This document shows positions 1 to 60,470 of a stretch of DNA of 60,470 bases, piece after piece. The stretch is from contig CAIUMP010000018.1 in assembly GCA_903900335.1 (NCBI GenBank), positions 1 to 60,470 of the forward strand, written 5' to 3'. Position 1 is the first letter of the stretch, and each line of letters starts with the position of its first letter. This DNA is from an uncultured Ignavibacteriota bacterium. GTDB lineage: Bacteria > Bacteroidota > Ignavibacteria > Palsa-1295. The position numbers were made by a program, and so were the translations under genes. The notes under the pieces are model-generated. The model did no database searches. It was not told the origin of the DNA and was given only the letters and a program-made list of their open reading frames with translations.

Positions 1-1218
1 CAAATCGAGTGGGCCGAGAGCCGTATGCCGGTTCTTATGAAGCTCCGTGAGACGTACTCCAAGACGAAGCCGCTGGCTGGGTATCGCATCGCTGGTTGCC
101 TTCACGTTACGAAGGAGACCGCCGTGCTTATCGAGACGCTCGAAGCCGCCGGTGCGAAGGTGAGCTGGTCGGGTTGCAACCCGCTTTCGACGAACGATGA
201 AGTTGCTGCCGCGCTTGCCGCCGCTGGCATTCAGATGTACGCCTGGTATGGTATGAACGTCGAGGAGTTCTACTGGTGCATCGAGCGCTCGCTGGATTTC
301 AAGCCAAACCTTACGCTGGATGATGGCGCTGACCTCATCTTCACCGTCCACAACAAGTTTCCGCACATGCTCGATGGTATCATCGGCGGTACGGAGGAGA
401 CGACGACGGGCGTGCATCGCCTGCGTTCGATGTCGGCTGATGGCAAGCTGCGTTATCCGGTCATCGCCGTTAACGATGCCGAGACGAAGTGGGATTTCGA
501 TAACGTGTATGGTACGGGCCAGTCCACGCTTGATGGTGTGATCCGCGCGACGAGCGTGTTGCTCGCGGGTAAGAACCTGGTTGTCGCCGGTTACGGACAT
601 TGCGGCAAGGGCGTCGCGATGCGTGCGAAGGGCATGGGCTCGAATGTGATCGCGACGGAAGTGAAGCCGACCGCTGCACTCAAGGCAACGCTCGAAGGTA
701 TGCGCGTTATGACGATGGACGAGGCCGCAAAGATTGGCGACATCTTCATCACCGCGACGGGTATCAAGGACATCATCGTTAGCCGTCACTTTGAGTCGAT
801 GCGTGATGGTGCGATCGTCTGCAACACGGGCCACTACGATTGCGAGATCAATATTCCTGATCTGGAGAAGCTCGCGAAATCGAAGCGCACGATTCGTCCG
901 AACTGCGAAGAGTATGTGATGAAGGATGGTCGCAGAATTTATCTGTTGGCGCAGGGTCGTCTGGTGAATCTCGCGGCAGCGGAGGGACATCCGTCAGAGG
1001 TGATGGACATGAGCTTCGCGAACCAGTTCCTCAGCCAGCTTCGCCTCGTGAAGGTCGATAAGGGTGAGGAAAAGATGGAGCGCGGTCTCGTCTATGACAT
1101 CCCGGTCGAGCAGGATCAGGAGCTTGGCGCGCTGAAGCTTGCGACGGTCGGTGTGTCGATCGACACGCTGACGCCGGAGCAGATCGCGTATAATATGGAT
1201 TACGCGGCTGGGACGTAA
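1..1218 (+). CDS. ahcY: S-adenosylhomocysteine hydrolase, 5' partial
   Basis: This enzyme splits S-adenosylhomocysteine into adenosine and homocysteine, which recycles the by-product of SAM-dependent methylation. The reading frame is open from base 1, and the codons before the first ATG (QIEWAESR) fit the family, so the true start lies outside the window; 405 residues are visible. The substrate-domain motif IAGCLHVTKETAVLIETL is near residues 30-47, and the NAD-binding Rossmann loop GYGHCGKG is near residue 197. The short loop between the two domains and the C-terminus without a KPDHYRY-like tail suggest the shorter archaeal/thermophile-type enzyme rather than the long eukaryotic form; that subtype call is inference. 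It converges on the next gene across a 13-bp hairpin. Confidence 0.96.
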   Translation, partial: QIEWAESRMPVLMKLRETYSKTKPLAGYRIAGCLHVTKETAVLIETLEAAGAKVSWSGCNPLSTNDEVAAALAAAGIQMYAWYGMNVEEFYWCIERSLDFKPNLTLDDGADLIFTVHNKFPHMLDGIIGGTEETTTGVHRLRSMSADGKLRYPVIAVNDAETKWDFDNVYGTGQSTLDGVIRATSVLLAGKNLVVAGYGHCGKGVAMRAKGMGSNVIATEVKPTAALKATLEGMRVMTMDEAAKIGDIFITATGIKDIIVSRHFESMRDGAIVCNTGHYDCEINIPDLEKLAKSKRTIRPNCEEYVMKDGRRIYLLAQGRLVNLAAAEGHPSEVMDMSFANQFLSQLRLVKVDKGEEKMERGLVYDIPVEQDQELGALKLATVGVSIDTLTPEQIAYNMDYAAGT

Positions 1219-1242
1219 TTCCCCAGTTCATGGTAATTTGAT

Positions 1243-1273
1243 GAAGAGGAGAGTCGTGTTGACTCTCCTCTTC
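1243..1273. terminator. Bidirectional hairpin between convergent genes
   Basis: There is a perfect 13-bp inverted repeat (GAAGAGGAGAGTC and its complement) around a 5-nt loop, lying between the stop of ahcY and the stop of the acyltransferase. There is no U-tract on either side, so efficient intrinsic termination is uncertain. Confidence 0.6.
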
Positions 1274-1277
1274 CGAT

Positions 1278-2411
1278 TCAGGGCTCAATTTTGGACTTGG
1301 ACTCCGAGTTTCGCCTCGCCGAGAAGCGTTCTTTTAGGCGGAGGAAGTAGCGTTCGTAGAAGAAGTAACTGATGCTGGCGATTGCTATTGTTGAACCGAC
1401 CACTGCGACAAATTGCAACAGCGGCCACTGCTTTGTGAAGCCGAAATAGCGGTCGGTGAAGTTGATGCCGAATGCGTGGAAGAGGTACATCCCGTAGCTG
1501 ATGCTGCCGATATATCGGACTGCTCGATTGGCAAGCAGTGGGCGAAGTAGGTTGTCGGTTCTGATGGAGCTGGCTCCGACGGCGAGTGTCATTGCGATGC
1601 AGATGTAGAACATGCGCAGGACGTGGAGTTCGTCGTTGTTGGGGATGACTGAGACAAGGAGCATTAGCAGCATGAAGAGGGGTGCGCTCCACTTCTGCCC
1701 GAGGACTTTCCAGGCGAGGTTGAAGCTCTTCGGTCTATCAAGTGTGAACGCGAGCAAGCAGCCGAGGCAGATGGCGGTTGAAACGCTGTTGAGGATGGTG
1801 ATGGGCAGCGATTGACCGCTTAGGAAGAAGAGATAGCCGAGTTTGATTTTAATCAGTTCATTGACAGCAATTAGCAGTAGCATCACTGCGATAGGTATGT
1901 ACCATCTCCTGCTCAGGGCGATAATCCCCGGCCAGAAGAGGTAGAACTGCTCTTCCGTCGCGAGCGACCACGCTGCAACAAACACCACTCTACCCGGCCC
2001 CCAGGGATAGACGAACCAGTTGGATGTGTACGTTGCGAAGGAAGGCAGATTATGGAGATATGTTGCAAGGCCGTTCGCGTGTAGATCGGGAACTGCGAGA
2101 CACAGGAGTAGGAAGAGTCCGAGCGTTAAGTAATAGGCCGGAAAGATCCGAAGGGTACGGCGGATGTAGAAATTCTTCAGTGAGATTCTGCCAGATGCTG
2201 CTTTTTCGCGAAGCAGGAGTGTCGTAATCAGAAATCCGCTGATGACGAAAAAAAGATGCACTCCGAGGAATCCAGTGGCCCATAGTGGACGAAGCTCCGG
2301 GACGTGATACCAGATCACAGCAAGAATACTGAGCGCACGGAGTCCGTCGAGCGAAGGAAAGTACTTCGTCGAGCGGTAGCGATCGTTTTCGGAGTTTGTT
2401 GGCAGGGTCAT
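1278..2411 (-). CDS. Acyltransferase 3 family membrane protein
   Basis: This is a 377-residue polytopic membrane protein of the acyltransferase 3 (OafA/NodX-like) family, which transfers acyl groups to sugars of surface polysaccharides at the inner membrane. The family signature FPSLDGLRALSILAVIWYH, with the conserved histidine, is at residues 18-36, followed by GFLGVHLFFVISGFLIT and the arginine-rich FYIRRTLRIFPAYY. About ten hydrophobic segments follow. The start is an ATG that is divergent from, and close to, the next gene. The acceptor sugar cannot be told from the sequence. Confidence 0.93.
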   Translation of the reverse strand: MTLPTNSENDRYRSTKYFPSLDGLRALSILAVIWYHVPELRPLWATGFLGVHLFFVISGFLITTLLLREKAASGRISLKNFYIRRTLRIFPAYYLTLGLFLLLCLAVPDLHANGLATYLHNLPSFATYTSNWFVYPWGPGRVVFVAAWSLATEEQFYLFWPGIIALSRRWYIPIAVMLLLIAVNELIKIKLGYLFFLSGQSLPITILNSVSTAICLGCLLAFTLDRPKSFNLAWKVLGQKWSAPLFMLLMLLVSVIPNNDELHVLRMFYICIAMTLAVGASSIRTDNLLRPLLANRAVRYIGSISYGMYLFHAFGINFTDRYFGFTKQWPLLQFVAVVGSTIAIASISYFFYERYFLRLKERFSARRNSESKSKIEP

Positions 2412-2479
2412 TGCAGATTTATCCGCTGATAACCGCCGCTATTTGCTTCCGGCTCCCGTGCATTAGCTATATTCGCTGC

Positions 2480-4174
2480 GTGACTGATATTCTGAAGAAA
2501 CTAACGACCCAGCAACGAGTCCACTCGACGATCATTCTTGTCGTCACAGTTGTCGTATACGTCCTGCAACTACGGTCGCTGTACACAGTTCCGGTTTACG
2601 ATTCCGTCCGTTGGGGCGGGGATGAAACGTGGTTGATGCGGGAGTTTGGGAATCAGTCGGCACACGGCGCGATGGCGTACCCGGAGTACTTCGGTGCGCC
2701 GACCAGAACCGACGGTCTTCTCGCAGGAAGTATGTGGGTTGATGCGCTTATTTACGGCGCGACAGGCGGGTACTTCTCCCCTTCCCACGATCTAATAAGC
2801 ACCGGAAGAACGGTGACAGCGGTTCTCGGTTTCGCTCTCATTCTCAGTCTATTCTTGATACTTAGGAGGCTCGGTGTCAATGCTGTTCTTGCATCCGCTG
2901 CCGTCGCGCTGCTTGTCATTAATCAGGGATTCGTGTGGGTCACCCATTGCGCGCGCTATGATCTGCTAACCGGACTGACATTGGTCTGGTACTGCTATTT
3001 CCTTTCACAGTTGCAAAGTAAAGAGAAGATTTCGTCGCGGAATGGATTGTTGTTCGGCGCGTCGTCGATTTTGCTAATTATCTTCTCTCGTCACTTGCTT
3101 ACCCTCGCCCTGCCTGCGGCTATAGCATGTCTCTTCGTGATTCGAATATGGCAAACTCCTCGGATCGTGTTTGCATGGTTTGCCGGCTTCGTTTCCGTAC
3201 TCTTGGTGCTCGCGGCAGCTTATACCATCGGAGCCAGTGAGTTCTCCCTCTTCGGTCGCGGCGGCACTATGGGAAGCTACGGGTTCGTCTTGCAGCAATT
3301 ACCGATCTTGCGCCCATTCTCTCGCAGCGTTCAAGTATCAAATTTGATGGAGCGCTGGAATTTGTTTGAAAAGGATATCCCCGGCGTTCTCACGCTACTA
3401 CTGATCTGTATTTTCCTAATCCTACTCTACAAAGGTTGGCAATGGCATCTTAGGCGGAGAGGAACACAATTGAAGATCGCAACCTCTTCATGCCAACGTT
3501 TTCTGCTGCTCGTCGCGGGGTTATGCACGCTCAGTTGGCTGCTGCTTCAGGGCAGTCGGCCGTATTACTTGTTCCACATTGTTCCGTTGCTTGTGATTGC
3601 GTGTGCGGTCGTACTTCAACTTTGGCTGGATGTTCATCAAAGCCGGTGGCATGGGCCGCTGTTCGTCACGCTCGTGTTATTGGCGGCCTTAACTCTCCAA
3701 GCGCAACGAGCATTACCCGACACTACACTTGGAGAGACCGTTAGCAAGGATCAACAAGCAGCCATTGCAAAACTTCTGGCTTCCACGCCACATGGGTTAT
3801 TTCCGAAGAGTCGCATACTCGTAGATGTTGCGGGACTCAATTGGGCGCTAAAAGATACATCGCGCGAGATACTTACGCTTGATATGTTTCAACCGCCGCC
3901 GGACGCCAATCAAGCAATTGGGAAGCTAAAGGAGAACCACATCGACTATGTGATTCTGCGATCGAGTCCCGTTGGTGGTGTCTTCGAACCGGGGCGAGCT
4001 TTGTTGCCGGACGTTCTCGATTCTATCGGTGTCGTTCGGGATTCCGCTTTCGGCTTTTTCTACGACGATGGGCGGAGCTACGACGCCGAACTTAGCCCGA
4101 TGATCTTACAAGGACTAGACACGCTCCGCCTCTACAGTCTTCATGCACGCCCCTTCAATTCTTCCACACCTTGA
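2480..4174 (+). CDS. GT-C-like polytopic glycosyltransferase or related membrane protein
   Basis: This is a membrane protein of about 564 residues with roughly ten to eleven hydrophobic segments and a C-terminal soluble domain. An acidic GGDE motif follows the first membrane segment, as in GT-C fold (PMT/ArnT-like) enzymes that use lipid-linked sugars. I start it at GTG 2480 (VTDILKKL); an in-frame TTG at 2396 would add 28 residues but would overlap the start of the divergent acyltransferase gene. The sequence TAGCTATATTCG just before the GTG could be a -10 element. The family assignment is from topology and the acidic motif only. Confidence 0.7.
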   Translation: MTDILKKLTTQQRVHSTIILVVTVVVYVLQLRSLYTVPVYDSVRWGGDETWLMREFGNQSAHGAMAYPEYFGAPTRTDGLLAGSMWVDALIYGATGGYFSPSHDLISTGRTVTAVLGFALILSLFLILRRLGVNAVLASAAVALLVINQGFVWVTHCARYDLLTGLTLVWYCYFLSQLQSKEKISSRNGLLFGASSILLIIFSRHLLTLALPAAIACLFVIRIWQTPRIVFAWFAGFVSVLLVLAAAYTIGASEFSLFGRGGTMGSYGFVLQQLPILRPFSRSVQVSNLMERWNLFEKDIPGVLTLLLICIFLILLYKGWQWHLRRRGTQLKIATSSCQRFLLLVAGLCTLSWLLLQGSRPYYLFHIVPLLVIACAVVLQLWLDVHQSRWHGPLFVTLVLLAALTLQAQRALPDTTLGETVSKDQQAAIAKLLASTPHGLFPKSRILVDVAGLNWALKDTSREILTLDMFQPPPDANQAIGKLKENHIDYVILRSSPVGGVFEPGRALLPDVLDSIGVVRDSAFGFFYDDGRSYDAELSPMILQGLDTLRLYSLHARPFNSSTP

Positions 4175-4847
4175 CGAACTTCTGCTTCTTCGGATCCCAA
4201 ACGAGGCCGTACCAATAGTCCCGGCTGTGGAAGACCGAGTACATCAAACGTGGCGCTTTGAACAACTCTTCTGCATCACGAGAATGTGGAGCGATATCAG
4301 CTGGCGATACCTTTTGCATGATGTTCTCGAATTCTGCCGAATCAACAAGTTCGAAGTTCTCGTTTGCAAAATAGACCAGCACGAAACGACGGAGGCGCCA
4401 GAGTTTTACACTGTCAAGAAGGTGATCAATAGGGTCGAATACGCCCGAAGCCAACCAGGAATCTTCAAAGAGCAACTTGTTGCCCGACTTGATGGTGAAC
4501 GTCATTTTCGTGCTATCCACCATCGGTGCAAGATAGCCTGACAGACGCAACACTTCGGGCTTTCCATCACCGGTCAAGTCGATCTCACGTTGGGTTGCGA
4601 GTTGTTTGGTTCTAGCAAGTTTACGCCACTCCTCTCGATCGACCGCCTGGCGGATAGAGTCTTCACGAATGAGGGAATCAATGGTCTTGGCGGGTGAGCC
4701 GAAGGAATCGATCTTTACAGATGATTCTGGTTGCTGTCCACGAGCAGCACTAGTAACGAACCCAGAAACAATACTGACGGCAGTCAGGACAAACCATGCC
4801 AAAGCAAACTGGCAAACTGCAAACCTCGGGCCGTCCATCTTGACCAT
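4155..4847 (-). CDS. Exported protein of unknown function, paralogue of the next gene
   Basis: The protein is about 230 residues. An N-terminal membrane segment or signal peptide is followed by ARGQQ, a plausible signal peptidase site. A calcium-loop-like stretch, DLTGDGKPEVLRL, occurs near residue 92, as in VCBS/FG-GAP-type repeats. The start chosen at ATG 4847 overlaps the upstream stop as TGATG, which indicates translational coupling; an upstream in-frame start would run deep into the neighbour. The last residues (WDPKKQKFVKVWKN) match the end of the upstream gene (WLPSKHKFVVVWKS), so the two look like a tandem duplication with diverged N-terminal halves. The function is unknown. Confidence 0.75.
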   Translation of the reverse strand: MVKMDGPRFAVCQFALAWFVLTAVSIVSGFVTSAARGQQPESSVKIDSFGSPAKTIDSLIREDSIRQAVDREEWRKLARTKQLATQREIDLTGDGKPEVLRLSGYLAPMVDSTKMTFTIKSGNKLLFEDSWLASGVFDPIDHLLDSVKLWRLRRFVLVYFANENFELVDSAEFENIMQKVSPADIAPHSRDAEELFKAPRLMYSVFHSRDYWYGLVWDPKKQKFVKVWKN

Positions 4848-5743
4848 CAGCTTTTCCACACAACCACGAATTTGTGCTTCGACGGCAGCCACACTATTCC
4901 CTTCGATCCACGATCGCCGGAATAATAGTTGAACATCAGTTCGCCGGAATGTACGATCTCGCCCATCTCCGTAGTCTGCGGCGCGACATCCGCCCACTTC
5001 GACCAGTCGTGATCGAGTAAGGAATCTGTTTTGACGAATGCGCCGGGACTAAAGAAGTGGTCGAGCTCTGTTCGGATAAGTCGTTTGCGGTCTGCATCCG
5101 TTAACTCTGGGCGCTGTTTGAAATAAGCGGAAAGAGGCCATGCGTCTCGATAGAGAATTGAATCATGGTTTGCCACTTCGAGTCGGACGGAATCCTTGAA
5201 AATGTTCGTGCCGGTACGAATGATAATCAGCCGCAGCGGGTCACGACCACCAATCAAATTGGCAAGCCGCTGACGTTCAAATCGGCGCGTGGTATCAAGG
5301 GTTGAGAATGCATCGAGGTCATCGCCTTCGCCATCTTCATCAACACCGTTCGGCCCTACCCAATAGAGCGTGTAGTCACCCGTCCCGATGCTTGGCGGAT
5401 AGCGATAGATGATTCGCTCGGTTCGCGAACCGACCGCAATGAAGTAGCCTTTTCCGTTCTCGTTTCGGTATAGATGGATCGGATCGAGTTCGGTCGCAAT
5501 GAAATTGCGGATGGAGTCATACAGATGCGCCTCCGTCGTGGTTGGGTAGCGGTGCTTCGCTTCGTAAAACGATCGGAGACCTTGCTGCACCTGACCAAGC
5601 ACCTCCCTCGCCGTTTGAACCGATGCCTTGTTTTTAGCGGCCACATCCAGCTCTCGGAAGCCAGCATCCTTGCAACCGGACACCATGAGCAACCCGCACA
5701 AAGCGGCAACCGCGATACTAAATGGGTGAGAAGCGAGGTTCAA
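4847..5743 (-). CDS. Lipoprotein with pseudopilin-like N-terminal half
   Basis: This is a 298-residue lipoprotein. The lipobox is LMVSGC with the modified cysteine near residue 24. Residues about 45-140 contain YEAKHRYPTTTEAHLYDSI and a later YWVGPNGVDEDGEGDDLD. These resemble the soluble part and calcium loop of major type II secretion pseudopilins (GspG), but the prepilin helix and cleavage site are replaced by a lipoprotein signal. The C-terminal 150 residues are unlike anything I recognise and end in the same KFV.VWK motif as the next gene. It lies 12 nt below gpmA and is coupled to the downstream gene. The pseudopilin relation is inference from pattern. Confidence 0.75.
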   Translation of the reverse strand: MNLASHPFSIAVAALCGLLMVSGCKDAGFRELDVAAKNKASVQTAREVLGQVQQGLRSFYEAKHRYPTTTEAHLYDSIRNFIATELDPIHLYRNENGKGYFIAVGSRTERIIYRYPPSIGTGDYTLYWVGPNGVDEDGEGDDLDAFSTLDTTRRFERQRLANLIGGRDPLRLIIIRTGTNIFKDSVRLEVANHDSILYRDAWPLSAYFKQRPELTDADRKRLIRTELDHFFSPGAFVKTDSLLDHDWSKWADVAPQTTEMGEIVHSGELMFNYYSGDRGSKGIVWLPSKHKFVVVWKS

Positions 5744-5755
5744 ATCAGTGCGTTG

Positions 5756-6367
5756 TTAATTCTGATAAATCGTCTTCTTTAGTACTGTACCGGTTGCGTC
5801 GATGTCATACACAATCGGAACGCCCGTAGCAAGATTAAGTTGCAGTACTTCATCCTTCGTGAGCTTGTCCAACTCCATCACGATCGAACGCAGGGAATTT
5901 CCATGCGCCACTACAATGACATTCTCACCCTTCTGGACGTGCGGGAGGATGCTCGCGCGGAAGTACGGAAGCGTCCGCTCGGCCGTATCCTTGAGGCTCT
6001 CCCCGCCTGGCGGCGGCACGTCGTAACTTCTGCGCCAGATGTGAACTTGCTCTGCACCGAATTTGTGTGCGGTCTCTTCCTTGTTAAGCCCTTGCAGGTC
6101 ACCATACATACGTTCGTTCAGCGCTTTATCCTGCTCGATCGGGATGCCCGACTGTCCCGCTCCACGAAGAGCGTATTCCATCGATTCGATTGCGCGAATC
6201 AAAACAGACGTGAATCCTCGATCAAAATGAATATCGGCGATCCGCTTGCCAGCTTCGAGGGCTTCTGCGCGGCCCTTGTCAGTCAATGGAATGTCCACCC
6301 AGCCGGTAAAGCGGTTTTCGAGATTCCATTGCGATTCGCCGTGACGAAGTAGAATAAGTTTTGCCAT
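5756..6367 (-). CDS. gpmA: 2,3-bisphosphoglycerate-dependent phosphoglycerate mutase
   Basis: This cytoplasmic glycolytic enzyme interconverts 3- and 2-phosphoglycerate. The phosphohistidine motif LILLRHGESQWN is at residues 4-15, FTGWVDIPLT follows, the conserved LNERMYGDLQG is near residue 85, and the second catalytic histidine is in VVAHGNSLR near residue 155. At 203 residues it is about 45 shorter than the E. coli enzyme, as in the compact forms of this family. It sits 3 nt after mreD and is probably co-transcribed with the cell-shape genes. Confidence 0.94.
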   Translation of the reverse strand: MAKLILLRHGESQWNLENRFTGWVDIPLTDKGRAEALEAGKRIADIHFDRGFTSVLIRAIESMEYALRGAGQSGIPIEQDKALNERMYGDLQGLNKEETAHKFGAEQVHIWRRSYDVPPPGGESLKDTAERTLPYFRASILPHVQKGENVIVVAHGNSLRSIVMELDKLTKDEVLQLNLATGVPIVYDIDATGTVLKKTIYQN

Positions 6368-6370
6368 GTG

Positions 6371-6853
6371 TTAATACGTTCGCTTTCGCGACCAGTACAG
6401 GAGCGGGAAAATTGCGATGAACACTGTGTAGAGCGCGCCAACAGCGCCATATCGAAACGCAAATTCCGTGAAAGATATTTCGCTACCACGTGTCATCAGA
6501 AAATAGTAGAGCGCATTGTTCACGACCGCTCCAAGCAACGTGAGCAATAAGAACGGCCAATTGCGCATGTTCTGTTCAACGCGCTCCGCATTGTAGAAGA
6601 AGCCGCAGAGGAAACACGCGACCGTGAGCGAAAGCGCGTGCGCGCCAAGAATTCCGCTGGAGAGAATGTCAAGCAAGACTCCTAACACGAAGCCACCGAT
6701 CAATCCGGCAAACTGACCTTCGCGGATCGTAAGCCAGACGAGGAAGATGAGCAAAAAATCCGGTGAGACACCAGCAATCGAGAGAAAGCGGCTCACGAGC
6801 ACCTGCACAACGATGAGCAAAAAACCAATTCCGGTATAGATCAGATATTGCAT
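6371..6853 (-). CDS. mreD: Rod shape-determining protein MreD
   Basis: This is a 160-residue integral membrane protein with about five hydrophobic segments and the family pattern PDFLLIFLVWLTIREG followed by a long hydrophobic hairpin. MreD anchors the MreBC elongation complex in the inner membrane. The identification rests on topology, size and its place directly after mreC. mrdA (PBP2) and rodA, which often follow, are absent; gpmA comes next. Confidence 0.92.
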   Translation of the reverse strand: MQYLIYTGIGFLLIVVQVLVSRFLSIAGVSPDFLLIFLVWLTIREGQFAGLIGGFVLGVLLDILSSGILGAHALSLTVACFLCGFFYNAERVEQNMRNWPFLLLTLLGAVVNNALYYFLMTRGSEISFTEFAFRYGAVGALYTVFIAIFPLLYWSRKRTY

Positions 6854-6868
6854 GGGTTTGCGTCTGGT

Positions 6869-7726
6869 TTACCGCTTTGGTTGCTTTAAGGCATCTTCCT
6901 GTGCTTTGGCTTCGAGCGCTAGACGTTCGCGCTCCAATGCCTCGTCCTTCATGATAACATAGACATGCTCGACCCGGTAGAGATTCACCGAAGGATTCAC
7001 ATACACGCGGCGGAAGAGAGAGTTGGGCTCGGCGGCCATGCTATCAATTGTGCCGATGGGAACATCCGCTGGGAAAAAGGAGGAATACTCACTGGAAATC
7101 ACAAGATCGCCGAGTTGCACGTCGAGCGCCTTCGGCACATTTCGCATTACAAGCACCGGACCGCCGTCCCAAGCAATGATGCCCTCCACTCGAGTTCTGG
7201 CAACTTTCGCCGCAACGCGAAAGTCTGTGTTGAACAACATCTGCACAAGCGAGAAATTCTGGCTCGTTGCATAGACACGTCCGACGAGTCCACCATCCGT
7301 AACGACGGCCATGCCATCAACAACGCCATCTTTCGATCCCATATCAATGGTAAGCATGTTGCGCTGGAAGGTAGTGGTCTTGCCCACAACCTCTGCGGCC
7401 TTCAGCTTCCAATCCTTGCGAGGGCCAATACCGAGCATTCTTCGCAGTTCGGAATTTTCTGCTTCGGCGCGTCGCAATCTTCCTACCTCCGCGGCAAGTT
7501 GGATGGACTTCGCTTCAAGCTCCTTGTTCTCACGTGACAGCGTAATTGGATTTGGAATCCACGCGTAGAGTGATTGAATCGCGCCGACCATTCCAGTGGT
7601 GTACGCGCGCAGGGGCATCACATCCGTGGTGTGAGAGACGGCAATCATGGAAAGCGAAGCGGAGACGAAGATCGTCAGTGCAACGTACTCCTTGAAGGCA
7701 ATGAGAAGATCGAGAAATCGGCGCAC
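6869..7726 (-). CDS. mreC: Rod shape-determining protein MreC
   Basis: This 285-residue periplasmic scaffold of the elongasome has one N-terminal membrane segment (about residues 14-32), a coiled coil near residues 65-95 (ENKELEAKSIQLAAEVGRLR) and the paired beta-barrel domain with GLVGRVYATSQNFSLVQML. It starts 6 nt after the mreB stop. The charged C-terminal tail after the core (EALERERLALEAKAQ) is probably a flexible helix. Confidence 0.95.
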   Translation of the reverse strand: MRRFLDLLIAFKEYVALTIFVSASLSMIAVSHTTDVMPLRAYTTGMVGAIQSLYAWIPNPITLSRENKELEAKSIQLAAEVGRLRRAEAENSELRRMLGIGPRKDWKLKAAEVVGKTTTFQRNMLTIDMGSKDGVVDGMAVVTDGGLVGRVYATSQNFSLVQMLFNTDFRVAAKVARTRVEGIIAWDGGPVLVMRNVPKALDVQLGDLVISSEYSSFFPADVPIGTIDSMAAEPNSLFRRVYVNPSVNLYRVEHVYVIMKDEALERERLALEAKAQEDALKQPKR

Positions 7727-7732
7727 TTTTAA

Positions 7733-8752
7733 TTAATAGCGACGGCTCTTAATTAACACCTTCATATACTGCTGCAAGTTCTCCAGCACTTTGCCGGTGC
7801 CCCGCACGACTGCGGTAAGGGGATCATCCGCAACGTGAACGGGCAGATTCGTCTCCAGGCGAAGCCGCTCGTCCAATCCCTTAAGCAATGCTCCACCACC
7901 AGAGAGCATCATACCTCTGTCGAGAATGTCAGCGGAAAGTTCAGGCGGGGTGCGTTCGAGACTCACTTTCACTGCCTCAACAATCGCATTGACCTGATCT
8001 GCCAATGCCTCACGAACATCTGTCGAACTCACTTCGATGGTCTTAGGAATACCCGCGACAAGATCGCGGCCTTTCACTTCAACCATCAGCTCTTCCTGCA
8101 ACGGCATCGCGCTTCCAACCTGACACTTGATAAGCTCCGCCGTTCTCTCACCGATCAGAATGTTGTAATTGCGTTTGAAGAATTGCATGACGGCCATCGT
8201 CAACTCGTCGCCGGCAACGCGGATAGACTCCTGATTGACAATACCCGAAAGAGCGATAACGGCGATCTCTGTCGTGCCGCCACCGATGTCGATGATGATG
8301 TTTCCCACAGGCGCTTCGACATCGAGCCCAATCCCGATAGCGGCAGCCATCGGCTCGGAGATAAGATGCACTTCCTTTGCGCCAGCATGTTCCGCACTAT
8401 CACGAACTGCGCGCTTCTCCACCTCGGTAATTCCCGAAGGCACGCTGATAACAATGCGGCGTGAGGGCAACCACGATGGATGCACCTTCTTTATCAGCGC
8501 GCGGAGCATCCCCTCAGCAATTTCAAAGTCGGCGATCACACCGTCCTTCATCGGGCGGATGGTTTGGATGTCCCGATGCGTGCGCCCGACCATGGCCTGC
8601 GCTTCGCGGCCAATAGCGACGATCTTCTTGGTGGTGGAATCGAAGGCGACGATAGAGGGCTCGTTCAGCACGATGCCCTTGCCCTTCATATAGATGAGCG
8701 TGTTCGCTGTCCCAAGATCGACTGCGATGTCCGCGCTAAATAAGCTCAACAT
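7733..8752 (-). CDS. mreB: Rod shape-determining protein MreB (bacterial actin)
   Basis: This is a 339-residue actin-fold ATPase that forms membrane-associated filaments directing lateral cell wall growth. Phosphate loop 1 is IAVDLGTANTLIYMKG (residues 9-24), phosphate loop 2 is IIIDIGGGTTEIAVI near residue 155, and the adenosine-binding MLSGGGALLKGLDE is near residue 290. The N-terminal SLFSADIAVDLG is typical. It is the first gene of mreBCD, and is separated from purH by 94 nt that carry a large inverted repeat. Confidence 0.97.
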   Translation of the reverse strand: MLSLFSADIAVDLGTANTLIYMKGKGIVLNEPSIVAFDSTTKKIVAIGREAQAMVGRTHRDIQTIRPMKDGVIADFEIAEGMLRALIKKVHPSWLPSRRIVISVPSGITEVEKRAVRDSAEHAGAKEVHLISEPMAAAIGIGLDVEAPVGNIIIDIGGGTTEIAVIALSGIVNQESIRVAGDELTMAVMQFFKRNYNILIGERTAELIKCQVGSAMPLQEELMVEVKGRDLVAGIPKTIEVSSTDVREALADQVNAIVEAVKVSLERTPPELSADILDRGMMLSGGGALLKGLDERLRLETNLPVHVADDPLTAVVRGTGKVLENLQQYMKVLIKSRRY

Positions 8753-8771
8753 GAAAAAAGTCCTGAATCTG

Positions 8772-8843
8772 TGTAGCCGTGACTTCTAAGCCGCGGCGTA
8801 TTTAAAGTACAAAATTCACCGTGACCTAAGGGTCGCGGCTACA
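8772..8843. repeat. Pair of palindromic units in inverted orientation, purH-mreB gap
   Basis: The 12-nt arms TGTAGCCGTGAC (8772-8783) and GTCGCGGCTACA (8832-8843) can pair with one wobble. The right unit also folds by itself: CCGTGACC, TAAG, GGTCGCGG (8819-8838). The unit resembles REP-type dispersed palindromes. It may attenuate or terminate transcription between purH and mreB; there is no U-tract. Confidence 0.6.
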
Positions 8844-8846
8844 ATA

Positions 8847-10466
8847 TTAATGTTTGAAGTGGCGCATACCCGTCATGACGAGCGCCATACCGCGCGATTC
8901 TGCTGCTGCAATGACTTCAGCATCCCGAACAGAGCCACCTGGTTCGATGGCGGCGATAGCTCCGGCATCAGCGGCTTCGAGCAATCCATCCGCGAACGGA
9001 TAGAATGCGTCGCTCGCAACAAAGGAGCCTGCCAAATCGAGGCCGTGGTGCTTTGCCCGTTCAACGGCAAGACGCGACGATTCCACCCGCGAAGTCTGTC
9101 CTGCACCGAGCCCGAGCGTTCGAGCAAAACCGTTCTCGATACCGCAGAAGGCGATAGCATTCGATTTCAGGTGCTTCACGACCTTCCACGCGAACATCAG
9201 TCCGCGTTTGGTCCCATCCGCCACCGAATGACTGGTAACAGAAGTTATTGCAGAATTGGTCAGCAGTTCTTTGTCTGTTTCTTGGTAAAGTACGCCCCCG
9301 ATGACGGACCGCAGCTCTACCATCGATGATATGGCGGCATTTAGTGCCTCCGGGTTATAGCCAATAAGCCTCCGGTCTTTCTTCTTCTTGAGAATTCCCA
9401 GCGCCCCCTCCGAGAATTCCGGTGCTAGGATCACTTCACTAAAGAACTCATTGAGGCGCTCTGCGAGCGGGGCATCGAGAGGTGCATTCAGCACAATGAT
9501 GCCGCCGAACGGGCTTTCCGGGTCTGTGCTGAAAGCGCGGTTGAATGCATCTAATCCGCTCTCCCCTTCCGCAACGCCGCAGGGGTTGGTGTGCTTCACA
9601 ATCGCGGCAACTGTCATGGATGAATCGCTAAACTCAGAGATAAGTCCTAACGCGGCGGAAGAATCGAGAATATTGTTGTAGGATAACTCTTTACCCCAAA
9701 GTTGTGTGCAGATCTTCGAGAAGCCTTCACCATAAAGCGCCGCCTTCTGCTGCGGATTCTCCCCATAACGCAGCGACTGAATTTGCGGCAACGAAACACT
9801 CAGTTGTGTGGGGCAAGCTTCAGCTTGCCCCGGCTTCTTCCCCAGAAAATAATCGGCAATAGCGCGATCATACTTCGCGACTTGTTCAAATGCTTCTACC
9901 GCCAATTCGAATCGCAGCGCAAGGCTGGTTGCTCCGTCGGAACTTTCCAACTCCGTGATGAAGCGATCATACTGCGAAGCATCCGTCAGAAGCGTCACTC
10001 CGCGAAAGTTCTTACCAGCACTTCGGAGCATCGCAGGACCGCCGATGTCAATCTGCTCGATGATCTCCGCATCCGTCGCTCCCACTTTGGCGCGAGTCTC
10101 TTCAAACGGATATAGATTGACGACCATCAAATCAATCGCCGCGATGTTGTGCTCCACCGCTTGCTGAACATGCGATGGCAATTCTCGGCGGAAGAGCAAT
10201 CCCCCATGAACAATGGGATGAAGCGTCTTTAAGCGTCCATCGAACACTTCTGGTGATTGAGTCAGATCGCTAACAGAAGTTACCGGAATTCCGAGGCCAC
10301 GAAGATACTTCTCAGTCCCACCGGTGGAATAGATTTCGACACCGCGTTCTGCGAGCGATTTCGCTAGCTTGTCCAATCCCGATTTATCCGACACACTGAT
10401 GAGCGCGCGACGAATGGGTATTCTATCAATTTCTATTTCCTTCTCGGTCCCTGCTTGATGCGACAT
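8847..10466 (-). CDS. purH: Bifunctional AICAR transformylase / IMP cyclohydrolase
   Basis: This enzyme catalyses the last two steps of de novo IMP synthesis: formylation of AICAR with 10-formyl-THF, then ring closure. The cyclohydrolase (MGS-like) domain spans about residues 18-150 with [19 protein letters not shown] and the signature [15 protein letters not shown]. The transformylase domain follows with LRYGENPQQ, the catalytic KHTNPCG and [14 protein letters not shown] near the C-terminus. Its ATG directly abuts the purN stop (TAGATG). The codons just before the RYGENPQQ motif contain a perfect 10-bp palindrome encoding GQAEACP, which looks like a small insertion. The length of 539 is normal for the family. 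Confidence 0.97.
9810..9831. repeat. Perfect palindrome inside purH
   Basis: The arms GGGGCAAGCT (9810-9819) and AGCTTGCCCC (9822-9831) flank a 2-nt centre. They are translated within purH as part of PGQAEACPT, in the variable loop ahead of the conserved RYGENPQQ motif. Confidence 0.75.
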
Positions 10467-11093
10467 CTAATCTATGATCGTTGCTCTTCCATCTATGACT
10501 CGAACCTTGTCCCGCGCGACAAGGTCGATTCCTTTCGAAAATATCTCGTACTCGATGATCCTCACGCGCCGTTGTAGCGTTTCTGCGGTGTCATCTTCCC
10601 GCACGGGGCAGCATTTCTGCATGATGATCGGCCCAGCATCGTAATCGCTCGTTACCAAATGCACGGTCGCGCCACTGACTTTGCATCCTCTCGCAAGCAC
10701 GGCCTCATGCACGCGTACGCCATACATCGCCGCACCACCGAACGACGGTAACAGGGCCGGGTGTACGTTCAGTATGCGATTCTGATACGCATGAACTATG
10801 CTATCCGGTAGTTTTTTCATGTAACCGGCAAGAGCGATGATGTCGGTGTCGGCAGCTTGCAAAGCGCGAAGAAAATCCTCCTCGTATTTGGCCTCGTCAT
10901 TGCCGGAGCGTACGAGGTAAACATGTTCGGCGGCGATTCCATTCTTTCGTGCGTACTCAAGCGCGCCAGAAGTAGAATTGTTCGAAATAACGAGCGCAAG
11001 TTGGACGGAGGCGAGCCTTCCCTCCAATATCTCGCGATGAATATGCGCGAGATTCGTACCAATGCCGGATGCCAGAACCGTTAATCGCTTGAT
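10467..11093 (-). CDS. purN: Phosphoribosylglycinamide formyltransferase, apparent ATC start
   Basis: PurN formylates glycinamide ribonucleotide in purine synthesis. The catalytic motif ILNVHPALLPSFGG (N and H), the essential aspartate in TSDYDAGPII, and ALAGYMKKL are all present. The family's N-terminal phosphate-binding strand (VLASGIGTNLA) is encoded upstream of the first standard start (TTG 11027), so 11027 cannot be the true start. Reading back to the in-frame TAA there is no ATG, GTG or TTG. A Shine-Dalgarno GAGGA at 11099-11103 sits 5 nt before ATC 11093, giving IKRLTVLASG, so I start at that ATC. This gives 208 residues, normal for PurN. A sequencing error at the start codon is the alternative. 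Confidence 0.88.
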   Translation of the reverse strand: MKRLTVLASGIGTNLAHIHREILEGRLASVQLALVISNNSTSGALEYARKNGIAAEHVYLVRSGNDEAKYEEDFLRALQAADTDIIALAGYMKKLPDSIVHAYQNRILNVHPALLPSFGGAAMYGVRVHEAVLARGCKVSGATVHLVTSDYDAGPIIMQKCCPVREDDTAETLQRRVRIIEYEIFSKGIDLVARDKVRVIDGRATIID

Positions 11094-11137
11094 GGGAGTC
11101 CTCGTTGATGAATGTCTAAGCCGTGTGCAGAATTATG

Positions 11138-11167
11138 CAAATTTACGACTTTATTCTGTTCAGCCAA
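11138..11167 (-). promoter_or_regulatory. Bacteroidota-type promoter for purN-purH
   Basis: On the minus strand, TTG (11167-11165), a spacer of exactly 19 nt, and TAAATTTG (11145-11138) match the Bacteroidota housekeeping consensus TTTG, 19 nt, TAnnTTTG. The predicted start of transcription falls about 35-45 nt before the proposed purN start codon. Confidence 0.72.
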
Positions 11168-11191
11168 TGAATGAGCCCAACCGACTGCATA

Positions 11192-14100
11192 TCACTCCGT
11201 CTGAAAATCCAACCGCTCGATCGTCTCGGCGATGAGCGAGGGGACGCCGAAGTTCTCGGCGATCTTGCCCGTTACGCGAAGTGCGACGGCGATGGAGAGC
11301 GTGAGATGATAGGTCTGGAATAGCTCCGGCCAGATCACGACATCGGCCATGCCGAATTCATCGGCGATGTTGAGGAGGCACATGCTTTGGCCGCGCTTTG
11401 TCCGCACGAATTTCGCGGCGGCGATGTGGCCAACCAGCGTTGTGCGCTTGCCGATGTACTTTCGCATTTCGGTTGTCGTGATCGCGCCTTCGCGGTACGG
11501 TGCAAGAAAATTGCTCGGGTAATCGGTGACGGAATAGCCGAGGCACTCCCGCTCCTTTTGGAAGATATAGGGCCTACCGTATTCGGACAGATGCGAGAGA
11601 TCGAAGTGAAATGCCTCGCGTGGAAAATCGAGTGGGATGGTTTGATTCTTCGCTAGGCGTCGGCTTTTGATATAGAGCGAGAATTTCACATTTGCGACGG
11701 GCCGCGATGCCTCCAGCGTGTCGCACGCGCCGATGGCGATGAGCAGCTTTCCTTCTTCGAGGCCCATGCCGCTGCGTTCGGCGAAGTCCTCGATACTCGT
11801 GTAACGTCCGTGCGAATTCCGTTCAGCGAGCATGTACTCGATCACCGAAGATGTCACACCCTTCATTCCGGCAAAGCCCAGTCGTATCACGCCATCTGCT
11901 TCGACGGAGTGCTCCATCCGGCTTTTGTTGACATCCGGCAACTTGACCGTGCAACCCAATCGCTTTGCTTCATCGATGTACTCCTGATGCCGATAGAAAC
12001 CGCCGTAATTGTTGAGAACGCTGCACAAGAATTCTGTCGGATAATAAACCTTGAGCCACGCTTCCTGAAAAGAGAGAACCGCGTAGCTGGCAGAGTGCGC
12101 TTTGCAAAAAGAGTAGCCCGAAAAGCTGGAAATCTGCCGCCAAATCTCCTCGGCTACATCCTGCTTGATCTGATTCTTCGTCCAACATCCGGCGATAAAT
12201 TCTTTGTGAATTTGCTCGATCTCCTCCGGCGAACGCCCTTTGCCGGACATCGCGCGCCGCAGAATATCTGCCCTACCGCGCGAGATGCCCGCCAGCTCAT
12301 GCACGACCGTTAGCACATCCTCCTGATAGACCATGATGCCATACGTCTCGGACATCAGCTCCCCCATCAGCGGATGAATGTGATTGCGCCGCGTGGGGTC
12401 GTGATGGCGACGAATAAACTCATCCATCATACCGGACTGTGCTACGCCAGGACGAATGACGGAGCTTGCCGCAGTGAGATTCTCGAAGGTATCGGTCTTG
12501 AGCTTCCGCAGCAATCCGATCATCGCCGGGGACTCGATATAGAAGCAGCCCTTCGTCCCGCCTTCTCGTATGATTGACTTGGTGCGTTCGTCGTTGAAGG
12601 CAATGTAATAATCCTCGATAGGCGGACGGCTGCCATGGCGCTCCGTTACCATGCGCATGGTGTCCCAGAAGGTGCCGAGCCCGCGTGTGGCGAGCACATC
12701 GAGCTTGACGAGCTTCCAATCATCGGCGCTGTGCATATCCTGCTGCATGATGAAGATGTCGTTCATCGAGCGCTGCATGGCGGAGAAGTTCGTGATCGGT
12801 TCGTCGAGCAGGATAAGTCCGCCGGAGTGCATCGCAAGATGGCGCGGCATCCCGCGCAGGCGGTCAACGTAGGATAGCCACTCTTTCACGTCCACATGTT
12901 CGCCGGTGTCGTTACGGGGCTTCTTCTCGCCCACAATATCCGCGTATCTACCGCTTGCGAGCTTTGCACGCAGCGCCGACATTTCGGACTCCGAATATCC
13001 CAGTGCCTTGCCGACTTCGCGAATCGAGCCGCGATCTCGAAACGTCTGGATGGAGCAGAGCATCGCGCCATTCGCCGTTCCGTTCTGCGGCTTGCCGTAT
13101 TTCTCCAGCATGTACTCGATAACGGTGTAGCGGTCGGTCCAGGAGAAGTCGATGTCGAAATCGGGCGGCATTTTTCGTTCGAGATTCAGAAATCGCTCGA
13201 ACTGCAGATTGTACTTTACCGGATCGACATTCGAAATCCCCAGCAAATACGCAATGAACGAATTCGCCCCCGAGCCGCGGCCCATGTGTGGGAATCCTCG
13301 GCTCGTCGCGAAGTTGATCATGTCCCAGACTGCCAGATAATAACTCGCGACGTTCATCTTCGCGATGATCTCCATTTCCAGCGTGAATCTGTTGCGATAG
13401 GTGCTACCGGACAAACCCATATCCTGTAATCGCGCCTCCGCTATCGCCGTCAGGTAGCGCAGAGGCTCCATGTTGCATTGGAAGGTCGCGAACTTCGAGC
13501 GGGAAACATCGAACTCGACATTACATGCTTCGGCAATCTTTTCTGCGGTTTGGAATGCGACCGGGTCTATATCCCGCAGCATGTGGCGCATTGCCGCCTC
13601 GGACGCGAAATACTGCGATGGCTCGGCGCATTCATTGCGAGGCAGCGTGCCGATGGTCGTGTTCGTATCAATTGCACGGAGCATGCGGTGCAATGTATGG
13701 TCTGTCTCGTGTGCGAAGCAGGTGTTGTTCGTCGCGACGAATCGGAAATTTCGATTCGCCTGTATCCGTTTGAGCTTCGCCCATTCATGGCGCTCGGCGT
13801 GAATCAGCTCGATAAACAAATGGTGCCTATGGCGCGGAGCAAGTGCTTCGAGAATGGATGCAGTTGAGGAAAGTATAAACACATTCTCACTCAACTCCTG
13901 CAACAACGGCGCGAGCGATTGCACTGTACTCTTCTCGCTCAATCGCAATTGCTCGGTCATCCATGGAGCGCGAATCTCTTCCTCCACACCTCGTATATCC
14001 GCATTTTCTATGACATCTTCGACTGTCAGCTTCGGCTTGATCTGTGGGATGGCTTCCAGCACGCGCGTCAGTGTGGCGCAGATCTCCGCATAACCGGCGT

Positions 14101-14338
14101 TGTTCTTCGCGAGCAGCACGGCTCGCTCCGTCCGCGTTTTTAGCTCGACACCCATGATCGGTTTTATCCCGTTGGCCTTCGCGGATTTGTAGAACGGTAT
14201 GACGCCCGTGACACTGTTCGTGTCCGTCATTGCGACACTACTCATCCCTTGCTTTTGTGCGAGCAGGGGAAGTTGCTCCGCAGGGATGAGTCCACGGAGG
14301 AAGGAATACTGCGAATGGGCGTGTAAGTGGCTAAACAT
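11192..14338 (-). CDS. dnaE2: Error-prone DNA polymerase III alpha subunit DnaE2
   Basis: This C-family DNA polymerase is used for damage-induced, mutagenic synthesis. The PHP domain opens with HLHAHSQYSFLRG and has AMTDTNSVTGVIPFY. The palm has GRGSGANSFIAYLLGI and the catalytic aspartates in PDFDIDF near residue 392. The fingers region has MVYQEDVLTV and RRAMSGKGR, and the thumb region has SYAVLSFQEAWLKVYYP. An OB domain near the end has GKRTTLVGHIAAAKFVRTKRG. At 1048 residues it has the DnaE2 length and lacks the long tail of replicative DnaE1. Its ATG overlaps the upstream stop by 8 nt, so it is translationally coupled to the DUF72-like gene. Confidence 0.93.
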   Translation of the reverse strand: MFSHLHAHSQYSFLRGLIPAEQLPLLAQKQGMSSVAMTDTNSVTGVIPFYKSAKANGIKPIMGVELKTRTERAVLLAKNNAGYAEICATLTRVLEAIPQIKPKLTVEDVIENADIRGVEEEIRAPWMTEQLRLSEKSTVQSLAPLLQELSENVFILSSTASILEALAPRHRHHLFIELIHAERHEWAKLKRIQANRNFRFVATNNTCFAHETDHTLHRMLRAIDTNTTIGTLPRNECAEPSQYFASEAAMRHMLRDIDPVAFQTAEKIAEACNVEFDVSRSKFATFQCNMEPLRYLTAIAEARLQDMGLSGSTYRNRFTLEMEIIAKMNVASYYLAVWDMINFATSRGFPHMGRGSGANSFIAYLLGISNVDPVKYNLQFERFLNLERKMPPDFDIDFSWTDRYTVIEYMLEKYGKPQNGTANGAMLCSIQTFRDRGSIREVGKALGYSESEMSALRAKLASGRYADIVGEKKPRNDTGEHVDVKEWLSYVDRLRGMPRHLAMHSGGLILLDEPITNFSAMQRSMNDIFIMQQDMHSADDWKLVKLDVLATRGLGTFWDTMRMVTERHGSRPPIEDYYIAFNDERTKSIIREGGTKGCFYIESPAMIGLLRKLKTDTFENLTAASSVIRPGVAQSGMMDEFIRRHHDPTRRNHIHPLMGELMSETYGIMVYQEDVLTVVHELAGISRGRADILRRAMSGKGRSPEEIEQIHKEFIAGCWTKNQIKQDVAEEIWRQISSFSGYSFCKAHSASYAVLSFQEAWLKVYYPTEFLCSVLNNYGGFYRHQEYIDEAKRLGCTVKLPDVNKSRMEHSVEADGVIRLGFAGMKGVTSSVIEYMLAERNSHGRYTSIEDFAERSGMGLEEGKLLIAIGACDTLEASRPVANVKFSLYIKSRRLAKNQTIPLDFPREAFHFDLSHLSEYGRPYIFQKERECLGYSVTDYPSNFLAPYREGAITTTEMRKYIGKRTTLVGHIAAAKFVRTKRGQSMCLLNIADEFGMADVVIWPELFQTYHLTLSIAVALRVTGKIAENFGVPSLIAETIERLDFQTE

Positions 14339-15251
14339 TTTTCTTGAGCATAGCGGCGAATACTTCTGCTAAGTCGATGGCGTTAGCCAGCGCCCGCAGG
14401 GGCGGATCGTTGGCGAGTGTAATGTAGAGCGGACGCTCGGGAGTGAGCGCGCTTGCAAATTCAAGAAGCTCCTTTTGCGTATAACTATACTGATGTTTGG
14501 TCGCCGTATCGAACCACCCCGCCGCATTGCGCCCGAGCATTCGCACATGTGCGCCATGACGCGAACCCACCACGCGCCGTTGCACGATACCGGGAAGCAG
14601 CGGTCCATCCCAGCCGATGGGAAGCATTCCACGTCCCGAGAGCGCGGCCCATAGCTCCTGCCTTCTCCCCTCTTTGTTCCACGTCCAGTGTTCGAACTCG
14701 ATGTGGAGTGGTTGGCCGTCTAAGCAGTCGATAAATCGGAGCAGCGTCTCCCGCGTTTCGGGACGATAAGCGATCCTCTCGTGCAGCACCAGCACAAGCG
14801 AGGACTTAAATGGCAGCTTATTATGCACGATCACCTGCAACCATTGCGTCCAGCGCCCGGCATCGAACATCGCGGCTGTGAGTTGCTCCATGATAATGCG
14901 GAACGTTACATGGCGAAAGCGGAATTTCGTCAGCCGCAGCAGTTCTTCCTCGATGGATGTCAGGAAGAGCAACGGGATTTCGAGCGTCGGGAAGGTCTCG
15001 ACGTAGCGGATCAATGCCTCACTCTTTCGCTCGAACTGTTCAGCGAGATCGTGAACGGCGCTGCTCTGCGTACCGATGAGGATGTGATGACGCTCTGCGA
15101 GAGTTTTCAGAAGCGGAGCTTGCTTCCTCATGCGCTCTATCAGCGGTGCAATATCCGCCGAGTGTTCATCCGCTGGCGTGTGCTTTCGTAGTATAGATCT
15201 ATTCGAGGCACGCTGTGTCGCAGCATCCTCGACAACTTTTGCGAAACTCAT
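14331..15251 (-). CDS. Divergent DUF72 (YecE-like) protein in the ImuA position
   Basis: The protein has 306 residues from the ATG at 15251, 13 nt after the Y-family polymerase gene. It reads as a diverged DUF72 TIM-barrel: ILIGTQ near residue 57 (family iriGts), YVETFPTLEIPLLFLTS (family YA.rF..vEin.tFY..P), LHIEFEHWTW near residue 182 (family vEfRh.sW), HVRMLGRN with YSYTQKELLEFA near 233-255, and LYITLANDPPLRALANAIDL near 275 (family vyvyfNN...g.A..nA..l). It occupies the slot held by ImuA in imuA-imuB-dnaE2 cassettes but shows no RecA/SulA-like motifs. The function is unknown; a role with the two flanking polymerases is inferred from the coupling. An N-terminal extension of about 50 residues precedes the barrel. 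Confidence 0.75.
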   Translation of the reverse strand: MSFAKVVEDAATQRASNRSILRKHTPADEHSADIAPLIERMRKQAPLLKTLAERHHILIGTQSSAVHDLAEQFERKSEALIRYVETFPTLEIPLLFLTSIEEELLRLTKFRFRHVTFRIIMEQLTAAMFDAGRWTQWLQVIVHNKLPFKSSLVLVLHERIAYRPETRETLLRFIDCLDGQPLHIEFEHWTWNKEGRRQELWAALSGRGMLPIGWDGPLLPGIVQRRVVGSRHGAHVRMLGRNAAGWFDTATKHQYSYTQKELLEFASALTPERPLYITLANDPPLRALANAIDLAEVFAAMLKKNV

Positions 15252-15264
15252 GACCGTGTATCTG

Positions 15265-16473
15265 TTATGAAAGTAGAGTTGATGCATAGCGGACGATCCG
15301 CGAGCCGTACTTGCTGCGCAGATCATCCATTGTTGTGTAGATCGTGCTGGACCGGGCCTGGTCTTCAGCGAAGAGGTATCCGGGCCGGAGATCTTCAAGC
15401 AGATGACTCGCCTCGACGCCCAGCAACCGGACGCGCACGCGGCGAGTCCAGAGTTGCTTGAAGAGCTTAAATGCGGCTTGATAGATCGCCTGATCGGCGT
15501 TCGTGAAGCTGACGCCGATCGTTTTCGTCACCGTCTGGAAATCGGCGTAGCGGAGTTTGACGGTGATCTTTTCCGTCATCACTTTTGCTTCGCGAAGATC
15601 CTGCGCCAAACGTGACGAGAGCGAGAGTATGGTGCCGACAAGCTGTTCGATGTCGAGCGTGTCCTCGCCAAAAGTCTGCTCGCGCGAGTATCGCTGCTGC
15701 TCATGAACCGGTGTGACCGGCGAATGATCGATACCGCGTGAGCGATTCGCTAACGAGCGGCCTTCTTTGCCATATTGCCGTTCGAGGATTTGCACGGGCG
15801 TCTTCGCGATGTCCCCAATGCGCCGCAGGCCGATCTCCAGCAACTCCGACTCCCGCACAGGCCCGATACCCGGCAGTGCGCGAATAGGAAACGGCGCAAG
15901 GAATGACGCCTCCTCTCTATTACGGACCTGATAACTCCGCTCCTGCTCCTGCTTTTTCGCCTGCTGCGTCGTCGCAACTTTCGCGACCAGCTTGTTCGAA
16001 GCCACGCCGAGCGAGAGCGGCAATTGCGTCTCGCCACGAACCTCCGCGCGGATCTTCCGCGCCCACTCGTAGGTGTCGCCTTTGAGGCGCTCGCAGTGGG
16101 ATAGATCGAGATAAAACTCATCGACCGAGGACTTCTCCACAAGCGGCGCAAGCTCCTGCATCATCTGCGTAACGAGGCGCGAGTATTCGGCATACGCAAG
16201 ATAATGTCCGCGCAGATAGACCGCATCGGGGCAGAGCCGATAGGCCGTGCGAATCGGCATCGCCGAGTGAATGCCGTATCGTCGTGCCTCGTAGGAGCAT
16301 CCAGCAACGACCCCGCGGCCACCCGGCTCACCACCGACGATGACCGGCCGCTGCTTTAGCTTTGGGTCGAGCAACCGCTCCACCGACACGAAGAAGGTGT
16401 CGAGATCGAGATGAACAATGGATGACCGATCATCCGTATGCGGTAGTATTCCTATTGAATTGGTGCCCATCAT
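15265..16473 (-). CDS. dinB: Y-family DNA polymerase (DinB/Pol IV-like)
   Basis: This is a translesion polymerase of 402 residues. The first catalytic carboxylate motif IVHLDLDTFFVSVE is near residue 20, YEARRYGIHSAMP follows, and the second catalytic site SSVDEFYLDLS is near residue 114, so the active site looks intact, unlike inactive ImuB. The helix-hairpin-helix stretch ALPGIGP is near residue 205, and a little-finger domain follows. I start at ATG 16473; an upstream in-frame TTG (16494) overlaps TTGTATTATG, which looks more like a promoter. It heads the three-gene cassette with the DUF72-like gene and dnaE2. I could not see a LexA box or a clear clamp-binding motif. Confidence 0.92.
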   Translation of the reverse strand: MMGTNSIGILPHTDDRSSIVHLDLDTFFVSVERLLDPKLKQRPVIVGGEPGGRGVVAGCSYEARRYGIHSAMPIRTAYRLCPDAVYLRGHYLAYAEYSRLVTQMMQELAPLVEKSSVDEFYLDLSHCERLKGDTYEWARKIRAEVRGETQLPLSLGVASNKLVAKVATTQQAKKQEQERSYQVRNREEASFLAPFPIRALPGIGPVRESELLEIGLRRIGDIAKTPVQILERQYGKEGRSLANRSRGIDHSPVTPVHEQQRYSREQTFGEDTLDIEQLVGTILSLSSRLAQDLREAKVMTEKITVKLRYADFQTVTKTIGVSFTNADQAIYQAAFKLFKQLWTRRVRVRLLGVEASHLLEDLRPGYLFAEDQARSSTIYTTMDDLRSKYGSRIVRYASTLLS

Positions 16474-16656
16474 AGCACTAACAACATAATACAATCTGAG
16501 AGCCAGTTCTGAAATTCAACTTTATCTCCCACAATGACTGATCGGGTGGGCTAAATGAGGCGGTGGCTGAGCGGAAAAAGTGCGTCCGCATGCAAGAAGA
16601 AACTCTCCACTATCCCCTCACCGTTAGCCTGGGAGAGGATAGGATTCTTAAGAGAA

Positions 16657-16926
16657 ATGCCTGAAATTAGTAGATTCTTCGGAATAGTGATAGGAATGTT
16701 CTGGGAAGCAGATGTTCGGCATCACGGGCCACACTTTCATGTTCGCTATCAGGAGTATAAAGCATCGTTCGGTCTGGAGCCGATTGAACTGCTCGCAGGT
16801 TCATTGCCAACACGACAGCGAAGGTTCGTGGAGGCATGGGCCGAGCTACATCACGATGAACTGAAAAAAGACTGGGTAATGTTGATGAACGACGAAAATC
16901 CGGATCCAATAAAACCACTGGAATGA
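16657..16926 (+). CDS. DUF4160 family protein
   Basis: This is a small protein of 89 residues beginning MPEISRFFGIVIGMFW, with the family's HGPHFHVRYQEYKASF and LPTRQRRFVEAWAELHHDEL. DUF4160 proteins are usually encoded next to DUF2442 proteins, and the pair has been suggested to be a toxin-antitoxin-like module; that role is inference. The stop overlaps the start of the DUF2442 gene as ATGA. The start at 16657 is chosen because the family begins at this methionine. Confidence 0.88.
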   Translation: MPEISRFFGIVIGMFWEADVRHHGPHFHVRYQEYKASFGLEPIELLAGSLPTRQRRFVEAWAELHHDELKKDWVMLMNDENPDPIKPLE

Positions 16927-17243
16927 CAGAAAAAGGACACGAATTACACGCAATCCACGAAGCCGAGGTGGTTGGCGAACATACCCTTCGTCTCGTATTT
17001 GAAGATGAAACCGTACGTATCGTGGACTTGAGCCCGGTGCTCATGGGGAAAAGGTTTGGCCCGCTTCGCGATCCAGAATTCTTCAAGCAAGTAACACTGA
17101 ATACCGATTTCGAAACCGTGCAGTGGCCGAACGGAGCAGACTTCGATCCAGAGACGCTGTACTACTGGGATCGATACCTTCCAGCATGGAAAAGAATGGC
17201 CGAGCGATGGAGGAAGGCAGAAAAAGAATCCGTGGCGGCGTGA
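16923..17243 (+). CDS. DUF2442 family protein
   Basis: This 106-residue protein has the DUF2442 core: HTLRLVFEDETVRIVDLSPVL, FGPLRDPEFFKQVTLN, and TVQWPNGADFDPETLYYW. It is translationally coupled to the DUF4160 gene by a 4-nt overlap. DUF2442 is generally treated as the putative antitoxin or DNA-binding partner. The C-terminal tail of about 20 residues (RMAERWRKAEKESVAA) is charged and extends past the usual core. Confidence 0.9.
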   Translation: MTEKGHELHAIHEAEVVGEHTLRLVFEDETVRIVDLSPVLMGKRFGPLRDPEFFKQVTLNTDFETVQWPNGADFDPETLYYWDRYLPAWKRMAERWRKAEKESVAA

Positions 17244-17290
17244 CCGATATACACAAGGACTAAGAAGGACCACAGAACCTCAGTCATCTT

Positions 17291-18190
17291 ATGAAATTCG
17301 GTCACCTCGAAGACATCAGTTCCATCGACTTCTCCCTCCCGTCCGATCACTCGATAACTGCGAAAGTTCTCAGCAACAAACCCGCCAGGCAAGTGAAGGT
17401 ATATGCGGGATGTCCCGTCTGGGCGGACAAAGGATTTATGGGAAGAATCTATCCGAAGGGCACAAAGGCAAAGGACTATCTGAAGGTGTATGCGACGCAG
17501 TTCAATGCAATCGAGCTGAATGCGACAGGTTATCAGATACCAACAAAGGAGGAGGTTCGAGCCTGGACAAGTGTAGTCCCAAAAGGATTTGTATTCTGTC
17601 CCAAAATTTCGCAGCCGATAAGCCACGTTAGGCCGCTCGCTAAGGACAGAGAAGCGCTCAACCGCTTCTGCGATGCGATGCATCAATTTGGCAAGCATCT
17701 CGGCACAGTATTCCTCCAACTGCATCCTTCTTTCGCACCTGCTCGCTTCGATGACTTGCTGAACTTCTTCGACATCTGGGACACTTCCCTACCCCTTCAC
17801 ATCGAACTTCGTCATCCGGACTGGTTCTCCGATCCGAAACTTCAAACCAAACTCTTCGCAGAAATGCGGAAGCGGAAAATTGGCACTGTCATCACCGACA
17901 CCGCTGGCCGCCGAGATGCTGTACACCAAGGGCTAACGACGCGTTCGGCATTCATCCGATTCGATGGTAATGATCTGCATAGGACGGACCTCACACGCAT
18001 TGACGAATGGGCCGCTCACATTAAGAATTGGATCGATCACGGATTGCGAGAGGTCTATTTCTTCCCACATACAACTGCGAAATACCTGAATCCCGAATTA
18101 TCGAATTACTTCCTGATGCGCATCAATCAACTCCACGGTTCAAGCTACACACTCGCCACGATAACAGAGAAACGGAATTCCGCCGATTAG
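17291..18190 (+). CDS. DUF72 (YecE-like) TIM-barrel protein
   Basis: This is a canonical DUF72 protein of 299 residues. The first strand VYAGCPVWADKGFMGRIYP is near residues 36-54, the signature YATQFNAIELNATGYQIPT is near 67-85, FLQLHPSFAP is near 140, HIELRHPDWF is near 166, and AFIRFDGND is near 218. The biochemical function of the family is not established. It lies 47 nt after the DUF4160/DUF2442 pair and about 2 kb from the divergent DUF72-like gene in the polymerase cassette. Its stop is 4 nt from that of the convergent trmO. Confidence 0.92.
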   Translation: MKFGHLEDISSIDFSLPSDHSITAKVLSNKPARQVKVYAGCPVWADKGFMGRIYPKGTKAKDYLKVYATQFNAIELNATGYQIPTKEEVRAWTSVVPKGFVFCPKISQPISHVRPLAKDREALNRFCDAMHQFGKHLGTVFLQLHPSFAPARFDDLLNFFDIWDTSLPLHIELRHPDWFSDPKLQTKLFAEMRKRKIGTVITDTAGRRDAVHQGLTTRSAFIRFDGNDLHRTDLTRIDEWAAHIKNWIDHGLREVYFFPHTTAKYLNPELSNYFLMRINQLHGSSYTLATITEKRNSAD

Positions 18191-18194
18191 TAGA

Positions 18195-18983
18195 TCACGA
18201 TCCAAACGCTGCCCGGAACGCCCGCTGGGCGGAATCGTCCGACAACTCAACCGCGCTGACAAAACTCTGCTCATCATATCCAGAACGAACAGCTACAGCT
18301 GTCACATCAGAACCATCCACCCGGAATTCGACTCTCCATCCCCGAATTGCTTGCACAAATCCGTCGCCCTTTGGCTCAATCCGCTTATATGGATGCGGTG
18401 ATGGATCGTGTATGAGAACGCGTTCAATACGATTCTTTAGCTCGACTCCATATCCTTCAAGAAATATCAATTGCTTCGCCGCAAGCTCTGAATACGAAAC
18501 CCGATATTCCGGATTATGATGTGCCTTCTCAGCGTCGGAGATCCAGCCTGCATTCGCATCGGGATAGGCTTCGACTGCGGGCAGGTATGGCTTGATGTCG
18601 AGGATGGGTGTCCCATCCAGCAGATCGACATTCCGAACGTAAAGCGTCAACCCGTCAACCGAAACGAGATCAACCAGCGAGATTCCGATCGGATTTGGCC
18701 TATAGGGAGAACGCGTCGCAAACACACCGCGCTTCTGGCGTGGACCGCGCGGCACCAGCACCTTCGGCTTCCAATTCGGATTGCGGTCGAACCAATAGAC
18801 AAGCCAGATCTTGTCCATCCCATCCAAATCTTCCAACGCCTGCTCGAAGTTCTGGCCAGTCAGCAAAGTCACCATCCCTTCCGCTCCCCCACTCCCAGGC
18901 TGATGCGGCGCATCCGACTTCGAAATAAATGGCGTCGAAATATGCCCGATCGGTTCGAGCTTCAGCGAGATTGGATTCGCCAT
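18195..18983 (-). CDS. trmO: tRNA (adenine37-N6)-methyltransferase TrmO
   Basis: TrmO (TsaA/YaeB) uses SAM to methylate N6-threonylcarbamoyladenosine at position 37 of some ANN-decoding tRNAs. The beta-barrel core has LEPIGHISTPF, LDGMDKIWLVYWF, the signature GVFATRSPYRPNPIGIS, and LDGTPILDIKPYLP. The C-terminal domain of about 90 residues (SELAAKQLIFLEGYGVELKN onward) matches the two-domain E. coli type. The length of 262 is usual. Confidence 0.93.
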   Translation of the reverse strand: MANPISLKLEPIGHISTPFISKSDAPHQPGSGGAEGMVTLLTGQNFEQALEDLDGMDKIWLVYWFDRNPNWKPKVLVPRGPRQKRGVFATRSPYRPNPIGISLVDLVSVDGLTLYVRNVDLLDGTPILDIKPYLPAVEAYPDANAGWISDAEKAHHNPEYRVSYSELAAKQLIFLEGYGVELKNRIERVLIHDPSPHPYKRIEPKGDGFVQAIRGWRVEFRVDGSDVTAVAVRSGYDEQSFVSAVELSDDSAQRAFRAAFGS

Positions 18984-19049
18984 GAGCTCTTAGTATTACT
19001 TCATCCTTCCGGCCGTACCCATTTCAGCGCTTCGATTAGTAACTATTAG

Positions 19050-20336
19050 TCAAGGAAGCAAGATCAGCGTGCGTGTCAGGGAGAATGGGCCCGCAGTAAG
19101 CCTACAGATGTAGGGGCCGCTTGGGAGGCCGCTACCGTCGAAAGCAGCTTCGTAGCTCCCTGGTTGATACTGCTGGTTTGCAAGGGCGGCAACCTCGTGA
19201 CCAGTTACATCGTATACCTTCAAGGTAGCATAAACTTCTTCTGAGATAGAAAACGGGATCCTCGTTGAAGTGAAAAATGGATTAGGGTGATTTTGACCTA
19301 AATCGAAAGCGGATGGCTTCCCATTCGAAATTGCCCTTACGACCCCTGTTGGCTGAGAATACCGAAATACGCCATTATCCGTGGCGGCGTACACATACCC
19401 CTTCCTGCTAACACCGAAAGCATATACAAGACTGCTCGGCAAGCCTGAGCTTATATCCAACCAACTGGTACCGCTATCAGCAGAAAGGGAGACCGCCTTG
19501 ACACTGTTCAACAATGACTCAGTCCCTTCAAAAATGCTACCATTGCTCGCAATTGCCAACGAGTAATAAGTTAGATTACCCATCCCCGGAGGCGATAGTG
19601 GTTTCCATGAATTTCCGTCATCAAAAGAGCGGAACAGGCCGGAAGTACCTCCGGCGATGATTTCGCTTCCGTTGGAATTGAACGCAAAGGACACGTTTGA
19701 ACCCATCGCTCCACTGATGCTCTGCCAAACGGAATTCCCCTTGTCCGTCGTACTGTACATTGCATTGGAAGTGCCTGCAAATAGTTTGCCTTTGGGGCTA
19801 CAGGCTACAAACGAAGGATACAGCGTGATGTCATTGTTTATGCCCGCCTCGCTCCACGTGGCGCCATTGTCCGTAGATTGCCATAGTGCCGATCCGTTTG
19901 ATGCAAGGAAAATATCACCCCATGTCGTGAAAGTGAAGCCAACGATCACGGGATCGGTCCCCACCGTCGGCTGTATACGCAGCTGTTGCCACGCATCACC
20001 GTTGTTCGACGACCGAAACAGGCCGAAACCTCCTCCGACAAAGAGGTCGCCCTTTCCCTTGTAATTGTAATTGAATCCATAGACAGGACCAAGGGTCGCC
20101 GCGTGCGGATTCGGGAGTTGCGTCCACGAGGCACCATCATCCGTTGACCGGAAGACACCCTCATTCGGCACGGCAACAAAAATGTCACCCGTCGCGCTGA
20201 TAGCAATGGATGTCGGAGCACCGCTTAACGTACCTCCTACGGGCGCCCAATTATTTTGAGCGACAGCAGGTGAGCCCGCAAGGAAACCGGTAATGAATAG
20301 ACACAGGAGCAATCTAACCATAGAACGAAGCCTCAT
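19050..20336 (-). CDS. Secreted BNR-repeat beta-propeller with C-terminal sorting domain
   Basis: This 428-residue exported protein has a signal peptide (cleavage near AVAQ, residue 27) and six BNR/sortilin-like repeats of the FRSTDDGASWTQL type, one of them with an inserted residue (GNSVW). These predict a beta-propeller. Residues about 340-428 (FDLGQNHPNPF, LKVYDVTGHEVAAL, GSYEAAFDGSGLPSGPYIC) are a FlgD-like/T9SS type A sorting domain for export to the cell surface. The ligand is unknown. A 7-8-7 inverted repeat lies 24 nt upstream of the start. Confidence 0.9.
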   Translation of the reverse strand: MRLRSMVRLLLCLFITGFLAGSPAVAQNNWAPVGGTLSGAPTSIAISATGDIFVAVPNEGVFRSTDDGASWTQLPNPHAATLGPVYGFNYNYKGKGDLFVGGGFGLFRSSNNGDAWQQLRIQPTVGTDPVIVGFTFTTWGDIFLASNGSALWQSTDNGATWSEAGINNDITLYPSFVACSPKGKLFAGTSNAMYSTTDKGNSVWQSISGAMGSNVSFAFNSNGSEIIAGGTSGLFRSFDDGNSWKPLSPPGMGNLTYYSLAIASNGSIFEGTESLLNSVKAVSLSADSGTSWLDISSGLPSSLVYAFGVSRKGYVYAATDNGVFRYSQPTGVVRAISNGKPSAFDLGQNHPNPFFTSTRIPFSISEEVYATLKVYDVTGHEVAALANQQYQPGSYEAAFDGSGLPSGPYICRLTAGPFSLTRTLILLP

Positions 20337-20359
20337 TTGTTACGAACAAACTCTAAAAT

Positions 20360-20381
20360 ACGCTCGGATGCTAACGAGCGT
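20360..20381. promoter_or_regulatory. Inverted repeat upstream of the BNR gene
   Basis: ACGCTCG (20360-20366) and CGAGCGT (20375-20381) flank an 8-nt spacer. On the minus strand the repeat is followed immediately by TATTTTAG, one mismatch from the Bacteroidota -7 element, so it could be an operator at the promoter. Confidence 0.35.
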
Positions 20382-20460
20382 TCAGTAACGTCCGTTCATG
20401 CCAGATCCTCAGCAGAGCGCAATGCACCGCTAACTCTTCTATCGACCTAACAAACGACGA

Positions 20461-20910
20461 CTAATAGGTCGCCATTGGGAATCCCTTTCCAACCCAATCC
20501 TTATCAATATTATGCGGGAGATCGAGGAATTGGTAATGGGTGAACTTCATCCCCTTCAGTAACTCAGCTGCTGGGCGTACATTCGGGCAATGCTCATACG
20601 GACAGCAGCCGCAATAAATGATGACTGGAGCATCCAGTGGCAAGGTTGCAAGTCGGGCCTTGAGATTCGCCATGCCTTCAGGCTCCTCGGCAGCGCCAAG
20701 TTTTACGGCACCCGGAATATTCTTACGCGGACCGATATTGAGGATAAGCGGCACGTGGGCCGAGTCGGTGGTCATCATTTTGGCAAGCTGGGCCGGCTGG
20801 ATCATGTGGCCGGGAAACAGCTCCTCGGTTGATGGATTCCGCGCTTTGCAGCCCACAGACACGGAAATGAAGAGGATTGCGAGTAGCGGGAGAAACCTGG
20901 TGTTGGTCAT
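20461..20910 (-). CDS. Rhodanese-like lipoprotein
   Basis: The protein has 149 residues. It has a lipoprotein signal (ILFISVSVGC, cysteine near residue 21) and a rhodanese-like fold: VPLILNIGPRKNIPGAVKLG, then the active-site loop VIIYCGCCPYEHCPNV near residue 107. The loop carries four cysteines and a histidine instead of the usual single catalytic cysteine. It may handle sulfur, thiols or a metal in the periplasm; this is inferred. The start is at ATG 20910, where the signal peptide begins; an upstream start would add arginine-rich sequence not typical of a signal. Confidence 0.82.
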   Translation of the reverse strand: MTNTRFLPLLAILFISVSVGCKARNPSTEELFPGHMIQPAQLAKMMTTDSAHVPLILNIGPRKNIPGAVKLGAAEEPEGMANLKARLATLPLDAPVIIYCGCCPYEHCPNVRPAAELLKGMKFTHYQFLDLPHNIDKDWVGKGFPMATY

Positions 20911-21083
20911 GGGTCGAGTGTTCGATAGTGTAAAAGAGAATCCATTCCGGGGCCGGTTGCGGCGCCGCGAAAAGCTCCTAACAGAGCAGAGAGCAAAATG
21001 AAAGCCACTCTCCTTTCGCAATCTTCGCTACCGATCCATTCCCACCAAAATCCCATTCATCCCAGTCGTGTTTGATTGGTGCT

Positions 21084-21362
21084 TCATGAACCCCCTATAC
21101 AATTCAACGGCTTATCCCTTTTTGCCGCAAGACAGAAACGCTTTTCCATAATTAGATTGCGATTCCCCGAGGCGGCGCGAATTTGGGTGCCCATTGCAAT
21201 CTTCGCCTCGCGGCCCGACCCGAAATGGCTCTCTGTTACCTCCTGAATTTTAGCGTGGATTTCCTCTTCCGTCTCAGCTTGAACGGAGACCGAATGGCCC
21301 AGCGCGTGAGCCGTGTAGCCGCCTTCTGGCGCTTCTTTAGTTAAGAAGATAATTTCGTTCAT
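21084..21362 (-). CDS. HicB-like small protein
   Basis: This is a 92-residue protein whose first half (MNEIIFLTKEAPEGGYTAHALGHS, then TEEEIHAKIQEVTESHF) is a HicB-like partial RNase H fold, a family often mis-named 2-oxoisovalerate dehydrogenase in databases. The second half differs from the usual short tail. Its ATG overlaps the stop of a 23-codon upstream ORF (ATGA). It is the last gene of the minus-strand accessory operon; no hicA gene is adjacent. Confidence 0.72.
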   Translation of the reverse strand: MNEIIFLTKEAPEGGYTAHALGHSVSVQAETEEEIHAKIQEVTESHFGSGREAKIAMGTQIRAASGNRNLIMEKRFCLAAKRDKPLNCIGGS

Positions 21363-21430
21363 TTCATTTCGATCTTCGACAGCGGCTCGAATTCAATTAC
21401 GGCGAGGCTATTATCTTCGAGGAAACCCAT
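21359..21430 (-). CDS. Short ORF, 23 residues, coupled to the HicB-like gene
   Basis: An ATG preceded at close distance by AGGAA opens a frame encoding MGFLEDNSLAVIEFEPLSK plus four residues. It starts 5 nt after the ankyrin gene stop and its own stop overlaps the next start by ATGA. The tight fit on both sides suggests it is translated, either as a tiny protein or as the remnant of a longer partner. Confidence 0.4.
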   Translation of the reverse strand: MGFLEDNSLAVIEFEPLSKIEMK

Positions 21431-21435
21431 AATTC

Positions 21436-22527
21436 CTATCGTTCCACTGCTCCGTGCGCTTGCAACATTTCTATAATTTGATGATCCCGATTAACATCAA
21501 ACTTGGCCGCTTTTAACCAACCAATGTTGAATTCATCATCAGGTGACTGCTTGACATCATTTGCGTGCTCTAATTCAACAGCCTCATCCGAATGAAGCAA
21601 TCGTAGCGCATGGAACAACACGGGATCTCCATTCTTGTCTCTCCAATTTACTTCTGAACCCGCATCCAGTAACATTTTGAGCACTTCGACAGCTCGGTTT
21701 CGAACTGCGGGCAAAAGTACCGATTCTGGTCGATTTTCGTTTACATTCGCTCCCGCCTTGACTAAGCAGCTAACAAGCTGCGTGTCAATCTCAACAGCGG
21801 AATCAGAAAATGAGAAATTAGTGCCGAGAACTCCCTCAACAGGTTCAGCTTCTTGGACTACGTGATAAAGCAAGGTCTCATTATTATCGGTTTGGGTCTT
21901 AGGATTGGGATTTGCTCCGTGACCGAGAAGGACACGAACAAGACCGATGTCCACAACTCGACGACTAAATAACACTGTTCCAAGGGGGGTGAAACCCGAA
22001 CCATTCAACAGATTCCCGTGACACGCACCATTGACCTTTGCGCCATGCTCGATCAGCAGGTCAGCAATGGCCGAGTCGGGAGCATACTCAAGCGAAGTAT
22101 AAACTGTTTGCTTGTACTCCTTCTGTGGTGGAGGAAGAGGTTTGATACCACGGTAATTGTAGCCCCTGTCTTCGGGGTCTGCACCATTACCTACGAGCAG
22201 TTTAACGACGGCGTAGATTCGATCCAAATCAGGCCGGTACTCAAGAGAAGCCCGGTCAAAATTGTCTAAGTCTCCGTATGGGCAAATTAATGCCTCGATC
22301 AGAGCATCCGTATTCGCGAGTTGCGGAAAGCGGTGAAGCAGCGTCTCAATGTGATTGATGCTGTCATGACATACGTCTATCGGATCGGGCTGTTCAGTTC
22401 TGATTGAAATTGTGTCATCGTGCAACCGCTTCCTTGAACCCTTCCCCTGTGCGAAGCTCACGCTAACAATTAGCGCGAGTGCCAAGCAGTACCATGCGAC
22501 ATTTGTAATCGATCTGAGATTAACCAT
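21436..22527 (-). CDS. Exported ankyrin-repeat protein
   Basis: The protein is 363 residues from the ATG at 22527. It has an N-terminal signal peptide ending near SVSFAQ, then at least four ankyrin-type repeats from about residue 105, recognisable as LIEHGAKVNGAC, LLGHGANPNPK, LVKAGANVNENR and LLDAGSEVNWRDKNGDPVL. Ankyrin repeats bind proteins; the partner is unknown. The start was chosen because the signal peptide begins there; an upstream start would overlap the GIY-YIG gene. It lies 25 nt after the GIY-YIG gene in the same operon. Confidence 0.85.
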   Translation of the reverse strand: MVNLRSITNVAWYCLALALIVSVSFAQGKGSRKRLHDDTISIRTEQPDPIDVCHDSINHIETLLHRFPQLANTDALIEALICPYGDLDNFDRASLEYRPDLDRIYAVVKLLVGNGADPEDRGYNYRGIKPLPPPQKEYKQTVYTSLEYAPDSAIADLLIEHGAKVNGACHGNLLNGSGFTPLGTVLFSRRVVDIGLVRVLLGHGANPNPKTQTDNNETLLYHVVQEAEPVEGVLGTNFSFSDSAVEIDTQLVSCLVKAGANVNENRPESVLLPAVRNRAVEVLKMLLDAGSEVNWRDKNGDPVLFHALRLLHSDEAVELEHANDVKQSPDDEFNIGWLKAAKFDVNRDHQIIEMLQAHGAVER

Positions 22528-22552
22528 ATTGGTAAAGTGACCCGTTTCATCA

Positions 22553-23071
22553 CTAGGCCTCAAACAGCACCTTGCATTTCGCATTAAAATCATCAGTGCT
22601 CAGTACTAAGTTCTTAACGCCGTAAACCGTATTATAGCCATTAGGAGCAACCACGTCCAACCCCCGTATTAAATATCGCTCAAGCTTACTTATGACTGCA
22701 TTGGCAATCGGTTGGTCGCCGAAAATTAGTAGAGTTAGTCGTGCGCCCTTCTCCTTCAAGAATTGTAACCCTGCGACCGGGCTCGATAATTTCTCAATTA
22801 GCTTTACTCTCTTTAAAATGGTACCCATCGCCCCATCAGTTCTCGTGTCAAAGTGTATTCCGATCCGTTGCGCGAAGGATTGACTCTGTGCTTTGCCCAC
22901 ATAAAGCGGCGTTTTCTCATTAGAAGTAAAGATGTAGACTCCATTCACGCATTCCGAACAAGTTGCTAAATCTAGCACGAGCAGTTTCTCGATCGGAGTA
23001 CCATCGGCAGATTTTATCCGTTCAAGCAGGTCTCGAAAATTTTCATTCGAATCATATTCGATTGTCGTCAT
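22553..23071 (-). CDS. GIY-YIG nuclease-like protein
   Basis: This 172-residue protein has a GIY-YIG-type core: GVYIFTSNEKTPLYVGKA near residues 44-61, then AQRIGIHF (arginine and histidine), and a glutamate in KLERYLIRGL near residue 130 that could be the metal ligand. The spacing fits a stand-alone GIY-YIG domain. About 40 residues precede the domain. It is encoded between hicB (18 nt upstream) and the ankyrin gene, which favours a defence or addiction role over repair; that is inference. Confidence 0.75.
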   Translation of the reverse strand: MTTIEYDSNENFRDLLERIKSADGTPIEKLLVLDLATCSECVNGVYIFTSNEKTPLYVGKAQSQSFAQRIGIHFDTRTDGAMGTILKRVKLIEKLSSPVAGLQFLKEKGARLTLLIFGDQPIANAVISKLERYLIRGLDVVAPNGYNTVYGVKNLVLSTDDFNAKCKVLFEA

Positions 23072-23089
23072 GTCCTCTTCACCTCGTAT

Positions 23090-23305
23090 TTACGCCGCTA
23101 TTCTCGCATACCTCGCAACAGCGTGCGGTCTCGGAATGTCATACCCCTCCGACGCCATTCCCTCCAGATGAAATTCGAGCGCCTCCTTCATCTGCTTCTC
23201 CATCTCCCCTTTCGTTGCACCAGTAGCGATGCACCCATCCACATCAGGCGAGTAAGCCGAGTAGCCGGTTTCGGTTTTTTCAATTACGATCAGATATTCG
23301 CTCAT
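23090..23305 (-). CDS. hicB: HicB-family antitoxin-like protein without adjacent HicA
   Basis: This is a 71-residue HicB-like protein: YLIVIEKTETGYSAYSPDVDGC, then GATKGEMEKQMKEALEFHLEGM, with a typical short tail. HicB normally neutralises the HicA mRNA interferase encoded just before it. Here the preceding gene (4 nt upstream) is the antitoxin-like partner of BrnT, and no HicA-like ORF is seen. It may be an orphan antitoxin or serve another toxin in this operon. Confidence 0.85.
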   Translation of the reverse strand: MSEYLIVIEKTETGYSAYSPDVDGCIATGATKGEMEKQMKEALEFHLEGMASEGYDIPRPHAVARYARIAA

Positions 23306-23309
23306 CGCA

Positions 23310-23576
23310 CTATCCGGCCTGCTTTGTCTTCGTCTTCGGCATTGCCCTCACCAAATGCCGCAGCGCAACATTCACCGATTTAGAATCGGGAAAAATCTTC
23401 CCCATGTCCTCATCGAGCACGACCAATCGCGTGTCCTCGTTCTCGCCGAGCAGATGAACGGTTACTCCCTCACGGTATTTCTTAAAATGCTTTCCACGCA
23501 CCCCGCCCGAAAAATCGTAATGCGGTAACATCTCATCGCTCTTACCGTTCGTTTCGTGCTTGCTTGTCTTCTTCAT
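23310..23576 (-). CDS. Antitoxin-like partner of BrnT
   Basis: This 88-residue protein contains YDFSGGVRGKHFKKY and FPDSKSVNVALRHLV, a family commonly found next to small toxins such as BrnT. The ATG at 23576 lies inside the end of brnT (35-nt overlap) and has a strong AAAGGAG Shine-Dalgarno within brnT codons, so the two are translated together. It is assumed to neutralise BrnT; binding has not been shown for this family member. Confidence 0.8.
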   Translation of the reverse strand: MKKTSKHETNGKSDEMLPHYDFSGGVRGKHFKKYREGVTVHLLGENEDTRLVVLDEDMGKIFPDSKSVNVALRHLVRAMPKTKTKQAG

Positions 23577-23859
23577 AAAGTCTCCTTTCTTCTCGATTCG
23601 CTTTCCGTGATTGTATTAAGCGAATGGTATCGCCTCGCTCGGTATAAACCACGACAAGCGTGTTTCCATTCTTCGATCTTCCTAAGTCGATGAATCGATC
23701 CTCTTCGTCCGAATGGCCGAAGTCAAACATGGTGACGGCAGCTTCGTCATTGAACACAGTCATAGCCTCCTCGAAAGCGACCCCGTGCTTCTCGAAGTTG
23801 ATCCTCGCCTTGATCGGGTCCCATTCGAATTTCCAGCCATTTAGGTGATGCGAATTCAT
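23542..23859 (-). CDS. brnT: BrnT (DUF497) family toxin
   Basis: This is a 105-residue ribonuclease-type toxin. The motifs FEWDPIKARINFEKHGVAFEEA, DFGHSDEEDRFIDLG, NTLVVVYTERG and the C-terminal RLIQSRKANREERRLYEED match BrnT/DUF497. The start is at ATG 23859; a longer reading frame upstream would run into the 16S terminator. A Bacteroidota-type promoter ends about 4 nt before this ATG, so the message may be almost leaderless. It is the first gene of the seven-ORF minus-strand operon. Confidence 0.88.
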   Translation of the reverse strand: MNSHHLNGWKFEWDPIKARINFEKHGVAFEEAMTVFNDEAAVTMFDFGHSDEEDRFIDLGRSKNGNTLVVVYTERGDTIRLIQSRKANREERRLYEEDKQARNER

Positions 23860-23863
23860 GAGG

Positions 23864-23892
23864 ACAAAAATACGACATCTTGAGTCAGAACA
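23864..23892 (-). promoter_or_regulatory. Bacteroidota-type promoter of the brnT operon
   Basis: On the minus strand, TTG just below the 16S terminator, 18 nt, then TATTTTTG match the TTTG/TAnnTTTG pattern with a spacer one base short. The -7 element ends 4 nt before the brnT ATG, which predicts a leaderless or nearly leaderless transcript. Confidence 0.55.
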
Positions 23893-23925
23893 ATAAAAAA
23901 ACCCCAGCCGCAAAGCGACTGGGGT
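23891..23925 (-). terminator. Intrinsic terminator of the 16S rRNA unit
   Basis: On the minus strand, ACCCCAG pairs with CTGGGGT and extends by CGC/GCG across one mismatch, followed by TTTTTTTATT. It lies about 240 nt after the 16S 3' end and directly ahead of the brnT promoter. Confidence 0.85.
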
Positions 23926-24092
23926 CTTTCGATGGTTTCCCACCGTAAAACGCCATCAAAACAGAAGGGTCAACATGATGCGCATCGACATACATCGTAT
24001 GCGTTAGGTAAATTATGGATCCACTTTCTGACCGCGCCCCACTCTGATGTTACCATCATTGCGTGGCGGTAGGCCATTATGTGCTGTCTTAT

Positions 24093-24106
24093 CATCAGGT
24101 CCGTGA
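24093..24106 (-). other. 3' arm of the 16S processing stem
   Basis: On the minus strand this reads TCACGGACCTGATG. It can pair with CATCAAGGGCCGTGA upstream of the 16S gene (25695-25681): 5 bp, a bulged A, 2 bp, a mismatch, then 6 bp. This is the layout of an RNase III precursor stem that encloses the whole 16S. Confidence 0.6.
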
Positions 24107-24156
24107 AAACCCTTAAGACAATAAGACATAGACTCCTCATAAGAGGAATCAGAGCA

Positions 24157-25656
<1,500 letters not shown>

Positions 25657-25680
25657 CATTTTTTCACTTGACCAAAGACC

Positions 25681-25695
25681 TCACGGCCCTTGATG
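25681..25695 (-). other. 5' arm of the 16S processing stem
   Basis: On the minus strand this reads CATCAAGGGCCGTGA, about 25 nt before the mature 5' end, and it pairs with the sequence at 24093-24106. Confidence 0.6.
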
Positions 25696-25995
25696 CAATT
25701 TCACGTAGTAAACTCTCCGTAAAGAGAGGCGCCAATTAAAACCGGCCTACGCAAAATCTGTACTAAACGTATTTGTTTGATACTGAAATCTCGAGACAAC
25801 TCTGACGTCTATTAAATAAACGCTTTGTTGTTCCAGATTGCAAGTGTACGATTAATTTCGTAATCGTTTGTGAATCTCATAATTCAACGGTTGCTTGCTG
25901 CTTGATGAGTCTGTTGCTTACCAAGGACCCAGGATGTCTCCTGAATCCGCAAGCACCTCAGCGCATCACTGCGCTGACTCATCATGCTGACTGAT

Positions 25996-26018
25996 GCTAT
26001 CGACCTATTGTCGATAGC
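25996..26018. repeat. 9-bp inverted repeat in the 16S leader
   Basis: GCTATCGAC and GTCGATAGC flank a 5-nt loop; the pairing is perfect. Confidence 0.6.
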
Positions 26019-26190
26019 CCTTCCATTTCAATGAACACTTGTTTGTGCGTGTGGGCGTCGATTTTGCAACCGAAGCGCCGATTTTCACGCGGGGCCGGTA
26101 TAACCCGAATCCCTTCCCGGAAGTTCTCTCTTCTGTGTGTTATTTTCGAGAAAGTTACGATTTTTTTCAAATCGTTTTTTCATCGCACGG

Positions 26191-26208
26191 AGCGAATCGA
26201 AATTCGCT
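26191..26208 (-). other. UUCG tetraloop hairpin in the 16S leader
   Basis: On the minus strand AGCGAAT, TTCG, ATTCGCT gives a 7-bp stem closed by a UUCG loop, an unusually stable RNA motif. Confidence 0.5.
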
Positions 26209-26364
26209 GACCACTATGAAACGCACACCAATTTACCTGATTCTCGTGAGAGTATCAACTCCGTATCCGCTCTTGGGCGGCCCGAATGCTCGGTTGTGAC
26301 GGAGGTCTAAACTAGGATGGTTTGCAGAGCCGTTAGACTCCTTAGAGCACCTTTCCTATGTCGT

Positions 26365-26386
26365 GGCGAGCAGGGAATTGCTCGCC
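26365..26386. repeat. 8-bp palindromic unit
   Basis: GGCGAGCA (26365-26372), GGGAAT, TGCTCGCC (26379-26386). It lies between the BNR gene stop and the 16S leader and resembles other dispersed palindromes in the window. Confidence 0.5.
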
Positions 26387-26704
26387 CGTCCTCGTTGGCG
26401 ACCTGTAAACCCACCTCCCCCCACGGACGTTCCGGGAATCTGAGAAATTCCCTTTTTATTTCAAGATTCCTTACGATTCAGATCGCAAATGGCGAATGCA
26501 GCCAAATTTCGCCAGAACCACGGAGGCCCCTTCTCTGTGCGAATTCCAAATTCGGTTTCTTAAGCCGTACTTCTGGCTTTTCCCCCAGCCAGGGGTGCCC
26601 CTGTTCTCTCAATTGCGTGTTCATTTAATGAACCCGGTTCCCGCATTAGCGGAAATTCGTCCTTCGAACGGCGACAGCTGCAAGCCGACGAGGCCCACAG
26701 ACGA

Positions 26705-28849
26705 TTATCGGATCAGTATCATCCCCATACGCTCCACGCGCCCGTTCATGCGGATGAGACACTCATACATCCCATCAGGGAGCGCCTGGTTGGGGTTCCA
26801 GGTAAAGGTGTGCTCGCCGCTGGTCGCTAACTCACCGGAGAAGAGATGCGCGACTTCGGTGCCGAGGAGATTGAGGATGGAGATTTCGACGTGGCCGGAG
26901 GTTTCGGGCGTGAAGGTGATGGTGGTGGATTGGGATAGGGGGTTTGGATAAATCAGTGGTCCCAACTGAAGACGGTTAATTGGAGTCACTGCATCCGGAA
27001 TGCTCAATTCTGAAAGTGGACGCCGAAAGACTCCTCCGCCGAGCGTCCCAGCAAATATTTGAGTGTCATTCACCGAGAGAGAATACACATACGCATTGTT
27101 AAGTCCATTATTAAATCCAGCCCAAGTGGCACCACTATCAATAGAACGGAATACCCCTTCCGCATTGATGCCAGCAAAGAGGCTGGTTCCTGTCGCGACA
27201 AGAACATTAACGACGCCAGAAGGCAACCCCTCGTGCATGGGCACCCAGGTAATGCCACTGTCAAGGGACCGATAAGTGCCACAGCAATCGGTTCCAGCGA
27301 AAATATAGGGACCGAGGACGGCAAGGGCCAAGATGTTTGCATCGCGGAACAGGTTATTCCCTTGGGACCAGTTTAAGCCTTCGTCCGTGGAGTAGAACAC
27401 CCCGGCACCATTCCTTCCAGGGAAATAATACGAACCCCAACTATTATATGCACCTGCAAACAAACGGGAGTTGGACATCGCAAGTGCACGTACCGTGTCA
27501 TTTGTGATGCCATTGCTAATCTGAGTCCAGCTAATGCCATCATCCGAAGAACGGTACACACCACCGCCATGTGTGCCAGCGAACACATAGTTACCGTTCA
27601 CGATAAGGGAATAAACCTCCGTTCGCAGTACACTATTATCATGGATGATCCAGCTTGCCCCATTATCTGATGAGGTGAATACGCCACCATAGCCGGGCTG
27701 GGCGGCAGCAAAAACTGTTTTTCCTTGAATGGCTAATGCATCGAGGTTCCTGTTTGTTATACCGTTGTTAACTTCCATCCACGAGTTACCATCGTCGGAA
27801 GTGCGAGCAAGACCGTGATACTCCGTGCCCGCGAAGAGAAACGAATCGCTCTTGCATAGCGCATAAACATTACCCGTAGAAAAACCCGAATTGCTAGCAT
27901 CCCAGTGGGCACCGCTGTCCGTGGAACGGAATACCCCAAGATACTCCGTCCCAGCGTAAAGGTTTTTACCACAGGAGCCAAATGCCTCTACGTACAGGTC
28001 TGTTAGGCCATTGTTAGCGGTGTCCCAACTTGCACCGTCGTTGGTGGAGCGATAGATCCCAAGCCCAATGGCACTTGCGAAAAGAGTCGAACCGAAAACC
28101 CTTAGTTGACGAATCGATAATGGGCGAAACTGAGAGGGGACGATTCCTGTCCACATGCGGCTCCAGTTTACACCGCTGTCGGTGGAGCAAAATACGCCCG
28201 TTTCACCAATCCCAGCAAACAATTTGGTGCCTTTGACGGAGAGCGTGTAAACGGGATCATTGTAGCGTATGATGCCATTACTCGCGGATAACCATGTGTC
28301 CCCGTTATTTGTAGAACGAAAAACATTCTGGCCCTGATCTACGAAAAGATAAGTGCCGAGAACCGCGAGTGAATGAATGCTCAGGTTCGTGATGCCGTTG
28401 TTTATGGCGAGCCAGTTTACTCCATCATCGGAGGACCGAAAAACGCCTTTCCCAAATGTACCCGCAAAAACATAATTCCCGCATACTGCTAAAGAATAAA
28501 CAGGAGCCCCAAGCGATGTATGGCAAGCCGACCAAGTAGTTCCGCTGTCGATTGACCTGCAGACGAAACCGCCATCGCCTCCCGCAAATAGTGTGCTCGC
28601 CTTCGAAGTAAGTGATTGCACTGCCCTATCGGTTAGGCCAGAGTTTGCTGAACTCCAATCTGATCCGCTGTTGGTCGAGCGAAATACGCCACCGGTAACC
28701 GTTCCTGCAAATAGAAGTGAATCCACCGCTGCAAAACAACGAAGTCCCCCACCTGCTGGCCCATTCGTCTGCACCCATTGCGCACGCACCGAACCACCCG
28801 CCGCAAACGCGAGCGCAACGAAGACACTAAGTGAAAGAAGTCGCTTCAT
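26705..28849 (-). CDS. Secreted 13-repeat BNR beta-propeller protein with sorting domain
   Basis: This is a protein of about 714 residues. It has a signal peptide (MKRLLSLSVFVALAFAAG, cleavage near VRAQ), then 13 BNR/sortilin-like repeats with motifs such as FRSTNNGDTW, FRSSDDGVNW and YRSLDSGITW spaced about 45 residues apart, suggesting two stacked propellers. The C-terminal 80 residues (LIYPNPLSQSTTITF, VEISILNLLGTEVAHLF, LPDGMYECLIRMNG) form a T9SS type A sorting domain. I start it at ATG 28849 at the signal peptide. The ligand is unknown. Confidence 0.92.
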   Translation of the reverse strand: MKRLLSLSVFVALAFAAGGSVRAQWVQTNGPAGGGLRCFAAVDSLLFAGTVTGGVFRSTNSGSDWSSANSGLTDRAVQSLTSKASTLFAGGDGGFVCRSIDSGTTWSACHTSLGAPVYSLAVCGNYVFAGTFGKGVFRSSDDGVNWLAINNGITNLSIHSLAVLGTYLFVDQGQNVFRSTNNGDTWLSASNGIIRYNDPVYTLSVKGTKLFAGIGETGVFCSTDSGVNWSRMWTGIVPSQFRPLSIRQLRVFGSTLFASAIGLGIYRSTNDGASWDTANNGLTDLYVEAFGSCGKNLYAGTEYLGVFRSTDSGAHWDASNSGFSTGNVYALCKSDSFLFAGTEYHGLARTSDDGNSWMEVNNGITNRNLDALAIQGKTVFAAAQPGYGGVFTSSDNGASWIIHDNSVLRTEVYSLIVNGNYVFAGTHGGGVYRSSDDGISWTQISNGITNDTVRALAMSNSRLFAGAYNSWGSYYFPGRNGAGVFYSTDEGLNWSQGNNLFRDANILALAVLGPYIFAGTDCCGTYRSLDSGITWVPMHEGLPSGVVNVLVATGTSLFAGINAEGVFRSIDSGATWAGFNNGLNNAYVYSLSVNDTQIFAGTLGGGVFRRPLSELSIPDAVTPINRLQLGPLIYPNPLSQSTTITFTPETSGHVEISILNLLGTEVAHLFSGELATSGEHTFTWNPNQALPDGMYECLIRMNGRVERMGMILIR

Positions 28850-29024
28850 AATCATGAAGAGTAGTTTACCATCGAACGGCGTTCGCCTCTGGAAAGGTGC
28901 CTGCTGCACCTCTTCTCGGAAACGCTAAGTCTCTCCCCTTCTGTTGAGCCTCCCAAGAATTCGCGGTGGCATTTTTCCGCAAACCCGTCTGGATGATCGG
29001 TCATCCAACTCCAAACCATTCTTT

Positions 29025-30026
29025 ATGGCATTACTCGAAGTTAAGAACCTCAAAACCTATTTTTTCACCGATGACGGCGTTGCCAAGTCGGTCGATGATG
29101 TTAGTTATACCGTCGATCGCAAGGAGACGCTGGGCGTCGTCGGCGAGTCCGGCTGCGGCAAGTCGGTCACGGCGCTGTCGATCATGCGGCTTATTCCCGA
29201 TCCGCCCGGCAAGACCGTCGGCGGCGAGGTGCTCTTTGAGGGCCGCGACCTCTTGAAACTGCCCGAAGAGGAGATGCGCGCCATCCGCGGCAACAAGATC
29301 TCCATGATCTTCCAGGAGCCGATGACCTCGCTCAATCCCGTCTTCACGGTCGGAAATCAGATCGAGGAGTCGGTGATTCTGCATCAAAAAGTCTCGAAGG
29401 AAGAGGCGAAGAAGCGCGCTATCGAGATGCTCCGCTTGGTCGGAATCCCCGCGCCGGAGCAGCGGTACGGCGAGTATCCGCACCAACTCTCCGGCGGAAT
29501 GCGTCAGCGCGTAATGATCGCCATCGCGCTCTCCTGCAATCCCGACATCCTCATCGCCGACGAGCCCACCACCGCGCTCGACGTGACCGTGCAGGCCCAG
29601 ATTCTCGAACTCATCAACCGGCTCCAGCAGGAGCTTGGCATGGGCGTCATCCTCATCACGCACGATCTCGGCGTGATCGCGGAGACTGCCGATAAGGTCG
29701 CCGTTATGTACGCCGCGCATATTGTCGAGTATTCGAAGGTCGATGATATTTTCTACAATCCGGTGCATCCGTACACCGTCGGACTCCTCGGCTCCATCCC
29801 GAAGCTGAACGTCGAGACGGACCGCCTGATGACCATTGAAGGCACTGTCCCCGCCCCGACGAACTTCCCTGTCGGTTGCCACTTCAACACCCGCTGCCCG
29901 TGGGCGACGGAGCAGTGTTACAAGTCCGAGCCACCGCTTCAAGAGATCGAGCCGGGACATCTCGTCGCCTGCTTCCACTGGGAGAAGGTGAAAGCCGAAA
30001 GGCCGACGAATTTGGTGGAGGCGTGA
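29025..30026 (+). CDS. oppD: Peptide/nickel ABC transporter ATP-binding protein, OppD/DppD-like
   Basis: The protein has 333 residues from the ATG at 29025 ([20 protein letters not shown]). It has Walker [13 protein letters not shown] near residue 40, the Q-loop in [14 protein letters not shown], the ABC signature [15 protein letters not shown], Walker [15 protein letters not shown], and the H-loop ITHDLG. The C-terminal oligopeptide-transporter domain has [15 protein letters not shown] and the cysteine cluster [14 protein letters not shown]. It powers peptide or related solute import. No permease or binding-protein genes are adjacent, so its partners must be encoded elsewhere. Confidence 0.93.
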
Positions 30027-30104
30027 TATTCAAATAGCCCGAACGTGTCAGGAATTGGCTTCGCTGTTCGTTTTCGACGAGAGTAGTTATTTCTTTATCG
30101 AGCG

Positions 30105-32339
30105 ATGAACACGTATCGTATCTCCATTCTTGCAGCGATCGGGCTATTAGCTGTCCTTTTGCCCATTCGAAGCGATGCCCAGAAGGCTCCTACGAATTTC
30201 ACTCCCACGAGTGGCAGCTTCCGCTTCCCGCCAACATTCCTCTTCCAATCGCAAGATACTTATAGCTTAGAAATTGTCATCTCCAACAACCCGTCGAACT
30301 GCCAATCGACCGGTACCAGCGCCGATATCACCTATGATTACGATCCCCCCTGGGTCGGAAAATGGCTATCCTTTACTCCGAGCATCAGCCAGTGGGACAA
30401 GCTGAGTAACGGCCCAATCTACTGCCATGTTTACGGTTGGCCGCCGGGCGATACTGCCTCCGCTCACATCAAGCATTTTGCTCCATGCATTCAACTGACC
30501 AAGGAGGCAAGTTTCCCTCCGCTTGATAGTATTGTCGTCCTGCATCAGGAAAGGATACCACCGCCCGTTGATTCTGGTACTCGCTTGTTCCGAACCGCCG
30601 TAATAGCAACGAACATGAGTGATTACGCGGTACATGCGTTTGTCGATCCTACCAACGTCAGTCCGAATCCAAGTGTAGCTCGTCAAGATTCATTATTCAT
30701 GCACGCCGATTCCATTTTTCTTACCTCGTACAACGTGACGGTTAGCCATAGCCAACCTCTCAAATATCTAGACTCTGCATACGATCATTCCTATAGTAAG
30801 TCTCTCTTAGAATTTACCATACCGCCGTATGGCACGATCCGCTTACCACTCTTACTCCCTAGTCGTATTGCATGGAGCTCTCAGGACGTGATCGATTCGA
30901 CCGTGTTTGAAGTGGCCCAAGTCAAAATTGACTCTATTGACACCTATAATGCTGGAGCCCGTTGTGTGTTAAAAGTGCCGGCCGCGTGCGTTGCGCCCTG
31001 CGATTTTGGAGAAGGCCTTTTCGGACATAAGCTCTATAGCAACCCGAATTCTCCAGCGTATGTCGGAGGGTTACCCTGGGTGACTTACGTTCAGAATCAA
31101 GGGCCACTTTTTGTTGGTTCGCAGACGAAAGTATCGTGTAGAATCGTTGGGGAGTACGCAGACCACTTTACGCTGTCATGGTCCGATACCACCCTGCTAT
31201 ATCTTCCATCTTACTTCGCCGGGCCGAGCTGGACATTCGCTGGAGCCCCGAAATCAGTTGTACATGATACGATCATTACCACCTCTACCAATTGTTATGG
31301 CTCTGTCGTTACCCGCACGCCGATCGATGCCTACTCCATGCGTGCCGATGGATACGTCATCCGCCAGTTACCTGTCAATTTAACCGCACCTTTCCTCGGG
31401 CGAACCCAAGGCAACGCTGCTGCGGTAATTAACACCTCAGATTTCCCAATCACGTTCCGAAACCTTCGCGCCACGGGCTACGACAGCATGGATTTTGAGG
31501 CTTCCGCGCCACTGATGATTGCCGCACACGATAGTGGGTACATTGTTATAACCTTGAAGGATAAGAACGTGTATTTGGATACACTGGATCAGTCGCGCTA
31601 TGCAACAGTCACTGGCATCGTCGCGCCGTACCAGCAGGAGCTTGGGTTTAAGGATAGTACATTCTCGTTTTCAGTGTCTGGGAAGATAGATGTGTATTGC
31701 CCTTATTATTTCTCTTTGATTCCCAAGCTGAAGCATGGCATTCATCCGGCCGGGATTATTTTCACGTCGTCCGTTTCATCGAAGGCAGGGCCACACACGT
31801 TCCTAACCGTCTATGGCAACGATGATCCAACGACCGAGTACTTCGGGATGCCCTACTATGACGATCCGCACTTTACACTAGCGATTGGTAACTACACCGG
31901 TTTAGGTACGGTCACGCTTCCAGACAACGTCCGGCCGGATACTGGTTTCCCTCCCCAGAATATCCAAGTGCTGACTACCTTCACTGGGGATAGCCACATC
32001 AACTATCAGACACAACTGCATTGGCCGCGCGAGAATGACACTGTAACAATCGACGTGCTTGCTCTGGGTCTAACCGCACCGAAGTTCGAACGCGTCTCTT
32101 CTGCTCAAGCTGCGACTTCATTCCCGGTTTGGCCAAATCCGGCGTCGGATGTCCTCCGCATTGAGTGCGGGGAAGAACGCACGGAAGTCTTGCTGATCGA
32201 CATCCTGGGCCGCACAATTCGCAAGCAAACTCTCTTCGCTGGCTCGGATGTTATGAACATCGCCGACGTTCAACCGGAGATGTATCAACTGTACATTCCC
32301 TCGCGGAATCAATCCACGAAAGTGCAAATTATCCGATAA
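30105..32339 (+). CDS. Large secreted protein with C-terminal sorting domain
   Basis: This 744-residue exported protein has a signal peptide with cleavage near RSDAQ (residue 26). The body is predicted to be beta-rich and has scattered cysteine pairs; I recognise no catalytic domain. The terminal 75 residues (FPVWPNPASDVLRIE, VLLIDILGRTIRKQTLF, MYQLYIPSRNQSTKVQIIR) form a T9SS-like sorting domain. The segment near residues 130-260 (VVLHQERIPPPVDSG and following) resembles choice-of-anchor-type Ig-like surface domains only loosely. The function is unknown. Confidence 0.85.
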   Translation: MNTYRISILAAIGLLAVLLPIRSDAQKAPTNFTPTSGSFRFPPTFLFQSQDTYSLEIVISNNPSNCQSTGTSADITYDYDPPWVGKWLSFTPSISQWDKLSNGPIYCHVYGWPPGDTASAHIKHFAPCIQLTKEASFPPLDSIVVLHQERIPPPVDSGTRLFRTAVIATNMSDYAVHAFVDPTNVSPNPSVARQDSLFMHADSIFLTSYNVTVSHSQPLKYLDSAYDHSYSKSLLEFTIPPYGTIRLPLLLPSRIAWSSQDVIDSTVFEVAQVKIDSIDTYNAGARCVLKVPAACVAPCDFGEGLFGHKLYSNPNSPAYVGGLPWVTYVQNQGPLFVGSQTKVSCRIVGEYADHFTLSWSDTTLLYLPSYFAGPSWTFAGAPKSVVHDTIITTSTNCYGSVVTRTPIDAYSMRADGYVIRQLPVNLTAPFLGRTQGNAAAVINTSDFPITFRNLRATGYDSMDFEASAPLMIAAHDSGYIVITLKDKNVYLDTLDQSRYATVTGIVAPYQQELGFKDSTFSFSVSGKIDVYCPYYFSLIPKLKHGIHPAGIIFTSSVSSKAGPHTFLTVYGNDDPTTEYFGMPYYDDPHFTLAIGNYTGLGTVTLPDNVRPDTGFPPQNIQVLTTFTGDSHINYQTQLHWPRENDTVTIDVLALGLTAPKFERVSSAQAATSFPVWPNPASDVLRIECGEERTEVLLIDILGRTIRKQTLFAGSDVMNIADVQPEMYQLYIPSRNQSTKVQIIR

Positions 32340-32369
32340 AGTAATGGAGTGAGCTTAACTTTTCCTTCC

Positions 32370-33293
32370 CTAATCGAACGCAAAATTCAGCATCCGATAG
32401 ACTAGCTTCGCGGCAAGATACGTTGCGTGGCGCGCTTTCGGGTCGGGACTCAACTCCACCACATCAAATCCCACGATCTTCTTCCCTGCTGCTGTCAATT
32501 CCCGGAAGATCTGCATCGTCTCGCTCCAGAGGAATCCATCCGGCTCGGGTGTGCCGGTCGAGGGCATGATGGAGGGATCAAAATAGTCGATGTCGAAGGT
32601 GATATAGACTTCATTCGTGGGTAGCGTCGTTGAAACGGACTTCTGCCAATTCGCGCCATGCTTGCCGCGACGGATTTGGGTTGCGTAGAATGTCTTCACT
32701 CCCCTATCTCGTGCAAACTCGAACTCTGCTTTCTCCTGCGCGCGAATGCCAACCTGCACAACGCGCTCCATCCGGAAACCCGCATCCGCAACACGCGCCA
32801 TGAAGCAGGCATGGCTGAACGGTGTGCCGGAGTACTCCTGTCGCAGATCCGAATGTGCATCGAAATGTAAGACGCTCATATTCGGGTACTTAGCTTGGTG
32901 AGCGAGAATCGGGGCGGTTGAAATCGTGTGCTCCCCTCCCAGCGTGACAACAAACTTCCCCGCCTCGATCTGCGCGGCAACTGCCTTCTGAAGTTGCGCG
33001 AGCATCTGTTTACCGCTCTTCGACCCGAAGTTCAGCGGCGGCAGCGTTGCGATGCCAACCTCGAAGCACAGCTCGCGGAAAAACTCGTCATCCATAAACT
33101 CCACGTAGTGTGAAGCATTGATTATCCCAGCCGGACCTTTCTTTGTGCCGCCCCCATAGCTGACCGTCTTCTCGTATGGTGCGGAGAGGATGACGATCTT
33201 TGCGTTATCGTATTCGCCGTGTGGTTTCGGAAGTGCGAGAAAATTTGTAGAGGGTGGTAAGACTTTCATCATTCGATCTTCATAATTCATCAT
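32370..33293 (-). CDS. speB: Agmatinase/arginase-family ureohydrolase
   Basis: This 307-residue binuclear manganese enzyme most likely hydrolyses agmatine to putrescine and urea. The metal-binding motifs are LGGEHTIS near residue 117, VLHFDAHSDLRQEY near 140 and ITFDIDYFDPSIMPSTGTPEPDG near 230. The start ATGATG overlaps the nadB stop by 4 nt (ATGA); a second start a few codons on (MMKVLPPS) is possible. Agmatinase rather than arginase is inferred from overall resemblance; the substrate is not certain. Confidence 0.9.
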   Translation of the reverse strand: MMNYEDRMMKVLPPSTNFLALPKPHGEYDNAKIVILSAPYEKTVSYGGGTKKGPAGIINASHYVEFMDDEFFRELCFEVGIATLPPLNFGSKSGKQMLAQLQKAVAAQIEAGKFVVTLGGEHTISTAPILAHQAKYPNMSVLHFDAHSDLRQEYSGTPFSHACFMARVADAGFRMERVVQVGIRAQEKAEFEFARDRGVKTFYATQIRRGKHGANWQKSVSTTLPTNEVYITFDIDYFDPSIMPSTGTPEPDGFLWSETMQIFRELTAAGKKIVGFDVVELSPDPKARHATYLAAKLVYRMLNFAFD

Positions 33294-34900
33294 TGCCCAA
33301 TAATCGTATCATGCCGCCAATGCCGATCATCCGTGTTCGGATAATCTGTCGTGTAATGCAAACCCCTGCTCTCCTTGCGGCGCATCGCCGAGCGAACGAT
33401 GAGCATGGCGTTCTCGGCAATGTTGCGGAGTTCGAGAAGCGGCACGGTTACCTTCGTCTTGCGGTAATAATCTTCGATCTCTTTCCGTATCAGCTTCATG
33501 CGGCGATACGCACGCTCCAAACGATAATTGCTGCGAACAATGCCGACGTAGTCCCACATGAGCTGCTGCACTTCGCGGTGGTCGTGCGAGATGTAGATCC
33601 ACTCTTCGGCATTCTCCGTACCCGACTCATCCCACGGCATCAATCGAACATCCTTGATCGGCTTCTTCTCCTTCTTCACACGCTCCAAAAGATGATTTGC
33701 AGAACGTCGAGAGAATACCAAGGCTTCGAGAAGTGAATTACTCGCCAAACGATTCGCACCATGCACGCCTGTCATCGAAGCCTCACCAGATGCATAAAGG
33801 CGGTCGATATTCGTGGTACCTTCGAGATCGGTGACAATGCCACCGCACGTGTAATGCGCTGCTGGCACTACCGGGATAGCCTGCTTGGTAATGTCAATGC
33901 CAAGTTCTTTGCAGCGATTGTAGATATTCGGAAATTCGTGTCTGACCTCCCTTGATGGAAGATGCGAGACATCCAGATAGACACAATCATCACCCCGCTT
34001 CTTTAGCTCAGCATCAATGGCGCGTGCAACGATGTCACGAGGTGCAAGTTCCATCCGTTCGGCGTCGTAGTTGGACATGAACCGCTCGCCATCCTTATCA
34101 AGCAGCAACCCACCGGCACCGCGAACGGCTTCGCTGATCAAGAACGAATTCGCATCCGGCGCGAAGAGCGTCGTTGGATGAAACTGAATGAACTCCATAT
34201 TCCCGATGCGTGCACCTGCGCGGGATGCCATTGCGATACCATCGCCTGTCGCGATGAGCGGGTTTGTTGTGTGAAGGTAAACTTGTCCAGCACCTCCAGT
34301 GGCAAGCATCACCGCTTGACGGGCGCGAACGATCTCAACTTGCCCCGTCGGCTCATTCAATACATACGCGCCGTAACAGGTGATCGACTTCTTCGCTCGA
34401 GCACCATCTATGCGCTGGTGATCTGTCAGCAGCTCGACCGCGTAATGATTTTCGAGAATCGTGATCTTCGGATGCAGTTGAACGGCGGTGAGCAATGCGC
34501 GTTCCAACTCTCGTCCTGTAAGATCTTTCGCGTGAACAATTCTATTCGCGGAGTGACCTCCTTCGCGTCCAAGATGCAACTTGCCGCCGGATGTACGGGT
34601 GAATCGCGCACCAAGCGCGATGATGTCGTCAACGCGTTGCGGCCCTTCCTCGACAAGAACTCTAACTGCATCCTCGTGACACAACCCAGCGCCTGCGATC
34701 AGCGTATCGCGGACATGCGCCTCCAGCGAATCCATTTCATCGACGACGCTCGCGATTCCGCCTTGAGCGTAGTTCGTGTTGGATTCCGAGCGGTCCTTCT
34801 TCGTAATGACGAGCACGGACATGTCAGATTGCTCCGCGACGGTCAGTGCGAAGAACAATCCGGCAGAGCCGGAGCCGAGAACGAGGACGTCTGTTTGCAA
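33290..34900 (-). CDS. nadB: L-aspartate oxidase
   Basis: This 536-residue FAD enzyme converts aspartate to iminoaspartate, the first step of NAD synthesis. The FAD-binding motif VLVLGSGSAGLFFAL is at residues 5-19. TNYAQGGIASVV, the active-site HLGREGGHSANRIVHAKD, GDGIAMASRAGA and YTCGGIVTD follow, and the C-terminal three-helix domain is present. The only plausible start is TTG 34900, because an in-frame TAA lies just 30 nt upstream with no ATG or GTG between. It is coupled to speB. nadA and nadC are not in the window. Confidence 0.95.
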   Translation of the reverse strand: MQTDVLVLGSGSAGLFFALTVAEQSDMSVLVITKKDRSESNTNYAQGGIASVVDEMDSLEAHVRDTLIAGAGLCHEDAVRVLVEEGPQRVDDIIALGARFTRTSGGKLHLGREGGHSANRIVHAKDLTGRELERALLTAVQLHPKITILENHYAVELLTDHQRIDGARAKKSITCYGAYVLNEPTGQVEIVRARQAVMLATGGAGQVYLHTTNPLIATGDGIAMASRAGARIGNMEFIQFHPTTLFAPDANSFLISEAVRGAGGLLLDKDGERFMSNYDAERMELAPRDIVARAIDAELKKRGDDCVYLDVSHLPSREVRHEFPNIYNRCKELGIDITKQAIPVVPAAHYTCGGIVTDLEGTTNIDRLYASGEASMTGVHGANRLASNSLLEALVFSRRSANHLLERVKKEKKPIKDVRLMPWDESGTENAEEWIYISHDHREVQQLMWDYVGIVRSNYRLERAYRRMKLIRKEIEDYYRKTKVTVPLLELRNIAENAMLIVRSAMRRKESRGLHYTTDYPNTDDRHWRHDTIIGQ

Positions 34901-34955
34901 AGCGAAAATCGAATTAGTGACGCGAATTTACGGGATGTTCGTCAGCAAGTAACAA

Positions 34956-34984
34956 AAAGCCCTTCCAAACATTGGAAGGGCTTT
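34956..34984 (-). terminator. Intrinsic terminator of the beta-barrel protein gene
   Basis: Perfect 13-bp stem (AAAGCCCTTCCAA and its complement) with a 3-nt loop, followed on the minus strand by TTGTT. It lies 25 nt after the stop of the gene at 35010. Confidence 0.85.
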
Positions 34985-35009
34985 GTCACGTTCAAGTAAC
35001 GTGGAGTGC

Positions 35010-35681
35010 TTAGAAATACGCAATGAAGTGAACATTGCCATCCGTTGCCAAAGCGATAGTTGTGACGGACTGATTAGTGTACGTCGTAGAACCGGATGTG
35101 CTGGAGGATCCCATCGATTTGAATCCAAGATTCACTTCTCCGCCGAGTGCCAGTCCCTTTGTGAAGAACCAATCAAAGCCTGCGAGAACTCCGATTCCGA
35201 AGGTCGAGCCACTGGTTTTGAATTGTGAGCTGCCCGAACGGCCATTGTCGGTCGAGGCGCTCATGAAGCTGATCTGGGCTCCAACGTACGGGGATGTGGA
35301 AAAAAGTGGACGGAAATGCATCTCTGCACCCACACCCACCCCGAAAGTGGAAGTGCTCGGCTTGATAGAAGAACTGTCTGCGTTCGCTGGATTACCGCTT
35401 ACAGATCTAAATGCGAGAAGAACTCGCAGCGCCATGTCATCTGAAATGAAGTACTTTAAGCCAACGCCTGGAATAACTCCGCCGGAGTCAGACCCGGCAC
35501 TTGGTCCTCCAATCCCGAACGTCCCTAAGCCGCTCAGCGTAAACATCATCGCGGCCGAACCTTGCTTCGTGAGCGGACGCGCAGCATCATCCTTCTCCTG
35601 AGCGAATGACGTGCGAGCAAACGTTGAAAGCACGATAAGGGCGGCGATTGGCAATGCGAGTTTTGTAGATTTCCGAATCAT
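35010..35681 (-). CDS. Outer-membrane beta-barrel protein
   Basis: The protein has 223 residues from the ATG at 35681. The signal peptide MIRKSTKLALPIAALIVLS ends near SFAQ. The rest is built of alternating polar and hydrophobic strands rich in glycine and aromatics (MALRVLLAFRSVSG, FGVGVGAEMHFRPLF, YVGAQISFMSAS, FGIGVLAGFDWFFTKGLALGGEVNLGF) and ends in an aromatic, VHFIAYF, as expected for an 8-strand OmpA/OmpW-type barrel. A -7-like element TATATTTG lies about 100 nt upstream, and a strong terminator follows the gene. Confidence 0.87.
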   Translation of the reverse strand: MIRKSTKLALPIAALIVLSTFARTSFAQEKDDAARPLTKQGSAAMMFTLSGLGTFGIGGPSAGSDSGGVIPGVGLKYFISDDMALRVLLAFRSVSGNPANADSSSIKPSTSTFGVGVGAEMHFRPLFSTSPYVGAQISFMSASTDNGRSGSSQFKTSGSTFGIGVLAGFDWFFTKGLALGGEVNLGFKSMGSSSTSGSTTYTNQSVTTIALATDGNVHFIAYF

Positions 35682-35778
35682 ACTATATTGTCTCCGATTG
35701 GTTGATGAAAAGATGCGACAACAAAAGGCTGCGATCAAGCCGGGATGACGGATGATACCCCGTCTCAAACTCAGCGTA

Positions 35779-35786
35779 CAAATATA
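35779..35786 (-). promoter_or_regulatory. TATATTTG element upstream of the beta-barrel gene
   Basis: The minus strand reads TATATTTG, a full match to the Bacteroidota -7 consensus TAnnTTTG, after a T-rich stretch. No matching TTG is present at the expected -33 position, so the call is tentative. It predicts a leader of about 95 nt. Confidence 0.4.
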
Positions 35787-35850
35787 GTAAAAAAAAATGA
35801 CGGTACCTTGGGAAGCATTACGAAATCATTACCTCCCCGAATAAGCAGCT

Positions 35851-36693
35851 TTATCCGACCACCTTTGCCACAAATCCTTTGGCGGTGCTATCGAGAGAAA
35901 CAACGGCATTGACAGGGTCATGCTCCAGAACCAGAGACCACTTGTTCTCAAACGCTTCCGGAAGTAATGCTCGCTTTTCTTCCATGGTGGTAAGCGGGAA
36001 GTTATCATATCCCATGATCCAGGGAAGGCTGATATGTGCCTTCGTCGGGAAGAGATCGGCACAAAAAAAGAGATGATTGCCCGCATCGTCAAAAATATGA
36101 GGCAATTGTTGGGCGCGGGTGTGCCCGTTGAAAATTCGCAAATCAATCCCAGGGAACAGAATTCCTGGTCCATCTAACTCTTCAATCATCCCATTAGCGG
36201 CGATGGGTTCCCAATCGTCTTTAAGGTAACTTGCACGGTCTTTCTCGGTTGGTTTTCTAGCCCAACCGAGGTTGGCTTTTTGGACAAATACTTTCGCGTT
36301 TGGAAAAGTCGGCACAAGCTCACCTGTCTCTGCTCGCGTTACCAATCCGCCACAGTGATCGAAATGGAGATGCGTTTGAATGATGTCCGTAATATCTTCG
36401 GGAAGTAGTCCTACTGAAGCCAGCGAGTCCAGTAAGCGATACTTGGAGTGGTCGAGTTTGTAAATTCCGGCGGTTTTCGCGTCGTACTTCTCCCCCATCC
36501 CTGTATCAACGAGAATGTTCATCCCGTTGCCTTGAATCAGTAGCACGCGAAGTGCCATGTCTATCCTGTTCTGCTCGTCCGCCGGGTTAGTCCTCGACCA
36601 AAGGTTTTTCGGCACGACACCAAACATAGCGCCGCCGTCTAGCGCGAATCTCCCGGTTTCGAGCGCAGTGATCGTGTAATTTCCAATCCTCAT
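35851..36693 (-). CDS. Metallo-beta-lactamase fold hydrolase
   Basis: This 280-residue protein has the binuclear zinc site THLHFDHCGG near residue 110, a second-shell histidine in IFNGHTRAQQLPH near 195, an aspartate in FFCADLFPTKAH near 215 and a last histidine in VLEHDP near 260. This order resembles AHL-lactonase-like and other MBL hydrolases. There is no signal peptide, so it is cytoplasmic. The substrate cannot be assigned from the sequence. Confidence 0.9.
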   Translation of the reverse strand: MRIGNYTITALETGRFALDGGAMFGVVPKNLWSRTNPADEQNRIDMALRVLLIQGNGMNILVDTGMGEKYDAKTAGIYKLDHSKYRLLDSLASVGLLPEDITDIIQTHLHFDHCGGLVTRAETGELVPTFPNAKVFVQKANLGWARKPTEKDRASYLKDDWEPIAANGMIEELDGPGILFPGIDLRIFNGHTRAQQLPHIFDDAGNHLFFCADLFPTKAHISLPWIMGYDNFPLTTMEEKRALLPEAFENKWSLVLEHDPVNAVVSLDSTAKGFVAKVVG

Positions 36694-36847
36694 AGATTAT
36701 GATTAATTAGTCGTTGCGAGAAACCAGCTGAGCGGTCACAAAGCAATCCCTTGTTGAAGAGCAAAGATGTCCTCAACAAGGGATGGCGTTAGCGGCATTA
36801 AGCCGAGATTCAAAGGACGTAGCGGCGGATTCGTGCAAGCCAGTGAA

Positions 36848-37192
36848 TTATCGCTTCCGGCCCGGATCGACTTCATCCAACCACGCAACCTTCGCCTCCA
36901 GTTGCTCCTTCGGCTCAACCCAATTCGGATCGGGGACGCAGCAATCGACCGGGCAAACAGCTGCACATTGGGGTTCATCATGGAAAGTAGCACACTCGGT
37001 ACACTTATCCGGTACGATGTAGAAATAATCGGAGGAGTAGAACCCGACGGCACCGCTAGGACCGGGATCATTCGAGCCAAAGGATTGTCCGCCGAGAGTC
37101 CAGTTAGCTCCACCCTCGTAGATGGCGTTATTCGGGCATTCTGGTTCGCATGCACCACAATTGATGCATTCGGTTGTGATCATGATAGCCAT
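36848..37192 (-). CDS. 2[4Fe-4S] ferredoxin, Chlorobium-type
   Basis: This is a 114-residue ferredoxin. The first cluster motif is CINCGACEPECPNNAI (residues 10-25). After an insertion of about 35 residues, a second motif follows: CTECATFHDEPQCAAVCPVDCC, with the characteristic loop between cysteines. The C-terminal tail of about 30 residues (EPKEQLEAKVAWLDE) is helical. The ATG at 37192 has a good AAAGGAG Shine-Dalgarno. Such ferredoxins serve low-potential electron transfer; the partner enzyme is not nearby. Confidence 0.92.
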   Translation of the reverse strand: MAIMITTECINCGACEPECPNNAIYEGGANWTLGGQSFGSNDPGPSGAVGFYSSDYFYIVPDKCTECATFHDEPQCAAVCPVDCCVPDPNWVEPKEQLEAKVAWLDEVDPGRKR

Positions 37193-37539
37193 GGGTCTCT
37201 CTCCTTTTATCTCGTATGATACGTACTGCTTAACAAAGTGCTGTGGATGAGCAATCATCCTCTTTACAAGTGCGCCGTGTAACAGCACCTCCAGAGAAAT
37301 AGTTAAGAAATCGTGAAAGCCCTTGAAGAAATCAGCTTCACGCCCGATACCGAGCGCTGAATTACCAATATTACCTTATAGCTGCTTCTAATTGCAACCA
37401 ATCGCGAACTCATGGGAACGGGAAAACTGAGTCACCCGTTAATCCCGCGCCTGTGGGGAAAAGATGCGAATGAAGAAAGGCAAGAAGGGAGCTCTCCTCC
37501 ATTCTTACTTTTTAATGATCAATTCCTATTTGGCAAGTG
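37193..37539. other. Gene-free stretch upstream of ferredoxin and tRNA-Ile
   Basis: No ORF here is credible. It must hold the ferredoxin promoter (minus) and the tRNA promoter (plus); none was clear. Around 37412-37460 there is a small possible fold (ACGGG pairing with CCCGT around TGAGTCA), but it matches no riboswitch consensus known to me. Confidence 0.4.
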
Positions 37540-37613
37540 GGGCCTATAGCTCAGTTGGTTAGAGCGTCCGCCTGATAAGCGGGAGGTCAGTGGTTCAACT
37601 CCACTTAGGCCCA
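37540..37613 (+). tRNA. tRNA-Ile (GAT)
   Basis: Cloverleaf with acceptor GGGCCTA/TAGGCCC, D-loop AGCTCAGTTGGTTAGAGC and T-arm GGTTCAACTCC. The anticodon GAT is at 37574-37576. CCA is not encoded. Confidence 0.95.
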
Positions 37614-37636
37614 CGGTTTCTGTTGATAATAAATTC

Positions 37637-37709
37637 GGGCCGTTAGCTCATCTGGTAGAGCGATAGATTTGCATTCTATAGGTAAGGAGTTCGACTCTCC
37701 TACGGTCCA
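37637..37709 (+). tRNA. tRNA-Ala (TGC)
   Basis: Cloverleaf with acceptor GGGCCGT/ACGGTCC (one GU pair), the anticodon stem ATAGA/TCTAT and anticodon TGC at 37670-37672. It lies 23 nt after tRNA-Ile. The Ile-Ala pair usually sits between 16S and 23S, but here no rRNA gene is adjacent. Confidence 0.95.
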
Positions 37710-37730
37710 CAAAAACTGCAACGATTGGAG

Positions 37731-37755
37731 GCCGCGTTTTAGCGCGGCTTTTTCG
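37731..37755 (+). terminator. Intrinsic terminator of the tRNA-Ile/Ala unit
   Basis: GCCGCG, TTTTAG, CGCGGC followed by TTTTTCG, about 20 nt after tRNA-Ala. Confidence 0.85.
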
Positions 37756-37771
37756 TTTTCACCAATTTAAA

Positions 37772-37806
37772 ACGCCCCGCTGATGACCATCAGCGGGGCG
37801 TCCCCT
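37772..37806. terminator. Strong bidirectional terminator hairpin
   Basis: A 14-nt perfect inverted repeat (ACGCCCCGCTGATG and its complement) with a 2-nt centre. It is followed by CCCCTTTTT on the plus strand and TTTTAAATT on the minus strand. It probably ends the minus-strand gene at 37936 and backs up the tRNA terminator. Confidence 0.85.
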
Positions 37807-37935
37807 TTTTACCTGCAATGTGGTGGCTGTAGATCTATTATGACCCTTAGTCCACCTTTTCTTCACGCTATCGAACGAGAATCGGTGTGTGCCTACGTAC
37901 TATAGAAACGCAAAAAACGTCGCCGGTTACAAATT

Positions 37936-40900
37936 TTAATGGAGAATTTTTGCCGTCGTTCGAAGAATGGCCCCATTCGGGCCAGATTCGCCAGTCACCT
38001 CAATAAAATAGAGTCCGATCGGTAGCCAATTCTCCTCGATCTCAAGCCTCTCCCCCTTCCCTCTGAGGTCCGAGACTACCCGCCCGACGGCGTCGAACAT
38101 CCGCAGACGGTAACCCGGCCGCATCGACTGGGGTGGATAGACGGTTAGGTAGCCCGGATGCGTGGTACTTGAAATCCGTAGTTCGGAACCGGCGATTCCA
38201 ACTGGCTCACTCACCCCGGATACGCCATCACTCCCGAAGAGAAATGCAACGGGAAATATGGCCTCCCGGTCAAATGCCCAAAGTGTGTCGCGTCGATCCC
38301 CGTGCTTCAGCGGATCTGCAATGAAGGAGATTTCAACAGAGTCACCCGACTCTGGCAGTAGGTCGAAGTTATCCATCGGCAAGTGCCCAGTCGCATTGGC
38401 GGTGATCTGAAACTCCCCGGTGTCTGTCCCAACAATTCGAACAGAGTCGACATGCACACCGGCCGTGCCACTATCGAAGAGCGTTATCGAAAGGGTCTTG
38501 GGGAAGACGGAGCCAAAGTTAAGGTGATCGGTGCTCCACTTCAATTTCGGCCTGATCCCGCGACCAGAAAGGCGCGACACGTCCTTGATGACATGCGTGA
38601 ATGGCTCTGGAATATCGGAGGTCCAGCGCATGTAAGTAGTGTCCCATCCCTCCACAGTGGGTGTGAAACAAAAGTTGAGATAGACTCCCTCGCCCTGCTT
38701 TATCGCCAGCGGTAGCATTGCAGTGTCCGAGAACTCGAAATCTATGAAATTGTCGAGTACCCATTGTTTCGTGAGCATGAACGGAGCCGCCCCCGGATTC
38801 CATACTCTAATTGCATGACATTTTTTCTTGCCGACGACCACAGTGCCGAAGTCATAATCCTCGGTGTTGATCTTCGGAACGGTCGTCGTACCGATGATGC
38901 TCACCATCGGTGTCGGGCAATCGGTTTGTAAGATGAGAGTATCATAGTACACATGCGCTGGCTGAGTAGCATTAAAGCAGACGTTGAGTAGGATAGAGTC
39001 ACCCGGACCCAACTTAAATGGAAGAGGTGGGTTGGTGGATGTTAGCCGAACACCTTGCCCGCCTTGAAGCCACTTATAGCTAAAGACGTTAAAGCTCACA
39101 TCCCCCGGTTTACCGAGATTCTTGAAGGTAAAATGGGTGCATGTGTCAACCCCAATTGATGCATTAATAAAGTCGGCCGAGTCGGGTTTCATCGAGAGCG
39201 CTGGAGGCGTGTAATGCAAATGAATGACCGTATCCTTCCCTCCCACATTCACTATCCTAACCCATGCATCGGCGCTCTTTAGCGGGTCATTTACCAGAAT
39301 GTCTGCAATCGTATCCGTGGCGCCAGGCACAACGGTGAAATTCGTCGGGACCGTGCTGCAGTTCACACTGACGTAGCCCGAATCCGCATTCGAGCGCCGC
39401 GCCTCAACTCCGAGTGCATCCCGAAGCAGCTCGATCTGGGCAATTCCGCCGTCAATTGCAGTTGTGTCTCGAACATGCAGGCGCCATCCATTGCAAATGG
39501 TATCAATCGTAAATCGCGCCGCCGCAGTGACACCCTCAATGCCGAACGTCTCTCCCGTTGGAGAAGCGTACTCGAAGTAATAGTCGTCATCATCGTTGTC
39601 GCCTAGATCGAAATCGGGGTCGATCCCGAGCATCCCGTATTGATAAACAATAAAGGCGCTGTCCCCGTGAATGAAATATCCTCCCGGCTGGATCTCGTAG
39701 CGTCGCCCATTAAGCTCTGCATGGCCGGGAATACTGGCGGTTGATCCGGCGCTCGGGAGGCTTGTAAGCGGAGTGGGGGCACTACCATTCAGCTGCACCT
39801 TGATGCTTGAAAATTGATCCTGCCTCGCGATCACGTTGATGAATCGCCTTTTGTGTACCTGGTTTCTGTCATCCGGCACACCGAACGCGAAAGATGTTGC
39901 GTAGCTCGCAATCGGCACAATGTTCATCATCGTCGGTGCGGTGTACGGTTCTTGGCTCATCGCCTTGTAGTCATACTGCTCAACCATGATTTTCTGGCCA
40001 AAGCGTTCGCTTACATTGGCTCCGACGATCACATTTTCAACACCCTGCGTCGTGCTTGGAAACGCACTAACTTGCCGGGTCTGCGAACCCATGTTGTACA
40101 AGGCAATGTCCGCCGTCCCTCCAGTGCCCGATGGCGCCAACAACCGCAAAGCATCACCCTCCGATGGGTCGCCAGGCGGAAGGCCAGGCGAGTCCATTAA
40201 GGGCATCGTGAGGTAGCCGCTGGACCTCAGATACTGCGTAGGCACCATTTGTTGAAGCATCATATTGCGTTGGTCGCCCCCAGAACTCACATACTGCGAC
40301 TGCCCATTGAACGCATCCTCATTCGCACTTAGAACTGCCACCGGCTGGTCAGCATGGACAAGCGAGCCAGACATATCATTTGCCGAATTGTCCAGCGTGG
40401 ATTTCACCCAATAGACTTGACCGCGCATCAGCTTGGCGTCGAAAGGATGCGTATGTCCGTTCTGCCCTTGTCGAGTCAACCCGTTCGGCGCAATCGTGAC
40501 GTTAGTGTTGTCCTTGATGGCGATAACTGCAAACTCTGAGCTTCCGGAGTCAACTGTACACGTGAAGTGGTGACTATTTGCAGCACCCAGTGCAGGATTT
40601 GCGGGGAAGCTGGCGACAACATAATCCTTCCCAAGCACTGGTGTCGGTAGTGCGAGGTAACTGGCGCCAGCGTTCGGTCCAGTTGAATAGTAGCTCACAG
40701 AAATTGGACGGTCACCATGGATTCTACACGCGTTGTACATTGGCACTTCACCGTCCGTGTTGATGCGGTTGCCGTTGGCATCCTTGGGATCCATATAATT
40801 CAGATCAAGCTGGATGTTCGCGGAATGCTTCGCGAATATTCGGGTCGTTGTCCCGGTCACCTCTTGGCCGCCCTGAGTCGCATCAAAATACGATAGCGTA

Positions 40901-41106
40901 ACATTGCAATCGTATGCGGTTGAGACGACAACATAGACAGACTGAAATGGCTTAACTGCCCCGCATTTTATGCTCGGCGCGACGTAGGCAATATAGAAAT
41001 CGCTCCCCATCGAACTTAATCCAGCCGGTTTCTGAGCTTGGGAATCCGAGATGATAGCAGTAAAAATAACTAGGGTAATCAACAGGAACAAGCTTCGGTT
41101 TTTCAT
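37936..41106 (-). CDS. Large secreted protein: IgGFc-binding-like domain, Ig-like repeats, sorting domain
   Basis: This exported protein has 1056 residues. The signal peptide ends near DSQAQ (residue 25). Residues about 30-480 resemble the IgGFc-binding-protein N-terminal domain: GSDFYIAYVAP, FAKHSANIQLDL, DRPISVSYYST, and LGAANSHHFTCTVDSGSSEFAVIAIKDNTNVTI (given here in part). Residues about 560-950 hold Ig-like choice-of-anchor repeats (CTHFTFKNLGKPGDVSF, CHAIRVWNPGAAPF, LNFGSVFPKTLSITLFDSGT). The end (LRMFDAVGRVVSDLRG, LPIGLYFIEVTG) is a T9SS-type sorting domain. The surface-adhesion role is inferred from the architecture. Confidence 0.9.
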   Translation of the reverse strand: MKNRSLFLLITLVIFTAIISDSQAQKPAGLSSMGSDFYIAYVAPSIKCGAVKPFQSVYVVVSTAYDCNVTLSYFDATQGGQEVTGTTTRIFAKHSANIQLDLNYMDPKDANGNRINTDGEVPMYNACRIHGDRPISVSYYSTGPNAGASYLALPTPVLGKDYVVASFPANPALGAANSHHFTCTVDSGSSEFAVIAIKDNTNVTIAPNGLTRQGQNGHTHPFDAKLMRGQVYWVKSTLDNSANDMSGSLVHADQPVAVLSANEDAFNGQSQYVSSGGDQRNMMLQQMVPTQYLRSSGYLTMPLMDSPGLPPGDPSEGDALRLLAPSGTGGTADIALYNMGSQTRQVSAFPSTTQGVENVIVGANVSERFGQKIMVEQYDYKAMSQEPYTAPTMMNIVPIASYATSFAFGVPDDRNQVHKRRFINVIARQDQFSSIKVQLNGSAPTPLTSLPSAGSTASIPGHAELNGRRYEIQPGGYFIHGDSAFIVYQYGMLGIDPDFDLGDNDDDDYYFEYASPTGETFGIEGVTAAARFTIDTICNGWRLHVRDTTAIDGGIAQIELLRDALGVEARRSNADSGYVSVNCSTVPTNFTVVPGATDTIADILVNDPLKSADAWVRIVNVGGKDTVIHLHYTPPALSMKPDSADFINASIGVDTCTHFTFKNLGKPGDVSFNVFSYKWLQGGQGVRLTSTNPPLPFKLGPGDSILLNVCFNATQPAHVYYDTLILQTDCPTPMVSIIGTTTVPKINTEDYDFGTVVVGKKKCHAIRVWNPGAAPFMLTKQWVLDNFIDFEFSDTAMLPLAIKQGEGVYLNFCFTPTVEGWDTTYMRWTSDIPEPFTHVIKDVSRLSGRGIRPKLKWSTDHLNFGSVFPKTLSITLFDSGTAGVHVDSVRIVGTDTGEFQITANATGHLPMDNFDLLPESGDSVEISFIADPLKHGDRRDTLWAFDREAIFPVAFLFGSDGVSGVSEPVGIAGSELRISSTTHPGYLTVYPPQSMRPGYRLRMFDAVGRVVSDLRGKGERLEIEENWLPIGLYFIEVTGESGPNGAILRTTAKILH

Positions 41107-41226
41107 GAAGTTGAACGAATACACTGTAATGAAGACAACTGAAAACGCGAAAGGTAACAGCCGCAGGTATAATAATCTCCTAAAGTGAAGATTGTTACAT
41201 TGGAAATTGATAGCTCCGGTTGCGGT

Positions 41227-42258
41227 TCAGGCGCGCGCCGCCAATTCTCGCAGCGACCATTCGAGATTCGCCTTTGCATATTCATTTTTGGGATCACAAC
41301 ACACCGCTCGCTTTCCGGCTCTCCTGCCTTCATCGAACGCCCCAAGCATATTTTCGGCACAGCAGACATTCGCCCAAGCCACGCTAGAATAAGGGTCGAT
41401 CGTCAGAGCTCGCCCGGCACTGGTAATGCATGCTGCAAAATCACCAGCAAGGTAATTCTCCAAACTATGTGCAATGAGGTTATCCCGTTCAGCACTTAGG
41501 TCCGGTTCCAACCCAAATGGAAGTACAGCATTGTTATACGCGAAGATATTCTCACCTCGGCTTATCAGGTCGAAAGAACGCGCAGCGATCGCGCGATAAA
41601 AATTTCGTGAGGAGCTCTCACCGGGGAACATCCAGTCGTGCAATTCCAACACGAGGCACGGCATCGTATCAAGCCATTCAGTATTGCTCTCGAAGACCTT
41701 ACGCTCTGCGCCTTCGATATCGATCTTACAGAGAAAAGGTAGCACATTTGCTGGTTGGGCGGCTAAGATCGCGTTGAGAGTGATGGCTCGAACCTCTACA
41801 GTACCGGCATTCGATGTGCGAAACCCCCAATCCCCTAATCCAGGATCCTCGTTGAATAGGGATTCGACTGTATCCGAAAGCCCACCGTGGAACAATTCAA
41901 TTCCAGTTTCTCCAGCGCAATTCGCGGTTAGTACATCGAAATTACCTTGCTCTGGTTCGATAGCAAAGATCTTCGCATCCGGGAAGAATCTCCTAAAATA
42001 CAAAGCGCTTGCGCCGATGTTCGCGCCCGCATCCACAATAAGTGGTGTCTTTCCAGCAAGCACGAGCGAATCATAATACCTCATCACACGCGGCCCAGAG
42101 TGCATGGAAATGAAGTTGTAATTCCCGTTCGTGATCACATCGTCGGCAACGATCCTATCGGTACCGCTTTCGGGACGAATGTAGATCTCGATCGGCTCGT
42201 CAAAGGGCTCGCATCCCAGAGAGAGTCTCAGAAGGTTCTCAACTGCGTCGTCACTCAT
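41227..42258 (-). CDS. FkbM-family SAM-dependent methyltransferase with C-terminal TPR
   Basis: This 343-residue protein has an FkbM-type methyltransferase domain: the SAM-binding motif LIVDAGANIGASALYFRRFFP near residues 72-92, AIEPEQGNFDVL, and FLCKIDIEGAERKVF near 180-195. The last 75 residues (NYLAGDFAACITSAGRALTIDPYSSVAW and what follows) form about two TPR motifs, an uncommon addition. FkbM enzymes usually O-methylate sugars or lipids; the target is unknown. It starts 22 nt after trxB and is likely in the queG-trxB transcription unit. Confidence 0.88.
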   Translation of the reverse strand: MSDDAVENLLRLSLGCEPFDEPIEIYIRPESGTDRIVADDVITNGNYNFISMHSGPRVMRYYDSLVLAGKTPLIVDAGANIGASALYFRRFFPDAKIFAIEPEQGNFDVLTANCAGETGIELFHGGLSDTVESLFNEDPGLGDWGFRTSNAGTVEVRAITLNAILAAQPANVLPFLCKIDIEGAERKVFESNTEWLDTMPCLVLELHDWMFPGESSSRNFYRAIAARSFDLISRGENIFAYNNAVLPFGLEPDLSAERDNLIAHSLENYLAGDFAACITSAGRALTIDPYSSVAWANVCCAENMLGAFDEGRRAGKRAVCCDPKNEYAKANLEWSLRELAARA

Positions 42259-42280
42259 CTCGGATGTTAGCGGCTAGAGT

Positions 42281-43339
42281 CTAAGCGTGATGGGGAATCT
42301 CTGCTTCCATGATCTGATCGGTGGCATCATGGGAAGGCTCGTAACCATAGATAAGCGGGTTTGCCTCAAGGTACCGCTCAGCATCGATAGCCGCAACGCA
42401 TCCACTGCCTGCCGCGGTCACCGCCTGACGATAGACGTGATCCTGGCAATCTCCACAGGCAAAAACGCCCGGTATATTCGTGAAGCTGGTCTTTCCCTTC
42501 GTTTCGAGATAGCCGACCTCGTTCATATCCAGAATGCCGCGGAAGAGCTCTGTATTTGGCGAGTGACCGATCGCAACGAATATGCCGTTTGTGGTGACCG
42601 TCTCACGCTCGCCGGTAACAGTGTTCTCCAGGATTGCTCCGGTGACGGTCTTGCGTCCTTTGTCGTCCGTCTGTCCGAGCACCTCAGTAATATGCTGACT
42701 TGTGCGCCAGAATATCTTCGGGTTCTCTTTGGCACGATCGAACATGATCTTCGAGGCACGGAATTCATCGCGTCGATGAACGATCGTGACCGACTTGCAG
42801 AAACGTGTCAGATAATTCGCCTCTTCCATTGCAGTGTCTCCACCACCGACGACCAGCACATCCTGATTGCGATAGAAGAAGCCATCGCACGTTGCGCACG
42901 CGCTGACGCCATAGCCCATGTAAATCTGCTCAGTCGGAATATTCAGCAGCTTTGCTTTCGCGCCTGTTGCAATGATCAGCGCGTCGGCATGATAAACTTT
43001 GGGTCCCGCCTCAACGCGAAACGGTCGTCGCGAGAAATCAATGTTCGTGATGGTCTCATATTTACACTCGGTGCCAAACCGCTGCACCTGCTTACGCATG
43101 ATCTCCATCAACTCCGGCCCCTGGATTCCATGTTCGAATCCGGGATAGTTCTCTACCTCGGTCGTAATGGTAAGTTGCCCACCGGGTTGCTCACCCTCGA
43201 ACATGATCGGGTTGAGGTTCGCACGGGCGGTATAGAGTGCGGCCGTAAAGCCCGCCGGCCCGGAGCCGATGATGAGCACCTGATGAACTTCCTCCCGCTT
43301 CAGATGGGTGTGGGTGTGATGATGATGATGTGTGGACAT
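42281..43339 (-). CDS. trxB: Thioredoxin reductase with histidine-rich N-terminus
   Basis: This NADPH- and FAD-dependent enzyme reduces thioredoxin. FAD motif [19 protein letters not shown] is near residues 21-39, the redox site ACATCDG is near residue 150, the NADPH motif [17 protein letters not shown] follows, and the C-terminal FAD site [17 protein letters not shown] closes the fold. Before the core there are 15 extra residues starting [17 protein letters not shown], with seven histidines, and the C-terminus ends in EIPHHA. This could bind metal. At 352 residues it is about 30 longer than E. coli TrxB. queG lies 22 nt upstream. Confidence 0.95.
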
Positions 43340-43361
43340 TCGAATTTCAGTATGAATTCTT

Positions 43362-44324
43362 TTAGTGTGTTACGTGCGTGCCGAGCAGTGCCTTTAGGTT
43401 TCGCTTTAATCCGGCAAGCTTCGTTCTCTTTATCGGAGATTTTCTAAAACGTTTGGAGAACTCCTCTTGTGCCATCGCCTCTATCTCGTCAGGGCGAAGC
43501 GCCAGGTTTTTTACTCGAGGGGCGAAGTCCATGATAGCAGTTGGCTGTTCAAAGCGGTTCCATGGGCAGACATTCTGACAGACATCACAGCCATAGAGCC
43601 ACCCATCCATGTTCGAGGCGAGTGCGGGCTCAATGTGATGTTCGGGCTTCAGCTCGATCGTCAAATACGAGATGCAACGAGTCGCATCGAGCTGGTATGG
43701 CGCTGTGATCGCCTGCGTCGGGCAGGCGTCAATACAGCGGGTGCAAGTGCCACACATGTCCTCAGCTGGTGGATCTACATCAAGCTCAATATTTAAGATC
43801 AGCTCCGCAAGAAAGACCCATGACCCCACTTCGCGGGTAATAATATTCGTGTGCTTCCCTATCCAACCGATACCTGCCCGTTCAGCAATCGGCTTTTCGA
43901 GGAGCGGTCCCGTATCTGTGTAGTACCTTCCCGCTGCTCCAGGAACAAGCGTTTGAATATCTGCAAGCAAGCGACGGAGCATTGGCGGAATGATCTCGTG
44001 GTAATCCGTCCCCCACGCATACCGGGATATCTTCAGTGGGTCCGCTTCCGTACTCTCAGCTTTGCCACTTGCGTCACTGGTTGAGAAATAGTTAAGCGCG
44101 AGCGAGAGAATGCTTCTGGCCTCCGGCATGATTTCCTTCACATCGCGACGCTTCTCGGGATTGCGCTCCAGCCATTGCATTGTACCATGTGCACCGCTCC
44201 TTACCCACATATTGAACCGATCCGCAGCCTTGTCAAACGACTGTGCGCTCGTAACGCCGACCTTTGTGAAGCCGATGTCGAGTGCCTGTTGTTTGATAGA
44301 TGCTGTGAGTTGCTGTCGTGTCAT
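43362..44324 (-). CDS. queG: Epoxyqueuosine reductase
   Basis: QueG reduces epoxyqueuosine to queuosine in tRNA, using cobalamin and two [4Fe-4S] clusters. The protein has 320 residues, with an N-terminal DUF1730 region ([29 protein letters not shown] as YAWGTDYHE), [23 protein letters not shown], the cluster motif [16 protein letters not shown] near residue 190 and the second, [13 protein letters not shown], near 245. The C-terminal HEAT region present in some QueG proteins is absent, as in shorter members. It is the first gene of the queG-trxB-fkbM run. Confidence 0.95.
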
Positions 44325-44433
44325 GTGTTAAGCATACAACCAGAATTCTCCCGAATTGGCTCATTTGCTAACTCATGGGTTGAAATACTCTGGCTTGCAA
44401 CACTGTTGACTCTGAAAATCAACCTTCACATTG

Positions 44434-46236
44434 ATGAACAGCAAAGCATTTGGTCTCGGAATCCTCTTGGTCTACTTAACATCCCCTTCCTTTGGCCAGA
44501 CGTTTTCAGCGCCAATTCTTGTAAGCTCGAGATCAGGATCCCACTCCCCTGAAATGCACATCGGGCGTGATGGCGCAATCAATGTAAGCTGGTTTCAGGC
44601 AAACGCCGACATTTATTTTAGCCGGTCGGAAGATGCGGGTAAGACCTTTAGTACCCCTACGCTTGTAAGTAGACAAGTCACCACCAACAATTACACCTCA
44701 CTGCTCCAGCGCGCCCCAGAATTCGTTATCGACACGAAGGGCACGATCCATCTGGTTTGGATGGAAGCTCGGATCAAGAACCCCATCACTAAGCAAGAGC
44801 AAAGCGATATCTGGTATGTGCGGTCAACCAATAATGGCGTTAGCTGGTCCCAGCCGCTTTCCATAATGGATCCAGATGACTCAACACTCTACGCTCAAGA
44901 CTTCCCCGCCATTGCGTGCGACTCTTCGGACAATCTCTACGTCTCATATCTCGACAATCGCTATTTGATGCGAAAAGCCGTGGATCGTTACAAGATGCAT
45001 CTCCAGCACTCTACTGACGGCGGGGCGTCCTGGTCGCTTCCCGTCGTTGCCGATAAGCTCCCAATGACGCTGAGCGGTACCTGCGAGTGCTGCCGACAGG
45101 ACATCGCCGTCAGCCCAACTGGAACCGTCTATATCGCCTTCCGAACAAATATGGATACAAAGACGGGTGATAAGCGCGATATCTTCATCTGCCGGTCGCA
45201 CGACAGAGGCTTAACATTCGACAGCACCATTCGCGCTCAGCTTGGCGGCTGGACTCTCTCGGCCTGTCCTACGAAAGGTCCTCATATCGCGCTCGACCCT
45301 CAAGAAAACTTGCACCTTTCGTGGAATGACGCCCGCGACGACTCTGGCAAGTTGATCGCATACTATACGATGCTGCGCGCCGGTGAGTCTTCGATCAATG
45401 CGAATTATTCGATCAGCAACAGCAATGCTCAAGCTGGCAACTGGCCCGATGTGACGTGCGGTGGCGGCGGTCTTCTTGCGTGCGCCTTCATGCCACAATT
45501 AAATGGCCAACCCATCCAGCTTTCGTACTCGTCTGATGGTGGCAACACTTGGAAGCGACCTGTCAGCTTTCCCGGTGCTGCCTCCGATGATCAGGAGCTA
45601 CCCATCGTACGCTTTGCCCCAAATGGCTCTCTGTATTCTCTGTGGCAAGACGGCGATAAGGATAAAATTCTGTTCTCCACAATAAGTGGAATGAATCCGG
45701 TACAGTTACCCGGTAAGGTTACCTCACTGATCGCCAAGAGCTACTTACCAAACAGACGTATCGTGCTCCAGTGGACAAAACCACAGTTGCTCGGCAGCGC
45801 GCAGTTCGTGCGATATTCTTTGACAATCAACTCCAATCCGGCGGTTAACCTCTTGGATACCGCTTACGCGCTGGATAGCCTCCCGGCAGGGACCTATGAT
45901 TACGAAGTCAAGGCCAAATCCATTATTGGAGAATCTTCGGTAGCAGGGACATTCGCTGTTGCCTCTGCCTCGGTGCGATCAATGGATGAACAATTGCCGA
46001 CGACATATCCCAACCCAGTTCATGGCGGAGTGATCTCAGTAAGAATCCCTGAGCTTCGCGGGACATCAGCGCGTTGTCAGATCATCAATTCGGCGGGAAA
46101 AATCTGCTGGGTTGGCGATCTGAGTATTAGTGACCATGAGATCCGCATTCCGATAACAGGATTAGCAAAAGGTGCTTATCAAATTCAGGTTGCAAACCTT
46201 GGAAGCAGCTGGCAGACGCAGACCGTGGTCGAATGA
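44434..46236 (+). CDS. Secreted sialidase-like (BNR) protein with sorting domain
   Basis: This 600-residue exported protein has a signal peptide (MNSKAFGLGILLVYLTS, cleavage near SFGQ). It has about five BNR/Asp-box motifs (YFSRSEDAGKTF, VRSTNNGVSWSQP, HSTDGGASWSLP, CRSHDRGLTF, SYSSDGGNTW), the CECCRQDIAVSPTG motif near residue 215 seen in exo-alpha-sialidase-like proteins, an Fn3-like domain at about 430-510, and a C-terminal sorting domain (YPNPVHGGVISV, GAYQIQVANLG). Whether it cleaves sialic acid cannot be told: the catalytic arginine triad was not verified. The start is at ATG 44434. Confidence 0.88.
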   Translation: MNSKAFGLGILLVYLTSPSFGQTFSAPILVSSRSGSHSPEMHIGRDGAINVSWFQANADIYFSRSEDAGKTFSTPTLVSRQVTTNNYTSLLQRAPEFVIDTKGTIHLVWMEARIKNPITKQEQSDIWYVRSTNNGVSWSQPLSIMDPDDSTLYAQDFPAIACDSSDNLYVSYLDNRYLMRKAVDRYKMHLQHSTDGGASWSLPVVADKLPMTLSGTCECCRQDIAVSPTGTVYIAFRTNMDTKTGDKRDIFICRSHDRGLTFDSTIRAQLGGWTLSACPTKGPHIALDPQENLHLSWNDARDDSGKLIAYYTMLRAGESSINANYSISNSNAQAGNWPDVTCGGGGLLACAFMPQLNGQPIQLSYSSDGGNTWKRPVSFPGAASDDQELPIVRFAPNGSLYSLWQDGDKDKILFSTISGMNPVQLPGKVTSLIAKSYLPNRRIVLQWTKPQLLGSAQFVRYSLTINSNPAVNLLDTAYALDSLPAGTYDYEVKAKSIIGESSVAGTFAVASASVRSMDEQLPTTYPNPVHGGVISVRIPELRGTSARCQIINSAGKICWVGDLSISDHEIRIPITGLAKGAYQIQVANLGSSWQTQTVVE

Positions 46237-46284
46237 AGCCATGAACGGGACCTAACTTTGAACGAGGCCCAATAGCGGCCATTA

Positions 46285-46312
46285 CTTGCGCGAATACCGC
46301 TGCGGTCGCAAG
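46285..46312. terminator. Hairpin between convergent genes
   Basis: CTTGCG and CGCAAG enclose ACCGC-T-GCGGT. There is no U-tract; it lies between the stops of the sialidase-like and Rieske genes. Confidence 0.3.
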
Positions 46313-46326
46313 GTTAACGCACCGGT

Positions 46327-46731
46327 TCATGCTCGGCTCTCGGTGCTTACCCAGACGGCCTCTGCTTCCACGCACACATCATAGACAGGCACATCTCCCC
46401 CTCCCCCGATTCTTTGGCCAGTTCTGATGTCGAAAGTCCAACCGTGCAGTGGGCATGCCACGGTGCAAGCATCTAAATCTACATCTCCGAAAGCCAGCAA
46501 TGGCGAAAGTTCATGCGGGCACAAATTGGAGATTGCATGCACATGTCCCCCTAAGCGAAATAGAGCAATTTCGTCATTCTCGCGAGCAATTGCTTTACCC
46601 CGTGAACCATCGGCAGGTACCAGGGACAACTCGCACGCAAACTGGAACTCGCGTGGCTGGCTTCCCTGACCCTCATCGCCGTCCATCGCTTTCCGAGCTT
46701 CGGCTAGTGCTTCCTCATCTTCGAATTCCAT
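46327..46731 (-). CDS. Rieske [2Fe-2S] protein, NirD-like
   Basis: This is a small Rieske ferredoxin. The cluster ligands are in NLCPHELSPLLAFGD and ACPLHGWTFDIRTG (two Cys-His pairs), and the domain begins at FQFACELSLVPADGSRGK. From the ATG at 46731 it has 134 residues; in-frame starts at 46806 and 46818 would add 25-29 residues rich in arginine and lysine that are not part of the fold. It could be the ferredoxin subunit of an oxygenase or NirD-like, but no partner gene is adjacent. Confidence 0.85.
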   Translation of the reverse strand: MEFEDEEALAEARKAMDGDEGQGSQPREFQFACELSLVPADGSRGKAIARENDEIALFRLGGHVHAISNLCPHELSPLLAFGDVDLDACTVACPLHGWTFDIRTGQRIGGGGDVPVYDVCVEAEAVWVSTESRA

Positions 46732-46872
46732 AGCCAACGGTAACACTCGAGCCTTCCTAATTGTCGCTGATCTGTATTTCCTCGGCATTGGCACCGGAAT
46801 AGCCATTCCGAAGGACAAGCATTCCCTGGTGCAAGCGATTCACGTGAAATTCTAAAATATTATTGACCATAA

Positions 46873-46901
46873 GTGTAACCTTTTCTATCTCCGTGGTTCT
46901 T
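46873..46901 (+). promoter_or_regulatory. Possible sigma-70-like promoter of the glycine-rich gene
   Basis: TTGACC, 17 nt, TATCTC lies upstream of the ATG at 46948. The -10 match is weak, and the Bacteroidota TAnnTTTG element is absent. Confidence 0.3.
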
Positions 46902-46947
46902 ATAGAGGTAGCGAGATGATTGTGTTTACTTTAACCCACTTTCGACG

Positions 46948-48993
46948 ATGAAGAAAATTCTCAGCACGATCGCGCTCTTCGTAGCAAGTAGTGCATGTGC
47001 TCAACACCAACAGGTGCTCTCTTACCTGACTCCCGATGCTGCCGGACCGGGCATGGCGATATACACGGAATTGATCGGGCCTAACGTCCCGGGAAACTTC
47101 GGTGTAGACGGGTTAAACAATGTGGATATCGAATTAATCAATCCACTCGACGTTGCACGGTTAGCTGTAGGCCCAAGAGTAACGAGTTGGGATGGCCGAA
47201 TGGTCTCGGTCCTCATGATGGTGCTTCCTGATGTTGATCCAGGGCCAGTCCCATTTCGAGTAGTGACATCGAACGGGAAGAGCAATGTCGACACCTTCTA
47301 TATTGTGGCACCCCAAGTTCTAAGCGAGAACCTTCCGCCCGGAGAGCTTGGCTCCGGCGGAATATACGGTACTCGATCCCGACGGAATACGCTTGTTGTT
47401 GAATCCCTCCATCTTGGAACTGGGACGTATACTGTCAGCACTAACGATCCAGATCCCTTGACACCCGGCAACCAGGCATTCTTGCCACTAACGATTATTT
47501 CAAAAGGTGATGTGCATATAGAAGGCACACTCAGTCTGGATGGTGTTGGCAAGAACGCGGTAGCGGGTGGTGGTGGTGGCGGTGCGTGCTACACAGTAGG
47601 CAAGGTCGAACCTGACCGTAATATTGGCGGCAATGGATTTACGGCTGCCGGTGGAATGCACGGTGCGGGAGGCATGGGCAGCGGTGGCGAAGCAGATGGT
47701 TGGAATGGCGGGGCGAGTCTGAACGGAACTCCTGGTGGCGGTGGTCTTGGGGATCGCTGGTGGGACGATCAAGGCGGAGGCGGCGGAACCGGATTCCCGT
47801 TCGGTACAGCAAGTCGACCCGGAACATGGTTTCAGGAAGGTGGCAACAGTCCGGCAGGAGGAATTGGCGGAGGCTCTGGTGGAGGTGAACGTTCAGCTCC
47901 CGACAGTAGCTTCGGAGGAGGTGGCGGTGCTTTTGCTACAAACGGTGGAAACTCAGGACTTGGTGGACCAAATGGTGGCCAAGCTTATGGCAATTGTCTG
48001 ATTGTTCCATTTTGCGGTGGTTCTGGTGGTGGTGGTGGAAATCAGTTCGGATATGGATACGCTGGCAGAGGGGGTGCCGGCGGTGGAGCGGTTCATATTA
48101 TCTCGCTAGGTAAAATCGATATTTCCGGCTCTATCTCTGCCAAGGGCGCGGATGGTGAATCCACGAATGGAAGTGCTGGCCCGTACGGTTTTGGTTGCGC
48201 GGGCGGAGGAGGAGGCGCGGGTGGCGCCATTGCGATGACCGCTCCGCTCATAGATGTCGACGGATCACTCATTGTTGATGGTGGAAAAGGTGGTGCGGCA
48301 GTCCATCAGTACGCTGGAGGAGGTTCGGACGGCGGCGATGGTGGAATTGGAAGAATCCGAATTATCGGTGCGTCGGTGAAGGGGATACCCGCACTTTCTT
48401 CTTATTCTGGTCCCGCACTCACCACCTTCGAGAGAGTGGGCGAAGTGTCCCGCATCTCGGGTACAGGTAGACCCGGTGACTCACTTCTGATATTTCCTGA
48501 GGCTTTGGGAAAGTGGAACTATGATGCTCCGCTGAAGACGCGGGTCGGCACCGATGGTAAATGGCAAACCACCTGCTCAAGCGGTCTCAGTGCTTGCACC
48601 CACATAAGCATACTAGAAGAACTGTCAGTCCAGAATAGCACTCCGTTCCTGAAAGAACCTCACTGGGTTATGTCCCCTCAAATGGATGTCCCTCAACAGT
48701 CACTATCGGTCCCGATGTTGATTCAATCGCCCGCTACACTTTCGATCATAGCAAGTTCTACGGAATCATCGGATCTAATTCGAGTGCAGGTTGCTGGACA
48801 ACCGTTATCCGTTATCCAGCTTAGACTCTCCGACGTACTTGGGAGGGTCGTCTATCAGGTGTCAACTCACCTAGACGCGTTCGGCCGCGTTGACCAACGA
48901 CTGGTCAACCCGAAGCTTGCAAATGGAGTTTATTTTGTTACCGCTTCGGATGCGACGTCAAGTGTGTCTAAAAGTATCTGTGCGACCAAGTGA
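46948..48993 (+). CDS. Secreted glycine-rich protein with sorting domain
   Basis: This is a 681-residue exported protein. The signal peptide is MKKILSTIALFVASSAC with cleavage near CAQ. Residues about 205-475 are strikingly glycine-rich, with GGGGGGAC, GAGGMGSGGEADGWNGG, GGGGLGDRWWDDQGGGGG and GCAGGGGGAGGAIAM, interleaved with beta-strand segments VHIEGTLSLDGVG, IDISGSISAKG and IDVDGSLIVDGGKGG that repeat like a parallel beta-solenoid. The end (VIQLRLSDVLGRVVYQV, LANGVYFVTASDA) is a T9SS-type sorting domain. The role is unknown; a structural or adhesive surface protein is likely. Confidence 0.88.
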   Translation: MKKILSTIALFVASSACAQHQQVLSYLTPDAAGPGMAIYTELIGPNVPGNFGVDGLNNVDIELINPLDVARLAVGPRVTSWDGRMVSVLMMVLPDVDPGPVPFRVVTSNGKSNVDTFYIVAPQVLSENLPPGELGSGGIYGTRSRRNTLVVESLHLGTGTYTVSTNDPDPLTPGNQAFLPLTIISKGDVHIEGTLSLDGVGKNAVAGGGGGGACYTVGKVEPDRNIGGNGFTAAGGMHGAGGMGSGGEADGWNGGASLNGTPGGGGLGDRWWDDQGGGGGTGFPFGTASRPGTWFQEGGNSPAGGIGGGSGGGERSAPDSSFGGGGGAFATNGGNSGLGGPNGGQAYGNCLIVPFCGGSGGGGGNQFGYGYAGRGGAGGGAVHIISLGKIDISGSISAKGADGESTNGSAGPYGFGCAGGGGGAGGAIAMTAPLIDVDGSLIVDGGKGGAAVHQYAGGGSDGGDGGIGRIRIIGASVKGIPALSSYSGPALTTFERVGEVSRISGTGRPGDSLLIFPEALGKWNYDAPLKTRVGTDGKWQTTCSSGLSACTHISILEELSVQNSTPFLKEPHWVMSPQMDVPQQSLSVPMLIQSPATLSIIASSTESSDLIRVQVAGQPLSVIQLRLSDVLGRVVYQVSTHLDAFGRVDQRLVNPKLANGVYFVTASDATSSVSKSICATK

Positions 48994-49013
48994 AGGTTAA
49001 TACTATTACAAGG

Positions 49014-49044
49014 AGCCCCGACAATATTGTCGGAGCTTCTTCGA
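49014..49044 (+). terminator. Intrinsic terminator after the glycine-rich gene
   Basis: The 16-nt palindrome CCGACAATATTGTCGG, extended by AGC/GCT across one mismatch, is followed by TCTTCGATT. Confidence 0.7.
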
Positions 49045-49107
49045 TTGAATTCGGAACCTCCATCATCACCGGGTAGTTGGCCAGTGCGACTCGACTACTA
49101 CTACTAA

Positions 49108-50130
49108 ATGAAGATAACCTTCGTAGGTCCACTGATCTCAACTTTTGTAAAGAACGATGTCACTATTCTGCGACAAGAGTACGAACTAGATGCCATCGAT
49201 GTCAATTTAGGGAAAGGTATCCAGGGCGGGCTTAAATTGATTTTGCTGCATATCCGGATCATCGCGTCTCTCCTCTCTGCGGATGCATTGTTTTTCTGGT
49301 TTGCGGATTATTACACTCTAATCCCGACGATTATAGCCCGCTTACTAAAGAAGAAAGTATTCGTTGTTGCAGGCGGGTTTGACATTACTTACCTCCCACA
49401 TCTCGGAATCGGGGCGCGGGCACGCCCGCTCCGCTGGTTCGCAGTGAAGCATACCTTCCGCTTTGCAGATCACATTTTCCCAGTCAGCCAAGACACGCAG
49501 TTTGATCTGGACTCCGCCGTTCCAGACCATCGGCCCAGCACGATGATCTACAACGCAGTCGATACTGATTTGTATCATTTTGATCCGCGGCCGCGACAGC
49601 GAATTGCGTTGACCGTTTCTCAAGCTGACTCTGTGCCGGAGTATAAACGAAAGGGGATTGATCTCTTTATAAGCATCTCCGAGCGACTGCCCGATATTCC
49701 GTTCCATGTGGTTGGACTCAGAGGAGATGCGTTGAAGCAGGCCCGACACGACGCGCTGCAGTTCCCTAATGTTACTATTCGGCCAGGTCGGGTTCCGTTG
49801 CCAGATCTATTGGAGGAATTCTGGGACGCTGGTGTGTATTGCCAGTTCAGCATTGAGGAACGTTTCGGTGTTTCCGTCGCTGAAGCAATGAGCTGCGGCT
49901 GCATACCGGTTGTGGCTCCGGTGAATGCTCTGAGGGAAGTTGTTGGATCCGACGGGTACATCGTTGCCCGAGAGGATCCAGCGGGCATTGTGTCTGCGAT
50001 AAAGCAAGCATTACTCGCTGACGACCCAACGCGTCTGGCCGTGAGCCACTCCGCTGCAAGATTTGATATCTCCGAACGAGGAAGGCAATTATTAAAAGTA
50101 GTGAATTCGCTAATGAAAAGTGTTACCTAG
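49108..50130 (+). CDS. Glycosyltransferase family 4 (GT-B fold)
   Basis: The protein has 340 residues. The N-terminal half has a Rossmann-like start MKITFVGPLISTFVKND and VFVVAGGFDITYLPH; the C-terminal half has the donor-binding region: VSQADSVPEYKRKGIDLFISI near residue 170, IPFHVVGLRGDAL, and the EX7E-type motif EERFGVSVAEAMSCGCIPVV near residue 245. It transfers a sugar from a nucleotide donor during surface polysaccharide or glycoprotein synthesis; specificity is unknown. The next gene starts inside its last codons. Confidence 0.9.
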   Translation: MKITFVGPLISTFVKNDVTILRQEYELDAIDVNLGKGIQGGLKLILLHIRIIASLLSADALFFWFADYYTLIPTIIARLLKKKVFVVAGGFDITYLPHLGIGARARPLRWFAVKHTFRFADHIFPVSQDTQFDLDSAVPDHRPSTMIYNAVDTDLYHFDPRPRQRIALTVSQADSVPEYKRKGIDLFISISERLPDIPFHVVGLRGDALKQARHDALQFPNVTIRPGRVPLPDLLEEFWDAGVYCQFSIEERFGVSVAEAMSCGCIPVVAPVNALREVVGSDGYIVAREDPAGIVSAIKQALLADDPTRLAVSHSAARFDISERGRQLLKVVNSLMKSVT

Positions 50131-52621
50131 CAAGCTGATAACTCGGTTTCTTTTTTCTTTGCTTATTGCCTGCTCGCAAATTAATTCTGTGTACTCGCAA
50201 GGTTGGCGGCCGATTGCGCCCATGCGTTCACCCAGAGCTGAACCAGCCTGTGTCAAATTAAGCAATGGCTTGATCCTTGTGGCGGGAGGAAAAGATGCAT
50301 CAGGAGCGCTAGCGAGTTGTGAAATCTATGACCCAATCAATGACCAGTGGTTGAGCACTGGGTCCATGCGCCAGGCGAGATACCGCTGTCCATTCATTCA
50401 GTTAAACGACGGGCGTGTGCTGGCGATTGGTGGATTAACTGATCTGAATGTTGCTACAACTGCTACATGTGAATTGTACGATCCCTCAACCGGCATTTGG
50501 AGCCCGACTTCAAATTTACCCGAGGCGGACGAGAATGCATCGGCGATAAAACTCCCGAATGGGCTGGTCTTTGTCGTTGGAGGTCTTAACGCTAATTCTC
50601 CAGCACACTACCTCAATCTTGCACTTCTCTACGATCCATCCAGTGGTACATTCACTACGCTACCAAAGATGTCAATGTCCCTTGACGGCGTTCTTGTTTA
50701 CTACTCAGCAGTCAACAACTCAGCGTTGGTGTGCGGTGGAGTATTTGGAGGCTTCAACGGCTTCTACCCGCGAACAAGCCAAATATTTTCTTTTTCAAAT
50801 AGTATATGGTCTCTTGGTGACAGCTCGATTGAACCTCGAGACAATGGGCAACTGAATGCGATTCAGATGCCCGACGGTAAACCGTTGCTGGTCTCCGGAA
50901 GAACCGGCCCAAACCAGACTACTGCTAACATCGAATCCTTCGACTGGTCAACGAGGAAATGGTCTCATGTCGGACAACTGAGCCAAGCGCATTGGCATTG
51001 TATTACCCTACGAATCGGTAATGACAGCATTCTTATGATTGGCGGGTCGACGCCGACGTTCACAAATGTCTCCGCTCAAACCACTTGGTACAAATATAGC
51101 AGCGCCACAAGTTGGGCCGGTCCCGACCTTAATGTTGCAAGGGAAGAATATTGCGGGATAGTCGATAACCGGTCCAATAGGGAGCGTCCATGCGAACAGA
51201 CCTCCACGATCTTGATCTTTGGTGGCCAAGATCCAACTGGCAAGACCCTTTCGTCCTGCGAAGCACTTTCCCTTGGGTTGAAATCGAGCGCTACGCCGCC
51301 CTCGGCGCAGGTTGCGCTGAGCATAAATGGAAAATCTTGCGTGGATACCATTGTATCGCTCCGAGTAACGAGTGGAGCCTGCGATTCATTGACGATCGAC
51401 TCCCTTGCGTTCGTTGGCACGAAGAACTTTGGAGTCGTGCCGCTTCTGTCGGTGCGAGGTGTTCCAGCAGGTGATTCGACCGAATTGCTACTTACGCTAA
51501 TGGCATCGAACGCGGGAGAAGATACTGGGGTAGTTCGTATATTCTGCCACTCGCGATCCACTTTAGACACCCTATCTTCCACCGTTGTATTTTCGCGCTC
51601 AGCCACATCCGCGTCGCTCTCTGCGTCCTCCCTATCCGCTTCAGGTACCGTTTGTCAGGCACCTTCTGCTGCGCTGCGTCTGAATAACCCCGGGTGCGAC
51701 TCGGCTGTTGTTGACTCAGTGACCTTTGAGGGTCCAGACGGAAAGTATTTTGTGGTAGCGCTCATTCGGCAGATCGGTCCGTCGGATTCGACGATGGTTT
51801 CAGTTTCGCTTCCAGTCGACACTGCACGAACTTATTCTTCTAGACTTCACCTCTTTTACCACATCGGTACTCACCGCGATAGCCTATCATCCTCGCTGCA
51901 TTTCTCAGTTGGCGGTGCCTCTGCACTGAATACGCGCGCGCTAATCGCTGATGTTTTGGACGCACACCCAGGCGATACGATCAACGTACCGATACTACTA
52001 ACTGGCGGAAACAGCACCGCCGTGCAGGGGTACAAAATCGAGGCTGATTATGATCGGGATCTACTCCAGATGATCCCGCCTGATTATGGAAATTCCCTAT
52101 CGGTTGGGACAACGATTCAGGATATCAACCGAACATCCACGGGTGCCACCCTCTTTGTGCCAACGAGTGTCACGGTCAACCAAGGTAAACTCCTCACGCT
52201 GCGATTTACTTCTTTCTTGTCCGGCAGCGAGTGCACTGTACTTCGGCTTCGGTCCTTAGTCTTTTCCCCGGACGATCCAAAGTTCTCTGCGTGCATACTA
52301 TCAACAAATCTCGATTCAGCGGAAGTCTGCGTTCATGCTGCGTGTGGAGATGCTGAGCTAAGATCGGTTCTCGAAGGAATAACTCCTACTATCAACTGGG
52401 TTGAGATGAATGATGGTGCTTTACGGGTTTCCTTCAGTGGCAATCAATCAGCGAGGCTCAGCATCTTTGACGTAATGGGTCGAAATGTATCAGGGGGCCA
52501 GCGATTAATTCCAACCGGAATTTCGAGCATAGACGTTGCCTCACTCCCCGTTGGTATCTACATCTTGCGCCTTGATTGCAGTGGGATTATCTTATCCAAG
52601 CGGATTGTTGTCGTTAGGTAA
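50120..52621 (+). CDS. Secreted Kelch-repeat protein with cohesin-like domain and sorting domain
   Basis: This 833-residue exported protein starts at GTG 50120, overlapping the glycosyltransferase gene by 11 nt; this gives a full signal peptide (LITRFLFSLLIACS, cleavage near VYSQ). Residues about 30-390 carry Kelch motifs (LSNGLILVAGGKDASGALASCEIYD, LNDGRVLAIGGLTD; first shown only in part of its repeat) that predict a beta-propeller. An Ig-like/choice-of-anchor stretch covers about 400-600, and a cohesin-like domain (DVLDAHPGDTINVPILLTGG, VQGYKIEADYD) covers about 610-740. A T9SS-type sorting domain (LSIFDVMGRNVSGG, LPVGIYILRLD) ends it. Confidence 0.88.
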   Translation: MLPSKLITRFLFSLLIACSQINSVYSQGWRPIAPMRSPRAEPACVKLSNGLILVAGGKDASGALASCEIYDPINDQWLSTGSMRQARYRCPFIQLNDGRVLAIGGLTDLNVATTATCELYDPSTGIWSPTSNLPEADENASAIKLPNGLVFVVGGLNANSPAHYLNLALLYDPSSGTFTTLPKMSMSLDGVLVYYSAVNNSALVCGGVFGGFNGFYPRTSQIFSFSNSIWSLGDSSIEPRDNGQLNAIQMPDGKPLLVSGRTGPNQTTANIESFDWSTRKWSHVGQLSQAHWHCITLRIGNDSILMIGGSTPTFTNVSAQTTWYKYSSATSWAGPDLNVAREEYCGIVDNRSNRERPCEQTSTILIFGGQDPTGKTLSSCEALSLGLKSSATPPSAQVALSINGKSCVDTIVSLRVTSGACDSLTIDSLAFVGTKNFGVVPLLSVRGVPAGDSTELLLTLMASNAGEDTGVVRIFCHSRSTLDTLSSTVVFSRSATSASLSASSLSASGTVCQAPSAALRLNNPGCDSAVVDSVTFEGPDGKYFVVALIRQIGPSDSTMVSVSLPVDTARTYSSRLHLFYHIGTHRDSLSSSLHFSVGGASALNTRALIADVLDAHPGDTINVPILLTGGNSTAVQGYKIEADYDRDLLQMIPPDYGNSLSVGTTIQDINRTSTGATLFVPTSVTVNQGKLLTLRFTSFLSGSECTVLRLRSLVFSPDDPKFSACILSTNLDSAEVCVHAACGDAELRSVLEGITPTINWVEMNDGALRVSFSGNQSARLSIFDVMGRNVSGGQRLIPTGISSIDVASLPVGIYILRLDCSGIILSKRIVVVR

Positions 52622-52661
52622 TCAAGGACTCTCCCCGCCATATCAGCGACGTCAGTCATCC

Positions 52662-53015
52662 ATGAAGATATTATTTGTAGAAGATAATGTGCACACCTCT
52701 CAAGCGTTGAAGCTGATGCTCGAGCTGAGGGACTATAGCGTGGATACCTCCGCAAGCGTCGCGGAAGCCATCGGGCGATTGTCATCTTCTCGATATGATC
52801 TCCTCATAAGCGACATGAACTTGCCTGACGGCAGTGGATATGATATTCTCGCAAGCGGACCAACTTCGATGCCATCTATTGCTGTTAGCGGCTACTTTTC
52901 GGATTCTGACAAGCTAGAACTAAGAAGACGTGGTTTTTCAGATTGTTTAGTCAAGCCATTCCGTGTAGAACAACTCGCGGACACGATAGGGCAGGTAATG
53001 AATTCTCCTCTTTAA
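52662..53015 (+). CDS. Single-domain response regulator (receiver)
   Basis: This is a 117-residue CheY-like receiver: MKILFVEDNVHTSQAL with the acidic pair, the phosphoacceptor aspartate in DLLISDMNLPDGSG near residue 51, the serine switch in IAVSGYF and the lysine in CLVKPFRVEQLAD near 100. There is no output domain. It probably relays a signal from a histidine kinase encoded elsewhere. The ATG at 52662 lies 40 nt after the Kelch-gene stop. Confidence 0.92.
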   Translation: MKILFVEDNVHTSQALKLMLELRDYSVDTSASVAEAIGRLSSSRYDLLISDMNLPDGSGYDILASGPTSMPSIAVSGYFSDSDKLELRRRGFSDCLVKPFRVEQLADTIGQVMNSPL

Positions 53016-53548
53016 TGCATTGGGGTGAACTTCGGCCGCATGTGGTTCGTTTAGTGATGGAATGATCGTGCGGGGCACTCATTATGATAGACACGGAGTC
53101 TTCATTTCCGTTAGGACGAGAGATCGTCAGAGGCGAACGATGGGAATCGACGCCTTCTTATCAAACCGAAATAAGATTCGCACCTTATTGGTAAGAATAT
53201 CCCAGAGTGTACTGCTCACGATGTATGAACCACGGCGTGAGTCGTGGTTTTTCTTCTTACAGATACGACGATCTGCAACCCAGCACTGATGAGTGTAATC
53301 ATGTTCCACGAACTTGCCGCGCGAAATTGCGGTTATATCAGAGCGTCTTAGTAAATGATGGCGCGGACTCGACTCCGAAGTTATTGCGGTAACAATTTCT
53401 TCATTGCAGCGCGCTCAATAGTATCGACTGTCGATTGCCTCTTTAACCCCGATAAAATTCTAAGTTAGATGTCGTTACCTCCGGTAGGTGACCAGTGAAG
53501 TCCGGGGCCACGATTCCGGTGATCTTTTGTATTAGTTCGAAATTCCTT
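53016..53548. other. Gene-free stretch between receiver gene and tRNA-Gly
   Basis: No credible ORF. It holds one clear intrinsic terminator (53228-53259) and an unexplained stretch of short imperfect repeats near 53485-53530 (ACCTCCGGTAGGT and CCGGGGCCACGATTCCGG). Confidence 0.5.
53228..53259 (+). terminator. Intrinsic terminator with GTGA tetraloop
   Basis: AACCACGGC pairs with GTCGTGGTT (one wobble) around GTGA, a GNRA-type loop, followed by TTTTCTTCTT. It lies about 210 nt after the receiver gene. Confidence 0.8.
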
Positions 53549-53623
<75 letters not shown>

Positions 53624-53692
53624 CATACGCCTCTTCCTGGTACCCAGCTTCTCATGCTTACCCTACCCGCGTCCCTCCTTCTTTAAGCTAAG

Positions 53693-54718
53693 GTGAATCC
53701 AAGTACTGATACTTCAGGCTCCATCCTAATTATCCGCAGCGACCGACTCGGTGATGTCCTGCTTACTCTTCCGATGGTTCTCGCGATCAAGCAGGTCATC
53801 CCTCGTTCAAATATAAGCTTCCTCGCTCGGGAATATACTCGATCTATCCTTGAACGTGCGACTGGGGTGGATCAGGTTTTCGTTGTGAGTGATGTCATTT
53901 CGCTTCTCCCATTGGTTCGACTAATCAGAAGATCGAGCCCTAGCGTCGTCTTTCTTCCAAGCCCACGATTCTCGCTGGCACTTGCAGCCCTTCTAGCGAG
54001 GGTACCTACACGCGTTGGCACCGGATACCGATGGTACTCATTCCTGTTCAATCGCAGAGTCTATGATCATCGCAAGGACGCAAGACACCATGAGGCCGAG
54101 TATAACCTTCGGATGCTTGCTACTCTAGGAATTGATGCAGATCTCAGCCTAATCGCCAAGATCAATCTTCGAGAGGAGGAGCGAGTTAGCACGGATCTGT
54201 GGCTGCGAGAACACTTGGTCACTAGGAATGCCCCATTCATAGTTCTGCACATGTTCTCTGGAGGCTCGGCACATGGCTGGCCTCCTGAGCGATTTGTAGA
54301 ACTGGGAAGGATTCTGAAATGCCACCTCAACTGCGAGATCATTTTGACTGGGACTGAGAGTGACCGGACTGGGCTGCAGAAGGCTGCTCAGGAGTTGGTG
54401 GCGGAAATGTCCATCGGCAGAACGTTGCCCGAGCTCGCAGCGCTGCTTGAGCGCGCATTGGCTGTAGTTACTGTCAGCACCGGGCCTGGACATCTTGCAG
54501 CCGCTCTCGGCACTCCGACCGTTGGGCTCAACGCACTTCCAAAAGCAATTAGCAAAGAGCGCTGGGGATTTCGTGGCGACCATGTGGCAAATATTTCCGC
54601 TCCCGCGATTGCAGGCTGTCCTCAGTGTAAGGAATGTACCTGCATGGAACGAATAGAGGCCCCCTTCGTAGCAGAAGAGGTAATGAAGCTCATCCATTCG
54701 ACTAATCCTGAGAGGTAA
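53693..54718 (+). CDS. Glycosyltransferase family 9 (heptosyltransferase-like)
   Basis: The 341-residue protein has a GT-B fold: ILIIRSDRLGDVLLTLPMV near residues 11-29 (family signature), PTRVGTGYRWYSFLFNRRV near 115, FIVLHMFSGGSAHGWPPERFVEL (family donor region, shown in part: GWPPERF near 198), and VVTVSTGPGHLAAALGTPTVGL near 260. It probably adds heptose or a related sugar to lipopolysaccharide core. The start is GTG 53693. A C-terminal cysteine cluster CPQCKECTC is unusual. It is followed by the DUF3108 gene at a 2-nt gap. Confidence 0.92.
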   Translation: MNPSTDTSGSILIIRSDRLGDVLLTLPMVLAIKQVIPRSNISFLAREYTRSILERATGVDQVFVVSDVISLLPLVRLIRRSSPSVVFLPSPRFSLALAALLARVPTRVGTGYRWYSFLFNRRVYDHRKDARHHEAEYNLRMLATLGIDADLSLIAKINLREEERVSTDLWLREHLVTRNAPFIVLHMFSGGSAHGWPPERFVELGRILKCHLNCEIILTGTESDRTGLQKAAQELVAEMSIGRTLPELAALLERALAVVTVSTGPGHLAAALGTPTVGLNALPKAISKERWGFRGDHVANISAPAIAGCPQCKECTCMERIEAPFVAEEVMKLIHSTNPER

Positions 54719-54720
54719 TC

Positions 54721-55650
54721 ATGCCTACCAAATTCATCACCCATCCGCAGGGGATCTTTCGCCGGGACTCCGGTTCCGAGGGAGCCCCGAACGTATCCGT
54801 CTCAGGGAGTAGACAAGCGGTCAATCCAGCATGGCGATGGCTTGCTCTTTTCTTCGGCACATTGCTCATTTCTGCAACTCCCCTAAAGACCACGAGTTTG
54901 AGCACCCCGTCTACAAGCATTCCCGCCGATGGCGAGCTTAGACATCTCGACAATAACGCATTCACCGTCGGTGAACGGTTAACGTTTGAACTCTCTTACG
55001 GAATCATCACCGCGGGGGAGGCAGTCATGTCCATCCCCGGTTACAAGTATGTCAACGGAAGAAAGACGTACGAAACGAGGATCGAGGCGAGTTCAAGCTC
55101 AACTTTCGATTGGGTCTTTCGCGTACGCGATCGGTATGAGACCTTCATGGATGTCGATGGTATCTTCCCCTGGCGTTTTGAGCAGCATGTGCGGGAAGGG
55201 CACTACAGCAGAGACTATGACGCATTTTTTGACCCAACAGAAGAAACTGCAGAAACCAGCGACGGGCAGAAGTTCAAGACACCGGCCTACGTTCATGACA
55301 TTGTCAGCGCCTTCTACTACGTCCGCACCCTCGACCTCACCCACGCACACAAGGGAGATGTGATACGCCTTCAGAATTTCTACGATGGCAAGACCAATCC
55401 GCTGAGCGTCAGAGTCCTCGGGCACCAGCAGGTGGAGACCGAGGCTGGCACATTCGAGTGCTCCGTGATCGAACCTATGGTAGTCGAAGGCGGGCTCTTC
55501 AAGAGCGAAGGCACCATCAAGATCTGGCTCACCGATGACAACAATCACATACCAGTGAAGATGTCATCCAAGATCCTCATTGGCGAGATCGAGGCGAAGC
55601 TGGTCAAGTACCAAGGGCTACGAAACACCTTGACATCAAAAGTCGATTGA
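54721..55650 (+). CDS. DUF3108 periplasmic/envelope protein
   Basis: The protein has 309 residues. One hydrophobic segment near residues 40-56 (WLALFFGTLLISATPL) precedes the DUF3108 domain: LTFELSYGIITAGEAVMSI, VRDRYETFMDVDGIFPWRFEQ, VHDIVSAFYYVRTLD, and WLTDDNNHIPVKMSSKI. DUF3108 proteins are envelope proteins of unknown function. The N-terminal 39 residues before the membrane segment are long for a signal peptide, so an internal start is possible. It is translationally close to the glycosyltransferase gene. Confidence 0.9.
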   Translation: MPTKFITHPQGIFRRDSGSEGAPNVSVSGSRQAVNPAWRWLALFFGTLLISATPLKTTSLSTPSTSIPADGELRHLDNNAFTVGERLTFELSYGIITAGEAVMSIPGYKYVNGRKTYETRIEASSSSTFDWVFRVRDRYETFMDVDGIFPWRFEQHVREGHYSRDYDAFFDPTEETAETSDGQKFKTPAYVHDIVSAFYYVRTLDLTHAHKGDVIRLQNFYDGKTNPLSVRVLGHQQVETEAGTFECSVIEPMVVEGGLFKSEGTIKIWLTDDNNHIPVKMSSKILIGEIEAKLVKYQGLRNTLTSKVD

Positions 55651-55728
55651 CTTTCTTCCTGAAGCCACCCGCCGGAAACCTCCCTGTCCCATTTCTGTTA
55701 ACACCTCAGCTTAACCACAACACTATAC

Positions 55729-56538
55729 TTGTCCAGCAGCAACATCATACCAACGCTCCTCGCTAAGCATCGCAAGCACCTTCGGAAGCCCCATGTCGTC
55801 ATTGGGGCTGGGTCGCTAGGGCTGGCGCTTTTGGTGCTGGCGGTGGTACTCATTTCTGGCAAGTCACGAAGAGCACAGGCGGCCGACCGCTCAATCATCG
55901 ACATCCCCCTTCCAACGCAATCCCAACTCGCATACGTAGCCAGGCTCACAGCCGAGTCCGACCTACGCTGGAGCCTTGCCGACCTGCCCGCGCGCTCCTC
56001 CGCACTCCTCGACAAAGCACCGGAGCCACTCGAACCCGCCATCCCCATCGGTGGCGGCGCACTCACGGCTCGCCCCGGAGTGATCATGACCAAGGACCTG
56101 GCCAACTTCGCCAACGGACTCTCCACATTTTGCGCCCAGCACCACCTCGCTGTCACCATCACCAGCGGAGTCCGCTCCGGCGAGGGGCAGCTGGAGATCA
56201 TCAAGCAGAAGATCGCCGGGGCTGGAATGATGCATGCCTTTCCTGGCCTCATGACCGCCTCTGTCAGCGACCGCGCATCCTGGGAGCCGGCATGGCAGTG
56301 GCTCAAGCGTCGCCGCTTCCCCGTCAACCCACCCGCCGACTGCGTAAAGCGGGACGGCACCGAGGCCGGAGCATCCCTCCATGTCAAAGGCCTTGCCCTC
56401 GATGTCATCTCTAACAACCTCGACGCCCTCACCCGATCGCTCGTCAAATTCGCGAGTACACCAGAGGCTTACGGTGCGCTTCGAATGACCTCCCTCACAC
56501 GCGAGCGCGACTGTGTGCATATCGCTCTGACGCGATAA
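55729..56538 (+). CDS. Peptidase M15-like cell-wall protein
   Basis: This 269-residue protein starts at TTG 55729 and has one N-terminal membrane segment (about residues 24-43). The C-terminal domain has ITSGVRSGEGQLEII near residue 142, GASLHVKGLALDVISNN near 225 (the S-x-H...D zinc pattern of M15/hedgehog-type peptidases) and CVHIAL near the end, giving a third zinc ligand. The acidic residue that follows the last histidine in classical M15A proteins is replaced. It probably binds or cuts peptidoglycan. The third codon position is unusually C-rich here compared with neighbours. Confidence 0.7.
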   Translation: MSSSNIIPTLLAKHRKHLRKPHVVIGAGSLGLALLVLAVVLISGKSRRAQAADRSIIDIPLPTQSQLAYVARLTAESDLRWSLADLPARSSALLDKAPEPLEPAIPIGGGALTARPGVIMTKDLANFANGLSTFCAQHHLAVTITSGVRSGEGQLEIIKQKIAGAGMMHAFPGLMTASVSDRASWEPAWQWLKRRRFPVNPPADCVKRDGTEAGASLHVKGLALDVISNNLDALTRSLVKFASTPEAYGALRMTSLTRERDCVHIALTR

Positions 56539-56882
56539 CACTCCCTAACTTCCAGCATTTCTCATAGCTACGCATATTTCATGCGGCAATCCTTGCGTAT
56601 ATTTTATTGTGTGTGTCAATTCATAGTTCATGAACTTCTCATATAAATCAACAGCTTACAGCGTTTTGTCTGTAGGACAAAAGCGCTTTCCAAAAAAATT
56701 TTGCGGTTCCCAAATTTTGAAAATAGCAAAAGTATTCTGAGCCATACCGCTATTATCGGTTCTACCCCAAGCTCCTGGCGAGCGCCGACATTGCTACGTC
56801 GCCGTTCATGGTCGACCCATTCGCTGAACACCCCTCGGGTATTTCATCGGCTTATTACCCCCACTACCGGTTATCCTATCCC
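56539..56882. other. Gene-free AT-rich stretch between convergent genes
   Basis: No credible ORF. It contains a hairpin at 56660-56687 (AGCG-TTTTGTC pairing with GACAAAA-CGCT across a bulge) and an AT-rich block near 56690-56740. Transcripts from both sides probably end here. Confidence 0.4.
56660..56687. terminator. Possible terminator hairpin
   Basis: 11-bp stem with one bulged G and a 5-nt loop; no clean U-tract on either strand. Confidence 0.35.
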
Positions 56883-57536
56883 CTATCTATCGGGATAATC
56901 CTTCGGCATGAAGTGCTCCGAGTACCTCAGTTTGCCTTGGTGAAATCGGAGTCCTCGAATGTAGGGTCGTTTCTCCCAGTTCGCATCCGTTAGGTCATCC
57001 TCAGGTTTTGGTGTAAGAGCTGGATTCGGGTAGAATTCCCGTGCCCACTGTTCAAATTGAACGGGTGTCAGTTCGGCCCGCTTCTGGGCGACTTCTCTCA
57101 CGTAGTCCTGATAGGGGTGTGAGGCGGGACCTAATTCCTGCTCGAGTTTGCTGAGTGCCTGGTTGTATTGGGCCAATGTGCAGTCATTCCTAATCCGCGC
57201 GGATGCGCTCGCAAACGAACACGTCGGACGGTGAGATAGAATGTAGCTCAAACTACTTTCGGATTCAGGATTGGCCCTCATCCATTCGATGGAGTTTACA
57301 CATAGTGTTGAGTCAAAAGACAACACAAGAATACCCGGGATCGACTGGAAGTCAACTGGGGCATAAACGATCTCCAGAAACGAGCCGCCAATTCCACACT
57401 CACTATCTGTAGCGATACCGGCCCGGCGGACGAATCGGTCTGCAGAATCCATCGTCGTTCCGAGCATAGGAAGCTGTGCGGAGCAAGTACTGTATAGTAT
57501 GCACTCCAAAATCATTGCGAAAACAAGCTGTTTCAT
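56883..57536 (-). CDS. Exported protein of unknown function
   Basis: The protein has 217 residues from the ATG at 57536. The signal peptide is MKQLVFAMILECILYSTCSAQ with cleavage near the SAQ. The mature part is hydrophilic with a few cysteines (TDSECGIGG, RPTCSFAS, RNDCTLAQ) and a helical middle (LAQYNQALSKLEQELG). No known domain is recognised. The end (PYIRGLRFHQGKLRYSEHF) resembles no repeat in the window. It is 25 nt downstream of the BNR/Fn3 gene and may be co-transcribed. Confidence 0.72.
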   Translation of the reverse strand: MKQLVFAMILECILYSTCSAQLPMLGTTMDSADRFVRRAGIATDSECGIGGSFLEIVYAPVDFQSIPGILVLSFDSTLCVNSIEWMRANPESESSLSYILSHRPTCSFASASARIRNDCTLAQYNQALSKLEQELGPASHPYQDYVREVAQKRAELTPVQFEQWAREFYPNPALTPKPEDDLTDANWEKRPYIRGLRFHQGKLRYSEHFMPKDYPDR

Positions 57537-57561
57537 TTCGGCTTCGGGATTGATTCGCACC

Positions 57562-59544
57562 TCAATGCTTGATCACCATCCGCATTGCGCGGCCATCAAC
57601 CACGACGGTGTACACTGCGGATGGCAAGTGGCGAACATCCAGTCCCAACGCTTCGGAAGAGACGCGACAGGGCACCGTTTGCACTCGACCGAGTTGGTCG
57701 TACACTACAACTTGTCGAGGATGATCGGAGCCATCTGTTGTGTAATGTACCTCATCGCTTGCAGGATTAGGAACAAGCAAGGTCTGTCTCGATGGGCTCC
57801 GCTCCACACCATTTACAGCATCCACCGTAAATGAACCCTCCATTGACCAATCGGTGCTGTCATCAGGGATATAGGCCAGCACCTGAAAATAGTATGGCCA
57901 CTGAGGAGTCAAATCCGGAAGGTCAACAAACGTATCCTTCAGCGCAATGAATTGATAATTCGAGGCAATGATGTTTGCATACTTGAATTCATAGCCTGTT
58001 GCACCTGGTACCGAAGTCCAGGACACACGAACCGTCCCTTGAATATGAGCGTCGTATTCTGGAGAAACTATCACCGGAGGAGGCGCCAATCCTGGCCTGC
58101 TCACGGTCTTGAAGAGCAGTCCGATTTGAAACCAGTCGCCCGTTTGCCTCCATCGGCTTGTGTCAGTTCCATTCATCGCACGAACCCATCCATAAAACGC
58201 CTCTCCCGGTATCGGGTTCGCATAGGTAAATGTGGTGTCATTGACAACCGTGTCCAGAACTGGCTCGGCGAATAAATTCCACGCTGAACCCGGCCACGGT
58301 GGACTCATTGCCAACCTAAGTTCGTAACGATCTCCCCCGACGACAGGAGTCCAGGAAATTGTCGTTGGTGCAATTGGTATTGGACCAGGCTCATGGGAAT
58401 GAAAATAAGGTGAAGCGAGTGTGGTCCGACCAGTATAGCGGATGATGGTTGATCCAAAAACCGCGACGCCAAAATCGGGCTTGAGCATGCAAACAGCTCC
58501 AACAGTTCCCGCCCCGTTCGAGGGAGCTTGGAAAGGGGGATCTACGATTGTCCAGGAGAGCCCACCATCCACCGTCGAGAATATCTCCTCACCCACAGCG
58601 AGCCCATGAGTGCTATCGGAAAAGGAAATATCGTTGAACCCGCCATAACGCGACGCGTTAAGAAAATCATTAAATATGATTGTCCAACTACCCCCACCGT
58701 CGGTAGTCTTTACAATGAGGCCGCGTGTGAAGTCCTTTTCCCAATCTGAGCCCGCGCCGTATCCCACCTGCTCATTCACGAAGTTCATCTTCCATAGGTA
58801 TGGATACGCTCCGCCTCTGCTCCAACTCAGCCCCCCGTCTGTTGTGGAGTACACGTGTAACGTGCCTGTGGAATCTCCGCAAGCGATCTTAAAAACTCCA
58901 TCGCGGAAATAAAACGCCTGCTCAGCCCCCCGTACCTTGCCAGGCGATGCGATCGCACGCCAGGTCCGCCACCCATCTGAAGTGAGAAGGATCTCATCGG
59001 GAAGTGAATATGGTAACGTGTCATAAATGTTTCCCAAATGCGTAACGAGCGCAACGCCGTCGGACGCGTTCCGCATTGCGATGTCGCGTATGATGAGGTT
59101 CGTATCCAACCATGTCCGACCCCAACTCACCCCACCATCGTGTGAGTATAAAATATACGGTTGGTAGCGCCATTCGGTATTGCCATTGCGGTCACTTCCC
59201 AAATATGTATTACTATCCCCGAAGATGGTGTAGGAGTTGGCTGTTGTGTGAATCACTCCTCTCCAGTTATCATCAGCTACACCCTGCGAGTAGAGTTCAT
59301 GCCAGGTTCTACCACTATCCGTCGAGTGCCGAACGACATGATCCAATCTATTTCCTCCCGTCGCATCGCCGATCGAAGCAAAATCGTTTGGAGATGCGGC
59401 CGAAATGAGTTTGCCAAGATCATACATGTACTGCATCGGTGTACTGTCGCACACCTGCCATAACGGCACGCGCTGGGCAATTGCCGTTGCGGTTGGCGCG
59501 ATGAAGCTAACGAGTAGAGAAACAACCAATCGACGTGTGAACAT
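57562..59544 (-). CDS. Secreted BNR-repeat and Fn3 protein with sorting domain
   Basis: This is a 660-residue exported protein with a signal peptide (cleavage near AIAQ, residue 24), six BNR motifs (HSTDSGRTWHEL, YSHDGGVSWGRTW, STTDGGLSWSRGG, KTTDGGGSWTIIF, STVDGGLSWTIVD and one degraded), then two Fn3-like domains between about residues 385 and 575 (WTPVVGGDRYELRLA, WTSVPGATGYEFKYA), and a C-terminal sorting domain (LLVPNPASDEVHYTT, VVVYDQLGRVQTV, LPSAVYTVVVDG). A good AAGAAAGGA Shine-Dalgarno precedes the ATG. The ligand is unknown. Confidence 0.9.
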   Translation of the reverse strand: MFTRRLVVSLLVSFIAPTATAIAQRVPLWQVCDSTPMQYMYDLGKLISAASPNDFASIGDATGGNRLDHVVRHSTDSGRTWHELYSQGVADDNWRGVIHTTANSYTIFGDSNTYLGSDRNGNTEWRYQPYILYSHDGGVSWGRTWLDTNLIIRDIAMRNASDGVALVTHLGNIYDTLPYSLPDEILLTSDGWRTWRAIASPGKVRGAEQAFYFRDGVFKIACGDSTGTLHVYSTTDGGLSWSRGGAYPYLWKMNFVNEQVGYGAGSDWEKDFTRGLIVKTTDGGGSWTIIFNDFLNASRYGGFNDISFSDSTHGLAVGEEIFSTVDGGLSWTIVDPPFQAPSNGAGTVGAVCMLKPDFGVAVFGSTIIRYTGRTTLASPYFHSHEPGPIPIAPTTISWTPVVGGDRYELRLAMSPPWPGSAWNLFAEPVLDTVVNDTTFTYANPIPGEAFYGWVRAMNGTDTSRWRQTGDWFQIGLLFKTVSRPGLAPPPVIVSPEYDAHIQGTVRVSWTSVPGATGYEFKYANIIASNYQFIALKDTFVDLPDLTPQWPYYFQVLAYIPDDSTDWSMEGSFTVDAVNGVERSPSRQTLLVPNPASDEVHYTTDGSDHPRQVVVYDQLGRVQTVPCRVSSEALGLDVRHLPSAVYTVVVDGRAMRMVIKH

Positions 59545-59783
59545 GGCAAATTCCTTTCTTCAAATGACGAGTAGAAAGTAGAAGTTGCGGTTACAGACAG
59601 CCAACTCCTAAGCAAAAATAGGCACAAACTTCCACCACCATTTCAATTCGATTTTCGGGAACTGCCTTCCGCTTCTGAAACGCCAACTCCTTCTTCTTCG
59701 GTAGTCGCTTACCATCGCTCTACTTCCCGATGAGAACCGATGGCAAAAGTCGCTCGTTGGATTGATCACGAATTGATTTGGTT

Positions 59784-60470
59784 ATGAAATCTTCCACCTA
59801 TTGTGCGATCGCCCTCTTCTGTGTTGCCGCGCTCTTCGGGATAGTGACGACCTCCGCACAATCCCCAATGTGTCGGGCGAGGACGCCCGACCTTCGCGCT
59901 GTCGATGCGCCGAACAGCACCGATGTGGGCGATATTTCAAACAACTGGTGGGGCGCCGTCCCGCCCGCCATCGGCTCTTTTGTTCATTTTAGTATTACTG
60001 TTGATGGCGGTAGCCCCTTAGATGACTATCTATCAGCTCCATTAGATGCACCTACGGTCCATTGTGGCGATTATGGAGCACGCCCGTCGAAAAAGGTGAG
60101 TCATGTTCAGTCAATAGAGGCGATAAGCAGTTGCGACAGCATGCTTGCAGAAGCTCGGAGTTGGGAGTACCAGCGCAATTACAAACCGGCGTATGACACA
60201 ATGCGCTACTATATCGACCATTGCTATCCCACGGCAGATCCTGACATGGCCTTTGGCGGGCTAAATTCTTCCGCAGGCATAGCTGTGAGTACAACGGAAG
60301 GAAGGCTTGAAATTCGGAACTGGTTATTTTCCGTGCTTTCCTATCGTTCCGATGATGCATGGTTTTGCGCTTGTGTTGGTTCTATCGGGCTTTCGTTCGG
60401 CGCGGGCAATGACAAAGCTGGTCTGGCGCTCGCGAAGTTCTTGATTGATAATCCAAGATGCGCTTTCCAA
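59784..60470 (+). CDS. Exported protein of unknown function, 3' partial
   Basis: The frame is open from ATG 59784 to the window end, 229 codons without a stop, so the gene continues beyond the window. The signal peptide MKSSTYCAIALFCVAALFG is followed by TTSAQ cleavage. Next comes a short palindrome-encoded stretch, MCRARTPDL, then a beta-rich segment (VGDISNNWWGAVPPAIGS) and a helical tail (CDSMLAEARSWEYQRNYKPAYDTMRYY). The last pattern may be a TPR-like helix pair. The leader is typical of the surface proteins in this window, but the C-terminus is not visible. No family is recognised. Confidence 0.75.
   Translation, partial: MKSSTYCAIALFCVAALFGIVTTSAQSPMCRARTPDLRAVDAPNSTDVGDISNNWWGAVPPAIGSFVHFSITVDGGSPLDDYLSAPLDAPTVHCGDYGARPSKKVSHVQSIEAISSCDSMLAEARSWEYQRNYKPAYDTMRYYIDHCYPTADPDMAFGGLNSSAGIAVSTTEGRLEIRNWLFSVLSYRSDDAWFCACVGSIGLSFGAGNDKAGLALAKFLIDNPRCAFQ
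59872..59891. repeat. Perfect palindrome inside the terminal gene
   Basis: GTCGGGCG (59872-59879), AGGA, CGCCCGAC (59884-59891). It is translated as part of MCRARTPDL just after the signal peptide. Confidence 0.7.

Follow-up and report, generated by a model that had tools for sequence, protein, structure and literature searches.

A DUF72-derived protein encoded between a Y-family polymerase and DnaE2 in a putative mutagenesis cassette of an uncultured Ignavibacteriota bacterium

In the classical mutagenesis cassette, imuA-imuB-dnaE2, the partners of the error-prone polymerase DnaE2, that is, ImuA and ImuB, are themselves degenerate. PDB entries for DUF72 (YecE) proteins, in turn, go back to 2004, with the family still lacking, to my knowledge, an assigned function.

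Another DnaE2-based arrangement, the DnaE2B-PolY-RecA module of Bacteroidetes, has been described computationally (PMC6511836, there as the Cellulophaga type; PMC12926913), with no DUF72 component found among its published parts (PMC6511836, PMC12926913). DUF72 genes have been seen, on the other side, to be enriched near archaeal and bacterial polB2, the DUF72 structure being close to that of UV-damage endonuclease (PMC11791011). A structure-based study of one DUF72 protein, TM1631, has proposed that it is DNA binding and endonuclease-like, with a phosphate/DNA-binding pocket consisting of Asn44, Tyr47, Tyr48, Lys72, Gln114, Arg145, and Arg191, and has predicted as well a homodimer surface (PMC3828134). 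No report of a link between DUF72 and DnaE2/PolY cassettes was found in the open-access journal literature.

Considered here is a locus which resembles both DnaE2-based arrangements but which carries a DUF72-derived gene between those for its two polymerases. It was found in what is referred to below as the window, i.e., the whole 60,470-nucleotide stretch of DNA that was analysed. Three minus-strand genes are present (Table 1), with a gap of 13 nt between dinB and the middle gene and an overlap of 8 nt between the middle gene and dnaE2, as the initial annotation had it from the same open reading frames. That annotation took these genes to be a mutagenesis-type cassette, which has been borne out, with an SOS-like box present as well at dinB. 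It also took the cassette to be unusual, which is true in part. The DUF72-derived component, that is, is what is new here, whereas an active PolY along with DnaE2 but without ImuA/ImuB had already been described in Bacteroidetes (PMC6511836, PMC12926913).

Table 1. Features of the cassette and of its surroundings within the window
Feature	Position	Strand	Remarks
dnaE2, error-prone C-family polymerase	11192..14338	-	1048 aa
Middle protein P0001	14331..15251	-	306 aa; ATG start; DUF72-derived
dinB-type Y-family DNA polymerase (PolY)	15265..16473	-	402 aa; operon's first gene (predicted operon)
Putative LexA box AGTGCTATGATGGGCACC	16462..16479	-	Overlaps dinB start codon; found by comparison
DUF4160-DUF2442 pair	16555-17243	+	Between cassette and canonical DUF72 gene
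Canonical DUF72 gene (P0004)	17291-18190	+	PF01904 7.2e-47; divergent from operon, upstream

Polymerases, LexA-like box, and described mutasomes

PolY matches the Pfam families IMS (1.2e-46) and IMS_C (3.6e-24). It looks to be active, as had been suggested initially, since both catalytic motifs are present, HLDLDTFF and SSVDEFYLD, though its clamp motif, RPGYLF, is degenerate. As this is the only Y-family gene of the genome, ImuB is absent, i.e., the sole Y-family protein keeps its catalytic motifs rather than being an inactive one. A simple pairwise alignment of the C-terminal tail of PolY with RecA is weak (p 0.03), indeed too weak to be decisive, and therefore an HMM of Bacteroidetes PolY tails was used. 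Against that HMM the tail scores 18–19 bits (E 1.4e-5), and in this sense is RecA-NT-like, versus 4.5–5.9 bits for the best shuffled tail, 12–14 bits for the genome's own RecA N-terminus, and about 22 bits for the PolYs of the Desulfopila and Atribacteria cassettes described below. The genome supplies one RecA match to PF00154, a model which could miss a diverged ImuA.

DnaE2 matches Pfam DNA_pol3_alpha (1.6e-63) as well as finger, PHP, and HHH_6 domains, and has the catalytic motifs PDFDIDF and KLDVLAT. Phylogenetically it clusters with Bacteroidetes DnaE2 (SH-aLRT 96), apart from the DnaE2 of an imuA-imuB-dnaE2 cassette. Its assignment to the DnaE2B branch is by way of that clustering, rather than by way of the published DnaE2B group labels.

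The putative LexA box at dinB has the form RGTGC-N8-GCACC, which is seen also upstream of lexA (AGTGCTTTGACGGGCACC) and of recA (GGTGCCGAAAACGGCACC), and at dinB of one related genome, G008. There are 13 distinct sites of this form within the 4.0-Mb genome, with a reversed control pattern at least as frequent, so that genome-wide enrichment of the box was not found and the evidence consists instead of where the box is placed. Since the motif was derived from the very regions in which it was then tested, a predicted LexA box common to dinB, recA, and lexA is suggestive only. The three cassette genes would, on that suggestion, make up one operon under LexA control.

Like the DnaE2B-PolY-RecA module, the window has an active-looking PolY with a RecA-NT-like tail, found beside dnaE2 and in the absence of ImuB, along with a DnaE2 which clusters with that of Bacteroidetes. 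Unlike that module, it has an extra, DUF72-derived gene between the two polymerases. The cassette fits, that is, with its being a variant of the DnaE2B-PolY-RecA mutasome. With ImuA-ImuB-DnaE2 it shares a three-gene, probably LexA-controlled layout, dnaE2 coming last, and a partner which is a seemingly degenerate enzyme. It differs, however, in having neither a RecA-like ImuA in the slot nor an inactive ImuB, and in that its degenerate partner comes from DUF72. A role for the cassette in anti-phage defence was considered separately and ruled out, none of the cassette proteins having a match in PADLOC, and carriage of P0001 by phages was ruled out as well, with 0 matches among 50,697 phage records.

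Descent, pocket, and divergence of the middle protein

On its own, P0001 matches no Pfam or NCBIfam family at E values of up to 1. It is the exception, however, among the five known members of what can be described as the middle family, the other four of which match PF01904 (best, 7.7e-17). When that five-member family is compared, by hhalign, with 13 DUF72 proteins of the window's class, the result is 99.9% (E 8.6e-33, over 246 columns), versus a null 0.1% with ImuA/RecA, and the middle-family profile finds TM1631 (1vpq) at 2.4e-22. The AlphaFold model of P0001 (pLDDT 73.6, rising to 81.3 with a deeper alignment) consists of a predicted N-terminal helical extension, at about residues 1–55, followed by a TIM barrel. 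In Foldseek searches DUF72 crystal structures come out on top (E 1e-9), and structural comparison gives Z 22.2 versus 1vpq/1vpy and, for 1vpq, an rmsd of 3.0 over 238 residues. The middle protein thus is homologous to DUF72, sharing with DUF72/YecE proteins (PF01904; TM1631, EF0366) both full-length homology and fold. An ImuA or RecA fold is ruled out. Both DUF72/YecE descent and the absence of an ImuA-like protein from this slot had been proposed initially, and HMM-HMM comparison and structure prediction of the 306-residue protein have agreed on both.

What sets the middle proteins apart from other DUF72/YecE proteins, besides P0001 being missed by the Pfam model, is their pocket. Pocket residues were mapped, using TM1631 numbering, onto 45 DUF72 and DUF72-derived proteins. 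None of the five middle proteins retains Asn44, the Tyr pair, Lys72, His79, or Gln114, and in each of them Arg145 has been replaced by Glu and His193 by Leu. Outside of the middle family, no aligned DUF72 lacks Lys72 or Arg145, all of those linked to cassettes included, and Asn44, His79, and Gln114 persist in nearly all. The expectation of a degenerate YecE-like TIM barrel therefore stands. It is because of these losses that I use here the term 'DUF72-derived' rather than treating the middle protein as a functional DUF72, and for the same reason the protein is probably a dead enzyme retained as a subunit, with catalysis presumably lost along with the pocket.

From a different perspective, the middle protein might still be an enzyme, i.e., a lesion or AP-site nuclease with a rebuilt pocket, one which prepares the template or instead removes the lesion following bypass. 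Eight residues are in fact kept in 5/5 middle proteins, Glu42, Glu143, His146, Trp149, Asp169, Arg191, Gly194, and Arg195, and of these E42, E143, H146, D169, and R191 may be counted in favour of such an enzyme. So too may the proposal that TM1631 is DNA binding and endonuclease-like (PMC3828134), as well as the nearest fold following DUF72 itself, which is UV-damage endonuclease (UVDE). At Z 14.2 the latter is tied with other TIM barrels, and at about 11% identity the resemblance is of fold only, family membership not being claimed. The uniform loss of Asn44, Lys72, His79, and Gln114, along with the substitutions of Arg145 and His193, nevertheless argues against a rebuilt enzyme, as does the rapid evolution of the middle family, and this reading is unlikely.

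Among 61 related genomes searched, one (G002) has an orthologue of P0001, at 54% identity, and three others (G001, G003, and G008) have weak matches, at 25–30%. In all four the PolY-middle-dnaE2 order is repeated, with gaps or overlaps of no more than 8 nt. As this repetition is seen despite the middle proteins being only 23–54% identical, the order is more than chance. Middle-family scores of at least 340 bits are found in only 5 of 294 genomes of the class, all from one family, with the next-best scorers, at 124 bits, being canonical DUF72 proteins. Conservation of gene order in relatives, as had been at issue initially, is thus seen in five genomes and, with an intact DUF72, in other phyla as well.

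Pairwise identities over these five genomes are 53–85% for PolY and 53–78% for DnaE2, and middle proteins are only 23–25% identical in pairs for which the PolYs are 53–63% identical. The middle family, that is, is evolving faster than its polymerase partners. In the DUF72 tree it is monophyletic (100/99), on a long stem, and its sister group consists of DUF72 proteins from the window's class (91/82). Fast divergence, pocket loss, and narrow distribution would be consistent as well with a mere passenger, i.e., a metabolic TIM-barrel gene which has landed in the operon and is now drifting. Drift, though, is hard to square with frames which have remained open, and coupling which has remained tight, in five divergent genomes, with 28 invariant columns, or with DUF72 having turned up independently in the SOS cassettes of other phyla. 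A passenger consequently is quite improbable, and a retained, non-catalytic subunit is the reading which is preferred here.

The initial annotation had missed an intact, canonical DUF72 gene, that of P0004, which is found upstream of the cassette. P0004 keeps the pocket residues N44, K72, H79, Q114, R145, and R191, and its link to the operon is uncertain. DUF72-like genes adjoin the cassette also in G001 and G003. These neighbours, together with the homodimer surface predicted for TM1631 (PMC3828134), raise the possibility that the middle protein is the regulatory partner, within a heterodimer, of a canonical DUF72 encoded elsewhere (e.g., P0004), acting upon that protein more than upon the polymerases. 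The neighbouring genes, however, belong to two distant subfamilies of the DUF72 tree, none is seen within the shorter flanks available for G002 and G008, and it is with dinB and dnaE2 that the middle gene is translationally coupled. Such a heterodimer seems rather improbable.

As separate observations, a P0004-like DUF72 gene, along with that for an SRAP (SOS-associated peptidase), is divergent from polY-dnaE2 in Mucilaginibacter gossypiicola (L078 3440-6991), and the DUF4160-DUF2442 pair of the window resembles a toxin-antitoxin-like pair while having no PADLOC match.

DUF72 genes beside mutagenesis genes elsewhere

Among the matches listed for DnaE loci of named genomes, DUF72 adjoins PolY/dnaE2 in Desulfopila, in the order lexA-DUF72-iPolY-dnaE2, and in Candidatus Atribacteria, in the order lexA-DUF72-dnaE2-polY. 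Over 297 genomes of Thermodesulfobacteriota, all six DUF72 genes of at least 53% identity are flanked by lexA and iPolY, with dnaE2 following in some of these lexA-DUF72-iPolY(-dnaE2) cassettes. Ten distant DUF72 genes (36–40%) lack lexA, polY, or dnaE2 alongside, by which a general DUF72-SOS linkage within that phylum is ruled out. In Atribacterota 18/18 DUF72 orthologues (at least 63%) adjoin lexA and/or dnaE2 or polY, contig ends permitting. Within the window's own class, DUF72 adjoins polY in five genomes of one family (f19), with lexA visible in two, and is found near polY and a split dnaE2 in G167 and G263.

Plasmids, too, can carry such arrangements. On Do28_1 of Desulfosarcina ovata the order is lexA-DUF72-iPolY-dnaE2 (L176 6304-12079), and as this plasmid is mobilizable the cassette can probably move horizontally. 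On p1 of Paraburkholderia acidisoli, DUF72 follows imuA-imuB-dnaE2 by 10 nt (L177 1740-7951), and on a plasmid of Paraburkholderia sprentiae imuA is about 4 kb from DUF72. In the other plasmid neighbourhoods of DUF72 that were examined, a polymerase cassette does not adjoin it directly.

A general DUF72-dnaE2 linkage in Bacteroidota is ruled out. In Bacteroidia, that is, the two genes usually are far apart, going by coordinates among the matches listed, and most DnaE2-PolY pairs, again among the matches listed, have no DUF72 nearby.

Cassette DUF72 genes are scattered over several separate places of the DUF72 tree, and therefore the association has arisen or persisted more than once. Outside of the middle family, these cassette-linked proteins are residue-intact, and their role for that reason may be enzymatic, unlike that of the degenerate middle protein. 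As with the PolB2 mutasome neighbourhoods (PMC11791011), DUF72 is found near polymerase genes, though there the polymerase is of another family and DUF72 is an operon neighbour, whereas in the window it has given rise to a translationally coupled middle gene.

Various other arrangements were encountered. In G009 a dnaE2 fragment and a DUF72-like gene from a different subfamily converge and overlap (L060 7812-10545), a similar DUF72-like gene is downstream of iPolY-dnaE2 in Nitrospira (L085 8932-9828), and in G709 two DUF72 genes are in tandem, 9 nt apart (L236 1411-3285). The window's class in addition includes three families, f10, f11, and f19, in which DnaE2 is split into two genes without an intein (L161 12211-13923 + 16050-17747; L162 8009-9703 + 9766-11445; L058 5383-7038 + 9861-11555; L059 8861-10618 + 16592-18352), with split C-halves also in G255, G275, G049, G031, and G040. 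The first half (PHP and palm, about 550–586 aa) ends just past the third catalytic Asp and is near polY in 3/4 loci, while the second (fingers to OB, about 565–585 aa) often is on the opposite strand.

A proposed role, and its meaning

The proposal that follows draws upon what has been computed, which is gene order, homology, fold, pocket-residue loss, the RecA-NT-like tail, the box sequence, and recurrence. Upon DNA damage, PolY, active and with a RecA-binding tail, along with DnaE2 would be produced together with the middle protein, and the operon would in this way yield a mutasome for translesion synthesis, one of the DnaE2B-PolY-RecA type. The middle protein descends from a DUF72 TIM barrel, of a fold close to that of UV-damage endonuclease, whose putative active site is gone. 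Most likely it would serve as a non-catalytic subunit, whether structural or instead lesion- or DNA-holding, which ties DnaE2 to PolY-RecA, and in this way would do the job that ImuA/ImuB do in the classical cassette. That it may be a subunit or a loader had been suggested by the initial annotation as well. A physical complex with the polymerases would be expected, as too would a role at lesions. That the middle protein is a dead-enzyme subunit, holding damaged DNA or bridging DnaE2 and PolY-RecA, is given a little better than an even chance. Counting against it are the restriction of the middle family to five genomes of a single family, the Bacteroidia DnaE2-PolY pairs, most of which do without a DUF72 close by among the matches listed, and the intact pockets of cassette-linked DUF72 proteins in other bacteria.

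The repeated placement of DUF72 in LexA-headed PolY/DnaE2 cassettes, seen in no fewer than four phyla and on several separate branches of the DUF72 tree, ties DUF72 to damage-induced mutagenesis. More tentatively, and with somewhat less than an even chance of being correct, DUF72 may be a general accessory of SOS translesion polymerases, one which lexA-PolY-DnaE2 cassettes have recruited several times and independently, with the probable task of recognising lesions in a UVDE-like manner. A copy in the window's lineage would then have lost catalysis to become a fixed structural subunit, that is, a new class of mutasome component.

The recurrence of DUF72 beside mutagenesis genes in unrelated bacteria supplies a testable lead on the function of this family. 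The window represents a case in which a DUF72-derived protein has kept the slot but lost the pocket, paralleling ImuA, ImuB, and iRadA. Such a pocket-less middle protein suggests that mutasomes tend to recycle worn-out repair proteins as scaffolds.
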